The notes under the pieces: model-generated
What the model was told of the DNA's origin: nothing
Databases searched by the model: none
What the model saw: only the letters and a program-made list of their open reading frames with translations
Position numbers and translations under genes: made by a program
Source: Melanopsichium pennsylvanicum
Lineage: Eukaryota > Basidiomycota > Ustilaginomycetes > Ustilaginales
Direction: 5' to 3'
NCBI GenBank assembly: GCA_900208305.1
Contig: OAPG01000006.1
Location: 682,001-746,000, forward strand
DNA: 64,000 bases
Shown here: positions 1 through 64,000 of the stretch, piece after piece
How positions within the stretch are numbered: position 1 is the stretch's first letter
Layout of the letters: every line of letters starts with the position of its first letter

Positions 1-1
1 C

Positions 2-415
2 CTCCTCGCCCGTCGCAGCGCTGCCAAGAAGTACGGCCTTCCCATCGTTGGCAAGTTTGTCACTTGCTCTGTTGTCGGTGTTCCCCCCAACATCATGGGT
101 GTCGGTCCCGCTTACGCCATCCCCCGCCTCTTTGAGCTCACGGGCCTTACCAAGGATGACATTGACATCTTTGAGATCAACGAGGCCTTCGCCTCGCAGG
201 CTCTCTTCTCGGTCGAGCATCTCGGCATCGACAAGAAGAAGGTCAACCCCCTCGGTGGAGCCATCGCCATGGGCCACCCTCTCGGTGCCACTGGAGCCCG
301 TCAGATTGCCACTGGTCTGGCTGAGGCCAAGCGCCAGGGCGGCAAGAAGCTCATCGTCACCTCGATGTGTGTCGGTACCGGTATGGGCTGCGCTGCTCTC
401 ATTGTTTCGGCTTGA
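2..415 (+). CDS. 3-ketoacyl-CoA thiolase, C-terminal part (5' end outside window)
   Basis: This is the last 137 residues of a thiolase; the reading frame is open from base 2 and stops at 415. Thiolases of this type cleave 3-ketoacyl-CoA to acetyl-CoA and a shortened acyl-CoA in beta-oxidation. Seen directly: the NEAFASQA block, the GHPLGATGAR block that carries the catalytic histidine, and the C-terminal SMCVGTGMGCA block that carries the second catalytic cysteine. The CVGTGMG form resembles peroxisomal POT1/FOX3 thiolases rather than the ERG10 acetoacetyl-CoA thiolase. There is no C-terminal PTS1 (it ends IVSA). Peroxisomal thiolases normally use an N-terminal PTS2, which would lie outside the window. 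Family assignment is firm; the peroxisomal location is inference. Confidence 0.9.
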   Translation, partial: LLARRSAAKKYGLPIVGKFVTCSVVGVPPNIMGVGPAYAIPRLFELTGLTKDDIDIFEINEAFASQALFSVEHLGIDKKKVNPLGGAIAMGHPLGATGARQIATGLAEAKRQGGKKLIVTSMCVGTGMGCAALIVSA

Positions 416-915
416 TCGTTCTACCGCAAAATCGGACAAAACATTCCAGCAGACCCTTTTGTAAATTAGATTCCTTTTCAATGCTACCTTGTGAGCACGA
501 GTACCTCTTGTGATAGGTTGGTTTCTTGTCGAGGCTGCCGGAATCGTACAAGAGTGAAGCCCCAAAACTCGACAGCTCTATGGACGTATTGAGTCTCCAC
601 CTGCAATAAATCCTCACCCAAAAAAGTGCAACGGTCACACGTCATGTTGGATGCAGCTTTGCTTGATTGGAGGCGTGGGAGGATTTTTGAAGGTCCAAAT
701 CTGAGAACGCGTCTGCTCAGCCACACTCGCAGCATCTGTGGGCGTCTGGAAAGTAGGTCCCCTCTATTCATCCATCCATCCTTTCGTTCCGCACTTCGGC
801 GTAACGCACCAAAATTGACATTGTCTCTCTACTCAACCTGCAGTGCCAACTTGACAAATAATCTCCTCGACTCAGCTTCACTCGCCGTCCATTCAGGCAG
901 ACTGCAAGCGAAGAA
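416..915. other. intergenic: thiolase 3' end / promoter of the acidic protein gene
   Basis: 500 bases between two plus-strand genes. No open frame here looks coding and I see no RNA gene. It should hold the thiolase 3' UTR and the promoter and leader of the next gene. A pyrimidine-rich stretch with CATCCATCC repeats lies around 765-785. Confidence 0.5.
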
Positions 916-3264
916 ATGACGTCCTTCATGATGGGTGAGGATCCAGACTATGATTACGAGATGGACCCACAGGCCGTGCCCGCCGCATTCGGTGCCAGCG
1001 TCGAAGACACAATGGACGACGTCACTAGCGAGAGCATGGCCATGTCCGATTCTGGTACATACGCCGAAGCCGTTGACAAGACAGGCATCGACGTCGACTT
1101 TCAAGACTCTACCAACCCAGACTACGAAACTGCGGATCTCCCCGCTCCATTTCAAGCCTCAGGCTCGATCTCTTCTGGTCAATTCGAGAACGTCGACATC
1201 TCAGGGACCGTCGTATCACCATCAGAAAATCAAGTCTACGAGGTCGAAGCAGCTCACGGAGTTGATTTCAAGGCGGAAGTACCATACGAGGCATTGCCCG
1301 AAGCCCCAGCAATCAGCACAGACAGCGCCCAGGTCGCCATCGAGCCAGCAGCTGAAGCGAACAATGAACGGCAGGAGGCTTTCGAGCAGCCGCATGATCA
1401 TGTAGGGACCAGCCACGCCGTGTACGAAGAGGACGAAGTGGATGAGCTACGACATGACCCTGAGCAATCGAAATCACCGAACGGTGTTAACCTCGGCCAT
1501 GCGTTCCAAGAAGCTGATCAACTCGAAGCTGAGGACAAAGCCAACGGAGGAGCGAGTCACGAGGAAAGCGGTGAAGGGGAAGAGGCCCAAAGCGGTTACG
1601 AAAATGGCGCGGATGGCTTCTTCCAAGCAGACGACCAACAAGCAGCAGCAGTTAGGGTGACATTCAACGGTCAAGACTTCGTCATGTGGTCGTCGGCAGA
1701 CATTCCCGCATACCTGGCCCTACCAGACAAAGTGCAAGGGAGCAACCAATTGCATCAGGATGAAGAACTATTGGAAATAGAGGCGCCTGCTATTGAGGTT
1801 CAGCAAGATGTACTTTGGCAGCCTCTCGACAGCCTCTTTGCTAGTCTTCGAGAAAAGAAAGCTCTTGGCGAGTTCCTAGAAGATTCACAGGAGTTGCATC
1901 TCACGTTCTCTGATCTAGATCTTCACGTTGCGGAGGACAATCTTTACTGCCGAGAGATCACCCTTGACGATCTTTTGCAGCTTCATCACGGTCTCGGGCT
2001 AGCAACGAGCTTGCGAATCCAAGTATCTGAACGCCCGAGATTCATCACAAAGTACAACGAGCTTGCACAACATGTCGCAGGAATCTTCGGCAATCAGCTG
2101 CAGCACAGCAGCGATGACTCTGAGGTAGAAGAGGTGGCATACCACCAGCATCGCGATGGATGTACGAGAAAAGGGGAGGATTCCGTCAACCTTGAGGCCA
2201 AGGAATCCAGCAGTGCGTCAGATACACATCAGCAGACAGCCGCAGAAAAGGCCCTTGGCATCCACGTAACAACAGCCGGCGTCCTTGGCGATGATAGTGG
2301 GTCGGGACATGCAACCGTCCAGGGAGAAGCAACCAAGTCAACGCCAAGCACCCGAGATGTCGAGCAGTCAATCGCTTCTCCCACACACAGACTTGCGGTT
2401 GTTCCAGCAGAACGCGACATCACACAACACGATGAAGTAGCCGCCGAAGAAGCGAAGGAAGACGCTCACGAAGCAGACGAGCTTCAGAGCGCAGAAAAAC
2501 CATCTCACCAGGGAGACTCTGAACAAACTGCTAAAGATCTTGATCGATTAGAAGTTCCTGTTGATGTCGCTCGCGAGAGGAATAGGGCTGACGAGGTCGG
2601 AGATTACGAAGGTGAGGCTGGACAAGGAAGAACAGCGCGAAACGGTGAGGGAGGAGCAGAAGGTCAGGAAGAGCAAGCTGTGGATTTCGAGGCAGAACCC
2701 GAAGAAGCAGTGGCGGCCGCATATGACGCAGTTGGACACGGTTCAGCGGAGGAGGTCGGTGACCAAGTCGAATGGGAAGGAGAAGATGCAGAGGGAAAGG
2801 GAGAATATGAGGACCAAGAGTATGCAGATGATGCAGAGTACGCGGGCGAAGAAGGCGAGCAGACATTCTACACAACCGTTAATGAAGATTCTGATGCAGA
2901 GGAGGATGAGCTAGAAGAGCCTGGACAACATTTGGTTGAAGGAACATATCACACAGAAGGCCACGAGTACGAGCTCACACATCCCGACGAGACAAACGAC
3001 GACCATGAAGGTCAGCAAGGTAAGCTTTATTTCCCGACAACAGCCAGGATCGCGAATATTTCCGCTAACGAGTCGACACTTATCTCGCTCGCTTTCTACC
3101 ACACAGAGGGATCCGAAGATCAAATTGTGGAATACATCGAAGAGCAGGGCGAAGGCATCACGAATGCACAGCGCAAGCGCGGTTTAATTGAAGATGATGA
3201 TGATGCTCAATACGAGGAGGACGGCGACTACGAAGCCGAGAGCAAGCGTGTCAAGGTCGATTGA
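916..3264 (+). CDS. acidic, probably nuclear protein of unknown function; contains a likely 87-nt in-frame intron
   Basis: I do not recognise a named family. The unspliced frame gives 782 residues. Residues about 246-390 form the only globular-looking block (it starts VRVTFNGQDFVMW and has a regular hydrophobic pattern). The rest is highly acidic and disordered, with Glu/Asp-rich repeats at about 590-780. The C-terminus ends KRVKVD, close to the c-Myc type nuclear signal, so a nuclear location is likely. A probable intron at 3020-3106 starts GTAAGC, has a GCTAACG branch-like site at 3064-3070 and ends CACAG. It is exactly 87 nt, so both spliced and retained forms stay in frame (753 or 782 residues). 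The start is the first ATG after a leader with no obvious alternative. Confidence 0.75.
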   Translation: MTSFMMGEDPDYDYEMDPQAVPAAFGASVEDTMDDVTSESMAMSDSGTYAEAVDKTGIDVDFQDSTNPDYETADLPAPFQASGSISSGQFENVDISGTVVSPSENQVYEVEAAHGVDFKAEVPYEALPEAPAISTDSAQVAIEPAAEANNERQEAFEQPHDHVGTSHAVYEEDEVDELRHDPEQSKSPNGVNLGHAFQEADQLEAEDKANGGASHEESGEGEEAQSGYENGADGFFQADDQQAAAVRVTFNGQDFVMWSSADIPAYLALPDKVQGSNQLHQDEELLEIEAPAIEVQQDVLWQPLDSLFASLREKKALGEFLEDSQELHLTFSDLDLHVAEDNLYCREITLDDLLQLHHGLGLATSLRIQVSERPRFITKYNELAQHVAGIFGNQLQHSSDDSEVEEVAYHQHRDGCTRKGEDSVNLEAKESSSASDTHQQTAAEKALGIHVTTAGVLGDDSGSGHATVQGEATKSTPSTRDVEQSIASPTHRLAVVPAERDITQHDEVAAEEAKEDAHEADELQSAEKPSHQGDSEQTAKDLDRLEVPVDVARERNRADEVGDYEGEAGQGRTARNGEGGAEGQEEQAVDFEAEPEEAVAAAYDAVGHGSAEEVGDQVEWEGEDAEGKGEYEDQEYADDAEYAGEEGEQTFYTTVNEDSDAEEDELEEPGQHLVEGTYHTEGHEYELTHPDETNDDHEGQQGKLYFPTTARIANISANESTLISLAFYHTEGSEDQIVEYIEEQGEGITNAQRKRGLIEDDDDAQYEEDGDYEAESKRVKVD

Positions 3265-6200
3265 TGCTGTGTGTCAACCCTTGCCATAGTCATCCCATCA
3301 GGAAGCTCTACACTCAGAACGCTGTTCAAAAGGAGAGCGGCCATCACCACGCTACCTCCTACAGCCTTGGCCAAGTCTTCCCCCGCTCCCAAGCGGAATG
3401 GATGCGCCTTCACGATCAGATTGGCCTGCACCAACGGCGCATTGCACACTCTCGCATCCATCTTCTAGATCGTCTCTCAATCGCCTCTCAACCAGCTATC
3501 TCACGATGCATGCCTTGGTCCTGGCATCACGGGTGACGCCTATGTCGGACAAGGTCTTTATACCCTGTTTTCCCCCCTCAAGAAGACACGGTCAGCAACC
3601 ACGCCTCCTGCAAGCCTACTTTCTCCCTGGTAAGTCTCACAACTTCACTTGAATACTAACCCTTCCAGTATCTATCTCAGCAAGTCTGTCTTCGTAGCCG
3701 TGCCTGTCTCTGTCCGCTGCAAAGGTAGTCCTGACTCAAGGCGGTATATCTGACATCTTCGTCAGCGTCTGGGCAACTCGGCCTTGTTCGCGACGACCCC
3801 TGGTCAGTTCCTGTTCGTAGACCCTGTCTTGTTCGAAGTGAACTCGTGAGGCAGCTCGCATGCATGCCACATTAGGTAGCGTTTTAATCGAAATGTCATC
3901 GGTCTCAAGTATAGCTTGTCTGATCATGTTTCGTGGGTGAGAAATCAGAATGATTCCAACGAGATTTCTTCAGATCGCCGATGCGAGCTGCTTTTGGCTA
4001 CGTTGGGGCTTCGTCCAATTCTGTTCGTGATCGCGGATATCGGTTCGTGCGAGAGACCCACTCCAGAATTGCACTTTGACCAAGTCGAAGGAGGCATCAG
4101 GGAGAGCATCTTGCTACAGTATTTTCAACGGCTTTACTATTGTGCGGGGGGATCGCAAGCGAAGTCATGTTGTGCTCGCTTGGCAAAGTTGGCTGGCCGA
4201 GATCGTCTCGCCTGAGCGGGGGTGATTTTTGGGTAAGCCAAGACCTGGTCATCGGTCGATGAATCGGCAAGCCACAATATAATTTGGGCCAGCTCTTTCC
4301 TCCAGCTATACACGCTCTTGAGATGGGCAATTGCGTGCTGTTTTTGGGAGAAGTTTGCAGTCTTGTATAGGATCTGGTTGATGCTATCGTGATCATATCT
4401 CGAACCACGGCAAAGATCGAGCTGACGCTTCAGAATACTTGTGCAGATTAGCAGAAATATTGACTAGTACGATACGCGGACGGTGGGGATGCTAGCCCAC
4501 AGCGATGCGGACTGTGCGCTACGCGATGTGGGAACGAACGCTCCCTGTGTCCTTGCTCATGTTGCTAAAGGGCCGAATCGGGTGAAGACGGCATGGTCCC
4601 GAGCACCCGGATACCGCGGCCAAGTATGAGCCACACCGAGACTTGTCAGGATGGTAGAATGGTCTGAGCCTGAGAATGGCTTGTTCGGGGCATCTCGCCA
4701 TGGTATGGCTGGGCGAGCTGTCTTGTGAAGCTGCAGCCGGCCAATACAAAACGGAAAGCGTTCGGAAACCGGCGACCGAAACACGGAATCAGAGACCCAG
4801 AGACAAGGACCGGTTACTGCTTGCACCCCAATGTGGAATCGTCGTTGCGGGAAGGTGGGACAAAGGTCTTGTCGCATTGGGCAAGAGAAGGTGACATGCA
4901 AGCCAACTCGGACATCATCGTGACTCCTCTCCGGTAGCGAATCAAGGCTTCCCCGCAGTTTTTGGCATTCAGGCAATGGTATCCAAAAGGTGACCGGCGC
5001 TTGGACGAGGTTTCGCGTGTCGCCCACCGTGATTGGGCTGCCGGCCGCGGCAGGTTTGCGAAGGACGCGGCGAACAGGATCCTCGGAACTTCAAGCAGAT
5101 TGAGCCACAGTGGCTGGCGATTTCCAGCAGAACTCGGCTAGCGAGCAGTGCTTCTCAGAATGGAGCCGAAATGATTGTGAAAGATGTTGAAAGTGTGAAC
5201 GGCGTCATCGCTGTACTGCATCCTTTGGCGACCGAAAAAAGCTAGCGCAGCATTTTGGCTCATCATCTGACTCGGATAACACCTCGGCTGCTTATCGCCG
5301 AATCGGAAAATAAAAGTAGTCACAGGAGTCTTGCCATCTCAATTTGTCTTTCCGCCTCACGGGAATGTCGGCTACAGTGTCTGACAAGATGAGTTCGAAT
5401 GTTGCAAGAAAGGAACCATTCAAAGACATCCAAGATTCAGCTGATCCAGGGAAAGGTGCACGCCGCCAACAATACCGCTGGCAGCGGGTTCGCCCCTTGG
5501 TTGTGCGCAGTTGTAGTGCCTCGTTTGCAGCCCGATCTCATACTTTGGTATCGACTCTTGTACGTGTTTATTCGGTCGGAACGTAGGCCGAGGGCAACGC
5601 TATGGTCGTCGTTGGCGCAGATTTTGCTCAGAGTCGGATAAGAATCTTGACCTCCGCTTGAAGCTTGTCAAGCGAGTCGACGACACTGAATGACCAGCAC
5701 TACGGCTTTGCGGTTTGGAGATATGCTCATGATGTTGCATACTTCGGGACTTTCCGGGATCGATGCGACATGATGCTGATGAGTCCAGACCTCTCGGTCA
5801 CAGAGAGAGTCAGCGATGGCTAGCCGAGTCGTGATCTGCACCCCGAAAAGGGATGGAGTGTGAGAGGACCTTGCTGCTGGGTCTTCACGCGATCAGCTCG
5901 TTGGCAGTAATTTTAGCGTGCTCTCGCCAAGCCCGTCTGCCAACCTAATTATATACGAGACGATGACCCGGCTTGGAATTTCACGTTGAGCAGCCGAAGC
6001 CCAAAAGGTGTCTCAGTGATGGCGCTATTTGGCGAAGGCCTCTTCAGCTCAGAACGATACTGACAAGATGAGCTATTCACAGCCCCTCAGACATTGCATC
6101 GAGGGACTGCAATGTGCACTATGACCAGCATCGTTCAGGGTCAAGGGTGAGTTAATCTGGAAACGTTCTTGTACTCTCAAGCCACGAATGGGGATAGCAT

Positions 6201-6780
6201 GGTACACGACAAGGACGCGCGTTCTGCTTGGGAGGCAATGGCGCTACGAGTCCATGAATGTATTTACGTTGGCACCATTACGAGGCAGCGCCTCATTTCC
6301 AGGATGCAATTGAAGCATGAATGACATTGTCAGTCACAAACCAGTCTGGCGATGATCAGATCTGACATCAATTTCTCGCATGGTCCAATCACTAGTGTAC
6401 TGATAGAACTGGCAGTTCAAAACCGATAGAAACAGCGGCTCTTGCAAACGGCAGTGGGTCGGCTGCTACGACGTGGCATCTCTTCTTGCATGACGACCAC
6501 CAAAGTGACGCACAGTTGCTTGCTGGCTCTTCTGGAAGAATGCATCAAAAAAAGAGCTTGCAATCAAGCCACAAAGAAGCCAAAACTCCATGGGAACTAT
6601 CTGAGAATGCGGTCGGGCTGCAATCAAGGCAAGTCCAGGCGTTTGCATTTGAAGCGCGGTGACAGAGTGTGCCCCAGATCAGTGTCCTAGGATAGGTGCG
6701 CCGAGTCTGGAATAGCGCATCCCGGGCACTGCTAAATCATCTTGGGCTGTCAAGCGCTCTCATGCAAGAGACTGAAAGAC
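3265..6780. other. first part of a 6.8-kb gene-free region
   Basis: No frame looks coding and there are no recognisable tRNA boxes. Two points stand out. The frame of the preceding gene stays open for about 68 codons after its TGA (to 3468). A near-perfect but very short intron-like signal lies at 3630-3668. The remainder, about 3.7-6.7 kb, has ordinary CpG content, scattered stops in all frames and no repeats I can see. It may hold non-coding transcripts or distal regulatory DNA for the zinc-finger gene at 10048. Confidence 0.5.
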
Positions 6781-7668
6781 AAAGCTCAACTTGACCAGCA
6801 AGCGCCGAACCGAGGACAGGAAATTAGGTTTGAAGCACTTTTTTGTTTTTATTTTACGGTATATCCCGCAGCAGTGTGTGCCTCTTTGCACCTGCTTGGG
6901 AACTTGTTGTCACATCTTCTCAACTCACTTAAATCCACAAAAGCTCATCCTGGTCCCATTCAAGAAGATCTTGACTGCTTTGAAGCGCATATGTTTGTTG
7001 AGCGCATCCTTGGCTGTCAAGAATGCAACAGAGTGACTCAAAAGGTTTGCAACTAAGCTCTGGCAATGGTGAGACACAACACGCTCTGCAGATACCAAAC
7101 TGACAAGAATTGAGAAGGCTTGCAGCCAACAACAACAAACAAAGATGTTGTAGACACAAGCTCTGGCAGAAGGAGAGAGATAGCAAAGGTGGTGGTCTGA
7201 TTGGTACAGTTTGAGACTTTTGGGTCCAAAAGACGCAAAACTGGTTTGCATCAGTCAAGTAAGTTTGCAGTACTGCAGCTGAGCTTGTATACACTTTCAT
7301 GCGTACCAGAACTGCATCACTGCAATTCACCTGGCCTGCAATGCGCAGTCACTCTGACACCCCTCCCAACTCTATTGCCCAGGACCTGGGTTACAAGCCC
7401 TCAACCTCCATCTCCTTGTCTGGGTAAACCCTTTTCCAATATGTCCTTGGGTTGCTTTTTAGGATATTCTCTATCCCTTGAGTAAGGTTCAAAACACAAA
7501 TTCTCCCTTCGTCAATGCTGTCAGAGCCAGAGAGCGCCACCAAGCAATGGCACAAAGACAGCAAGCTGAGACTTTGGCATCCCAAGGAAACTCCCCTCAA
7601 AAATTAATAAAAAATAATCAACAAAAAACAAAAACAAACCCTTTCTTTTCAGAAAAGAAATATTTAGA
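6781..7668. repeat. CpG-depleted, TG/CA-rich island, possible decayed mobile element
   Basis: Between 6901 and 7620 I count 8 CpG dinucleotides in 720 bases, whereas neighbouring 60-base lines usually hold 3-6 each. TG and CA are correspondingly abundant. The segment starts with a T-rich run (6839-6855) and ends in an A-rich run (7600-7640), followed by a perfect 9-bp inverted repeat (TTTCTTTTC, 7642-7650, and GAAAAGAAA, 7652-7660). CpG content recovers immediately after. This is the pattern left by cytosine methylation and deamination, as in silenced transposons. No transposase or reverse transcriptase motif survives, so identity as an element is inference. Confidence 0.45.
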
Positions 7669-10047
7669 CGGCTTCGTATTCGACGGCTGCGGCTCACGCC
7701 GCAACAAATTGTGGCTTGCAATGATCAGCCGCCGTCTTGGTTTGCAGAGCCCTGGCCCGTCCAGGCTAAGCACAGGTCACCAAACATAAATCTGCCTGAG
7801 CTCGTCGTGTCTGCCTCCCTCGATTCTTTTTGTGAGTGGGAAAATTCTGAACAAGGCAGCTTCGTTCCGGAAAGATTAGATAGCTACGAGTCGCTTGCTG
7901 TTACGCTGCCGATAAGGCTGTGGACGTCGGTGTCTGGCGCGATGAGTGTTCGGCGGTCAAGCCTGACGTGATTGAAAGGTCAAGGTGCGATACGAAAAGA
8001 GAGAGCGACGGACGGACCATCTGCGGGCGTATGCTGATTTTATCAGCCACTTAAGCAGCACCTCAGCTGGGAGGTGGCCGATAGCAAGATTCTCGTCAGC
8101 TGTTGAAGCCAGTTTCCCCCTGCCTCAAATTTTTTTTAAAATTCTAAATTCTTTTTCGGCACATGCACGGTAACGAACCTGCAGGTTCTTGGTGGGTGTG
8201 AAGCAGTTGCTAGATATCAAGCTCTATGCTTCTTTGAGTGTCTGTCAAATTCTGATGTTTGAAGTGTGTGTCAATAGTATACTGTACAGCACCCCTCTGA
8301 ATCGCGCACTTTCCTCGGATCACATTCTCTCAAAGGGGAAAGTCCATCCGACCGTGCTCGCTTTCTATGCCTTCACACGTTTCACTCACATCGCTTCAGA
8401 GCCCAATTGAAGCATCTCCTTCAGAATGGGAAAGTGCTGCCGACCCAGCTTCTCGGCCAATCCGATTAGCCCATCTCGGAAGCCCGTCACTTTGTTTTCT
8501 TGTCCCGGCTTTCCCACGCATTCACATGAACGCTCCGAATACGGTATACAGACACAGGGTCAAGCACGTACACTGTGTCTCCATCATCAGAGGACAGGGA
8601 GTCGAAGACTGGATACGTAGGGATGCATTTCTGCTTGCAATGAGTGACTCCTTCCCGATCAAACTTATAATAGTAGGCGACTGCTAACCAAAAAGGAGAG
8701 ACTTTGTGCATTCACATCAGCTCTGTGACAGTGCTGGCTTCTGTCATGCGGGCGCCTGTCTTGCTTTTCTTGTTCTTTTTGGCTCTCTTCTGCTCGCATT
8801 CAATCAACGCCTCGGCAAAAGCAACATCCTGTCTCTCTCTCTTCTCTCTCTCTTCTCTCTCTCTTCTCTCTCTCTTTTCTCTTTCTTCTCTCTCTCTCTG
8901 TCTCTCTCTGTCTCTCTCTGTCTCTCTCTGTCTCTTTCTCTCCCTCTGCGACTTGTCTTCTCGTTTGGCTTCCATTTTCCGCGCCCATAGTCTGCCTCTA
9001 AAGTGGTCTCACTCTGCGTTTCTGGCCCATCCTGTCTGCCGGCTCTCTTGATTGCCCCGCCACTTTGTCGGTAGGGCGTAGCATTCTGCAAAGCGCAACA
9101 AAGCGGTGTGAGATGCAATGCAGTCTCTGCAGCAGAATCCCTTCATGCGTTCTGGTGTCCCCACAAAGTTGAGGACATCATTTGTTTTGCTGTGTCCTTC
9201 GGCCCAGCAACGCACCACATGATTGTGAAGGCCGTGCTCGCTTCCTCGATTCCGTCTCAGATGTCTCCACCGGCCAAGAAAGCCTCGTCTACATTTCTGG
9301 CCACCTATCATGCTTGTCTTCGTTCGCCCCTAGCCTTCCCTCATATAGACGGGATGCAGATCGGAAAGCTTCTGCCGTTCATCCCAATCGATTGACAGTC
9401 ATACCCCATCCCAAAACGCTTCACATCACCATTCCTCTCATCTTGTTCCAACTTAACTCGTGCACCATCTCAGGGATTCTCTCTAGTCTACAGGCAACGA
9501 TCGCAACGTCGGACCGGCTCAGGCTTAGTGCCAATTTCTCGGACGAAGGAAGAGGCACCGCTTTGATTGTCTTTTGAATCTACAATATCTGCTCTCGCCT
9601 TTCAACAGCACATTCACGCCCTCGCCACTTTCGTATCAGCAGTCACCTGCGAGGCTGCACAGGCGACGCAGCCAAAGCGGCGTTGTCCCTGAGCACATCT
9701 GCCTGGTGCTTCATTGTGGCGGCGCTTGGACCTCTTCGTGGTCGAGTCGCCTTCTGCAGGACTTGCTCAGACGCGGCATCGCACGATCGAGCACGCTCCT
9801 TGGCGTTACGAGAGGCTGCTCTTCTTGTCATCACGAGAGCCTTCCAATAGCACCTAACTTACCCTGTCAGTTTGACTGTGAGCAGCACAAGATCCTGACT
9901 TTTCCATTGTACGCTGGCTACATTTCGACATCCACAATCACCTCTTTTGTAGAGCATCGTCGCCAAGTCGCACAGACGTCTTGACGCCCTGACCCCTAAA
10001 GCAACCAGCAACCCTCCAAGGTTGTTGCTATTCACCCACTTTCCCGA
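7669..10047. other. upstream region and probable leader of the Con7-like gene
   Basis: 2.4 kb without a credible coding frame. It contains the polypyrimidine repeat at 8828-8947. The part from about 9400 to 10047 is C/T-rich with short upstream frames and probably includes the core promoter and 5' leader of the zinc-finger gene. No RNA gene is recognised. Confidence 0.45.
8828..8947 (+). repeat. polypyrimidine (CT)n tract with a decamer tandem repeat
   Basis: About 120 bases of almost pure C/T. The core is built of (CT)4-5 units separated by TT. It then changes to four tandem copies of TCTCTCTCTG at 8891-8930. Long frames called here on either strand are translations of the repeat and are not genes. 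Confidence 0.9.
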
Positions 10048-11886
10048 ATGCTTCGTTCTCAGCAAGGATCTACGCCGGCACAGATTCTGCTCGAGCGCGT
10101 CAACGACGAATCGCCTGTCTGTTTGCAGACCTACGTTGCCCCCTCTGATCAATCCCTCTTCTGGTCCTCATTCAATATCTCAGACGTCAAGACGCTATCG
10201 ACTGCATCTGCTGTGGACGTAGACTCGACTCCCAAGACCCTATCGCAGCTCTTTCTCGAGAACATCGACGGCCATTCATGCGCCGACCTCCTTCAACTGG
10301 GTCTTTCCTCTTTCGAACCAAAACTATCGAAATCCTCGGCGATTTATTCAGCCACCACCGCAAGCAGCTCGGGAAACAACATCTTTGCTCCTTCCAAATC
10401 TGGCTGCGAGTCTTCACCGGCAATGGGCGCAGGAAGCAACTACAACTTTGAGACGCCGTCTCTGCATCAGGTCTCAGCGCTTGCCGCACCTTTCAGCACT
10501 TCCTCGCCCAACATTGGCATCGATGGAACGGCAGACATGGACAGCGGCAAGACCTCTCCCTCGCATCATGAGCAGAACTGGAACCACCAGACCCCCTACG
10601 ACAAGCGATCCGGCTTCGAAAGCCCAGGAGAGGCCCCCTCTTTCCAAGCTCCATATCCACAAAGTTCCACCGCAACTGGCGTACATCAAACACATTATAG
10701 CCACCAAGATCAACTAAGCGAGCACGACTACCAAACCCACGGCTCCTACCGAGGAGCATCGGAATACTTTCAACACCGTGCCTCGATCTCGGGTCCCCTG
10801 ATGGGCTCCGTCGCTAATGCAGAGCGCTATGAGAGCTCGGCTGCTGCGCCAGCACCTCCTCGGGTCCACGGCTTGGCCGCTTGGGAGAACGCTTCTGGTT
10901 CCGCAAGGCCACACACTGCGGACGGTCTGTTTGGCCAATTCGGTGTCGTGGGAGCTGGTGCCGCCTCGCACGAAGGGTCCGCAGATAGCTCCGTCCTTGG
11001 CAACTCTGCTGGATCCAGCTCGCGGCCCTACACTCCTGGAAGCCAGGCTGCCCACATAGATCCCTACTATGCACATCGACGCATGTCCATGCCTGATTCA
11101 TCCAGCGGATTGGGAGCAAGCAAGGTGTTCTCGTACATGGCTGGTGACGACGGCGCCGTGGTGCCTTCGTCTGGCGTAGGCGCGCTGTCCCACAGCCACG
11201 GCAGCCACTATATTGGCGGTGGCTTCAATGCCAGCGCCAATAAGAAGCGTCCCCGTCGTCGTTACGATGAGATCGAGCGTCTCTACCCTTGCAGTTGGCC
11301 CGGATGTACAAAGAGCTATGGCACGCTCAACCACCTAAATGCCCACGTCGCAATGCAGAAGCATGGCCCAAAGCGCTCGCCCAGCGAGTTTAAGGATATG
11401 CGCAAGGCTTGGCGCAAGCAGAAGAAAGAAGAAGAGCAGCGACGACAGTCGCGACAGGTCAGCTTGACCGACCCGGCGCTTCGTCCCGGCTTCGGCAGCT
11501 CCGCTTACGGCGATGTGCCTGTCAGCGAGCCTTCTGGCAACGCTTCGATTCTGCCGATCGGCCCACCCCCGGCCTTGAGTGGATACAGCAACCAGCATAC
11601 AGCCAATATGACTGGAATGGGGCAATTGCCTGGATCTATGGCTCATCTCAGCCGCTATAGCATGTCCTCGGTATCGGCCACTCCAAACGCAGATCAGCCT
11701 TTCTACCTCAGTAACGCTTCGGCGGAAACGTCTTCCACCATGAGTCAGCACCACCATGACCACGGCCGCGACGCCACGCCTCTCCAATATACTGGCGAAA
11801 GCAGGCCCCCCTACGCTTCCAACGCTAACAACACGCAATACTCGAGCCTCGGTGCCTACCTATCTGCTCACCGCGGCAGTGTGTAG
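10048..11886 (+). CDS. Con7-type C2H2 zinc-finger transcription factor
   Basis: 612 residues and probably nuclear. There is a single C2H2 finger at about residues 413-441 with spacing C-x4-C-x12-H-x5-H. It is preceded by a basic KKRPRRRYDEIERLY block and followed by a charged helix (KDMRKAWRKQKKEEE). This combination, with YGTLNHLNAHV inside the finger, is the signature of the Con7 family, which controls conidiation and infection-related morphogenesis in Magnaporthe. Everything else is Ser/His/Gly/Gln-rich and disordered, as is usual for the family. The start is the first in-frame ATG. Its upstream intergenic region is by far the longest in the window, which fits a developmentally regulated regulator (inference). 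The role in this species is not shown. Confidence 0.85.
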   Translation: MLRSQQGSTPAQILLERVNDESPVCLQTYVAPSDQSLFWSSFNISDVKTLSTASAVDVDSTPKTLSQLFLENIDGHSCADLLQLGLSSFEPKLSKSSAIYSATTASSSGNNIFAPSKSGCESSPAMGAGSNYNFETPSLHQVSALAAPFSTSSPNIGIDGTADMDSGKTSPSHHEQNWNHQTPYDKRSGFESPGEAPSFQAPYPQSSTATGVHQTHYSHQDQLSEHDYQTHGSYRGASEYFQHRASISGPLMGSVANAERYESSAAAPAPPRVHGLAAWENASGSARPHTADGLFGQFGVVGAGAASHEGSADSSVLGNSAGSSSRPYTPGSQAAHIDPYYAHRRMSMPDSSSGLGASKVFSYMAGDDGAVVPSSGVGALSHSHGSHYIGGGFNASANKKRPRRRYDEIERLYPCSWPGCTKSYGTLNHLNAHVAMQKHGPKRSPSEFKDMRKAWRKQKKEEEQRRQSRQVSLTDPALRPGFGSSAYGDVPVSEPSGNASILPIGPPPALSGYSNQHTANMTGMGQLPGSMAHLSRYSMSSVSATPNADQPFYLSNASAETSSTMSQHHHDHGRDATPLQYTGESRPPYASNANNTQYSSLGAYLSAHRGSV

Positions 11887-12389
11887 GCCTGCCCTGTAGA
11901 CGCAATCACATGCTTGATACCTCCTTAATTATGGCTTCCTAGATCTCAGTCGTCTTTGTTCTCTTTTCTCGATGCGATAATCGACCTTGTATACACGACG
12001 TGCTTCTTTGCCGTCCATTGTTTCTCTGCAAGCTTGGTCTACTTCCCATGTCATTGAATACGAACATCCTTGGTTCATGTTCTATCTGAATGCTCTGCTC
12101 AGCTGAACTTCTTCCATCTGCTGCTTATAATGTTTGTCATGGTGCTGAATCGTGCATCAGGCCCATGGAGGCGGCCACAGCGCGGCGAATTACGCGGTCT
12201 GCGAACAAAAGTTTAGGAATGGACTCGTGGTGCGATCTGACTCCAGGCTCCAGAGACGCTGCCTCGAGCAGCACTGCAGTATTTCCCGGTTACGAAATTT
12301 CACCCGACCTCTGCAAGACAGAACTCGCTTTCATCTCTACTACCATCCTCACTTATCCGCAACGTCCACCCCTGACGACGTTCATCATC
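11887..12389. other. intergenic between the Con7-like gene and the amidotransferase
   Basis: About 500 bases, T/C-rich near 11930-12060. An ATG at 12090 opens a 100-codon extension in frame with the amidotransferase, but its composition looks like leader sequence and it does not resemble the family N-terminus. I therefore treat it as 5' leader. Confidence 0.5.
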
Positions 12390-13366
12390 ATGAGCCAGCA
12401 ACAGCAGAGGAAAAAGGTTGTTTCCATCGCACTGCTGGTAGCCGACACCCCCCCACCATCGGTCGTCGCTGTCAAAGGCGATTACACCAAAATTTACCCT
12501 CGCTTCCTCCAGGATTCGCTAAACACCATCAGGCGACACCCGTGGCAGCCACACGTGGAGCTGCATATACGCTGCTATGATGTCGTCAACAAGATGGAGT
12601 ACCCTGACGAGGGCCAATTGGGAGATGGCCTGTGGGATGCTGTCATGATCACCGGAAGTGCTTCCTCAGCTTACCTCGACTTGGAGTGGACCAAGAAGTT
12701 GGCTGTCTTCCTGCGGTCGACTGCGGAGAATCATCCCCTCGTACGACTGATCGGCATCTGCTACGGTCATCAGATCCTTGCGCGAGCGTTCGATGGTGTG
12801 GTTGAGGCCAACCCGAAAGGTTGGGAGCTGGGTACGACGTCCTGCACGCTCACCGAGCATGGTCGAGAGCTGCTCGGCTACGACGAACCCACCGACGGCG
12901 ACCAGATGGCCATCCAGCAAGTCCACAAAGACCACGTAATCGACCTTCCCCCGACTTCCAGGGCGAACGCTTCGAAAACCTCGCATCTACCGACATCTCG
13001 CCCATCCAATCGCTCATCCTCAAGTACCCTACCGAAGCACCACCTCCCGCCTCTACCGCCGGAACATCCGCCTACATGGCATTCGACATTGAAGATTCGG
13101 AAACCGCCTCTTCGGGCCCTCATCCGTTGCGATCGCTCCATGTGCTCACATTCCAGGGCCACCCCGAGTTCGACCGCGAGTTTGTGGAGAGCATCATCGG
13201 AATCCGAGCAGAGAAAGGGATCGTGACAGGCGAGCTCAGGGAGCGTTCGCTTGAGAATGCCAAGAAGCCCCACGACGGTCTGAAGCTCGGTCGTGCCATC
13301 TTGACCATGCTCGGCGTGGAAGAGGCCCGTACTGATACCGGCGATAGCATGGTCAACATTGGATAA
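12390..13366 (+). CDS. class I glutamine amidotransferase-like protein, frameshifted
   Basis: A GATase1 (GMP-synthase-like) domain is split over two frames. The first frame runs from MSQQQQRKKV at 12390 and contains the nucleophile elbow GICYGHQIL (Cys about residue 124). It leaves the family after QVHKDHVIDLP. The second frame resumes with DFQGERFENL and contains FQGHPEF, which supplies the catalytic His and Glu, ending at 13366. The break coincides with a run of five C at 12948-12952. One more C, or a -1 shift there, would join the frames seamlessly as DLPPDFQGERF. A 26-nt GT-AG segment here could also restore frame but is too short for an intron. Without correction the first frame ends at 13226. 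The protein should be cytosolic and its substrate is unknown. It is either a sequencing error, a recent pseudogene or frameshifting. Confidence 0.75.
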
Positions 13367-13645
13367 ACTGCAAACTCTCACTTGGTCTCGCACACAAAGC
13401 AATCTATAATCAGATACGCAAGTGACTCCGACCTTTTCTATGTGCAAGAACGATGTGCAAGGTAGAACAAAATATTAAACGTGAGGAGAAACGGTACGTG
13501 CGGGTTGGCATAGACTGAAATGTCAGTTCAGGCCAGGTATCAGTAAGTTGGTATGTGGACGCGTCGAAAACGAAACAGACGAGTCGCTTCGAAAACACCT
13601 GAGACAAAGGCAGCGGAATCGGACCGTCGAAAAGATAACGCATAC

Positions 13646-15082
13646 TTAGGTGGAAGCGGAAGCAGCAGCGCCCGTGGGAGTGCTCGAGCCACCTACTTTT
13701 CTGTCCTTCTTGTTCTTCTTCTTGTTCTTGCCCGCAGCTTCGGCAACCAGGCGCTCAAGCTCCCTTCGCTCGTCGTCGCCTTCATCAGGCCGAACTGACT
13801 TGTAGATCATGCCAATGAAGAGGATCGCCTGAGCACGGTTGAAGAGCACCTTGTCGGGGACTCCCTTCTCGTTGAGGACCTTGTCGCAAACCTGTCGCAG
13901 GATGCCCGAGATCTCAAAGCGGGTGCCTCTCCACGTAGCCAGAAGCATCTTGCCGCTCATGTCCTGCTCAAGAGCACGCAGCTCGTCTTCGGGTATCTCA
14001 CCCTTCTCTTGACGGCGTGCAAGCTCGTCCATGGATGCCTTGACGTTGAGTGCCGAGCCGAGCATGCCCCAGGTCTCCTTGACGACGGCTCCGCGCTCCT
14101 TCATGCGGCTCATGAAGCCTCCGAAGCCGAGGAAGCTGTGCTTCTTGGTCTTGATCCATGTGGTCGCCTTCAAGACGTAGACGTTGCCGATGGCATGTAG
14201 AAGCTCAACACCGAACGACTCGAGCTTGAGGTCTTCGGCCTCTTCCTTCATCTTTCGCTCGAAGATCTGCGTTTCACTGTCGTCCTTGTCTCCGGGCTTG
14301 CGAGCTTCGACGAAGGGTCGAATGCGGTCCTTGAGCTTCTGGGTGAGCTCCTCGACTCGTTTACGCTCGTTCTCCTCCTTTTCCTTCTCAAACTCTTCGA
14401 GCTTGGCCTTCTGCTCGGGAGTGAGCTTCTGCTTCTGTTTGAGGTCTTCCTTCCTCTTGGCTTCGGCGATCTCCTCTGATGTAGCGCCGGCTTCGGCCGC
14501 CTTCTGTGCAGCAGCGTCCCCGGCTGTGGTGGCTTCCGAGGGCAGGTCGGTCTTGTTGGTATCTACGGCGGCGGTTGAGTCAGCTGCGTTGGCCTTCTTG
14601 TGTTCTGCCTTCATCTGCGCCTCGAGCTCCTCCTTCTCCTCTTCGGTCATCATAATTTCAGCGGACTTGCCAAAATCTTTGATGAGACTGATCTCTCCGA
14701 TGAGGTCGACGAAGCGCTCACCTCCAAATAGGCTGCCAAACATATCTGTGGCTTCCTTGAGTCCGACTTCGTCGGTGGGCTTCTTCTTGCCGTACTTGTC
14801 GTAGTCTGCTCGGAGATGATTATCGCTCAGGACACGATAAGCCTCGCCAATCATCTTGAAGGTCTCCTCGTCACCACCCTTGTCTGGATGATTCTTGATG
14901 GCGGCCTTGCGGTAGGCCTTCTTCAACTCGAGGTCGGTGGCATCACCGCGAACGCCGAGGAGGTCGTAGTATTCCATGTCGGCGATCTTGGCGCCATCAC
15001 GAGAGATGTCGCGAGCGGTGGCGAACTCAGTGGGAGCAGCTGCAGCCGCTGCCGGTGTCGATGTCGATGCTGCGTCTGCCAT
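13646..15082 (-). CDS. DnaJ-domain protein with DnaJ-X region (Caj1/Djp1 type)
   Basis: 478 residues. The J domain is at about residues 36-98 with the HPD triplet in [13 protein letters not shown], which stimulates Hsp70 ATPase. A highly charged, Lys/Glu-rich helical segment (about 145-290) follows. A conserved C-terminal DnaJ-X-like region with alpha-helical pattern then extends to about 450. There is no zinc finger or Gly/Phe region, so this is a class III J protein. Yeast relatives are Caj1 and Djp1 (the latter assists peroxisomal import). It ends in a Lys-rich tail and an Ala/Ser-rich tip. The N-terminal 30 residues are Ala/Thr-rich. It is transcribed divergently from the U2 snRNA gene. 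The family is firm; the particular client pathway is not. Confidence 0.88.
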
Positions 15083-15579
15083 GTTTGTTCAAGAGCGTGT
15101 TATATACGAAGATGGTCCTGGTTTTCCGTGCGTCGTTTTCGATAAACAATGGAGACTTCGAATCCAATCTGCTTGGCAGGTGTTCTCCTGAATGTAATGC
15201 GTTGACGAAAAAAACAGCGTCGTGTATGGTGGTGAATATGGTAGAGGCAAATGCGGCCAGAGATGGTCAAGATCGTCCAAGTACGAGTGCAGATTGGCAA
15301 TTTCGTCAAATCGAATCGGGCTAAGAATTGCAAACAGGCTGTGCAAGCTATGCTTTTACATCTCGATTGCTGGACCACGCGCTTGTCGCCCCTGTACGAT
15401 GAAATCACCCCATTGGAAGTATTGCGAGCTCCTCCGGAACTCGGCCGGTGAATGCAGAATTCTGACAGCGGCCCTTCAAACTCGAAAACGCCAGCATTTT
15501 CTCTTCGTTTAGCGCAGCCCCGTCTAGTGGATATATGGATAGAAGTCTCCGCAGGCGCAGCAATTTCCGATTTCAAGAG
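15083..15579. promoter_or_regulatory. divergent promoter region, DnaJ-X gene (-) and U2 snRNA gene (+)
   Basis: About 500 bases between the DnaJ-X start and the U2 TATA-like box. No coding frame is credible. A stretch at about 15513-15560 has an A-box-like GTCTAGTGG but lacks a matching B box, so I do not call a tRNA. Confidence 0.45.
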
Positions 15580-15586
15580 TATATAG
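15580..15586 (+). promoter_or_regulatory. TATA-like box of the U2 snRNA gene
   Basis: TATATAG lies about 36-42 bases upstream of the likely U2 5' end (about 15622), a sensible distance for a core promoter element. It is the only such motif in this interval. Confidence 0.5.
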
Positions 15587-15621
15587 TCAGGAGCTCGACC
15601 CGCACATCCTCCTATGAACCT

Positions 15622-15935
15622 CACTCTTCTGGCCTATTGTATGTATGCCCACCACAATGGCAACATGTCGCTCGCAATGCCAGTCCTCAGTTACTAACTA
15701 TTCTCGCCTTCTCCTGTTTCGACGTGCGCCGCTTCTCATCATACAGGGCTTAGATCATGTGTAGTATCTGTTCTAAATAGATTGACATCTATTTCTCCTC
15801 GCTCCGGCGGGGATTATATTGTCATACACTTTTTCCTAGCGGGAGATCGCCGTTCAGGTGCTTGCACCTCGGGATCTCGAGGATGTCCTTGGCCCTACAC
15901 TTACGCTTTGTGACGTCCGCCGTCCTCTCTTTTTT
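15622..15935 (+). ncRNA. U2 spliceosomal snRNA, interrupted by an intron
   Basis: U2 pairs with the intron branch site during splicing. Exon 2 (from 15747) begins GGCTTAGATCATGTGTAG and continues TATCTGTTCT, the near-invariant U2 core, with the branch-site-binding GTAGTA at 15761-15766. Joining exon 1 (ending CTTCTGGCCTATT at 15638) to exon 2 rebuilds stem-loop I as GGCC-TATT-GGCT. Downstream I can fold stem IIa (AAATAGA/TCTATTT, loop TTGACA), and stem IIb (CCTCGC-TCCG-GCGGGG). TGACA and TGTCA segments could form the alternative IIc pairing. A stem-loop III (AGGTG-CTTG-CACCT, 15856-15869) is extended by GAGATC/GATCTC. The expected Sm site is an atypical ACTTTTTCC at about 15827-15835. The 5' end is estimated by homology. 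The 3' end and stem-loop IV are uncertain. Confidence 0.88.
15639..15746 (+). other. mRNA-type intron inside the U2 snRNA gene
   Basis: 108 nt. The 5' splice site is GTATGT and a perfect TACTAAC branch site lies at 15692-15698. A pyrimidine-rich stretch without any AG follows, and the first AG after the branch site is the 3' splice site in CATACAG. It sits exactly in the four-base loop of stem-loop I. Removing it reconstitutes the canonical U2 5' domain; without removal no U2-like 5' end is present. Confidence 0.87.
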
Positions 15936-16601
15936 TGCGATTTTCTGCTTATGTAATCTCAAGTCAGCTCATCCAGTCCCCGAGACCGTGCTTTTTGTGT
16001 CGAGATTGAGATGCTGCAATCGCAGACCAGTGAAAATTTGATAGACAAAAAGAAGGCAAAAAGCTGGGGAAAAAAAGAATTGTCATAAAAGTAGGTGACA
16101 GAAAGGCGTTCGAAAATGCTTCCCGATGGCGCCCCTGTTGGCTACGACAGACCCCACCGATAGCACTGTCCAGCTCGTTGCGATGACGAGGTGCCTCTGT
16201 GCACGGTAAAGAAGCATCGGATGCTGGCGACCGGAGCGTTAAGGAGTGAACTCACACCGGAAGACCAGCTTTCGGCCTGCCACGGCAATCTAGCCCATCT
16301 GGGTATCGGGAGGCCAGGCCAAACAGTTGAGGAGCAGAGCAAAAACATCATTCAGCGGATGCCTTGAAATCGAGACGAATCGGGCGCTTCTCGAAACCAA
16401 CACAAGAAGACGCGCCGAGCCCACAGTCGCGTCGAAAAAGTGCTGAGACGCCCTCTCTCGCGCAGCGAACTTGAACAATTTCGCACAACACGCACAACTC
16501 TTCAGCAGCTTCCGTACGCGCTTAGGCTCCTCATCCTCTACCATCACCACCACGCCGTCCTTGTCCAGCTACCGGAGGCGATAGCGCAGCAGACTCTTAC
16601 A
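15936..16601. other. U2 3' flank and PIF1 promoter/leader
   Basis: About 660 bases. A T-run (15930-15937) follows the U2 body. The frame of PIF1 is open back to 16440 but has no ATG before 16602, so the Arg-rich upstream translation is taken as leader. No other feature is seen. Confidence 0.5.
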
Positions 16602-18734
16602 ATGTACGCGCGGAACAACACCTCAAGTGACCCGAACGGACAGCCGCAGGTGCGCTCAGCACTTGGCTCCCTCAAACGTACATGGTCGGGTAACCAGCAT
16701 GATCTCGGCTCGACGAGTACAAACGCGGAGTTCAAGCCAGCAACTACACAAAAGTCCAGCCAGGAGGTCTTCTACGAGTGGTCGGACTCGCCATCACCGC
16801 CTCCAAGGAGGGCTACCCGTAGCAAGCAAGGCTTCGACTCTGACAAGGAGAATAGATCAAACGCCGTGCCAGAGAAAAAGGCCAAGTCAGCGAACACGAC
16901 TGCACCTCGCAGTGACTTTGTAACGGCATCCAGCTTTGTGCGCGATCAGGATATCAATACCGGCAACACCACCGCATCAGCATCCCGTCCGACTTCACAG
17001 CAATACGCACAGTCATACTCTCACCCCTCTGGAGGCAACAACCTTGCGACGCAATTCTCCTACGATCGAAGCCAGGCTCGAAGCGTCCCAAATACGAGTG
17101 CTGCTGGCCCAAGCCGAAGCGTCGCAACTCCTTCAGCCTCCAGATCGTCCAGCGCCTACGCACGCACCTCGTCTGCACCCACCATGTCATGGATGAAGAC
17201 TGCCTCTCAACTCAGAAATGAAAGACGCAACGATCCAAGCGCATACCAAACCAGCTCGCTGATTTCGTCCAGCGGCCGAGCTGATAGCGGATGGGCACAC
17301 TCTGCAGCAGGCGCAGCCAACCCGATCGACAACACGAAGAGCGTCAACAAGATCTTCCTCTCGCAGGAGCAGCGCAAAGTTTTGCAGATGGTGGTCGAGG
17401 AAAGTAAGAGCGTTTTCTTCACCGGTTCAGCTGGTACAGGAAAATCAGTGCTGCTCAGGGAGATTATCAAAGAGCTGCGTCGAAAGCACGCTAGGCGACC
17501 GGATTCGGTGGCCGTCACCGCATCCACCGGTATCGCTGCCTGCAATATCGGAGGTGTCACCGTTCACAGCTTCTCTGGCATCGGCCTGGGCAAAGAGTCT
17601 ACCGCCGAGCTGACCAGTAAGATTAGAAAGAATCGCAAAGCAGCCGCTAGATGGGCGCGAACGCAGGTTCTGATCATCGACGAGATTTCGATGGTCGACC
17701 CGGCGCTACTCGACAAGCTCGAGGAGATTGCCAGGCTTATCCGAAAGAAGCCAGACAAGCCGTTCGGCGGCATTCAGGTGGTCATCACCGGCGACTTTTT
17801 CCAACTGCCTCCCGTCATCCCCGGCTCCAACGTCACTTTTGCCTTTGACGCCCAATGTTGGAACAAAGTCATGCAGCACAAGGTCAACTTGACTCAGGTC
17901 TTCCGACAGAAGGACGAGTCGTTCGTGACCATGCTCAACGAGATGCGTTTCGGCAAGCTGTCGCAAAAAACCATCGATGCTTTCAAAAAGCTGGAGAGAG
18001 TTCCTACGTACGACGAAGACATTGTCCCAACCGAGCTCTTTCCGAGGCGCGAGGACGTCGATCGCGCAAATATGGATCGTCTCAATGCGCTACAGACCGA
18101 GAGCCAAAGTTACCGAGCCCAAGACGGTGGCTCTTTGGTGGGTGAGGCTCGTGAGCGGGTGTTGCAGAACTCGATCGCATTGCCAGTACTGCATGTTAAG
18201 AAGGGGGCTCAGGTGATGCTGATCAAGAATCTGGACGAGACGCTTGTCAACGGCTCTGTCGGCAAAGTGATCGACTTTATGGACGACTCGGAATATGACA
18301 AGCAGACCGGCGCGCTGGACGCGATGACAGAACTGTCAAAGGAAGACCGCGACAAGATCAATCGCCCGACATCAGCTCGCAAATGGCCGCTCGTCCGCTT
18401 TCACCTTGCCAATGGCCAAACTCGAGACTATCTCACCAGGCCAGAGACGTGGAAGACTGAACTGCCAGATGGCGAGATACAGGCATCGAGAATGCAGGTC
18501 CCGCTCATTCTTGCATGGGCAATGTCGATCCACAAGTCGCAGGGTCAGACTCTTCCCTGTTGCAAGATCAATCTCAATCGTGTCTTTGAGAGGGGGCAGG
18601 CATACGTGGCACTGTCACGAGCCACGTCGCTCGAGGGCTTGCAGGTAATTGGGTTCCGAGCGGATAAGGTCATGGCCCATCCCAGGGTTATTGCGTGGAG
18701 TCAGTCGCTTATCGCCTTCAACGACTCATCGTAG
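16602..18734 (+). CDS. PIF1: PIF1/RRM3-family 5'-3' DNA helicase
   Basis: 710 residues from the first in-frame ATG (MYARNNTSS). The N-terminal 240 residues are Ser/Thr/Ala-rich and disordered. The superfamily 1B helicase core follows: Walker A FFTGSAGTGKSVLL at about 272-285, then TASTGIAACNIGG. The core continues with Walker B VLIIDEISMVD at about 357-367, GDFFQLPPV, the QVFRQKDESFV motif, and SIHKSQGQTL at about 642. Near the C-terminus is the YVALSRATSLEGLQVIGF block. All signature PIF1 motifs are intact. PIF1 helicases unwind G-quadruplexes and R-loops, restrain telomerase and maintain mitochondrial DNA. Whether this one is nuclear, mitochondrial or both cannot be read from the sequence. 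It is the downstream neighbour of the U2 gene, with no apparent functional link. Confidence 0.93.
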   Translation: MYARNNTSSDPNGQPQVRSALGSLKRTWSGNQHDLGSTSTNAEFKPATTQKSSQEVFYEWSDSPSPPPRRATRSKQGFDSDKENRSNAVPEKKAKSANTTAPRSDFVTASSFVRDQDINTGNTTASASRPTSQQYAQSYSHPSGGNNLATQFSYDRSQARSVPNTSAAGPSRSVATPSASRSSSAYARTSSAPTMSWMKTASQLRNERRNDPSAYQTSSLISSSGRADSGWAHSAAGAANPIDNTKSVNKIFLSQEQRKVLQMVVEESKSVFFTGSAGTGKSVLLREIIKELRRKHARRPDSVAVTASTGIAACNIGGVTVHSFSGIGLGKESTAELTSKIRKNRKAAARWARTQVLIIDEISMVDPALLDKLEEIARLIRKKPDKPFGGIQVVITGDFFQLPPVIPGSNVTFAFDAQCWNKVMQHKVNLTQVFRQKDESFVTMLNEMRFGKLSQKTIDAFKKLERVPTYDEDIVPTELFPRREDVDRANMDRLNALQTESQSYRAQDGGSLVGEARERVLQNSIALPVLHVKKGAQVMLIKNLDETLVNGSVGKVIDFMDDSEYDKQTGALDAMTELSKEDRDKINRPTSARKWPLVRFHLANGQTRDYLTRPETWKTELPDGEIQASRMQVPLILAWAMSIHKSQGQTLPCCKINLNRVFERGQAYVALSRATSLEGLQVIGFRADKVMAHPRVIAWSQSLIAFNDSS

Positions 18735-19433
18735 ATAGCATTAGCATTGTCAAAAGGCATCATCAGAAAATGTACCTATACGGCATCATCAGAGTAGCAT
18801 TTGCAACGGAATGGATAGCGCATCATCGCAGCAGCAGCAATTATAGAATAACGAGAACGCCGGTCTGAAGACCGACCAGTGGGTTCGGCTGCGTTCCGAT
18901 TGGTCTGATTAAGCAGAGGGTCCCCAGCCTCAATCTTGCCGTCTCATGCTACGCATTTGGTGAACGAAAGCTGTGAAGCGCTTCCACACACACATCCCAC
19001 ACACACGTTCCACATTCATGTTCCACACTCATGTTCCACACAATCTGAGCTCGAGACCATATGTTTGTTATGAAGCGACGATGAAGAAGCGATACGCAAG
19101 AGAAATAGACTCACAAATGGCCATTTCCGTGAAATTGAGCGACATGAACGTGACTCGGCAAAATGCGAAGGAGATTCGGGGCAGCACGCCACGATGCGAA
19201 ATATCCCAAAATGTGGCGTGCGAGGATCCGATAACTTAGATAGCCGCTTCTTCCATTTACTCCTCCTCAAGCGCAACAAGCAACCGAGCATCACCTCTCC
19301 AAATCACCTTCATCCGATCCACATCTAGCCTTATTCCTTCCTCTTCGTCTACACAAGCTCATCGATCATCGAGCACTCACGTCTTTCGCTCATTCTCACA
19401 CAGCTAGCTCGTTTTCAATTCGCTCTCGACACT
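18735..19433. other. intergenic: PIF1 3' end / promoter of the PLP enzyme gene
   Basis: 700 bases. The PIF1 3' UTR side contains two copies of GGCATCATCAGA (about 18760-18800) and a hairpin CGGTC-TGAA-GACCG (about 18863-18876). A 13-base repeat is listed separately. The last 150 bases are C/T-rich, as expected for a leader. No gene is seen. Confidence 0.5.
19007..19041 (+). repeat. 13-bp direct repeat
   Basis: GTTCCACATTCAT, GTTCCACACTCAT and a partial GTTCCACAC follow each other without spacers, upstream of the PLP-enzyme gene. They are preceded by CACACACA-rich sequence. Function is unknown; they may simply be slippage products. Confidence 0.8.
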
Positions 19434-20795
19434 ATGGCTTATAACGCCACCAAAGGTGCTCTCCCCATGCCTGGCCTGGCAACAGCAGCCCTCCATGCTG
19501 ACCATCCCGACCACTCTGTAGATGCAAACTATGCCGTCGCACCCTCCATCAGTCTCTCCACCACCTTCCGCGCCCCTCACCCAAACTCTGCCCACGCCAA
19601 GCTCCTCGAAGATGTTGGAAAGGGCGAGGCCGAATTTGACATGCAGGATCCTGGCTTCCACATCTATTCGCGCTACTCTCAATCGACAAACATCCGAGCG
19701 GAAAAGGTACTCTCTCAAATCATGAAGGCTCACGCGCTCACATATAGCTCTGGTCTTTCGGCAGCACACGCCGCTGTTGCGCACTATGCTCCTTCTGTGA
19801 TCGCAATCAAACGTGGATACCACGGCGTGCACGTTTCGCTTCAGCTTTGGTGCCGAGGGCGCAACGTAAAGATGATCGACCTCGATGACGACTACACCGC
19901 TGCGATGGAAGGTGTTTCGGCTAGCTCCAAAGACGCGGCTCAGAACAGGGGAGGCTTGCTTGTGTGGGTCGAGACACCGCTCAACCCTTCCGGCGAAGCT
20001 CGAGACCTTCGCAAATACGTGAACAAGGCAAAGACCGTCCCCAATGCTCATGTCGTTGTGGATTCCACCTTTGCCCCACCGCCTCTCCAAGATCCTTTCC
20101 GACAGGGAGTGGACATGGTCATGCACTCGGGCACAAAGTACTTTGGCGGCCACAGTGATCTTCTTTGTGGTGTGCTGGCGGTCAAGGACAAGAAGGAGTG
20201 GGACGCTCTTTGGTCTGACCGCACTTATTTCGGAAGCACCCTCGGTAGTATGGAGGCATACCTCCTGTTGCGATCGCTGCGAACCCTCACTGTGCGAGTT
20301 CAAAAGCAGTCGGCTACTGCAGCTCAACTCGCTGCATGGCTCCACTCGCTTTCCACGCCTACACCTACCACCCCCATTGCGGCTCAAGACGAAGCATTTG
20401 CACGCGGAAGAGTGATTGCACGCACCTACCACTCTTCCCTCCAACCACGTAACGATCTCGACGACGTCGTACCCACCAAAGGTGCAACTCCTGAAGACCC
20501 CACTTTTGACCCTACCGAACAGATGCCTGGTGGTCACGCCCCCACTTTTGCCTTTCGTACTACAAAGCCCGAGTACGCAATCTTCGTTCCTCATCTCACC
20601 GCCTACTTCACTCCTGCAACTTCGCTCGGCGGTGTCGAAAGTTTGCTGGAACACCGAATCAAGTCTGACCCTACCGAAGACCCCAGAATCATCCGAGTGT
20701 CGGTCGGGTTGGAAGATTTTGAAGATCTCAAGGCTGATCTGCGAAGTGCTTTCACGCAGGTGTTGGAGCAGGAGGAGAAAGGGCAGTTGAAGTGA
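19434..20795 (+). CDS. Cys/Met-metabolism PLP-dependent enzyme (cystathionine gamma-synthase/lyase family)
   Basis: 453 residues. The fold-type I Cys/Met_Meta_PP domain covers nearly the whole protein. It shows an N-terminal AAPSIS..TTF-like start and the YSRYSQSTNIRAEKVL block. The GLSAAHAAVAHYAPS substrate/PLP loop, VVDSTFAPPPLQDPF, and the PLP lysine K235 in HSGTKYFGGHSDLLCG follow. The family includes cystathionine gamma-synthases, gamma- and beta-lyases and O-acetylhomoserine sulfhydrylases, all in sulfur amino-acid metabolism. The sequence alone does not settle which reaction this one performs. Yeast has related proteins of uncertain function. It is probably cytosolic because there is no signal peptide or PTS1 (it ends GQLK). 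A Pro-rich and acidic insertion (about 310-360) distinguishes it from bacterial members. Confidence 0.88.
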   Translation: MAYNATKGALPMPGLATAALHADHPDHSVDANYAVAPSISLSTTFRAPHPNSAHAKLLEDVGKGEAEFDMQDPGFHIYSRYSQSTNIRAEKVLSQIMKAHALTYSSGLSAAHAAVAHYAPSVIAIKRGYHGVHVSLQLWCRGRNVKMIDLDDDYTAAMEGVSASSKDAAQNRGGLLVWVETPLNPSGEARDLRKYVNKAKTVPNAHVVVDSTFAPPPLQDPFRQGVDMVMHSGTKYFGGHSDLLCGVLAVKDKKEWDALWSDRTYFGSTLGSMEAYLLLRSLRTLTVRVQKQSATAAQLAAWLHSLSTPTPTTPIAAQDEAFARGRVIARTYHSSLQPRNDLDDVVPTKGATPEDPTFDPTEQMPGGHAPTFAFRTTKPEYAIFVPHLTAYFTPATSLGGVESLLEHRIKSDPTEDPRIIRVSVGLEDFEDLKADLRSAFTQVLEQEEKGQLK

Positions 20796-21179
20796 TCTGG
20801 TTCAAAAGCTTCGATTGAAATGAAATGCATTTCTCAATTGTTTCGCATACAACGCAAATGAATGACTTTGTGTGCATTGTGCATGTGGTGAGCTGGACCA
20901 GCTTACCAGAGCCAGAGAGGCCATAATATGAGTATGTGAGCACGGAATGAAGACCTGTGCCTTTGCTGCGTCAACGCCGTCCAAGACGAATTCTCGAAAG
21001 GGAAGCGAGATGTTCGTGTTTGATCCCCATATTAGCCTCTTATCGCCTTCGTCCGGCCTTCTGAGACGTGAACTAGCGTCGGTATAGTATCGCCCATCCG
21101 TCCATCCGCCCTGTGTCTTTACTTCATGTCCTTTCGTCCGGTATCTTGACCAGAGGTCGCTCACGGTGACTTTACACGA
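20796..21179. other. convergent 3' intergenic region
   Basis: 384 bases between the stop codons of two convergent genes. It should contain both 3' UTRs. The open minus-strand frame at 20802-21164 has no coding character. Confidence 0.5.
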
Positions 21180-23264
21180 TCACCTAACAATCCAACAACT
21201 GCCGCAATAAAGACAGTTGGCAGCTGTTTCCAGCATACATATCTGATCCTCACTCAGGCCAGCCTTGCCCGACAGCAGAGCCTTTGCCCAACAGCCCGTA
21301 CATACGCGAACTTGACGATCAGAAATGGTGGCAAGGGTGACCGAGCAACGTGGCCATACGTGACCCTTTTGACATTTGGCCCACCCAAAATTGCTTTGCG
21401 CTTCGTCCGAGGAGAGAGTAAGCGGAGTGTCACAAGCAGCACAGCTCCCGGTTGCAAGTGTCGTGGCGTCTTTACCGTCTACTGCCCACCTATGAAGCCA
21501 TTCAATCAACACGGATTGCCGATGTCGCTTCATCAGAGGGTCAAGTGCTGACGGTTGGTCCGGGGAAGGATTCTCTAGACGGCAGGCCAACAGGTAGAGG
21601 AGCTGCTTTTGCGCTTTGACTGCTCCGCCGGACGATGCATCGTTCAGCAGGGACTGCCAACGATCGCCCACCGCTAGCAGAAGGTCTTTGAAGGCGTCTT
21701 TTTGCTGCGATGTGTGGAGCAAAGCGAGGATGCTTCGCACAAGCAGAAAAGGGCGCATCTTTGTCTCCTTTTGGAGTTGTGTCAGTGCCGTGTCGAGTGC
21801 TGCTGCAAGCGTGATGCAAAGATCGCCCTGGACCTCAAGTTGGTAGCAAACGTTTTCGGAGACGTTGAAGCCAAGAAAGGCAATGCGTTCATCCGTGCGA
21901 ACGACGCCGACAAGGGAGGTGGACGAGATACTTGAGCTCGTATCAGCCTGATAGCCGAGGAAAGCCTGGTGAAGGTCGTGCTTTCGTTGAAGGTTCTCAG
22001 TCATGGGAGGGTAGCCCAAGAGCGTGGGAGGGTATGTTGAGAGTAAGACTCGGGGGAGCGATCGGGTCTGAGCAACTTCCAATGTGGGTATACGGTACTC
22101 GCGCAGGTCCTGACGGACCACGGTGACGCTGTACTGAGGATCGGAGCAATTGCTGATGCTGATGACGGGAGAGAAGGAGTCGTACCTGCTGTTCGTTTCG
22201 GTAAACAATGAAAAAACTATGACATTGCCACTTTGAAGATCGTAAACGTGCACTTTACCGGTGGTGCAGAAGATCAGGTGATGACCAAGCCAATGCCAGA
22301 CCGATATTGTGCAGTGGTAGAGCAAGACAGGCGCCGCTGTTGAAAGCTGCACAGTGGCATGGTCTGCCTGAACGTACCAATTGCACAGCCTCACCCCGTC
22401 GGCGTCCTGGAATGCGATTCGAGCTTGTGCTTGCGCATCTTTTGCGTCGGTGTGAGTGGTGAGAGTGAGCTGCTCAATGCCAGTGCTGCTGACGAGGGTT
22501 GCCGAGATGAACGTGCATCGGCCCGTGACGGGCTGACACTTCCAGGTGGCAATGTGACCTGAGCGGGTGCCAGCAATAATGTAAGTGGATGAGCGTGCTT
22601 CTTCCAGATCAAGGAAAGAGGCGCAGAGGATCTCTGTGGCCATCTGCTTCTTTCGTAGCAGCGCACGTGAGTGGGAGAAGACGCATCTGTCGGAGTCTGA
22701 CGCTACGGCATCGAGAGTGATTGATTCGACTATCGGGCTGGGGTCGATAGCATGAAGCAGCTCCCATCCCCCTGACCAGGCATTGTGAGGAGCGCCGAGG
22801 ACATAGAGATCCAGCTCCGAAGTCCAAGCAAGAATGAAGCAGGATCCATGAGCCCCCATGCCAGGTTTAGACCAAGATGCAGATTGCCACTGAACGCCCT
22901 GATAGCGCGGATCTACAGCAGTATGATCAGACTCGAGCAGAGTTCTACTCCGGACACACTGTTCGTTTTGCAGGAAAGCCTTGACATTGATGTGGTGGAC
23001 CGAATGTGGGAAGCAACCTTGCCAGTCGGGATGATTTTCGATGTTATGAGCACAGCTTTGACCTGTGAGGTTGGGATGAAGCCCAGTCAAGGGAGACAGG
23101 ATGACGATGGCATCGTCTGTGATCACCAGCGCCTGACCGAGCGCTGACCACTGGAGGTTGCCGAGTAGCGAAGATCCGGATGAGAGGGCGATGGAACAAG
23201 CTCGAATTCGTTTGCTCTCATTGAGCGGAAGGCTATTGTGGATGAGATTCGACTCTTTCGCCAT
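21180..23264 (-). CDS. TFIIIC subunit (TFIIIC90/Sfc9-like) with C-terminal zinc finger
   Basis: 694 residues from the first in-frame ATG (MAKESNLIH) at 23264; the frame is open further upstream but without an ATG. The N-terminal half has the repetitive hydrophobic pattern of a WD-type propeller, including an N-terminal LLGNLQWSALGQALVITDDA block typical of the TFIIIC delta-subunit domain. The last about 95 residues form the TFIIIC putative zinc-finger. Its pattern is CAACDTPL, then CQKGHVWPRCSVTL, then VCTGCW and CLYCGSCW. TFIIIC recognises A and B boxes and recruits TFIIIB for RNA polymerase III at tRNA genes. This subunit bridges DNA-binding and assembly modules and has been linked to histone acetylation in vertebrates. 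It shares a 545-bp divergent promoter region with the TBC-Uba4 gene. Confidence 0.8.
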   Translation of the reverse strand: MAKESNLIHNSLPLNESKRIRACSIALSSGSSLLGNLQWSALGQALVITDDAIVILSPLTGLHPNLTGQSCAHNIENHPDWQGCFPHSVHHINVKAFLQNEQCVRSRTLLESDHTAVDPRYQGVQWQSASWSKPGMGAHGSCFILAWTSELDLYVLGAPHNAWSGGWELLHAIDPSPIVESITLDAVASDSDRCVFSHSRALLRKKQMATEILCASFLDLEEARSSTYIIAGTRSGHIATWKCQPVTGRCTFISATLVSSTGIEQLTLTTHTDAKDAQAQARIAFQDADGVRLCNWYVQADHATVQLSTAAPVLLYHCTISVWHWLGHHLIFCTTGKVHVYDLQSGNVIVFSLFTETNSRYDSFSPVISISNCSDPQYSVTVVRQDLREYRIPTLEVAQTRSLPRVLLSTYPPTLLGYPPMTENLQRKHDLHQAFLGYQADTSSSISSTSLVGVVRTDERIAFLGFNVSENVCYQLEVQGDLCITLAAALDTALTQLQKETKMRPFLLVRSILALLHTSQQKDAFKDLLLAVGDRWQSLLNDASSGGAVKAQKQLLYLLACRLENPSPDQPSALDPLMKRHRQSVLIEWLHRWAVDGKDATTLATGSCAACDTPLTLSSDEAQSNFGWAKCQKGHVWPRCSVTLATISDRQVRVCTGCWAKALLSGKAGLSEDQICMLETAANCLYCGSCWIVR

Positions 23265-23809
23265 TATAGCAGACTTCACCCAAGCATGGTGGACTGTAGA
23301 GCAATATGGATGAGTAGCTGTTGTGAGACTAGCAGTAGACAGCAACCATCGGATGCTCCGCTGCAGGGTCCTTGGCAAGAGGAAAGCTAAAAACGCCGGA
23401 TATCGGATCTTGCCGATGTCGTGTTGGTGTTGGGCTAGACGCGCCGTGTGACCCAAAAAAAAAAGTCACAGTTCCAAAGCGCAGTGCAACCAAACTCCAC
23501 TTAGAAGCCAGCCAGTCACAGTCCGAGCTTTCGGATGGTTCAATGCTCGGACCCCCTCGAAGCTTTTCTTTCTTGGCTACACCCTACAGTACTCTCGTGA
23601 CACTCAGAGCACACGCACTGGTTAATCATCACCATCAAGCTAAGACACTGGGCGCATCAAGGGCTGGTTGACCTCGGTGTTGCTTCAGACACTTCTGCAT
23701 CACAAACGCAAGCCCTACAAGAGCAATCGCTCGTGTCCAAGATATCTATTTGGTCACTACGCCATCCCAAACACCGAAACATCTTCGAATCGGGCCAGTG
23801 GCCAACGCA
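23265..23809. promoter_or_regulatory. divergent promoter region, TFIIIC subunit (-) and TBC-Uba4 gene (+)
   Basis: 545 bases between the two start codons. It contains a short poly-A run (23455-23464) and no credible coding frame. The plus-strand leader is C/A-rich just before the start at 23810. Confidence 0.5.
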
Positions 23810-26800
23810 ATGAGCGATCCTTTGGCAGCAGTCTCATCCACTCTTCCGTTACGGACAAGGGATGTCGCTTCTACGCCAAGCCAGATCTATGCTGCCGACA
23901 CGTCTTTGAGGTGCGTAATTACCAAGTTCTCACGACCTGGATACGATTCATGCGTACACGATGACTGACGTTCTCTGTCCTCCGATATTACTTGCGAAAT
24001 AGCACTAGATGGAACTCTCTCTTCAGAGGCACTAGCTCGCCACCCATCGAAGCATTGAAGTCTCGTGCCATTCAAGGCAAGATAGCACAGCACGACAGTG
24101 CATCGTTACGGTGGATTCAATGGAAGCTGTTCCTTACAAAACACATTTCCAGCACTCCCTCTTCATGGTCCGCTGTTATTAAGCGAGATAGGGACGCGTA
24201 CAATGAGCTTAGATGCCGCTTACTCCGTGCTCCGGACGGCAACTATCCACCCGAAGTGGGGTTCGACGGCACTCACACCACCCTAGGCTCAGCAGCTGCT
24301 ACAAACCAACAAGATCCGCACGCCAGCTCGGCTCGAGTCAGACCAGCAGTAGTCAACGATCTCTCGGTCAACAATCCGCTCAGCCTAGATGATTCCAATC
24401 CATGGAAGACCTACTACAATACCCTTGAAACTAGAAGGGTCATTCTCCAAGACGTGGAAAGGACCTTCCCCGAGCTTGACCTCTTCCGCGTCACCAGCGT
24501 ACAGCAATCTCTCACCAACATCCTCTTCCTTTGGACCCTTGAGAACGAAGATGTAGGCTACAGACAAGGAATGCATGAGCTCGCTGCTGTGCTTTGGAAA
24601 ATCCGCAGCGATGGTGCTGTCGAAGCCCACAGCCTCTCGTCTTGCGACTCTTCACACGCCTCGACACGGGCATCAGCCGATGCTCCCTTTCAACATGCAC
24701 TTGCCGACGTCTTCATAGAGCACGACGTCTATGCGCTCTATTGTGCCCTGATGCAGAGCGCCAAGAGCTGGTATGCATGGCGCGACAGTCCGAGCGCAGC
24801 TGCCGATTCCGCACCCTCAAGTTCTCCGTCGACGTCCGCCAGGCCGCTGCCAAACAGCCGCAATTCGCCAGAAGGGCCCCGTCATCCCCTCCCCATCGTC
24901 GCAAAGTGCGAATACATCCTTGAGCTACTGCGTCACATCGATCCAGCTCTGGCCCAACATCTGCAGAGCCTGGGCATCGAGCCTCAACTCTTTTGCCTCC
25001 GCTGGATTCGCGTGATCTTTACCCGCGAATTTGCTCTCGACGACGCACTTGCCATTTGGGATGGCCTCTTCGCCTCCGAAGCCTCGTTGCACCTGATCGA
25101 CTACGTCTGCATCGCTATGCTGCTCCGAATTCGCAATCAGCTGCTGGGGGGCGATCATTCTTCCGCCCTGCAGAGCCTGCTACGATATCCTACAGAAGCC
25201 CAGGCTCAGCCGCCGCTCTTGATCAAGCAGGCCATCTTCATGAGAGGCAGCGGTCTTCAGCCCAGCACGGGCGTCGCCGTCGTCATGCAGAACCGAGACC
25301 TACTGGGCATCCCTGCGCGCTCCGTGGACGACCCAGCTCAGAGCTCTTCGCCTGCTCCACACACATCCGCCTCATCATCACAACGGCACGGTGCGCAGAA
25401 GTTTGCAACAGTAGGGAGGACGCCGTCCGGTGCCGCGGGAAGAGCGTCCCCATGGAGTCGCTTGCAGGATGCCAGCGCCACGCCCCGGAACGGCACCAAC
25501 GACTCTAGAAAGTGGCAATTACCTGCTATGGTTGCCGACCCCCCCGGTGCATCGAGCGCTGACACAAATGGACACCGAGCTTTTGGCATCAATCCATCGG
25601 CCTATCTGCCCGAGGGCATCAGCGATATCGCCAAAGGCTGGTACGAACGAGCTGAACTCCCGCAAACCTTAAACAGCGCCCTTGCCAACGTCTCTAAGAC
25701 CGTCGCAGCAGCAGCCAGCGCTTATGGAGCTCAAAAAGTCGAACCGTCTGGCTTTCCCTCGGGCTTTGATCAAGCATTTGCCAGTCAGACCGCACCTCGA
25801 AGCACCGCTCCGCCAACCACTGTTGGACACGCAACCTCGGGTAAAACCAGATCCAAGCTGCCTGTTGTCAAGCCTGAACGATCCACTCCTCCGCCTGCGC
25901 AGAGAAGCAGCGCAGAGCTTGTCGAACATCTTGGTAGGCTGTCCACTGCAAACAAAGCTATCGGCACAGCCCTGTCGGTCTGCATCAATGTACTAGAGCA
26001 AAGCTGGCTCGACCGAGCCGCGGGCGGCGACAAGCATTATGCCGATGAGCTGAGCGACATCAACACGTCGATGAGCTTTACAGCACTGAAACATATTCGT
26101 GACGTCCTCGACGGAACGACGAGCGAATTTGACCCTGCTGCGTTGCCAGAATCAGTGTCGAAGCGCCTCGGCTCGGATACTTCAGAACGCAAACAGACTG
26201 TCAAGAAGAAGCAGAGCACCTTTCCCGTGGAAACAGTCTCAAAGCAAGACTCTGCGCCAGCGAAATCCGCCGTGGACCAGACCCTGACCAGCCCTTCCTC
26301 CCTACCAATATCGCTCACCGAGTACGCACGGTACGGTCGACAGATGATTCTTCCCGATTTTGGTCTACCTGGTCAGCTTCGCCTTCGCAATGCCAAGGTC
26401 TTGGTGGTCGGCGCAGGTGGACTTGGATGTCCTGCTGTGCAGTACTTGGCCGCTGCCGGTGTCGGGCAGATTTCCATTCTTGACCACGACGTCGTAGAGG
26501 CCTCAAACCTTGCACGTCAGATTTTGCACAGTGATGCCACAGTCGGGATGCACAAAGCCGTCTCGGCAGCCAAAGCGGCCGAGCTGATTAATCCTTACAT
26601 TAATGCTGTGCCTATTGCGGAAGCGATCAGCGCTTCCAACGCACGACACATGATACGCGGTCAAGACCTTGTGCTCGACTGTACAGACAACCCGCTCACA
26701 CGGTATCTCATATCCGACGCTGCAGTGCTCGAAGGCATACAAGTGGTGTCGGGCGCAGCGCAAGGCTATGATGGACAGCTCGTCGTCCTGCACAAGCGGA

Positions 26801-27693
26801 TCAAGCCCGAATTTGCTGGACCAGAAGCATCTGCCTCTGCATCTGTGGGCGACGTTCGAGGTCCATGCTACCGCTGCCTTTTCCCCAAAGCACCTCGGCC
26901 AGACGAAGTGACGAACTGTGAAGACGGTGGTGTGCTCGGAGGGGTCACCGGTCTCGTTGGTACAATGCAGGCCTTGGAATCGGTCAAAATTCTTGCTGGG
27001 ATTGGGGAAGACACTCCGCCCATGCTGACGCTGGTCTCGCCCCTCACCTCTACGCCATTCCGATGCGTCAAGATCCGCCCGCGTCGTATCGCTACGTGTC
27101 GATCATGTGGCGATCCCTCGCAGGTGACAGCCTCGGAGCCAATGATTACGAACCTCGAGATTGAAGACTACGTTTCGTTCTGCGGTCTCAATGCTACCGC
27201 TGGCGGTGACGGTGATCTGCGTAGGACGGATGTTACCTCGATGGATCCAAAAGCGTTAGTCGTAGATGTGCGTCCGACAGTGGAGTATGGCATTACCAAG
27301 CTTGACGGCTCTCTCAATCTACCCATCCAGCAGCTGCTCAAGGATCCAAAAGAGGCATGGGAGAGAGTCCAAGTAGCTCAGCGAAGCACATCCGCACCGT
27401 CAGTGTTGGTGGTTTGCAAGAAGGGCAACGATTCCAAGCTTGCTGTCAAAGCGTTATTACGACAACAAAAGGAATGGATCGAGCAACAAGAAAAGGCAGA
27501 AGAGATCAAGGCTCTTCCGACAGCGCCATCACATCCACTAGGTCTTGCCTCAGATCTGACCACCAGCCAATCAACTGAAGTAGAAGCGGCAAAAGACAAG
27601 GCACAATTCATCACAGCATTACAGATCACCGACCTCATCGGCGGCCTTCGCACTTACAGCAAAGAGAAGAATCCATCCTTCCCAATTTACTGA
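23810..27693 (+). CDS. TBC (RabGAP) - Uba4/MOCS3 fusion protein, two exons
   Basis: Coding exons are 23810-23910 and 24009-27693, giving about 1261 residues. The long exon has no ATG near its start. The upstream exon (MSDPLAAVSS...) joins in phase across a GTGCGT...AG intron to give RWNSLFRG, the usual start of TBC1D5-like domains. The TBC domain (about 35-430) has the catalytic pair in ILQDVERTF (Arg about 186) and GYRQGMHEL (Gln about 220), with a disordered insertion. A disordered and helical linker (about 430-800) follows. Next comes a complete ThiF/E1 domain with EYARYGRQMILPDFGLPGQ, ATP site GAGGLGC (about 835-841), CYRC (987-990), TNCEDGG (C1004) and CRSC. The C-terminal rhodanese has VCKKGNDS (Cys 1170) and the end NPSFPIY is typical of Uba4. 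TBC proteins are GAPs for Rab GTPases. Uba4 activates Urm1 and MoaD for tRNA thiolation and molybdopterin synthesis. Confidence 0.85.
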
Positions 27694-27841
27694 GCGAGAA
27701 GTCGCACCCCCACCCGCATAGATCATGACAATGAATGCAATGATAAATACCTTGCCGTTGCATTGCGAATGATGACGAGATCCTGACGATGAAACGATGC
27801 TGAGCGCAAGAGTAGAAAAGTTCGTGCTGAATGTGATCATG
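27694..27841. other. short convergent 3' intergenic region
   Basis: Only 148 bases separate the stop codons of the TBC-Uba4 gene and the YTH gene, so the two 3' UTRs very probably overlap as antisense transcripts (inference). Confidence 0.5.
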
Positions 27842-30800
27842 TTACAGAGCGGAGGGAGCTAGTCCAGCAGCCTGTGCGGCCGACACTGCCTCCTTGTTAT
27901 CATCTGCCCTTTGCTCTCCCGCGGGAACGCCGCCCCTATCGCCCCGCAATTCACTGATGTGTTGCGACACTCCATCGTTCATCCTTGGTGTACCAGGAGC
28001 GAGACCGAGACCCGAGATGCCATGCGACCTTTGCGGTGTTCCAGCTGGCTGTGGTCGTCGAGCGCCCCCATTCGGACTCGCGACGCTAGATCTTGCGGCA
28101 AAACCCATATCGGGAGCTGTCGGGAAGGGCACTCCACCGAACGCAGACGCAGGCGAACCTTTCGGCCTGGGACTGTTCCTCCCTTGCAATCCTGCCGCCA
28201 AACCTAATGCTGGACTACTCGGCGCAGGCCTCTGCACACCCGCCTGTTGCCCCACCGCTTGTGTCGCTGTACCCCTACCTTGCATCTCGTAAAAGTTGAA
28301 ATCTTGCAAAAGACTCGTCTTGGCACCGTACTCAGCCATGATCCTTAACACCTCCCTGCCTGCCTCGGGCGTCAACTCTTGCGTATCTCTCGACTGTGTC
28401 ACTGGCTTGCATTCGGACGTGTTGGTCAACCTGATATGCCTCAACTGATTGTTGGGTAGATCCTTGACGTAGATCCAGCGAACCTTGAACGTGCCTTTCC
28501 ACTTTCCGTCCTGCGCCCATACGTTAGAGGATGTGGCATAATCGAGAGGAGTCAGCATTTGAGCCATACCGCAAAAGTGTCCAGAGGCGTTGACAGAGTA
28601 GAAGAGGTAGATGGGACCAATGTGCGCGCTTTCGTGGAACGCCTTGTCGAGTCGTTGGTTGCCCTTGTCAGTGGAAGCCCAGATCTCGTACTTGAGCGAT
28701 TTGTGCACATCGTCTTCGGTGTAGGATTTGATGACAAAGTAGCGTGCGTTCGGAGGTGTCAGGTCGAACGTACCCAATGCGGGATTGTAACCCTTCTGAA
28801 GGGCCAACGAGGTTGGATCGACGGGTGTGGGTGTTGCTACCTCATCTGATTCACCAGCCGAGAATGAGGGACCCACGGGCGGTCGCGTGGAGGGAGCCTG
28901 TGTGTGCGGTGGAGGGCGGAACTGAAGCGAAGACTGGTGCTGCATGCCGGGGAATGGCGAGCCTCGCTGCTGTGGGAGGTTGCCCATGCCGCCCATAGGT
29001 GGGGAGCTAGGCAGGGGACCACCTCGCAACTGTTGACCGATGGATTGCAAGGGTCCGTTGAGATCAATCGGTTGCATTCCGAAGAGAAGGTTTTCCTGCA
29101 TGCCGCCCGCGGGATTGCGCGCACCAATTTGGGCCTGTAGGATGGCATTGCGCTGCTGCTCCTGCGCAAGCGCCATGCTGAGGGCCACGACGTTCGGATC
29201 CATGCCCATACTGGGGTAGGCCGCCGGCACCTGGTGTGGCCAAGCGTGCGAATCGGCGGCATTTCTGCCAGCGATGCTGTCCTTCTCGATCCAGCTGCCC
29301 GCAGGTGCTGCAGTGAAAGGTCCAAACCTCTGCGACGGATCCGCATCAAAGGTCGTAGCATTGGATGCGTGCGGATCGTTTGACTGTTGACGACTATGCG
29401 CATGGCCGATGGGTGGGACGAAGGCTGCCGCTGAAAGGGGTCCGGATGCTCCGTTCGCTCGTTGCCCACGCTGTAGGGCATCTCGGTTGGTCACGAGCTG
29501 AGGAAGCTTTCTGCCACCCATATGTTGGTTCTCGGTGCTGCTTTGTGTAGATAAGCTCGGGTACATGGAACGGCTCGTGGCCGTCACCAAGGCGTTCGTA
29601 TCGACAGTGTCGTCTCCGCCCAATTCAGATGAGCCAGAGATGTCTAGGTTGCTCAGGTGCTTGCTGACATCTGAAAGGGAAGCTGATGAGCCGTCGATAG
29701 CCGAGTTCATCCTACTGTGTGAGCCGTCAAGGTTCTGTGTTGGGAAGGACGCAGCGAAGCGCGAGGGAGATCCAATGGGGTCTTGGGTTGGCTGATTCCA
29801 GGGTGCTTTGGAGTAGCTTGTAGGCATGATGGGACTACTCGCAACTGAAAGACTCGTTGTGTGGCGAGCTGGGCTGAACGCAACATTGGCGCGAAAGTCA
29901 AGAGGCATGGAGGGCTCGGCTATGTCGCTTGCATGTCGGCTGAGGAGATCTGACGAACGGGCGGCGAGTCGAAGGGCAGCCGAGCGTCCCGAGTGATGGT
30001 TGAGCGACTGGTGACGGCGAATGAAATTGGTCGAGCCACGCATGTCCTGCGCATCAGCGAGAGCGGCCTGTTGGTCAAAGGAGTCGACGGCACTGGTACT
30101 GCCGGTGCGATGGTGTGCATCTCCAAAGAGGCCGGATCCTGGACTGGGCGATGTGGGGCTGGAAGAATCGGCAGGCGCACCAAGCTGGCCTTGCGAGAAG
30201 AGAGACGAGGACCATGGGCCATCGGTCTGCAGAGACAAGCTGTGAGAAGCATGGGGATCCTGCTGATGCTCGTCGCCTAGGGCATCGCTGGAGAGGATCA
30301 GCTTCTCCCAATCGTGCTCGTCCAAGTCTGAACCTCCAGTGATGGCCGAGAGGCTATTGAAGAGACTGGTTCTGCCATGCGTGGCGCTGTGAGGCAAGTT
30401 GGAGGCGAGCTTCGACGAGTGACGACTTGGCAAGGATAGGTTTCTCGACACGCTAGACTTGGAGTAAAGAGGTTGCAGAGGTGCTAGCGAAGAAACGAAG
30501 TCGCCAGCGCCATCCGACGTTACCGAGGTTGAAGCGAGGGGGTCGAGCGAGGAGTGGTGTCGATAAGATGGTGAGCTTTGTAGACCTTGGGATTGGTCGT
30601 TGACCCGAGCCGCAGCCTGACCTGAGATATCGCCATATTGGTGAGGAAGAGGGTGTTCTGGTTGCTCAAAGTGTTTCTCGAGCCTTGGTTTGCCGTGGTG
30701 GCGTGCACCGTGAATGGTGTGATTCCGACGAACACCTGCACCTGAAGAAGGAGCCGGTGGAGGACTGCGCAGACCACCTGAGATGGTGCCCCATCTGCTT

Positions 30801-30877
30801 GCCGCTCCGTGAGCAGTGAGGTTCGCGCCAGGTGACGTGGCGTTTTGACTACCCTGAAGCGGAGGTGTGACAGACAT
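27842..30877 (-). CDS. YTH-domain RNA-binding protein (YTHDF-like, m6A reader)
   Basis: 1011 residues from the first in-frame ATG (MSVTPPLQG) at 30877; the frame extends upstream but without an ATG. The N-terminal about 700 residues are Ser/His/Gln/Pro-rich and disordered. The YTH domain lies at about 710-865 and starts [17 protein letters not shown]. It contains [47 protein letters not shown] and [11 protein letters not shown]. The tryptophans that form the methyl-adenosine cage in human YTHDF proteins are conserved (IWAST, VWAQ, KWKG), so m6A binding is expected. The GF-rich C-terminal 140 residues are again disordered. YTHDF-type readers act in the cytoplasm on mRNA stability and translation. 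The gene is tandem with the MFS gene upstream on the same strand. Confidence 0.92.
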
Positions 30878-32469
30878 GAATGCTGAGCTGGTCGCCTGGC
30901 TGAGAACGCGTAGACGAAATGTGATGAAGAGCTTGACAAGCTCAGTGATCGAGAATGATGCTGGTCGGGGCTGTGATCGTAGAGCGAATGAAGCAATGGC
31001 AGAGAGCGCAAGTGTTTGTGTTTGCGTTGACCAAATGGAATGTGATTTATGATCGTAAGGTCGGATGTTCCGATGCAAAGGTCGAAATTTTCGCTTGGGA
31101 ATGGTCAAAAGGTCAGTGAAATTTGACTTGGGAATTGTAGCAGGTGTTTTACAGTAGAAGGGTATCCGAAAGACGTTGCAGTGACAATGAATGGCCTTAA
31201 CTCCATGTGAAGAGCAATCGTGAAACCACAGGTTTGTGAGTCGAAACTTAGGAGGGTGAAGAAATGCTGAGAGGAAATGAAGTGGACGAGGCTTGGTGGG
31301 TGCAGAAAGCGTGTTGGAAGCGTTATGAGTTAGAGGAAGTGAGCGATACCGTAGAGTCTGTTGAACGGATCGTGAGGGTGGAAAGTTATTAAAGGCTTGA
31401 ACGAGGGTCGGGTGACCTCGTCTAAGCGGGTGATCCAATCTAGGCTCCTTGGCAGGCGTTCCCGTGCTACAGTGATAAGATCAGCAGCGACCCTTCAAGT
31501 CCGAGTGATACCGTACGAGATGATGCAGAAGCAATGTAATTGGATCGACTTCGCTTTTGGAAATGCGAGGCTAAGGATGGAGTGACGAAGACAAGAATGA
31601 GAAGATGAGGATATGGTTCGAGGTGGTGTGATGCAGATGCCGACCAAGATGATTGAGAAGCTGCTTAGATACGGATCACGGAAATCACAAAATCACAGAG
31701 CCCAAATGTGACTGTTTGCCAACTCAAATTCACACACTCAAACTCAGTCGCCATGCTAAGGAACGTTTATGCCCAACGGTGGACAAGGGTCCAAGCGTGC
31801 TGTATTTTAATTTTTGATTTGTCTTATTTTACGTTTCTTTTCACAGCATATCCCACCGGCCGCACAGCACTTGTGATTGATTTGCTGGCATTCGGCAGTC
31901 TCAGAGCTTTGAATTCCAGCAAAAGTTCACAAGGCTCTCCTGGTATCTGTTTTCAATACCATCTTATGATCGAGCTGTCGATTGGGACGAATGTATCTCT
32001 TCTCCAAGCCAAGTCGAATTCCTCTCGAGCGTAAAGCGGTGTGGCTGTGCAAGGTATGCTTTTCAGGATGTCGAGTAATCCAGGGTAAGCGATCGACAAA
32101 TCGTAACCTTGACAGACGTCTGCGCCTCACGGTGACTGAGAAGAGAGCGCGTGTGATATTCTTGGCTCGCCGAACTGCACGTCCAACACTGCGGTGCGGC
32201 TCGCATCCAAGGCAACGTGCACACATCATACCAAGCTCCTCACAGGCATACGGTGCCCAAGCTTGAGCTTTCGTCTGTTTATGAGCATGCATGATTCATT
32301 AAGGTTTCGTGTGCGAATCGTTAGTGTACGGTAAAGCGTGATGATCTACGGTTAAGCAAGATTTGGAGAAATCGTGTGGGGGACGGGTCGTTCTTGATGC
32401 AGTACAATGAAGTGCGTCTGTCATGACCGCAGCTGTTGCAGACGGCACACTGAAATTACTCGACAGCCT
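30878..32469. other. YTH promoter/leader and MFS 3' flank
   Basis: 1.6 kb on the minus-strand side between two minus-strand genes. The part next to the YTH start (30878-31438) is an open frame without ATG and reads as leader. AT-rich stretches occur at 31680-31740 and 31800-31850. No RNA gene or repeat is recognised. Confidence 0.5.
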
Positions 32470-34512
32470 CTATACTTGCAGCTTCTGCCGCTTCTCGGGA
32501 TCCTTCTTGGCTGCTGCATCTGCCTTGGCTTGCTTGAATCCATTACGATCGAAAGAACTGGTTGTATTGAGACTGTCTTGGGGAAGTTTGCCCTCTTTCT
32601 CCAGCTGTTGGCGTACTTTAAGATCCCAAGCAGGTGCAAACTTGCTCCATTTGCGAATCTTGCTACCATAGACGAAGAAAATGTAGGGGAAAGGCGTCAA
32701 GGCCAAAGCAACGAATCCAAGCAAGGATGATGCCCAGTTGGCTCCCAGGCCAACATACATTTGTCTTGTGAACAATGGAAAAGACGCACCTACTGCAGAT
32801 CTAAAGATGGTATTAGCAGCTAGAGCAGATGCGGCATACACTGTATAGCAATCCACGATGTAGCTGAGCAAAGAAATAAAAACCAGCGTAAAACTCATAC
32901 CGATCGGGATGAGCGCCAAAGCTGGCACGTACCAGGGCACAGCGACGTAGTTTCCTGTCCATCCAAACCAGAAAGCGCCAAGTACAAGCATCGGACCGGC
33001 AATCATTGAACCCCAAAGTCTTTCCTCGGGAGGAGGCATCCCCTTCCAGAAGGGTGCAAGTTGTCGGTATCGCAGCTGCACGAGCACATTGACGATGCCA
33101 CCGATCGTGGTACCGAGACCCACAGCGATGAATATAAGACCTGACTCGCCAAGGTTGAATCCTCTCTTCATTTCGAAGATGACGGGGACGGCTTCAAATA
33201 ATCCATAAAGGATGCCATACACAATCGAAATGTAAACAGTTATGAGGACGAGGATGGGTTCCTGGGCCAAGATCTGGAAGGGTCTCAAGAGAGTACGGTG
33301 GGCGATGCCGCCCATGGACCAATCGCTCTTTTCGTGTGGTGCGTAAAGGTGCTTGTTACCTTGTGGGTCGAGCTTGCGAAGTCGCTTGGCCTTGCGCATC
33401 AAGAGGACAGGAGCAAAGGTTTCGGGCATGAAGAGCACGATAAAAATCCAGCATAGACCGGCAAAGATCATCATGACCCAGAATACCCAGCGCCAGCCAA
33501 GGTAAGATTGAGTGACAAAGCCTCCAATGATGGGTCCCAACACAGGGCCAATGAAGACGGCACACGAGAAGAGACTCATGGCAAAACCACGTCCAACTGG
33601 ATCCCACATATCGGCAATGACACCACCCGCAATGGTTAGCGGAGCGGCTGCGCAAATTCCACTGATGAATCGAGTCACGAAGAGGGTTTCAGGGTTCTGC
33701 GCCAGAGCCTGTCCGAGAATGAAGAGCGTGTACATGAGCATTGAGACGCTCAGAATGACCTTGCGGCCCACCAACTCTGACGCAGTAGAAGATACGACTG
33801 GTCCAACGACATAACCGGCTAAAAATAGCGATGTAATCAGTGTAGCCGTGACAGTACCGATTTCAAACTCTTGAGAAATCTGTTGGGTGGCAGAGGAGGG
33901 CGCAGAGGAAGCAAAAGTGACGTTGACGGTGAGGAAGGACGCCAGGACAGTTATTCTCCACTTTTTGCTCTGCGACCAATTCTGAGGGTTCTCTGGATCA
34001 TTGGGACCATCCCATCCAACCTGATTAGGGTCGTTTGACTCGTCCGGGTTGCCGTGTGGGCGACCTTGCTCGGATTGGTTGTCGGCTTGGTTGTCCTCGC
34101 GGCGATGATGCGCGTCGACTTGTTCTTTCTTGGTCTCGGAAGCATTGGGCTGTGTGGGAGAGGGAGGTACACGGGTGGAAGTATCGCTCTCGTATGACGG
34201 TGCTGATGAAGGCGCATCCTCGAAAGTGTGGTCATGAGGATCTCTTGGATCGGAGCCTCCATATCTTGCTGTCCTCCCGATGATGGTTTCGACTTGGCGA
34301 TCAATCTCGCTCGAGTGAGGTCTTGGACGATATGATTCGAGGTTGGATGAACGGGGTGTGGCTTGTGCGCTACCCTTTGGTGTTTGTCCTACAACTCTCT
34401 TCTCCACCTCGTGAAGCCAGCCATGCTTGGGTGCGTGGAGTCGAGGTCTTTGTGCGGAGTCCGCTTGTTGCTTGGTGCCAACATCTGACGAAGCTTGCGT
34501 GTTTTGGGACAT
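32470..34512 (-). CDS. MFS exporter, DHA1 (drug:H+ antiporter / polyamine transporter) type
   Basis: 680 residues from the first in-frame ATG (MSQNTQ). A long hydrophilic N-terminus of about 175 residues ends in NDPENPQNWSQSKKW, the sequence that typically precedes helix 1 in fungal DHA1 transporters. About 12 transmembrane segments follow (about 180-620). The loop 2-3 motif is ASELVGRKVILS, helix 5 is CAVFIGPVLGPIIGGF, and the central-loop signature is MPETFAPVLLMRKAKRLRK. The C-terminus is cytosolic and Lys-rich. Such proteins export drugs, polyamines or toxic metabolites across the plasma membrane; the substrate is not predictable. No biosynthetic genes lie next to it. It is divergent from the SIS-domain gene, 2.7 kb away. 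Confidence 0.88.
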   Translation of the reverse strand: MSQNTQASSDVGTKQQADSAQRPRLHAPKHGWLHEVEKRVVGQTPKGSAQATPRSSNLESYRPRPHSSEIDRQVETIIGRTARYGGSDPRDPHDHTFEDAPSSAPSYESDTSTRVPPSPTQPNASETKKEQVDAHHRREDNQADNQSEQGRPHGNPDESNDPNQVGWDGPNDPENPQNWSQSKKWRITVLASFLTVNVTFASSAPSSATQQISQEFEIGTVTATLITSLFLAGYVVGPVVSSTASELVGRKVILSVSMLMYTLFILGQALAQNPETLFVTRFISGICAAAPLTIAGGVIADMWDPVGRGFAMSLFSCAVFIGPVLGPIIGGFVTQSYLGWRWVFWVMMIFAGLCWIFIVLFMPETFAPVLLMRKAKRLRKLDPQGNKHLYAPHEKSDWSMGGIAHRTLLRPFQILAQEPILVLITVYISIVYGILYGLFEAVPVIFEMKRGFNLGESGLIFIAVGLGTTIGGIVNVLVQLRYRQLAPFWKGMPPPEERLWGSMIAGPMLVLGAFWFGWTGNYVAVPWYVPALALIPIGMSFTLVFISLLSYIVDCYTVYAASALAANTIFRSAVGASFPLFTRQMYVGLGANWASSLLGFVALALTPFPYIFFVYGSKIRKWSKFAPAWDLKVRQQLEKEGKLPQDSLNTTSSFDRNGFKQAKADAAAKKDPEKRQKLQV

Positions 34513-37228
34513 GCCGATGAGAGCGCGCAATGTTGTAGCTCAGAGTATCTCGTATAAAGACACAGACGGAGGTAAGTTGTGGTAAGAGATCAAGGAAGAG
34601 AAGGCCGAGGACAATAGGTAGAGAACGCTGGGACCAGTGTGCGAACAAAGAGATTGATCAGGTACAGCATTGGATGCGGTTGCTACGTCAGAGGAGGAAG
34701 AAAACCCTGCATCGAGTTGCGGCTAAGCGAGAAGAAAGCGGCGACAAAGATTGGTTCGGCGAAATAGATGAGTAACGAGACCACACGGAAGGCAAGAAGG
34801 ATTCTAGTTATGCCTTCAGGCTTACTCACTGTTTTGTAACACTGAGATGAGCCAAGAGCCACACATTCAGGGGAACCAACATCAATGTTGCGCTTGCATA
34901 GCCGCTGCCGAGAGGCATGGTTGACTGGGTGCGAGCTCCACACTTTGACAGGTTTTGGGAAAGTTTTTGGCTCACTAGGCAGTCATGATGGAATTAAGCA
35001 TGCTCATGGTGCATAAACGTGATACTTGGGGCGGCGACATTGTCGTACCAAACGCTGGAAAACTCAGTAGCGCTTCGACAGCAACTGGCGCAGACTCGTT
35101 GAAGAGGTTCATGATGTAAACTTATTGCACAAGAAAAACTTGATGTTATAAGCACTGTGTGACAGCTAGGTGGGTGGTGTTGGGCGCATTCAATTTTAAT
35201 TGTACGATCCAAACGTCATCGCTGGGTTTACAGAAATCTGAGACGGCGTGTGTTAGAGATTAAGACGTTCTACACATTAATTACACTCGAACCGGTTCAC
35301 CAGCATCCTGTAATCCGTCTGTCTTGGCTGACACGAGCGCGGAAGCGCGGAGAATCCGCGGCAACGAGTAAGGTACAAATATTCACAATGTTTCTACTGG
35401 GAGTATTATTGATGACATCGGTGCGGATCTTGTTGGATGATCCGATCGTTTCACATAGAGATACTGACTCGTATTCTAAAGCTTGTGAATGTGTCTATGT
35501 AAATGCAGCGAGCTTAGAGTAATGTGCGGCAGACATCGATCCTGCTGCCATTGAAAGCGTCCAGCCCAAGACAAGTGGAGGCGAGCCATCGAGATCGACG
35601 CGTTAGTTCCGAACACGTCTTGGTTCGCTTCACCAACTCGGAACGGACAATGTTTGGCGTCAACCTTGGGAAGACGGGCATTCTGTGAGTGTCTGCGTAT
35701 GAGACGATAATTTTGAGGAGCCGTAGTACTGTAGCTATTTGAGCCAATCGACGAATTATTGGAGGGTGTGGCAGTGATGTGGACCGCGCCTTGTCGCATA
35801 GCGTGCAGAAGGTCGATCGCACGTGCGATGGCGACATCGGACACCCCTTTTCCGCCAAGAACCTTTTTCATCTGACACAGAGAATGGCCGCACAACAAGG
35901 TAGGATGGTCGTAGCTTACGGTGTTTCGGGCAGCGAGATGACAGCGAGATGGTCCACCGACGCCACCGACGCCCAAGAGTGAATTTTCATCCTGCCAAGA
36001 GGAGGACCCCAGGGCGATTCGGAGTTAGTTTCGCTGAGCATGACCATCACTCAATGGTGGAGAGGCAATATGAGTGTCAGGCTACATAGAAAGCACATGA
36101 ACCTGCGTCCGCCAAAGTGTTGCTACTTGCAGATTATTTATTTCCGACCGCACAGGCTTGAGTCCAAGCTCAGTTGAAGAAACGGGCTAGCTGACGCAAC
36201 CAATTTATCAAAGTGCCGTATCAATAAGAAAAGGCGGATTAGGTGAGAAAGCAGGGTGTGTGTAGCTAACTATAGTAAGTTAGCACATGCTTTTGTAAGT
36301 CGCGTCCAGACAGCCTCGTGTCAACTCTTGACATTCACACTGCTTTGCTGCTTGAATCGTGAATGATCCAAGTGGAGTGGAGTTCAAGCTGGATAAGAAT
36401 GCAAAGGCCGCGTAGCTGCACCGTGCACACAATCAATCTCTTTTGAGAAGAAATTCGAGTAATTCGCACTCGAATTTCTTATCATCAAGCTCAGATCAGA
36501 CAAGAAAAGTGCTCCATATCAGCTTCATACCATCTCGATTCAACCTGTCAATCCAAAAAAAGACTGCAAAGCTTTCGTCAGACAGCAGCACCAAACCACT
36601 GCTCAGCTCAATTCGACGCAGTTGGAATGTACACGTTTGTGCTCTCTTTTTTCTCATGTTCGCTAACTTAACGCCCTCCTTGGCCGCACTTTACGACAGC
36701 CAGTAGGACAGCCTTAGGATTTTTGTCCGTGGAGGTCAGCTCATAATATCGTCTTGAGGCATTTGAGCTATATTCTCTCCCCCGTGTTTGAGCGCCTTAT
36801 CCATCTTATATCCATCATCAACGTCACCGATTTCCTCTTTAAATCCATCATCCAGCCAAAACTCTTCTCAGGTAACCCCGCTTTCGACTTGTACATATCA
36901 CTGCTCCACACGGCCAAATCTCGAGGCCGAATACCACGCCGCGATCAAATCTTCGCGCTATCACAAATCGACATCTGTGAATTCCATACGCCTCTATTCA
37001 ACTCGTATCTGCTTCTCTGTCTTGCCTTAGCTTTCGTTCTATTTACAACAATCAATCGTCTAGCGTCAGGCACGCCAAAGGGGACGAATTATCACACAGT
37101 GCTCGAAGCATTCTTTCTCAAGAACCGTTTGGTCAGCATATACGAGTGTCGGACAATTTTCAGCAAGAAAGACACCAAGATCAGAATTACATTCGATCGA
37201 ACAACAATACCAATATTCTTGAATCAGG
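34513..37228. promoter_or_regulatory. long divergent intergenic region, MFS gene (-) and SIS gene (+)
   Basis: 2.7 kb without a credible coding frame or RNA gene. The part at 36440-37228 is AT-rich and contains several upstream ATGs; the frames at 36443-36706 and 36754-37254 do not look coding. It probably includes the leader of the SIS gene and the regulatory region of both genes. Confidence 0.5.
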
Positions 37229-38503
37229 ATGCAAGCAAAGACCGACTACTTTGACTCGGAATTCACCTTAAGCGGTCCTTCGAGCGGCGGAGCAAGCCCT
37301 TCGACTTCAGCAATGCTCAGCCCAGGATCCAGCTCGGTAGCCACATCGCAACTGTCCCTGTTGGCCTTGAATTCGCAGACCAATTCGCCGTCTTCGTCCG
37401 CATGCACTTCTGTCAGCGATCTTTCTTCAGATGTGGATAAACTCTCACTCGCTAGCGCACACGTTAGCCCCAGCTCCAACAAGGCAGCAGCGCTCCGAGT
37501 TGGCAACGAAGAATTAGATACAAGCACGGACGATAGCGAGGCAGCAGCCATAGAGGCCGAGAACCGCAGGGTTGAAGAAGAGCTGGATTCTGCGCTTGCT
37601 TTTGGCGTTCAGATCGTTCAACGAGAAGCTCGCGCGCTCGCCCTAGCCGCAAAACGTCTCTCCAAGCATTCCATCCAGCAGGACGGCTTCCGTCAAGCTG
37701 TTCGTCTAGTCATGCGAGCCACTATGGGCGAAGGAGGCGGTAAGGTCGTTCTCACCGGTGTTGGCAAGAGCGGTATCATTGCCAAGAAGCTCTCAGCCAC
37801 CTTCTTATCCCTCGGCACACAATCCATGTTCTTGCATCCAACAGAAGCCTTGCACGGCGATCTTGGCCTCCTCACATCGCACCGTGATGTCGTCATCGCT
37901 CTTTCCCACTCGGGATCCTCCCCAGAGATTCTTGCTCTGGTACCGCATATCACCGCACGCAAGTGTCCCATCATTGCTCTTGTCGGCAAACGAGAGAGTG
38001 CGCTTGCAAAAGTGTCTGACGCCTGGATTGACTGCGCCACAGGCAAGGACGACCCTGACTCGGACTCGGAAGACGAGCAAGACATGGACTCCCAGACAAA
38101 CGGTCACAATCTTGATGGTAGGACTGAACCACCAAGTAGGAGCGAACCGTCGCCCACTCCGAACAAGTTGACACTTATCCGTGCTCGCACGGTCAGTGAT
38201 GCTTGCGATTGCGGCAAGCCACGTTCGAATCGCAACACGAATCGCGCTCCACGACCCACTACCGATGAAGCATGGGACGACGTTCCTGCTCCTTCATCCA
38301 GTACGACCGTCGCTTTAGCCATGGGTGATGCGCTCGCTTTCTCCGTCACTCGTGCCAAAGGTTTGGGTCGAGATATGTTCTCTCACAATCACCCAGGTGG
38401 TAAGATTGGTGCAGACTTCCGTCTTCAAGGTCAGTCTGTGCCTATGCAGGTATACGATCCAAATGGAGGCGAGAGCGCCGTGGCTACACCAATTGCAGCT
38501 TGA
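37229..38503 (+). CDS. SIS-domain sugar-phosphate isomerase-like protein (KpsF/GutQ type, no CBS domains)
   Basis: 424 residues. A Ser-rich N-terminal 110 residues precede a helical entry segment and an SIS domain at about 170-390. Motifs are VVLTGVGKSGIIAKKLSATF, HPTEALHGDLGLL, and VIALSHSGSSPEILAL. After an insertion come TVALAMGDALAFSV and FSHNHPGGKIG. These match bacterial KpsF/GutQ/KdsD arabinose-5-phosphate isomerases, in which the Ser/Thr loop SHSGSS binds the phosphate and HPGG closes the active site. The two CBS domains of bacterial enzymes are absent: the protein ends about 35 residues after HPGG. An acidic, Asn/Pro-rich insertion of about 75 residues (about 270-345) interrupts the SIS fold. 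The substrate is unknown, since fungi make no Kdo. The start is the first ATG of this frame. Confidence 0.85.
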   Translation: MQAKTDYFDSEFTLSGPSSGGASPSTSAMLSPGSSSVATSQLSLLALNSQTNSPSSSACTSVSDLSSDVDKLSLASAHVSPSSNKAAALRVGNEELDTSTDDSEAAAIEAENRRVEEELDSALAFGVQIVQREARALALAAKRLSKHSIQQDGFRQAVRLVMRATMGEGGGKVVLTGVGKSGIIAKKLSATFLSLGTQSMFLHPTEALHGDLGLLTSHRDVVIALSHSGSSPEILALVPHITARKCPIIALVGKRESALAKVSDAWIDCATGKDDPDSDSEDEQDMDSQTNGHNLDGRTEPPSRSEPSPTPNKLTLIRARTVSDACDCGKPRSNRNTNRAPRPTTDEAWDDVPAPSSSTTVALAMGDALAFSVTRAKGLGRDMFSHNHPGGKIGADFRLQGQSVPMQVYDPNGGESAVATPIAA

Positions 38504-38694
38504 TCGTTTTTTATAATTCAACTTTTATTCAGTTCAACAGCAATCCTTCTCGTGGTATCCGATCATCTCCCTATAGAATTCCATCCTTTTTTTCTCTCTC
38601 TCTCAAATTGTACCACTATTACGTCGGAAAGATTTTACATCTTGGATTTCATTCTGAACAAGATTTATTACCACATCGCAGTGTCAGTCATCTT

Positions 38695-38698
<4 letters not shown>

Positions 38699-38728
<30 letters not shown>
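38699..38728 (+). repeat. (GT)15 microsatellite
   Basis: An uninterrupted run of about fifteen GT dinucleotides in the 3' flank of the SIS gene. Confidence 0.95.
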
Positions 38729-38729
<1 letters not shown>

Positions 38730-38950
38730 ATTTGTTGATTTAATTGCGTGTCGATCTGGATTTTCCTTGTGTGGTTGGCTCATTCCGATCCCAAATGGGA
38801 AAGAAAACCTGTGTTCAAGTTAGGAATTATTAATAATTAGTTGCTTATGAGTGTTTTTTAGATTGTGAAAAAAGACAAGAAGGAATGAATCAGGTGGCTG
38901 TTTTAAGATGAGCCGATTGAATCTGGCAAAAGGATGTGTGTTTTCGTACT

Positions 38951-38983
38951 ATTTAAATTGCGTTTCATTATTACAATTTAAAT
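38951..38983. repeat. perfect 10-bp inverted repeat with 13-nt loop
   Basis: ATTTAAATTG at 38951-38960 and CAATTTAAAT at 38974-38983 are exact reverse complements. The transcript could fold into a hairpin on either strand. Confidence 0.85.
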
Positions 38984-39640
38984 GTTGCTTTCAAGATGGA
39001 TGTGTGATTTTGAAGCAAAACATTACAAATTGTTAAAATCACATGAATCAAAATTTCCTTATGATCATCAACACTACCATTCTTTCTGCATTCAACATTT
39101 TTTTTTTCTAAATGCACAGAATCACAGACGCAACATCGGAAACAACAACTTCATATAAAAATTAAAGGCAGTACCAAAACCTCTCCTAAAAACCATCGCG
39201 TTTTCCAACACGAAACAGAATTCAACCCAATGTATTTTTTATCCTCCATCAAAAGCACAACACAAATCCTACAGTTTCAAAACATAAACTTCAGTGCATA
39301 CCCAAATTTCAACTAACGCTCTTCCCACAATCCTTTCAAAGCTCCAAAATGTTCAAAAAGCGTTCCCAAAGTGAATCTTAAAACAATCCAACCTCGGTAT
39401 CTATACTACGTCCCGTATTAAGGCTCATCGAAAAAAAAGGTTAACAGAATCTCGGTAGTGACAAGATTGCGAAGACGTAGGAAAAAAAAACTTCAGCAAG
39501 ATAAACACCTCGACGACGCTAATGCAGGTCCCCCCAATTGGAAGGCAAACGAAAGACGCGCGACTGATTTGTGTAACTCAAAAGTAATATCTCATTCAAT
39601 GCAAATGGTATGCTCTGTCGAACATCAATCATGTTATCCT

Positions 39641-40997
39641 TTAGCTCTGGCTGCACTGTACTCCACCTTGAGCACCCTCCTCCTCGTCATCTTCCATCAT
39701 GCCAGGCTGACCAGCGCCGTTGGGCTTAGCGTTGCGGACCTCTCGCTCATCCAAGTCATCCATCTGTACATCCTCGACGTCAATCTCCTTCTTGGTTTTG
39801 GGGAGCGCGTTTCGTGGTGGAAGAGCCTTCTCGAGAAGAGGGATGCTAGCGATATCGATGGACTCGGGGAAAGTAACGCTGAGGTTGACGTAGAGGTCGC
39901 CAAGCTCGTGGTGTCGATAGCTAGGCATACCCTGACCACGAAGCACCTTAATGTCGCCCGGCTTGATCACCTCACCTGCAGGGATGTCGACGGAAAGAGC
40001 GTGGTCGTCGAGGTGCTCGATGAGGATCTTACCACCGCCAAGTGCTGTGAGAAGGTCAACTTCGACCTCGACAAAGAGGTCGTTCTTCTTGCGCTTGAAA
40101 CGCGGATGGGGTTTTTCGTCAATGACGATGATGACATCTCCTGGGATGGTGTTGGGAGCCTGATCGGCCTCTTCCTTGAAGGTAATCTGCTGGCCATCCT
40201 CCATACCCTTGTCGATGCGCACTTCGAGCACCTTGCGCTCTTGGTTAATCTTTTTGCCGTTGCACTCCTTGCAGCGATCCTTTGCGTTGATAATCTCACC
40301 CTGACCCTGGCACTCGGGACATGTCTGCTGCATTTGCTGAACCATGGGACCGAGCTGACGGAGGACCACCTTGATACCCTGACCGTTGCATCCACCGCAT
40401 GATTTGACGGCGCCTTCCTTGCCACCGCGGCCGTCGCACTTTTTGCAAAGCACGTGCTTCTGGAGGGCGAGCTTGGTGACCTTGCCAGCGTAGAGCTCCT
40501 CGAGCGATACCTTGACACGGTGAACGAGGTCCTTGCCCTTGCGAGGGCCGCGAGGGCGACCGCCTCCTCCACCAAAGAAGCCGCCACCTCCGCCACCGAA
40601 GAGCTGGGAGAAGAGGTCCTGGGGGTCCATGCCTCCGCCCATTCCTCCGCCTTCGAGACCCTGCTCACCGAATCTGTCATAGAGATCGCGCTTTTCCGAG
40701 TCGGAGAGGACTTCGTATGCTGCAGTGATGGCCTTGAACTTTTCAGGGTCACCGCCCTTGTCTGGGTGTTCCTTCAACGCCTTCTTGCGGTAAGCCCTAG
40801 CAGAATCGAGATACGAATGCAAAATATGTTCAGATAGGAAGAGAAGTGCTGTCAGCATTAATGCTAGCGATACAATGTGAAAAAAAAGACGCCTATTCGG
40901 AAAGGCATAATTCGGATCTGACTTACTTCTTAAGCTCTGCCTCAGAGACATTAGGAGTGACCTCGAGGAGGTCGTAGAACTTGGTCTCCTTGACCAT
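39641..40997 (-). CDS. YDJ1: Ydj1/DnaJA-type Hsp40 chaperone, two exons, C-terminal CaaX
   Basis: Coding exons are 40997-40927 and 40796-39641, giving 408 residues. Exon 1 reads [20 protein letters not shown]. The intron (40926-40797, 130 nt, GTAAGT donor, CTGCTAG acceptor) splits a codon so that ELKK joins [15 protein letters not shown] in phase. This rebuilds a complete J domain with HPD. A Gly/Phe-rich region follows (about 70-110). Four CxxCxGxG zinc motifs come next ([32 protein letters not shown]), then two substrate-binding beta domains. It ends CSQS, a farnesylation-type CaaX box like Ydj1 CASQ. Type I Hsp40s deliver clients to Hsp70 in the cytosol and at ER and mitochondrial membranes. 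An uninterrupted frame reading into the intron exists but lacks half of the J domain. Confidence 0.93.
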
Positions 40998-42458
40998 GAT
41001 GATGATGGGTTATGGATGATGGTCGCAAATGCGTTGAGCGGAGCGAGTAGACGGGTGCGGCCTTTACGACGACTGAGAAAGTCGAGTGCGCGTACAGTGG
41101 GATCAGGGATGAGGCCAACTTGTGTGACGAGATATGGGTTGTGTCACTACTGATTGAAGCTGGTGACTTGATCGACAGATTGTGAGGACGATGCGGGTGT
41201 GTGGATTTGGCGGTGGTGTGCAAAGACGACAAATGAACCGTTCGCAATCTGAATGATGGTATTGAAGTGGAAATTGGCCACTTTCGGATGTGAAGAGTGA
41301 TGTCGAGATTGAGCGGCAAAGCAGTCGAGCGACACCACCGGAAGCTCCGAGATACACCAAAAAAAAAAAAAGAGGCAGGTTTAGACAGACTTTGAAGCTC
41401 TCCAGCTCTCTCGCCTCAGCGCTAATGTCAGAAAATTCCGGAACATCACACATCTCAAACCGAAAATTAAAGACAAAAAGATTCTAAATTAAAGGAAAAA
41501 CAAAAATGTTTCTGCTGTTGTGGGATGGACCAAATTCTAAATGGCAAAGCCAAAACGTAGCACAGCGCGGCGGCAAACTATGCTGATCACGCTCTTCTCT
41601 GCTCAGTTTATGCCTTTAGAAGCTCCAATGCAGATGATAAGTGTTTCTAGTCAAATCTGGAAGATGTTCCAAAGCTTGCTATCATGTGGCTGTCGTATGC
41701 GCTTTGTTCGATTGCTCAGCGGAGAAGGAGCGTGTGGGACTTGGAAGCGGTGAAATTGGATTCTAGCCAAAATTGAATCTTCCAAAGCCTTCTATGCGGG
41801 ATGGAGCCGACCTTCCTAACTTTTTCGCTGTCACCAAGCTTTTATTGTTCTGTCCTTTTCATCAACCGATCCAGATGGATCTTCCGATCTTGAGTAATGT
41901 TTGAATTTGACTTTCTAACAACTCATTTTTTTCCCTGCACAACTGTGACTGCCACGTCCTCTTTTTTCTCGCATGCACAGAGCAACTTGCAGGTGACTTA
42001 CTGCGTAGTAGTAATTTTTTGGTTCTTCTTGTTGTTCTTTTGGTTTAGGCGATTTGTCACTCACTCTTGGCCACTGTTGCATTTCACAAGTATCCCTCAC
42101 CACCACTTACGTCTCCTGTCAGATCTGTCTGTTTGTGTCCGACCCACTGGCTGGTGCTCTGTTCCCGACTTCTGTCTTTACCTACTCGACTTGCAATAGA
42201 TTCGTTCGCACTCGGACAACCAAGCGATTCATCTTGGTGCACATTCCACCAAAATATCATCTACCCACTCCATTGTTTTCGCTTCATTTAGACACGTAGC
42301 CAAACTTGTGTCCTAGTCCAATATTCGGATCTGTAGATCTGCTCTAGTTTTCAGAAAAGGGCAGAATCACTTTAAGCACCCGTACACTCTCCTTCAAGAC
42401 AACGAGTATCGTTTACCACAGCTTGAGATCAAATCGCCTGTAAAGCTACCTTACAATC
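40998..42458. promoter_or_regulatory. divergent intergenic region, Ydj1 gene (-) and signal peptide peptidase gene (+)
   Basis: 1.46 kb with no credible coding frame. It contains an A-run at 41360-41371 and a T-rich stretch near 41925-42060. The segment next to 42459 is pyrimidine-rich, consistent with a leader. A T-rich AATTTTTTGG at about 42007 resembles an Sm site but nothing around it looks like an snRNA. Confidence 0.5.
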
Positions 42459-43697
42459 ATGTCAGGCGACAGAGATCTCTTCATCGCATACGGCGTGCTC
42501 ATGGCAGGTGCCGTGGCACCCATCTACTTTGGCTCCTTCTCGTCGCTCAAGACTCCAAAGACTACACGCGACATTCTCATAGCTGCAAAGAAGAAGCGCA
42601 AACTTGGCCACGACTCGTCCGACTCGGGCTCTGATACCGAATCGGACTCTGATCTGGATAACGATGATGTCTTGGACAGAGTTACCTCATCCGACGCTAT
42701 GTGGTTCCCCATCATGGGCTCAATTGTCCTCTTTGGCTTGTTCTTGATCTTCAAGTACCTCAACAAAACGTACGTCAACTTGCTGCTCGGCTTCTATTTT
42801 GGCTTTGTCGGCTGCCTCGCCCTCAGCCAGGCACTTGGATCGATCTCGCGTGGCATCGTGGGCAAGCAGCTGTGGAAGAAGATGCCCAACTTTCGCCTCT
42901 CATTGGATCAGCGTGGACACGGTCGCCTCTTTAAGCTCTCGTTCACCACCGTCGATGTAGCTTTGGTCGCCATCTCTGCCCTCCTCGTCGGCGTGTATTT
43001 GGTCACCAAGAACTGGATCATCAGCAATCTCCTTGCCCTCTCCCTGTCTCTCAATGCTATTGCTCTCATGTCGCTCGACTCGTTCCGCACTGGCGCTATC
43101 ATGCTCGGCGGTCTTTTCGTTTACGACATCTTTTGGGTGTTTGCTACCCCTGTCATGGTCTCGGTGGCACGCAATTTCGACGCACCTATCAAGATTGTCT
43201 GGCCCAAAAACATTCTCGAAGCACTGTTTGCTTTGCAAGCACGCGAGCCTTTGCCCCAACTTCAATTCACCATGCTTGGGTTGGGTGACATTGTGATTCC
43301 CGGCATCTTTGTTGCTCTCGCATTGCGATACGACCAACTTGTAGCAAGCCAAGCCAAGCCGTCGGCGAGCTTCAACAAGTCGTACACGCGTTTCAATAAG
43401 CCCTACTTTAAGGCTACTCTGGCTGCTTATGTTGCGGGACTGGCTACAACGATGGGCGTAATGCACTTTTTCAAGGCTGCTCAGCCTGCACTGCTGTACT
43501 TGAGTCCGGCTTGCACTGGTGCCGTCTTTTTGACCGCTGCGCTGCGTGGCGAGTTCAAGCAGGTCTGGAACTGGACGGACGGCGAGCAAGAGCAGGGGGT
43601 CGATGAGCAAAACAAGAAGCAGAACAAGGAGGAGGGAAAGGCTTCCAAGACTGCCACTAGACACTCAAGTCGTCGATCTTCGACCAAGACGGACTGA
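42459..43697 (+). CDS. signal peptide peptidase (intramembrane aspartyl protease)
   Basis: 412 residues with about nine transmembrane helices. The family triad of motifs is intact: YD in FVYDIFWVF (catalytic Asp 223), GLGD in LGLGDIVIPG (catalytic Asp 277) and the PAL motif in QPALLYL (about 341). Enzymes of this class sit in the ER membrane, cleave signal-peptide remnants and tail-anchored proteins within the membrane and contribute to ER-associated degradation. A Ser/Asp-rich acidic loop (about 50-75) follows the first helix. The C-terminal tail of about 45 residues is Lys/Gln/Ser-rich, without a clear KKXX signal. It is shorter than some ascomycete homologues but complete. Start at the first ATG in a CAATCATG context. 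Confidence 0.94.
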   Translation: MSGDRDLFIAYGVLMAGAVAPIYFGSFSSLKTPKTTRDILIAAKKKRKLGHDSSDSGSDTESDSDLDNDDVLDRVTSSDAMWFPIMGSIVLFGLFLIFKYLNKTYVNLLLGFYFGFVGCLALSQALGSISRGIVGKQLWKKMPNFRLSLDQRGHGRLFKLSFTTVDVALVAISALLVGVYLVTKNWIISNLLALSLSLNAIALMSLDSFRTGAIMLGGLFVYDIFWVFATPVMVSVARNFDAPIKIVWPKNILEALFALQAREPLPQLQFTMLGLGDIVIPGIFVALALRYDQLVASQAKPSASFNKSYTRFNKPYFKATLAAYVAGLATTMGVMHFFKAAQPALLYLSPACTGAVFLTAALRGEFKQVWNWTDGEQEQGVDEQNKKQNKEEGKASKTATRHSSRRSSTKTD

Positions 43698-46293
43698 TAT
43701 CCTGTCACTCAATCGACTTGCTGCGCCGTTCATTCTTGAGCGGTTTCTTTACCAATACCATTTTTTTTTTTTTTTTTTTTTTTACTGCATTCAGGTTGTT
43801 GTGGATGATCAGCCCCTGCAAACCTCTCTGTCTGGCAATCGGGTACCATACGCACATGCGTTGGCGGAGTGCCGTGACCAGTTGTAGATAAGGTGTCGTG
43901 AGGTTGATGATCTCGCTATGTCGACACCGTCGAGGCATGTTGTACTCGACACTGCAGCCATGCGGCCATCACGAGGCTGTCATGAGGCTATCTTGAGGCC
44001 AACGTTGGGCTGGTGTGAGGCTGTGAAACCAAATCTCAGTACCGCGTGAAGTGAAGAGCGACGACGCACAACACGGGACACAACCCTTTACTGTCGTTTC
44101 ACAAGTTTGTCAACGATCAACATTCGCATAGCGGCTAGTCTTGCTTTATTCGGAAGTTTAACAGCATGTCCGTTCAACACATGCAGAACAAGCATCTCGT
44201 CCTTCTGTGATCAACAGAAGCGAAGTAAGAATCCATCGGAACAGCCGGCGTGACATGCGTAGTTACCCTTGCGTTGTTTTTATGTGGCAGTTGTGTGGCG
44301 TGGTGACTTGTTATTGTGATCCCCATTCAAGCGGACCGGTTGCAGCCGAAGCACAACAACCCAATCTCGAGTTTCGCTCTATCTGGTCACACTTACTCAT
44401 AGAATGCAATATGGAGATTCTGTCGAAATGAACACGGCTTCCATTGTCGCAAAGGTACTAACTAGTGTGCGAACGTCGGCAGCCGAGAATGCTGCAAGGT
44501 ACACCATTTGAGTCCAAAAGCGTCTGTCTGCCCAATGACATGAGCTGCATTATAGAACTCTGCACCCCTCAAAACTCTTGAAAAAAATTTTAATTCGCCG
44601 AACACGAATCCTGCTGTTTGGAATGCTTCAAGTCTGCTCGACTTTGCGACGTCGTGACCGATTTCAATGCACGCTGATCGCGAACGGGATCAACTCTTTG
44701 CGAAGGTTCCCGCCGGTAGAATTAAAGCAACAGGTCTCAGGGTGGACACTGTCTGGTCAATCTAGAGGAACAGTGTGGTGCTCGTGCCGACGTGCATGAA
44801 GAAGCACGAAATCGCCACGACTGGCAAAGTGCTAGAATTCACACACGCTAAAAGAATCCGAGGCCGACCTGAACGAGGCGGCTTCTTGGCACTGCAGCCA
44901 AGCAGAAAATTTAATTTTTTTTTATGTACTTGGCCAGCGTTCACGGATTCAGCTGTTCGAATTCTTGGCCAACGCCGGCGATAAGAACGGGCAGAAAGGA
45001 CAGTATATGTGTGTGTGTGGCTGTCTGCCTTGAAAAAAGTCGACCATGCGTGCATACTGCACGATAGGTGTGTATGTGTGTGGACGTCGGATGTGCGTGT
45101 CGTCTTTGTCTAACGTGTTGAGTGAATAGAAGTGTTTGAAATCGATGCACAGTGCTCCTGGGTAACAACTACACACGGATCACCACTACATCAAACACTT
45201 TACTGATGTACTGAACAGTACAGTATACTCACCTCTGTTCACGAATTGGCCGACCGGTAACAGCTACACCTTGAAAATCGCGTCGATCGTCATCAGCCTG
45301 GCAGGACGCGGATGTCGGACCTGCCACTCTCCTGTCCACAACTTAGCCGTTTTTTTGTTTAAATATTTTTTTCTTCTCTTGTATTGGCGAGGCGTAATGG
45401 CTCTGCTTGGCATCATGATTTCAAGCTCGGTGCGTCTTGTGACTGCACCGAATAATGATTGTTCCATGAGAACACGGACATTTAGCCGCGTTGCTCACAA
45501 AGCGAATTCGGCCTCGGCCACAGTCACACACAATCTTTACACATGCTGTCTGTCAATCGCAATCCTTTAAATCACCTCCTAGCCTGTCATGTCGCTTTGG
45601 CCTAACCCTAATCTTTCACCATCTCACTCAAATCGTATCACGCTTGCACAGCTCTGGCAGCATCAAGGCCGACCGCTCACCTGTCTATTAAACCGAGTCT
45701 CTGTTGTCACTACAACGCTTCCGACTTCGACTAGTCCGGCTCTTGCATTGTCCACGCTGTCCATCTCGTTACTTGCCCAACTTCAATCTCTTGAGTCCAT
45801 GCGATCATATCTACGCCTCGTTGTGCTGTTCAATATCTCCACCTGACTGCTACGCCTTCCATCATCATCTCTCTCATTTCTACGTCCGACATACAGCCGG
45901 CACATTCTCTGCGCATCGGTTCCGACTCTGTCTGTCTGTCGCGACGCATCGTCGTACACACTCTCCACCAACGCCTTTCCAATTTTATCGCCTTGCGCAT
46001 CACCACGCTCTTTGATCACACACTCACAGCATCCTTCCTTCACTTTGCCACAACCAATTTGAATCTGCAACCGTCTTGCCGCCGTGACATTCTCGCCCAG
46101 CACCGCCTCTCATCCAATCCTCTCTCAGCACCGCCAAGTATGGCTCACTATCACATGGACATGCTGTCATCATTCATTTAAGAATCAACCTCAGTTCCGC
46201 ATTCGAACCCCGCTCCGAGTATCTCTGCCACCATCTGTCTAACAGCTCCTCCTCTGCCATTAATACTTCTTCAACACCAGACTTGACGCCATC
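43698..46293. other. intergenic between signal peptide peptidase and ferric reductase genes
   Basis: 2.6 kb without a credible gene. It holds a T23 run (43761-43783), imperfect GAGGCT repeats at about 43969-44022 and GT-rich patches around 45007-45080. A single telobox-like AACCCTAA lies at 45604-45611. The last 700 bases are C/T-rich and probably form a long leader of the ferric reductase gene. Confidence 0.5.
43761..43783 (+). repeat. poly-T run (T23)
   Basis: 23 consecutive T about 65 bases after the signal peptide peptidase stop codon, in the probable 3' UTR. The length may vary between clones or assemblies. Confidence 0.9.
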
Positions 46294-49200
46294 ATGTTGG
46301 CGCCAGTAAAGTTGGTCGTGCGCTCTTCCGGCTCAGCCTCTTCGCCTGGTGTAAGCTCGGACTCCAGTTCAGACAGCAGCTGTTCTGGTGCCTGCTTCGA
46401 CTCTAACCAGCTCAAATACCAGTACCTACAAGGCTATTTCAACGCGCACATGCTGCCCTCTCCATCCTATCGTTACGTCTACGTATTGTGGTTCGTTACC
46501 ATACTCGTCTGCCTCGTTCTCGGCACCTTTCACATGCTAGGCGTCGGTGACAGATCGTACATCGGCGCCAAGTGGAAGCGTTGGGCAACCAAAAACCGTG
46601 TCTACAAGGTCGGAAAGCGTGTTGACGTTCACGGCAATCCCATCCAAAAGGACAGCAAAGGTTTCGCTACAGCTTATGCGCCACTAGCTCATCGCCAAAT
46701 TTTCACTTTCCCCAGTTTCGGTCGTCTCGTGCTGCTCTTCTTCATGCTTGCAGTACCCATCATCTTGACCCTTGTCGGCGCCGACTTCATCGGCCCTAAC
46801 GTCGGCGTCTTTGACTTTTCGCAAAGCTGGCCATCACAGACCACCAACACGGCCGGTTTGTCTCGGCGCTCTCTGCAGACGCTCCACAAGCGCCTTCAGT
46901 GGGGCCAAGGCTCCTACCCCTCGGTAACCACCTACCCGCCTGCACGCACGTTGCCATACCGCACATGGTGGACCACGGGCGATCGCACCGGCGATATCAC
47001 CATGGGTCTTGTGCCCATCGTGCTCATCATGGCGCTCAAACAGGTTCCCTTTGCATTGCTCTCGACACGCTTCTTCGGAGGCTATGCATTCGATCGTCTC
47101 TCGTTCCTTCACAATTGGGGAGGCAGGATCATCTGGCTGTTTGGCACAGCACACCTCGTCACATGGACCATCCAGCTCAACAAAGATACCGGCATTGGAC
47201 AGCCTGTATGGAGCTTTGTATTCATGTGGACCAAATTCCGATGGGGGTGGGTCTCGTACGGCTTTCTGACGGCCATGATTGTGCTCTCCATCGGACCCAT
47301 TCGAAATCGCTTCTACGAGTGGTTCTACATCGCACACGTCGTCACCGTGGCCGGATTCATCATCACTGCCATGCTCCACCATCCGCCCTTGTCGCAGTGG
47401 ATGTACATTCCATTGGCATGGTGGGTTGCAGAGCGTCTCACAAGAGCACTCAAGGTCGCATGGATCAACGGGCTTGGCGTTGCTGGGCGCAAGCCTCAAT
47501 TCGCCCTTACACCCAAGCCTCCAATGGTGCATCTGCAGTCCGCAACTTGGTCCGATGGGCCTCAGCAGTTCCAGCAGCCACGACCCTCGTCTACCCACCA
47601 ACACCAGCAGCGCTCCGCCTACCACACTCAGTCCCGTGGTTCTCAACATTACGACAGAGACTTCGATCAGTATGCCTCCTACCCCAGGCCACCAACTACC
47701 TTTGACGGCTCGACACGGGGTCACGGCACGGTCGCAAGCTCTTCGTCTTCGCACAAAGTCGCACCTCAATTGCGGCTCAGTTCCGAATACGAGCACACTC
47801 TGGTCGACCCAGACGCGGAAGGTCGCAAAACATGGAGTCCTCCACCCATCAGCGAAGGCAATGGCGGAAATTTGATGGCAGGACCCAATCATCCGCTTGA
47901 CGGACGCGACGACACAAGCCCAGAGCGCCAGGCAACAGCTCTTGATAGGAGGGCGACGCGTGCGAGCGCGCGTTACGACCCTGTGAATGATCTCATCCGG
48001 GACTACATACCCTCTCGATTGTCCAACGCCGACCTACATCCACCTCCATCGATCGAAGCCTTACCGCCACTACCCCAGCAATACTCAGCACAAGCACGTG
48101 GTGATATCAAGTATGCGCTCCAAGATCCTTCCGAGAATCTCCAATCCCCACCACCAGGATCGAGTCATGGTTACCTTTCGTCGCGGCCCGGCAGGCTGCG
48201 CAGCACATCTTCACCAGCCATGGCGGCAAGGCCTTCGACCATGTTTAGCGTCATGTCGAGTGCATTCCCACGTCAGCTCAAGCCACGTCCAGCCATGTCC
48301 GCCGACGTTGCTGCTGTAATTCGTCCCGGCTTCGCATTCGTCCAGCTCTTGCCAGGCAAGACGCTTCGACTGACACTTCGAACACCAAACAAGATGTCTT
48401 GGAAACCTGGCCAGTGGGTTTACCTCAACATCCCCAGCGTCCGCTTCTGGGAGTCACACCCGTTCACCATCGCATCAGCTCACGACGCCGATTTCCCGGT
48501 AGCGACCGAGTTTGTTGATGCAGACGCAGAAAAGGGATTGGCTCATGCACAGAAAGCCAAGGGCGAAGAGCGAACCATGGTCCTGCTTGTCCGGTGCCGA
48601 CGTGGCTTCACACGCCACCTGTGGAACTTTGTCGCCAAGAAGCGACAGATGCAGATCCAAGCGGCTGCCGATGCCCAGCAGGGCTCTGGCATGTATGGCA
48701 TGCCAGGTACAGCCATGGTGCCAGCGCTCGGCAAAGATACCACTGGCGTTCACATCCGCGCCATCGTCGACGGTCCCTACGGCTCGGCAGATCGTACGCA
48801 CTGGGGCATTCACTCGACTGTCGTGATCGTCTGCGGTGGCTCAGGTGTCAGTTTCGGCATGTCGGTCCTCGAGCATCTTTGCGCATGCATTGTCGGCGTT
48901 ACCAAACTCGGCAAGCAGGGCAAAGGAGGCAAAAACTTCTTAACAAGAAGAGTACGATTCGTGTGGATCCTGCGCGAGTTCTCGCACCTGCAATGGATTG
49001 CTGCCGCGCTGAGGAGATGTATCGAGATGTGTCCGCCAGAACATTTACAGGTGGATCTCTATGTGACACACTTTAACCATCAGTCGGCTCTGCCGGGCGC
49101 TTCAGGTAGCCGGGGAGGACGCAGCCACGACTTTGGTCCGCACAAGTCAGAATTTGGTGGCTCAAGCTACGACAGCCGCCAAGGATGGGACAATGGCACA

Positions 49201-50391
49201 ATGTCGTCGAGCGTAGAGGCAACATACTCCAGGGCTGCCCGCTTCACCGAGGGTCCTGAGCAGGACGAATACGATATCACTGCCCACGACCTCACGCATT
49301 TCGACGGCGAAGACCAGAGTGCACCTACAGCGATGGAGGAGGAGATGAACAAGCGCATCCGTTCAGAGGGCAAGCTCCGTCGCGCTACAACCCGACGCAA
49401 CACGATCAAGCGCAAGGGTCGTCGCGGTGGCAAGCCGTCCAACGCCGAAGTGGATCGAGACGAGCAGGTGCTCGAATCGCAGCGAGCTATGTACGAGGAG
49501 CGCAACGGTATCCGCAGGCCACAATTGCCATACGAGCCAGAGTGCCGACCTTCTGATGGACTAGGGCCGCTCGCCAAGCCTCCTGGTGTATTTGATGCTC
49601 CCCACCACTTGCTTCCGCTGTTGGCAGCTGAGCAGGACCTCGGCGAGTCCGATCGAGGAATGAATGGGTTCGAAGAGTCTGGTTGGCATTCCGAGCACGG
49701 CCTACCAGGTCGCCCGAGGATGCTGAGCGACAGCGACAAAAGTTACCGCTCACCGCCCAACTCGTCTGGTTTGCAAATGCCATACAGCGCCACAGAGTTG
49801 ACCCTCGGACCTCTTGCTGCTTACATCTCGCCATCCCCAACTCGACCTGGATCGTCGCACAATGAACTCGCACCGCCATCGCCATTCGGCGCACCTTCGG
49901 GCGCTAGTACTCCGCGCTCGGCATTTTCTCCACTTGGCACACCCTACAGTGCCGAGTTTGGTGACCGTGCTGGTCTTGGCCCGTACGGTCTACCATCTCG
50001 CCCTGGCTCTGGTTTGCTTCAGGCCGACAAACTACGTAACGGTGGTCCCAACTCTTCGACGCTCAACCTGCTCAACACCTCGATCCCTGCCGTTCCTTCT
50101 CCCAAGTCACCTTTGGAAGACGCGCCGATCGATCTTGACGCCGAAGAGGATCTGGATCTGCGCGTGATAGCAGAGCTCGCCCAGCCTGGCCATCCCAAAC
50201 TGGACCGCATCATCCGACAAGAGGTGGACAACAGTGAAGGAAGGACTTTGGTGGCTGGTTGCGGACCGAGATCGCTCGACATTGTGCTCAGGAGTATTGT
50301 TAGCAAGCAGATTGATACCAAAAAAGTCAGGAAAGGCGACACGCGAGGAATGGTCAACGTGGTCAGCGAATGCTTTGAATGGGGCGGTTGA
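46294..50391 (+). CDS. ferric reductase / NADPH-oxidase-like transmembrane flavocytochrome with long disordered insertions
   Basis: 1365 residues, about twice the usual FRE length. The membrane part (about 55-400) includes the ferric-reductase core. Haem-ligand histidines appear as H-x13-H in LHNWGGRIIWLFGTAHL (about 273-287) and again in FYIAHVV...MLHH one helix later. The FAD-binding ESHPFTIAS motif is at about 720, VDGPYGS follows, the NADPH-binding VCGGSGVSFG is at about 845 and the terminal VAGCGPRSLD is at about 1321. Two long Ser/Pro/His/Gln-rich disordered stretches interrupt the enzyme. One (about 410-660) lies between the membrane and FAD domains. The other (about 930-1300) lies inside the NADPH domain, before the Cys-Gly motif. 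It should move electrons from NADPH across a membrane to ferric or cupric ions. Nothing here shows iron regulation. Confidence 0.88.
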   Translation: MLAPVKLVVRSSGSASSPGVSSDSSSDSSCSGACFDSNQLKYQYLQGYFNAHMLPSPSYRYVYVLWFVTILVCLVLGTFHMLGVGDRSYIGAKWKRWATKNRVYKVGKRVDVHGNPIQKDSKGFATAYAPLAHRQIFTFPSFGRLVLLFFMLAVPIILTLVGADFIGPNVGVFDFSQSWPSQTTNTAGLSRRSLQTLHKRLQWGQGSYPSVTTYPPARTLPYRTWWTTGDRTGDITMGLVPIVLIMALKQVPFALLSTRFFGGYAFDRLSFLHNWGGRIIWLFGTAHLVTWTIQLNKDTGIGQPVWSFVFMWTKFRWGWVSYGFLTAMIVLSIGPIRNRFYEWFYIAHVVTVAGFIITAMLHHPPLSQWMYIPLAWWVAERLTRALKVAWINGLGVAGRKPQFALTPKPPMVHLQSATWSDGPQQFQQPRPSSTHQHQQRSAYHTQSRGSQHYDRDFDQYASYPRPPTTFDGSTRGHGTVASSSSSHKVAPQLRLSSEYEHTLVDPDAEGRKTWSPPPISEGNGGNLMAGPNHPLDGRDDTSPERQATALDRRATRASARYDPVNDLIRDYIPSRLSNADLHPPPSIEALPPLPQQYSAQARGDIKYALQDPSENLQSPPPGSSHGYLSSRPGRLRSTSSPAMAARPSTMFSVMSSAFPRQLKPRPAMSADVAAVIRPGFAFVQLLPGKTLRLTLRTPNKMSWKPGQWVYLNIPSVRFWESHPFTIASAHDADFPVATEFVDADAEKGLAHAQKAKGEERTMVLLVRCRRGFTRHLWNFVAKKRQMQIQAAADAQQGSGMYGMPGTAMVPALGKDTTGVHIRAIVDGPYGSADRTHWGIHSTVVIVCGGSGVSFGMSVLEHLCACIVGVTKLGKQGKGGKNFLTRRVRFVWILREFSHLQWIAAALRRCIEMCPPEHLQVDLYVTHFNHQSALPGASGSRGGRSHDFGPHKSEFGGSSYDSRQGWDNGTMSSSVEATYSRAARFTEGPEQDEYDITAHDLTHFDGEDQSAPTAMEEEMNKRIRSEGKLRRATTRRNTIKRKGRRGGKPSNAEVDRDEQVLESQRAMYEERNGIRRPQLPYEPECRPSDGLGPLAKPPGVFDAPHHLLPLLAAEQDLGESDRGMNGFEESGWHSEHGLPGRPRMLSDSDKSYRSPPNSSGLQMPYSATELTLGPLAAYISPSPTRPGSSHNELAPPSPFGAPSGASTPRSAFSPLGTPYSAEFGDRAGLGPYGLPSRPGSGLLQADKLRNGGPNSSTLNLLNTSIPAVPSPKSPLEDAPIDLDAEEDLDLRVIAELAQPGHPKLDRIIRQEVDNSEGRTLVAGCGPRSLDIVLRSIVSKQIDTKKVRKGDTRGMVNVVSECFEWGG

Positions 50392-50505
50392 TTGATGGAT
50401 GACATTCCATTTTTTCTTTCTTTGTAAACTGTAAACACAACAGGACAATTCACAGACATGTTTTCTTTGCGAATCAGCTTGATAAAGAACTGCTACACGA
50501 TGAAT
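50392..50505. other. short convergent 3' gap
   Basis: 114 bases between the ferric reductase and PIG-T stop codons. Overlapping 3' UTRs are likely. Confidence 0.5.
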
Positions 50506-52920
50506 TTAGATGATGATATCGGTGAAGGTGCGTAGGAGCGTGTTCAGACATGAGCCGAAGAAAAGTGCAATGACAGTGCTGGTGAAAATGATGTTGGTGT
50601 AGACAAAGGAGAAGTCTGGCGTTGCGAGCTCTACCAATCTTGGTAACGAGTAGATGCGAGATTGAGATTTGCAAAGTTCTGTGGAGGTTGAATTTGTGGT
50701 TTGGTTTGTGGTTGAAGTGGTTTCATGTGCTTGTGATGCGGGAGCGGACTGTTTGAGGATGTCTAACAAGTGCGGAAGAATGGGTGGAGAGTACGATGGA
50801 GATTCAATTGTCCCATCTCTGTTGTGTGAACGACTGGCATCGCGCTTTCTAGCATTCAAGAGCGGCTCTCTAGGATCCAGTGGCGCCAAAGGGAAGACAA
50901 TACTTGGAGCCAGATCAAATCCTCTATGTGCATCCGGAGGATGCTGACTGTACGGAATAAATTCCTTCTTAATTTCCATTGTCAACACTACCTTGCTCCT
51001 TGCTGGAATTCTCACAATGCCTTCCAAGACAAAAGGCCTTCTACTTGCCCGCTTTCCAGTTGTTGTTGTCGACTGATACGACAGCTCTTCTACCGGATTC
51101 CCAAAGTCGTCTATAGAACGGAAAAGTTCATCCTCCTCCCGCTTACTGTTGGATTGGCTAGAAGCAAGAAATTGCACTTGTTGCTTCAGGGTGTGCAAGT
51201 AAGGTTTGATAAAGTATCCCAAGGTTTCGTACCACAAGACCCTCATCGCAACCTTGTCGTCCGTGTTGGTCAAGGTCACTCTCAACTCCGCCCTTTCCTG
51301 TCCCGATCCAATTAGAGCACGATCGACGTGTACCACCTGGCCAGACACTGTATGGTTCCCAGCATGAGGATAATTGAATCGTGTCTCGTGGGGCCAAGAC
51401 ATGTTGATATCCAATTGGGTCTCTCCTTTGGTCGGGGTCATCGTAGTACTATTGGTCGTATTCTCGATTTTGGTGGCATTGAACATAGTAAGCACGTCGT
51501 AGATATATTCTCCATCCACGGTATCCAGATAATGACCCCACCTCGTGAGCAGTCTTTGTTCATACTCTTGTGCTTCCTCTTCCGTGTCCCATGCGAGCAA
51601 ACCGGAACGAGCAAGTTCATTTGTCACTTCATCCTCTTCGCTTAGAACTGGCAAGAATAGATCTTTGCGTTCCTTGCCACATCCTTTTTCACCAGGCCTC
51701 GCGCACTCTGGAAATGCGGGCAGAGGATTGATCACGTACTTTGCCCCACCTTGCACATGAATCGGTTTGAGCACACGTATTGAGCTACTATCCGCTAAAG
51801 GACACGCACTGTGCAACGACCTGCCGAATAAGGAACGAATACTCCAATCGCGTACACCAACATCCCGAGTCACAGCAGGACTAAATACCGCGGTGAAAGT
51901 CAACCTCACCTCCCACCCTCCTTCTCCTTTTCCTCCTCCTTCTCCTCCTTCTTGAGCCTTTCCCAAACCCGACAACACGGAGGGTAGCTTCTTGACCTGC
52001 ACTCCCAATCCCTGAAAATTCGCACTAAAGAGCGAGAGTGGGTTCAAGAGTGTTGCGAGGCCTGCTGCGTTTTTGCAAGGTAGAAGTTTGAGCAGAGGAG
52101 TGAGGTTTTCGGTGCACACCCCCTCTGTTGGGAGTAGTGCGTGAACGGTTTGTGTCTCATTCGTGGGTGACAAATGGGATAAATAAGCGTGATGTGGATG
52201 GACCGTATGTCTTTCATCAATAGCATCTAGGGAAGCACAGAACAATCCTGCGAGAGCAGAGGTTAAACCTTTCCATCGTTGATCAAGAGATGGATCAGTG
52301 TCATGCTGTTGTGCTGCCAGCGTTTCGAATCTTGCTAGCAACTCTCCTCCTGATCCAACAGCTTCCTCACCGATCTTAAAATTATCGCTTTTGGAGCTAG
52401 CGTGTGATGGACCGTACAGCCCAATGTTTTTGAAGTGATTTTGTTTATCGTCAGCGTCGACGTAAGTAGATCTACGCTTTAAGAGGGTGACAGGTGAACC
52501 CCAATCTTTGTACCTCCATCTACCGGAATTGAGACTCAGATGAACCTCGTTGACTCCAAAATGCTGTATTGGCTGCAGCAGGGTTCGTGGAAGTAGACGG
52601 AATGACGAAGTGGATGACGAAGTTGAAGTTAGAGTAAACTCGAATGAGCTGAGTACTCGGCCATCGGGGAGGGGTTTGAGAAGCAATGTTTCCGTCAACG
52701 ATTCGGTGGGAGAGGAGGAAGAGGATCGGGCAGAGGTGACTGGTATGGAAAAGAATGCTAGTAGTGCTAAAACGAGGTTCAGAGCGGTGGATAGGAGGTC
52801 GAGTGTTGAGCGAGTATGTAGTTGCCTTTTGGATGTGGAGCGGCGGCTCGTTGTTCTGTTTGTCATTGTTGTTGATGACGAAACTGTCAAAGGTTCGAAC
52901 AGATGTGATGGGCGACCCAT
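50506..52920 (-). CDS. GPI16: GPI transamidase subunit PIG-T / Gpi16
   Basis: 804 residues from the first in-frame ATG (MGRPSHLFE) at 52920; a second ATG at 52866 (MTNRTTSRR) would shorten the N-terminus by 18. A hydrophobic signal (LDLLSTALNLVLALLAFFSI) is followed by the Gpi16 luminal domain. Its family blocks include ESLTETLLLKPLPDGRVLSSFEFT, HFGVNEVHLSLNSGRWRY and LLPTEGVCTENLTPLLKLLPC. The final membrane helix is about 30 residues from the C-terminus (VYTNIIFTSTVIALFFGSCL). Gpi16 stabilises the Gpi8 protease by a disulfide within the ER transamidase that attaches GPI anchors. A fungus-specific Gly/Glu-rich loop (about 325-340) and a Lys/Arg-rich segment are extra. The family is firm. Confidence 0.9.
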   Translation of the reverse strand: MGRPSHLFEPLTVSSSTTMTNRTTSRRSTSKRQLHTRSTLDLLSTALNLVLALLAFFSIPVTSARSSSSSPTESLTETLLLKPLPDGRVLSSFEFTLTSTSSSTSSFRLLPRTLLQPIQHFGVNEVHLSLNSGRWRYKDWGSPVTLLKRRSTYVDADDKQNHFKNIGLYGPSHASSKSDNFKIGEEAVGSGGELLARFETLAAQQHDTDPSLDQRWKGLTSALAGLFCASLDAIDERHTVHPHHAYLSHLSPTNETQTVHALLPTEGVCTENLTPLLKLLPCKNAAGLATLLNPLSLFSANFQGLGVQVKKLPSVLSGLGKAQEGGEGGGKGEGGWEVRLTFTAVFSPAVTRDVGVRDWSIRSLFGRSLHSACPLADSSSIRVLKPIHVQGGAKYVINPLPAFPECARPGEKGCGKERKDLFLPVLSEEDEVTNELARSGLLAWDTEEEAQEYEQRLLTRWGHYLDTVDGEYIYDVLTMFNATKIENTTNSTTMTPTKGETQLDINMSWPHETRFNYPHAGNHTVSGQVVHVDRALIGSGQERAELRVTLTNTDDKVAMRVLWYETLGYFIKPYLHTLKQQVQFLASSQSNSKREEDELFRSIDDFGNPVEELSYQSTTTTGKRASRRPFVLEGIVRIPARSKVVLTMEIKKEFIPYSQHPPDAHRGFDLAPSIVFPLAPLDPREPLLNARKRDASRSHNRDGTIESPSYSPPILPHLLDILKQSAPASQAHETTSTTNQTTNSTSTELCKSQSRIYSLPRLVELATPDFSFVYTNIIFTSTVIALFFGSCLNTLLRTFTDIII

Positions 52921-53435
52921 ATTGTCCACTTTCTGCGAACTATCCTCCCAGAGACTTGCGCAGAAGCTTGTCGTCAAGATGTAGAACAAGTATGTCAAGA
53001 TGATGCGGAAGATGTGTGCTCTGTGCGACTTTGCAACAAGAAGACCAACACTTGAAAACCAACACGCTTACTGTAACACAGTGACTGTGATTCGTCTTTG
53101 TTTGGCCGAAAAAAGGTTTGTTAGATTCCTCAGTGAAGCGATGAAAAGATAAATGAAAATTTCCAACTTTTACCTCTGAGACCTTTTTCTGTCAAACTCC
53201 TTTTTTCTTTTGATGCGCGTTCAGGGTCTTTATTAATCAACAAACGGGGCCTCTACTTTTTGACAAGGTTTCAAAATCCACCCCATTCAGTCACTGGACT
53301 GTATTAATCCTGATCCGTGTCTGTTTTACCATCATCATCATCATCATCATCATCACCATCATCATCAATATCATCACCATCATCATCAATATCATCACCA
53401 TCGAATCGATTCGTTCGCAAGCACACTCTATCATT
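52921..53435. promoter_or_regulatory. divergent promoter region, PIG-T gene (-) and small zinc-binding gene (+)
   Basis: 515 bases between start codons. It contains the ATC-rich repeat at 53330-53402 directly before the plus-strand start. No other coding sequence is seen. Confidence 0.5.
53330..53402 (+). repeat. ATC/ATCACC trinucleotide repeat with a 21-base higher-order unit
   Basis: Starts as (ATC)n, then continues as copies of a 21-base unit of the form CATCACCATCATCATCAATAT. It lies within about 35-105 bases of the start codon of the small zinc-binding gene, so in its leader or core promoter. Confidence 0.85.
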
Positions 53436-54192
53436 ATGGGTAACGGAGCAAAGTACGTCACCAGTCTTCCCCTTTTACTCTGCATCCACCGAACTTTTTC
53501 TGCCTTTGCTCCTCCTGGCGCACAGTCCCCTCATTCCATTACAAGGCTGCTTGCCACTTCATCCCTCCCTTTGCCCTCTCATAAAGCGTCCAACCTCTTC
53601 ATACTGACTGACCATTGCGTCCACCCTTTTCTCTTTCTCTCTCTCTTTCTCGACTTTGCAATTCGACGGTTACCACCCCCCATCCTCTCTCTCTCTTCCC
53701 CTGGCGGTTACGTGTGTGTGTGTGTTTGTGTGTGGGATTGCTTAGGGCACAACAAAAGCGAGAGAGAAACGCAAAGGCTGCAGGTGGAGAAGCCAAATCT
53801 CAAAAAAAAGTTAACGAAGCTGCTAAAAACGTCATGTGTATGACTTGTCGTCAAACTTTTTTGCTCACTGTTCGTGAACCTGCTCTCGTTCAACATGCTC
53901 AAGATCGTCACAATAAGGTACGTTTTTTTCCCCCTTCCATCCTATTCGCTACCCATTCCACTTCTCGGTGCTAGTTTCTCGCAGCTGCGTTGTTACAATG
54001 TAGGAATGGTGCAGAGAAGCAAATTATTCATCATAGCATCATAATTGTAAAGCTCCAGTAAAAACTGAAAGACGTTGAAAAATTTCCAACCCAACTAAAT
54101 CATTTTCTACCCCTCCTTCTCCATATCTTTCGCCCGGTCCTATCGTGCAAACACAGACTCTAGCAGAATGCTTTCCAAACCATGCAAAATAG
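53436..54192 (+). CDS. small At2g23090-type C2H2 zinc-binding protein, three exons
   Basis: Coding exons are 53436-53452, 53746-53917 and 54157-54192, giving 74 residues. The protein starts MGNGAKAQQKRERNAKAAGG, has the zinc pair CMTC and H-x4-H in VQHAQDRH, and ends TLAECFPNHAK. This is the layout of the conserved eukaryotic zinc-binding family typified by Arabidopsis At2g23090. The basic N-terminus resembles the 4F5/SERF type. Introns are 53453-53745 (GTACGT...TTAG) and 53918-54156 (GTACGT...CACAG), with a CAACTAAAT branch-like site in the second. Both keep the frame exactly. Function is unknown; nucleic-acid binding is plausible. The first coding exon is only 17 nt and introns make up 70 % of the gene, unusual in this intron-poor window. 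Confidence 0.88.
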
Positions 54193-54513
54193 CGCAAATC
54201 ATAAACCACTTTTTCTACTCAAAACAACATATCTAAACCCACTTTTGCCGCCTCAATTGCATCCCAAGCTAGTCACCTCTCTTTTAGATTCGCGTCCTCT
54301 AGTACCATATCAATATATCCCATACAATCGTTCAAATCCCCTCTCCAGCTCCCATTCAATCCTCCGGTCTGAGACACACACTCACCTTTTCATATCGCAC
54401 TGTTCTTCCTCTATCATACCATCAGACATTCACGAAAGCATTGTTTGATTACAGCAAAGTATGAGCGTCCATTACGCAACAGTCTCAAGTTGGGATCCGC
54501 AACCGTAGAGCTC
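54193..54513. other. convergent 3' intergenic region
   Basis: 321 bases between the small zinc-binding gene and the Knr4/Smi1 gene, C/A/T-rich, probably 3' UTRs. Nothing else is seen. Confidence 0.5.
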
Positions 54514-57001
54514 TCACGCGAGCGCAGCCTCGACTTCAGCCTCGCCCAATTTGCCTTTGCTCCCAACCACTGGACTGACCGGCGTGCTATTGGCATCCAT
54601 CAAGTTGGGCAACTCTTGGCCGCGCGTTCTCGGACTCACCATCATGCCCCCAAGCGCCTTTGTTGCTCCGCCTAGATCTTCATTCTCCAACCCCAACCCT
54701 CTCGCTCTCCCCCTTTGCCCTACAATATAGCTGCTGCTGCTGCTGCTGTTGTCGTTGTTCTTGTTCGCCGCAGACCTATTCTCGACACTGGTCCTCGTCT
54801 CGAGCTCCACCGATTCCTCCCTTCGAGCTACGCCATTTGGACTCGCAATGCCATTGCCGACACCACCGATACCGTGTGATACCCCAATCTTACCGGCCAA
54901 ATCACGGAAACCAAGATTACTAAACGAGCTCCTGCCCTGCGACTGCGAGTCAAACTGAACACTGTGGCTCTTGCCGTCGTCTGCAAGCGAAGCAGCCTGG
55001 ATGGCCTTGACATCCTCGATCGTGGGCAGATCCAACATGGCCGCTGGCGCAGGAGGCGGTCGCACGGCTCGACGCACACGCTGCTGGTGATGCTGACCCA
55101 TTATCGGGGAAGAAGGGTTGACGAGCGGCGATCCCCATCCTTCTTCTCGTTGCTTTTGCTTGCGTAGCGATGCTTTGGTCTCGGGCAGTGGCGGTGAAAG
55201 CATGCCCGAGACGCGACGCGTGCTGCTGGTTGGAGTGAGGTTGGCATCGGCGCTGTCGTGCCCGTCTGTGCCTGAGCCTTGGCTATCGATGGTGAGAGAG
55301 GTGCTTTCTGCAGGGATATTGGCATCCGCTACAGCAATGAGCACTTCAGCACTGGTCTCGCCTGCGAGCGACGAGTCGGCCAGAGGATGCGATGGTCCGT
55401 CTACGGACACTTCTCCGTCGAGTTCTTTGCCGACGGCAACGCACGTACGATTGGATGCACTTGCTTCAGCATCAATCGCCTCTCCATTCTCGTCGACAGC
55501 ATGCAGTGCGGGTGGCAAACTTGGTTCTCCGCCGAGCATAGAGAGTCCCTGCGACTGCCTGTCGACCACCGATTGCGGTTTGGGCTGCTGTTGCGCGTGC
55601 GGATAGCCCAGGGGCTTGCCGGGTGCCAGGCCGACCGACTCCCACAGACGCACCGATCGGTCTGCCCATGCTTCGAGCACAGGCCAGCCCTTGTATTCTG
55701 CTGTCAGACGGAAGGCAGCACCACCTTCACCTCCGCGATCTCCACCACCTTGGCTCGCACCGGCACCTCCTCCGCTAAAGTAGCTGTTGTAACCGATCGC
55801 ATCCTCCTCATCATCGCTGCCACTGCTGGGCTCTTCCAGCGTCCAGAATTGGCCAGCTTCGAGCTCATCGGCAAAAGCTTGCAGGAAGCGACCCCATCCT
55901 CCAGCGCCTTCGCCCTTCCAGCACACCACTTTGGTGTCAAAGTCTCTTCCAAAGATAATGACTTGTCCGGGTGCTCCCCCGCCTGCAGGGTGCGGGCTGA
56001 GGTCGACACCTATGTAGTTGCCGGCGTGATCTGTGATGAGCGGGATCCATCCACGACAAGAGTACTCTGCGCGGATCCACTTGTGCGGACAACTTGCCAT
56101 CAAATTGCGCACTTGAGGATTGGCAGCCGTGTCGGGATCCTCATCGACTGCCCTCCAGAACTTCCATTCCTCGGCAACCTGTTCAAGACTGAGCAAAGCC
56201 GCGCCGAAAAACAGACCGTCCTGGCAAGATTGGTTGGACTCGAGCTCTTGACCATCGTAGTTAAGATAGGATTCGCGCACGCACAAAGGAAGCGCATATC
56301 CAATGGTCATTTCGAGCTCGTCAAGGGCCTCGTTCGTGCAAGGCCAGTTGAGCGTGTCGCCTATCTCGGGGTAGTGTTTGCGAGACCATTTGCGGATGCG
56401 ATTCCACGTATGAGGCAGGGGAGGGTATGCGGTGGCGGGTACCGATCCTCCAGCGGACACACTTACAGCACGACCTGCAGTGCCTGGGACTAGGGTCGAG
56501 GTAGAAGCTGTGGGGTACATGTTGCTGAATTCGGCGACAGAGCTGGTCGAGATCGCTGATGCATGCTCATGTCCATAGGGCGAAGAAGCACGGGCGATAT
56601 CGGACGCAGGGGGATACTGGCCGTCGGTGGGGGAGGTGATCCCATTGGAGGTGTAAGCAGGCGAAGCGGGGATATTGTTGCGACTACTGTATGGCAGTGC
56701 CCATGCGTTGGCATCGAGTGCCTGAGGTGGTCCTCGACGAGACGAGGAAGAAAAGCCAGAGCCAAAAGCGGTAGTGCGGCGAGCAGACGTTCGGCTGGTC
56801 TGGTTGGAGTTGCCTCCGAAGAAGGACGAGATTTGAGAAAAGAACGAAGTTTCTGACATTGGCGCTGGTGCAGGTCGTTGCTGAGTAAACGGCAATCCCG
56901 ACAGAGTTTGGCAAAACCAAGAAGGGTCAGCCTGAGAGGGTCGATTAGAAGCTATACTCTTCGGAGGCAGGGCCGAGGATAAGACTTACCTGTGCGATCA
57001 T
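54514..57001 (-). CDS. KNR4: Knr4/Smi1-family cell-wall and signalling regulator, two exons
   Basis: Coding exons are 57001-56990 and 56880-54514, giving 792 residues. The long frame has no ATG before MSETSFFSQ (56859). A GTAAGT donor at 56989 and a TTTACTCAG acceptor at 56881 join an upstream ATG-ATC-GCA-CAG exon in phase (MIAQ then QRPAPAPMSETS). If that intron is wrong, the protein starts at 56859. After a Ser-rich N-terminus, the SMI1_KNR4 domain lies at about 155-360. It contains HYPEIGDTLNWPCTNEALDELE, YLNYDGQELES, GLFFGAALLSL, WIPLITDHAGNYIGVDLSP and GQVIIFGRDFDTKVVCW. The rest is disordered and acidic or Ser-rich. Yeast Knr4 coordinates cell-wall glucan synthesis with the Slt2 MAP kinase and calcineurin pathways. 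It is divergent from glucosidase I, another cell-wall-relevant gene. Confidence 0.9.
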
Positions 57002-57810
57002 AAGGGAATACTCGATTATGAAGAGGTAGTCGAAGATGGAATGCGGGAGTCTCTCAGCGTTTCTGATAGTAGAGCAAGCGCTGCCAAAGTCCGTCGTGTG
57101 AAAAGAAAGAGTGTAAAGTCAAGAAGACGGCTGATCCGAACGAGCTGATTCGACACCAAAGTGGTAGAACAGGGTGAACGCGAAGGGGATGCGGCAGTGC
57201 TCAATATGTTACCCAAGTGAATGATTGCGGGAAGATCGACCGATGATCTTGTTTTCGCGGAAGTCTGAGTGTCGGATCTTGCTCGAGAACACCAAAGTGA
57301 GTTATGAAATTTTCGTGAAACGAAGCGTTACAGAACCCGAAATTGCGACGACAAGAACGGCTTGCCGAACCAAAAGGCAGCTTCTTGCGAGCTGTGAGTG
57401 GAGAGGAGCAGATCTCTATGGTCGAGTCTGGATGCGAGACGGGGTCGGACCAGATCGAGATGGGTGTCGAGTCGGAACCGCTCGAGTTGGCAGCGGACAC
57501 GCAAGGGAGCGTGTGGTAATATCGATAGAGGCGCGTCGTCGTATCGAAAGGCTAGGTGAACGAGGTGGACGCGATCAAGGCTCGAGCGGGAAGATGAGTA
57601 CAAAGAGAGGAGAGAAAAGGAGAGCAAAGGCAGGCAGAAGATTATGCGCAAGTTGTGGATGGCTGATTGGCGACACACACACTTGAAAGCAACAGCGATG
57701 AGCCAGGCTACAGAGTACTTGTGAGTGTGTGGTTGTAGAAGCGCGTAGGCTAGGGAGCTAGTCAAATAGAGGAGAAATCAGAGGCAAGAAGGGGTCATGA
57801 TGCTCGCCAG

Positions 57811-57866
<56 letters not shown>

Positions 57867-59102
57867 ATACGCAAAACGACGATGCAAGCGGCAGACGCGC
57901 CGCCGAGCGACCAGGCAAGTTGGCAAGCACAATTTCTGAATTTGGGCGCGGCACGCAGCAGCAGCACTGCAACGCTGGCTAGATCTTCGTCAGCCTACAC
58001 TGTCTGATGCACATCGGCCACACTCTTTCCGAAGGGGCACAAGCCAGAGTGTGTAGCTTCGGTCTGGCCATATTCAGAGTTACGCGGGGCAGCGAAAATC
58101 GAAAATCAAAAATCGAAAATAAAGGAGAGGCACGCATCAGCACACTCCCAACGCGGCCTAACTTGTGGACCCTCTGCTTGTTGGCAGTTTGAAGCCTGAG
58201 CTCTAACTTACGCCCGCGCACACGGAGGTTGCTTGTTTGCATCTTGCAAGTGTCTTGCGAACCACGATCTGGTTACAGTACAGTGTTGAATTGTACACTT
58301 GTATCGGGGCGGAACTCAATGCAAAGCTTTTATCATGATCGAGACCGCTCCGAGAGTCAAATTTGTGTGTGAAGGTCCAGCCTCTTCAAAGCGATTTCTA
58401 ACACACGCAAGTGAAAGAGAGGCTGGAAAGAACAAAAGCTTGGCTGCGCGCGCAGATCCTTGTCGCAGAGAACAAATGTCTGATTCGATGACACCGGGAC
58501 CTTGTGATGGTCCTCCTACTGCTCTAGGATCTGCAAATTTGCGTCGCTCTGTTGCCTACCGGTCAATTCTTTGAGTCCTGCTCCTTCTATGCCGTGATCG
58601 TCCTTGCCTCTCGTCATCAAGCCCATAGAAATAGAACGCTACGAGAGTACATTCAGGATACGGAGTGACATGCGATGCGTCCACCCATCCCTGTTCACTG
58701 ATGGCTCTATTCATCATTGATCGGCGGACGACCTGATACATGACTAGTGTAATCTCTCAATCGTCCTTGTGTTCTAGAGCTTTCCAATCAGCAGCGACCT
58801 CGCTGCAGGCCAGGTGAGTTTGGGTCAGCTGCACCGCGTGAACAGAATCTAACACTTTTTCGGAATTTTCACAAAATCCCACCCTGCACGGCCTTACACA
58901 CACATCAAAAGTGTGACTTTTGGAAGATCCGCCTCCACGCTGTTGGATGCAGCCAGTTTTGTTGGCTCACCTTTGTGTGTGCGCACGGTGCAAGATGGGA
59001 GGTTTACGAATACGACCGGCTGGCTTTGGCATCAATCACCATTTCGACCTTTCCATCAAGAGGACTTACAGTAGCGGCTCCATCTGCTGTACCGACCTGG
59101 AC
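57002..59102. promoter_or_regulatory. divergent intergenic region, Knr4 gene (-) and glucosidase I gene (+)
   Basis: 2.1 kb without a credible gene. It contains the (AC)26 repeat and, at 58095-58124, four short AAAATCG/AAAATAA repeats. The glucosidase frame is open from 58920 and has ATGs at 58947 and 58995, which I treat as leader. Confidence 0.5.
57813..57864 (+). repeat. (AC)26 microsatellite
   Basis: An uninterrupted run of about 26 AC dinucleotides, roughly 0.8 kb upstream of the Knr4 start codon. Frames reading Thr-His or Val-Cys repeats here are artefacts. Confidence 0.95.
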
Positions 59103-61709
59103 ATGATGAAGCATTGCTCCGTGCCACGACGGCGTGCTGCACTCGCAGCCTTGGTGACCATCATCGCCGCGTCTCTGCTGCTCCTAGTCGTGATCGCCCC
59201 ATCTCGCGCCCACGCTTATGACCCTGACGATCTGGATCAAGACTTTGACCATGATGAACCTCCGGAATTTCTCAAATCTCCCGAAGCAATCGAAGCACAG
59301 GCGCAAGCAGATGCATCGCTACTGTGGGGCAGCTATCGCCCCCAGATCTACTTTGGCCTTCGACCTCGACTTCCCGATTCCCTCCTCACCGGACTCGCCT
59401 GGTTCTCCCTCAAAGACTACACTGGCTTCCAGCGCATTCGCCATCAATGTAGCGACCAAGACGGAATGAGGGGATTCACTTGGAAATACCACGACGGCCG
59501 TGAATTTGGCATACAAGAGATCAACGACAGCGAAAACAACTATCTTCTCGAGACGAGTTTCCTCAAGGTCGACACCTCCAACAAGAACGGAGGCAGCTGG
59601 GGCGCACGCATTTCGGGCACCGTGATAGACCCCACCAAGCCCGCATCGCTCACAACATTCTGGTACGCCGCCATCGAAAGCCTTGGCAGCACCCTTGGAC
59701 TCGAGACCGAAATCGAAGATGGACAAGGCATTGATCGCGAAGAGCCCATCCGGCTTGCCGGTTCCGTCTCTGGCCTTGGCGACTTTACTTTGCGCATCGA
59801 AGAGCCTTCTGCCTCTCATGGCAACTCCAATCGCAACGGCAACCAGTTCAATGCCGATCCGCAGGGATCCCTTGACGCTAGCATCTTCTCAGACACTGCT
59901 GGCAAATCCCACGTCTTTGGCAAACGAATTCCAGTAGACTCTGTGTGGAAGGCCAAAGATGTCATCCAGAACGACCTGATGCTTCATCTCCAGCAAGCCG
60001 CCCAGATTCACGGCCGGGAAAGCATGCCTGATCCGGCCTTGACACTCCGTCTCTCTGACCAAATCGCGCCGGGATCTACCATTTTTGCCGTCCAAAAGTC
60101 TTTCACTGGCAACTTTACTTTTGACGTCTTCTACGACTCTGCAACTACACCCAAGGGCGAGCTAATGAGTTCAGCTGGGCTCACCCAAGCTCTCAAAGCA
60201 GCCAGCGAGGCTTACGACCGACGCTTCGAAACAGCGCTCAAGTTGAGCTCCAAGAATTACACCCCCGAACAGATCGAGTATGCCCGTGACCTGACTTCAT
60301 CCATCACTGGCGGCATTGGCTTTTACCACGGCTCAGCGATCGTTGATCGCTCGTTCCGCCATGAATACGATGCAGAGACCGGCTCCGGTGTGTACGATCC
60401 CGAAGTGCACGGACAGGCAGATCCACAATCTACCGAACCGCAACAGCTCTTCACCGCTACTCCGTGCCGCAATATCTTCCCTCGTGGCTTTTACTGGGAC
60501 GAGGGCTTCCATCTCGCCCACGTCGGAGCTTGGGACAATGATCTCTCCCTCGACATCCTCAGAAGCTGGATCAGGCTGATTGACGAAGACGGCTGGGTGG
60601 CCCGCGAGCAAATCCTTGGAGACGAAGCCAGATCTCGAGTGCCAGATGGATTCCAAACGCAGTATCCGCAGTACGGAAATCCTCCAACTTTGATCTTGGC
60701 TGTGGCGGCGTACGTGAATCGTCTTGTTGCACGAAACGAAAACCTTTCGCTCAACGACGCCGCACTCTCCCAGCAACAAAGCTTATCTGACTTTGCCACA
60801 CTATCGGATGCGCCGATTTCGGACAAGATGCTCTCATCCGCCGCACTCGGCCAGGCGTTTTTGCACGAGATTTACCCGTCCCTTCGACGTCACTATCGCT
60901 GGTTCCGAAGAACGCAACGTGGAGAGATCAAAGAATGGGATCGCGAGGCAACGTCAAGACACGAGGCGTACCGCTGGAGAGGAAGGACCAAAGACCACGT
61001 ATTGGCCAGTGGATTGGACGACTACCCTCGAGCCCCCGTACCACATACCGGCGAGCTGCACGTAGACCTGCATAGTTGGATGGGAAGTTTTGCCGATACG
61101 ATGAGCAAGATCGCCAGAGTGTTGGGCAAGGAGGATGATTTGGACGAGTACGAGAGACATTATTCGGACATCGTTGCGAATCTGGACGATTTGCATTGGA
61201 GTGAAGAGAACAAGATGTATTGCGATGCAAGTGTGGACGAGGAGGATCAGAGTTACCACGTATGTCACGCGGGGTATGTAACCTTGTTCCCTTTCATGCT
61301 AGAGCTGCTTCCAACGGATTCGGAAAGGCTCGGGCACTTGTTGGATCTTTTGGAGGATCCGCAACAGCTCTGGTCGCCCTTTGGCATTCGATCCTTGAGT
61401 CCGAAAGACGAATTCTTTGGTCAAGGTGAGAATTACTGGAGAGGACCGGTTTGGGTTCATATGAGCTACCTCAGCTTGAGAGCATTAAGGAACAAGTACG
61501 CCACGACAAGCGGTCCACATCAAGGCAAGGCACAACGCATCTACGACAAGCTTAGGGAGAATGTGGTCAGCAACACTTTCAAAGAGTACCAAAGGACAGG
61601 CAATGTGTTTGAACAGTACAATCCTCACGATGGACACGGACAGAGAGGTTATCCCTTCACGGGATGGACCAGCACCGTAGCCTTAATGATGGCAGAGATC
61701 TTCTCTTGA
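59103..61709 (+). CDS. CWH41: mannosyl-oligosaccharide glucosidase (glucosidase I, GH63)
   Basis: 868 residues from MMKHCSVPRRR. This start gives a classic type II signal anchor, Arg-rich then ALAALVTIIAASLLLLVVIAP. In-frame ATGs at 58947 and 58995 would add up to 52 residues. The GH63 N-terminal domain begins LLWGSYRPQIYFGLRPRLPDSLLTGL. The (alpha/alpha)6 catalytic domain contains FPRGFYWDEGFHLAHVGAWD, where one catalytic acid lies. It also has HYRWFRRTQRG, YRWRGRT, LHSWMGSF, GENYWRGPVWVHMSYL and FEQYNPHDGHGQ. The enzyme removes the terminal alpha-1,2-glucose from Glc3Man9GlcNAc2 in the ER, the first step of N-glycan trimming. It is needed for ER quality control and, in yeast, for beta-1,6-glucan. 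Length is close to yeast Cwh41 (833). Confidence 0.94.
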   Translation: MMKHCSVPRRRAALAALVTIIAASLLLLVVIAPSRAHAYDPDDLDQDFDHDEPPEFLKSPEAIEAQAQADASLLWGSYRPQIYFGLRPRLPDSLLTGLAWFSLKDYTGFQRIRHQCSDQDGMRGFTWKYHDGREFGIQEINDSENNYLLETSFLKVDTSNKNGGSWGARISGTVIDPTKPASLTTFWYAAIESLGSTLGLETEIEDGQGIDREEPIRLAGSVSGLGDFTLRIEEPSASHGNSNRNGNQFNADPQGSLDASIFSDTAGKSHVFGKRIPVDSVWKAKDVIQNDLMLHLQQAAQIHGRESMPDPALTLRLSDQIAPGSTIFAVQKSFTGNFTFDVFYDSATTPKGELMSSAGLTQALKAASEAYDRRFETALKLSSKNYTPEQIEYARDLTSSITGGIGFYHGSAIVDRSFRHEYDAETGSGVYDPEVHGQADPQSTEPQQLFTATPCRNIFPRGFYWDEGFHLAHVGAWDNDLSLDILRSWIRLIDEDGWVAREQILGDEARSRVPDGFQTQYPQYGNPPTLILAVAAYVNRLVARNENLSLNDAALSQQQSLSDFATLSDAPISDKMLSSAALGQAFLHEIYPSLRRHYRWFRRTQRGEIKEWDREATSRHEAYRWRGRTKDHVLASGLDDYPRAPVPHTGELHVDLHSWMGSFADTMSKIARVLGKEDDLDEYERHYSDIVANLDDLHWSEENKMYCDASVDEEDQSYHVCHAGYVTLFPFMLELLPTDSERLGHLLDLLEDPQQLWSPFGIRSLSPKDEFFGQGENYWRGPVWVHMSYLSLRALRNKYATTSGPHQGKAQRIYDKLRENVVSNTFKEYQRTGNVFEQYNPHDGHGQRGYPFTGWTSTVALMMAEIFS

Positions 61710-61853
61710 TCTGCACTGTCGACCACGTATTATGTCAAATGCTATTCCTTGATGACAATAGAGATTCTCAGAGCGTGAGATACAAATACATGGGACGAAC
61801 GAAGAAAGCTATCGATACACTAGAATTAAAGAGGTCCACCCCGTTGTGATCTT
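61710..61853. other. short convergent 3' gap
   Basis: 144 bases between the glucosidase I and Rad14 stop codons. Overlapping 3' UTRs are likely. Confidence 0.5.
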
Positions 61854-62957
61854 CTAAAACACTTCCACCTCAACACTATACCCGCAATCCACACACCTCT
61901 GCATCGCCTTACCCCTCACCTCGACTTCCTCCCACTCATGCGTATGTTCTTCGTCCCTTCTCTTCTGCCAGACGTTATCCCTCGTCCTTTTCCTCAAATC
62001 CGCCAAACCCTTTGCAAACTTCTTGCCCCTCTTCCTCGCCTTTTCCTCTTCCCTCCTTTCGAATTCCTGATCCAATCCTTCTTCGCTTCCCCATTTGCCC
62101 GGACCGAACGCAAATTCTTCGACCTGTTTCCTGCAAAACAGCATCATATTGCTGTATGTCGCCTTGTGTGGATTCGCCTTCAGCAAATGAGGCAGCAGCT
62201 CTTCATCTTTGAGCTCTGCGTCCGTCAAAAGATAATCCTCCTTAACCTCGGTCTTTGTCAGGAGCGAGTACACTTCGGGTTTCTCCTTCTCGCACTTTTT
62301 GCAGACGAAGATGCCAAAAACACGTTTGAAAGGATGGTCGATGATCTCGGGCGATCCGCACGACTCGCAGGTGGGACGGGTCTGAAGGTCGAGAGATATG
62401 CCAGGTTCCGCGTAATCGCGCATTCGTTGTCGCTCTCGTTCTTTCTCTTTGCGAAGATCGTCCATCGTCTTCTTGGATGCTGCTGGATCCTCATCGTCGA
62501 TCAAGAAACCACCTTTGCTGTTGTGAAGCTTGGACAAATCGAATTCGATGTAGTCGCCCAGGGACTTGTCTCGTTGTAGCGGTATCTCACCATCATCCTG
62601 TTTTCTGGTGCGCGCAACGTTGCCTTTGGATCCGATGACTTTGAGCTGAGCTGGGTCTAGTTGAGCATTGCGACTCGTGGCGGGGACTGTGCGCAGGGAT
62701 GCATTCGGTCCGATGGACGGCACGCCTGGTTCCACCTGCGGTTGCGATGAAGAAGGATCAGAAGTGACAGAGGCAGAGGCAGAGGCAGAGGCAGAGGCAG
62801 AGACTGCGGCATTGAGCAGGGTGCGAGGCTTTCGAGCCCGAGCTTGAAGACGGAGCCTTGCCTTTGCGCGAAATCGGTTTTCCTGGATCGCCCATGCTCG
62901 ATCTGCTGCGTCCACGTCGTCGATGGTCATCCCTGATGTCGAAGCTAGAGCTGCCAT
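61854..62957 (-). CDS. RAD14: nucleotide-excision-repair protein XPA / Rad14
   Basis: 367 residues from the first in-frame ATG (MAALASTSG). The XPA C4 zinc finger is at about 196-223 (CESCGSPEIIDHPF...VFVCKKC type: CESC and CKKC). It is followed by the XPA core EVYSLLTKTEVKEDYLLTDAELKD, LPHLLKANPHKATYSNMMLF and CRKQVEEFAFGPGKWGS. A Lys/Arg/Glu-rich helix (EFERREEEKARKRGKKF) follows and a second Cys pair lies near the end (RCVDCGYSVEVEVF). Rad14 verifies bulky lesions and helps organise the pre-incision complex in the nucleus. The N-terminal helix AWAIQENRFRAKARLRLQ matches the usual XPA start. A (Ser-Ala)n run at about 50-62 comes from a hexanucleotide repeat in the DNA. Confidence 0.94.
   Translation of the reverse strand: MAALASTSGMTIDDVDAADRAWAIQENRFRAKARLRLQARARKPRTLLNAAVSASASASASASVTSDPSSSQPQVEPGVPSIGPNASLRTVPATSRNAQLDPAQLKVIGSKGNVARTRKQDDGEIPLQRDKSLGDYIEFDLSKLHNSKGGFLIDDEDPAASKKTMDDLRKEKERERQRMRDYAEPGISLDLQTRPTCESCGSPEIIDHPFKRVFGIFVCKKCEKEKPEVYSLLTKTEVKEDYLLTDAELKDEELLPHLLKANPHKATYSNMMLFCRKQVEEFAFGPGKWGSEEGLDQEFERREEEKARKRGKKFAKGLADLRKRTRDNVWQKRRDEEHTHEWEEVEVRGKAMQRCVDCGYSVEVEVF
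62770..62799 (+). repeat. (GAGGCA)5 hexanucleotide repeat within RAD14
   Basis: Five exact tandem copies, flanked by degenerate ones, in the coding sequence. On the coding strand they encode alternating Ser and Ala. Unit changes keep the frame. Confidence 0.93.
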
Positions 62958-63934
62958 GTTGCACAATGTCGATACATTGAGCGCATCGCTTGTCAGGTAG
63001 TGAGCCGGCTAGATGGCGTTGTAGGTCCAAGTGGTCGCGAACGGGAGCCCAGATTCCAAAAGTGGAGGCTGAGTAGCGCAGCGTTCACTGAAGGCATGTC
63101 GATTTTCTCCAATTGTTAGACCCTGGAGATTTTTTGCTACGTGAAGAAAAACGCCTTCGCAATGATGAAACTCGATTTTGCGGGCCCGTTCGCCGGGTTG
63201 TTTCTGAAATTGCGCACCGAAGCAAAGTGGCAGTTGCATGTGTTTGCGTTGCTCTAGTGTATAAGCACGACCCGACAGACGAATGAGGCTTGAATATGAG
63301 AGATTGATGCGATCTGCTCGTCGATTCTAGCAGGCAAAAGACGCCAACGAGCTGTAGAAAAGGCGTGCAACAGAAGGCTCAACTTCGGACCCGCCACGTC
63401 AAATTCGCCAAAGAGTCGGCCGTGAAGCACCGCGGCGTGTCGAAATTAGCCGATTTTCAGGAGGAAATGGCGGAACGCTTCGACGTGGCCCGAGTGCCGT
63501 GAGAACCTCCTAGCAGCAGAGAGAGAGGCACTCTGCGACTGACACTGAGACCTGAAGCCCGATACTGGCTCCTAACTTGGATCGTCCAGCACACCGGTAT
63601 TCTTTCTTGATTCCCATCACAAGTAGTACTGCACAGTGCTTAACACAAGAAAGCGACCATCGCTTACGCTCGTGAGCATCATTCATTCATTCAGCGCTTT
63701 GCCCGACAACTTCCTCGGCCATCGATCGGAAAGCGCCATCTGATCCCTACGATCACATCTCTGCGACAAGCATCTTGCAATCGAGTCGTGACCAACTCTA
63801 CCTCGATGTCCCAGTAAGGTCAGACGACGTCTCACACGATCTCCTGCAGCTCAAGGTAGCGTGCGCCCTACGAACTTTAGCGCACAGATCCCAGGCACCG
63901 ACCCGCTTGCCTCACGCAACCTCCAACGCTCAAC
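62958..63934. promoter_or_regulatory. divergent promoter region, RAD14 (-) and partial gene (+)
   Basis: 0.98 kb with no credible complete gene. An upstream ATG at 63805 (Met-Ser-Gln-stop) lies over a possible GTAAGG splice donor at 63813. If spliced to an AG at 63893-63894 it would join the next gene in frame. Confidence 0.5.
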
Positions 63935-64000
63935 ATGAGTTTCTCACCACCAGTCCCAGAGGAAAACGCTGTTGTAGCCGAGTCCTCAACTACTACCATC
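63935..64000 (+). CDS. 5' end of an unidentified protein gene (cut by window end)
   Basis: 22 codons from ATG in a CAACATG context to the window end, beginning MSFSPPVPEENAVV. This is too short to name. The leader is C/A-rich, like those of other genes here, and composition is protein-like. A spliced upstream start (63805-63812 joined to 63895) would add 16 residues in the same frame, so the true start is uncertain. Confidence 0.45.
   Translation, partial: MSFSPPVPEENAVVAESSTTTI

Follow-up and report, generated by a model that had tools for sequence, protein, structure and literature searches.

A locus in Melanopsichium pennsylvanicum is, with high probability, a functional U2 snRNA gene, the only one found in its assembly, interrupted by one U2-type intron that sits where the tetraloop of stem-loop I ends on its 3' side. 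The splice motifs, the structure restored by joining the exons, the complementarity to the U6 RNA of the same genome and the failure to find a second copy were all computed here, using the 64,000-nucleotide stretch of DNA around the gene (the window) and the assembly to which it belongs. The features of the locus, all on the forward (+) strand, are as follows.

15580..15585, +, possible TATA element TATATA, read directly, 37-42 nt upstream of the estimated U2 5' end; putative function
15622..15638, +, U2 exon 1, with a putative 5' end at about 15622; from motif reading and the score of the spliced end against reference U2s
15624..15631, +, CTCTTCTG, complementary over 8 bp to CAGAAGAG of the U6 of the same genome (U2/U6 helix II); from sequence pairing
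15631..15638, +, GGCC and UAUU, 5' strand and loop of stem-loop I; from motif reading and fold
15639..15746, +, mRNA-type intron of 108 nt, GT...AG; from its motifs and a random-sequence test
15639..15644, +, 5' splice site GTATGT; from motif reading
15692..15698, +, branch site TACTAAC with branch A at 15697; from motif reading; 48 nt from the end of the motif to the end of the AG
15730..15737, +, intron-internal CGCTTCTC, equal to the U2 5'-end octamer of a reference locus (L043) and complementary over 7 nt to GAGAAGC of U6; from sequence comparison
15740..15745, +, CAUACA, predicted partner of UGUAUG (15638-15643 or 15642-15647) in some folds; length-dependent
15744..15746, +, 3' splice site CAG; from motif reading
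15747..15925, +, U2 exon 2 with GGCT, the U6-pairing GATCA and stems IIa, IIb, III and IV; from Rfam
15761..15766, +, branch-site recognition sequence GTAGTA, complementary to the intron's own TACTAAC; read directly
15828..15836, +, Sm-like ACTTTTTCC, aligned where the Sm site is expected (consensus AUUUUUGG); from the Rfam alignment

The identity of the RNA comes from a search with Rfam RF00004, which the initial annotation had proposed as a check. Run on the unspliced sequence, cmscan returned U2 (gathering score 46) at 15728-15925 with 101.8 bits, a value that belongs to the unspliced and not to the spliced form, and this was the single RNA match above threshold in the whole window. Besides U2, no Rfam family matched at its gathering score in 15083-16439, so that no RNA was found within the intron. 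In the Rfam alignment the stems of U2 fit the model with few non-standard pairs; the 3' end of exon 2 at 15925 is set by this match, and the exon may reach to about 15935. The 5' end of the match is broken, the left half of stem-loop I being found 108 nt further upstream, and the 5' positions of the model are filled by the intron sequence GCCGCTTCTCATC; it is because this sequence aligns there that the unspliced gene still matches the family. A covariance model used alone for annotation can put the 5' end of U2 within the intron. The gene neighbourhood reads DnaJ-X / U2 / Pif1, and the DnaJ-X protein shares 94% identity with its counterpart in Ustilago loliicola (96% of the query covered), 92% with that in Ustilago sp. 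UG-2017b and 91% with that in Sporisorium reilianum, which places the window in a smut of that group. Elsewhere in the window, at 23992-27693, a single 1233-aa open frame combines RabGAP-TBC, ThiF and rhodanese domains, an unexpected mix which could be a fusion or an artefact of a long frame.

The initial annotation had described a U2 gene split by an mRNA-type intron, namely a 108-nt insert with GTATGT, a perfect TACTAAC and the first downstream AG as acceptor, and its coordinates and motifs hold. The boundaries read GGCCTATT/GT...TACTAAC...AG/GGCT, with one copy of TACTAAC in the intron, at 15692, and with 15745-15746 as the sole AG downstream of the branch site. The insert therefore has what defines a U2-type intron, GT-AG ends and a branch site complementary to U2 (GTATGT, TACTAAC, CAG), and we take its splice motifs not to be of the minor type. 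It is the GUAGUA of U2 that pairs with the branch site during splicing. The earlier placement of the intron was right as to the loop of stem-loop I and is corrected here to the 3' edge of the tetraloop, UAUU/GGCU. In 200,000 random sequences of 300 nt each, generated from an order-1 model of the local composition, the strict architecture (GTATGT and TACTAAC) did not occur once, and a loose architecture, defined as GGCC followed by 3-5 nt and GTRNG, a YTRAY branch site and no AG ahead of the fixed boundary, occurred in 185. An introner or repeat origin of the intron was rejected, as a DNA search of the genome found no other match to the intron with its flanks.

Removing the intron restores the 5' domain of U2. 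The spliced RNA begins with CACUCUUCUGGCCUAUU joined to GGCUUAGAUCAUGUGUAGUAUCUGUUCU, and its fold has the stem-loop I of U2, with GGCC and GGCU closing UAUU at pair probabilities of 0.54, 0.99, 1.00 and 1.00. The joined exons had been said to recreate GGCC-UAUU-GGCU and the U2 core, and so they do: the stem closes and the 8-mer complementary to U6 adjoins the core. We also compared the 25 nt upstream of GATCA with reference U2 5' ends from public assemblies (L043 and L046; L044 and L045 were left out on account of a U2 match near the record end and of a second L045 place without a U2-like 5' end). The spliced 5' end scores 10 against both references, a score reached by none of the 15,975 25-mers sampled every 4 nt in the window, and the unspliced 5' end scores 2 and -2, which 254 and 1,565 of the same 25-mers reach. 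The U2 core pattern was present in four stretches in prokaryote assemblies, which look like eukaryotic contaminants, and none was found in viral contigs.

The search for a second, intronless U2 gene, likewise proposed in the initial annotation, covered the whole assembly (21.1 Mb in 61 contigs, completeness value not given) and found none by any of the three means used. The covariance model gave one match, with 46 of 391 first-look candidates scored. The GUAGUA-bearing core, GTGTAGTATCTGTTCT, has its sole exact copy in the genome here; with up to 3 mismatches this 16-mer search gave 124 places in total versus 234 for the reversed pattern, the other listed places carrying 2 or 3 mismatches, and the seven listed with two showed no Rfam match at E 0.1. 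A DNA search of the assembly found no second U2 either. That U2 would be needed to splice its own precursor, as had been claimed, follows from this single copy, within the limits set by the completeness of the assembly.

A working U2 gene absent from the assembly, with the present locus a decayed or silent copy, is very unlikely. The 61 contigs and the missing completeness value leave room for it, and the aligned Sm place reads ACUUUUUCC and departs from the AUUUUUGG-like consensus, an oddity that slightly raises the chance of an impaired copy. Against decay stand the stems, which fit the model with few non-standard pairs and give 101.8 bits, the perfect splice motifs, a helix II word in exon 1 that fits the U6 of the same genome, and the lack of any further U2 in the assembly searched.

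The partner for that word lies in the one U6 match of the genome search, which scores 36.3 bits, under the family cut-off of 44, and has ACAGAGA and AGC intact. Exon 1 CTCTTCTG forms eight contiguous Watson-Crick pairs with U6 CAGAAGAG, which sits 10 nt past the GATGA of the U6 internal stem-loop, giving U2 a predicted helix II of 8 bp with its own U6; the unspliced alternative also offers 7 bp. The register of this pairing is presumably close to that of helix II in human and yeast. For human U2, nucleotides 3-11 are described as pairing with U6 88-95 in an excerpt of PMC5354520. In U6 itself, at L002:1501-1640, the stretch that separates the helix II region from the T-run can form a GCTTTC-TTCG-GAAAGC hairpin, with which GAAGAGA/TTTCTTC competes. 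The hairpin GCUUUC-UUCG-GAAAGC leaves CAGAAGAG free and has a probability of 0.71 in the isolated tail, and GAAGAGA/UUUCUUC, which uses up CAGAAGAG, has 0.28 there and appears in the minimum-energy fold of U6 alone; this second predicted fold would occupy the helix II partner and counts against the pairing.

The 7 bp of the unspliced form bear on a reading without any intron, in which mature U2 starts near 15726 with CGCUUCUC, stem-loop I is lost and the upstream motifs are chance; we consider it highly unlikely. The unspliced sequence does align with the whole Rfam model, and CGCTTCTC in the 3' end of the intron is identical to the U2 octamer of L043, its distance from GGCT differing by a single nucleotide; at spacing 7-9 this octamer turned up in 30 of 400,000 random sequences. 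A pyrimidine tract readily yields CTTCTC and raises the chance of CGCTTCTC, yet the match remains a real oddity. CGCTTCTC also pairs with GAGAAGC of U6 at -12.1 kcal/mol, slightly better than the -11.2 kcal/mol of exon 1, and these energies are reached by 119 and 202 of 12,780 window 14-mers, respectively; duplex energy was rejected as a discriminator between the two ends. The internal stem-loop, however, is 5 nt more distant from the U6 partner of CGCTTCTC than from that of exon 1. A start near 15726 also leaves U2 with no stem-loop I and with a 5' end that matches the reference U2s weakly, and it gives no account of the 5' splice site, the branch site, the acceptor or GGCC (the strict architecture being found in 0 of 200,000).

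With the intron as the preferred reading, it can be asked what the precursor could do. The initial annotation had expected unspliced RNA to be inactive since GCU opens exon 2, and this argument fails: the whole of GGCU belongs to exon 2 and the unspliced RNA contains it, which means that the intron leaves the helix Ib partner uncut. If the precursor is inactive at all, the cause would need to be the 108-nt insert, for example through a stabilised stem-loop I set against helix Ib. A better argument, which depends on modelled folds, would be that helix Ib is excluded in the four-way U2/U6 model that contains stem-loop I, as stated in an excerpt of PMC5354520, and that the intron ends prolong this stem-loop in some folds. 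The ends at 15638-15647 can indeed pair with 15737-15745 and prolong stem-loop I in the precursor, a prediction that depends strongly on fold length. The probability of the three GGCC/GGCU pairs is 0.37, 0.85, 0.015 and 0.65 with 60, 120, 150 and 189 nt of exon 2; it is thus about 0.65 in the full-length precursor (314 nt), and it rises to 0.97 with 20 nt added upstream. With 60, 120 or 150 nt of exon 2, stem-loop I is absent from the minimum-energy fold. Given this spread, the prediction is fragile, and retention of stem-loop I in the precursor, at first valued at 0.85, was kept as a lead only (0.015 to 0.97 by fold length). Shuffled introns reach the full-length value in 4 of 300 cases; the intron alone is about as stable as its shuffles (z -0.36), and the whole precursor slightly more stable (z -1.39, with 10 of 100 shuffles as good).

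On such folds one could picture the intron as a self-gating device, in which the paired ends would prolong stem-loop I, hide the 5' splice site and keep GCU from the U6 AGC triad, so that pre-U2 would be a poor U2 until spliced by mature U2. We hold this to be unlikely; if true, it would mean positive feedback on the U2 level, and the CGCUUCUC word at the intron end may then let pre-U2 still touch U6. That the insert instead stays in U2 as an enlarged stem-loop I, in all molecules or in part of them, and that these work unspliced, is extremely unlikely, for while its ends pair in the 314-nt fold (three GGCC/GGCU pairs at about 0.65, or 0.97 with the longer upstream stretch, and 4 of 300 shuffled introns as high) and the U2 elements beyond the loop are uninterrupted, the same pairs drop to 0.37 and 0.015 at other lengths, neither the intron (z -0.36) nor the precursor (z -1.39, 10 of 100) stands out clearly from its shuffles, and in the four-way model (excerpt of PMC5354520) helix Ib should be harder to form once stem-loop I is stabilised.

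As for the intron itself, its 108 nt are an ordinary length beside the smut introns described in PMC2219887, where EST-supported introns of U. maydis have a mean of 169.8 nt and a range of 24-1,899 nt, and where introns are few and long (0.48 per gene in curated models, 0.19 per EST-supported unit). The distance from branch site to acceptor is another matter. At 48 nt it lies outside the 6-36 nt quoted for fungal introns in an excerpt of PMC5832005, in which 4% of fungal U3 introns exceed 36 nt; by the quoted range it is not ordinary, and it counts against the best explanation. There is a weak hint that longer branch spacings are normal in this genome: of the motif pairs in 136,384 own-genome bases (window kept; dispersed-repeat loci, the U2-gene loci L001, L003 and L047 and the foreign loci L043-L046 left out), 25 of 54 were spaced at least 24 nt, versus 15 of 81 in reversed sequence, these being pairs from unconfirmed introns and fewer than in the control. 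TACTAAC is rare, with 3 occurrences in 133,571 own-genome bases on both strands versus 24 in reversed sequence, and is therefore not established as the usual branch word of this genome.

Among the other spliceosomal RNAs of the genome, introns were rejected for U6 and U4, whose matches both align without a large insert, and no conclusion was drawn for U1 and U5. The U4 has its Sm site as AATTTTTGG / AAUUUUUGG; in the U2 gene, the Sm-like ACTTTTTCC at 15828-15836 takes the place of ATTTTTGG and the usual G is absent. Rfam models for U1, U5, U3 and U12 found none in the whole genome, in searches that had no positive control, and U1 and U5 may be divergent or interrupted here. One place with the U5 loop and an Sm pattern has no Rfam support. 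The U1 5'-end word ATACTTACCT occurs at 47 places, none of them U1-like by eye, and cmscan, run on 8 of these places and on the U5 candidate, gave no match at E 0.3. At 30 of the 47 the word belongs to a dispersed repeat with ATACTTACCTGTACAA (e.g., L014, L018, L020), which mimics the 5' end of U1.

We infer that this U2 gene is transcribed, that it is spliced and that it depends on itself. The primary transcript would begin near 15622 and its intron would be removed by the major spliceosome, with GUAUGU read by U1 and U6 and with the GUAGUA of existing mature U2 pairing with the intron's perfect UACUAAC. Ligation of UAUU to GGCU would then yield mature U2 with stem-loop I intact and with CUCUUCUG at its 5' end, placed to form helix II with U6 CAGAAGAG. 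Production of U2 would in this way be self-dependent, and the circle would be broken by U2 inherited from the mother cell. A U2 gene that exists in interrupted form only would make the splicing machine rely on itself for its own core part, and it is a natural case for asking whether snRNA introns come from reverse splicing, why they are kept in intron-poor genomes and whether its own splicing sets the level of U2. Smuts are genetically tractable, and the question is therefore a testable one.

The closest known system is found in Rhodotorula hasegawae, which belongs to a different subphylum than the smut. An mRNA-type intron in its U2 gene, the precedent named in the initial annotation, does exist as a citation: Takahashi et al. 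1993, by its title in the reference list of PMC2586383. No description of a U2 intron in a smut was evident by title or abstract in the literature searched, whose coverage is partial and gives no proof of absence. Introns in fungal U6 snRNA genes, cited in an excerpt of PMC5832005, resemble the present case in that a spliceosomal RNA gene needs its own machine, and differ in the RNA concerned, the U6 and U4 matches here having no large insert. Fungal U3 snoRNA introns, in contrast, imply no self-dependence, as U3 stands outside the spliceosome, and their branch-to-acceptor distance has a mean of 15 nt in the same excerpt (PMC5832005) versus 48 nt in this U2 intron. An mRNA-type intron in U2, a rare arrangement, has thus already been reported, judging by that title, and the present gene, like that of Rhodotorula hasegawae, is a basidiomycete U2 snRNA gene so interrupted; what is notable here is that the search of a whole assembly gave no U2 other than this interrupted locus and that its intron is placed in stem-loop I.
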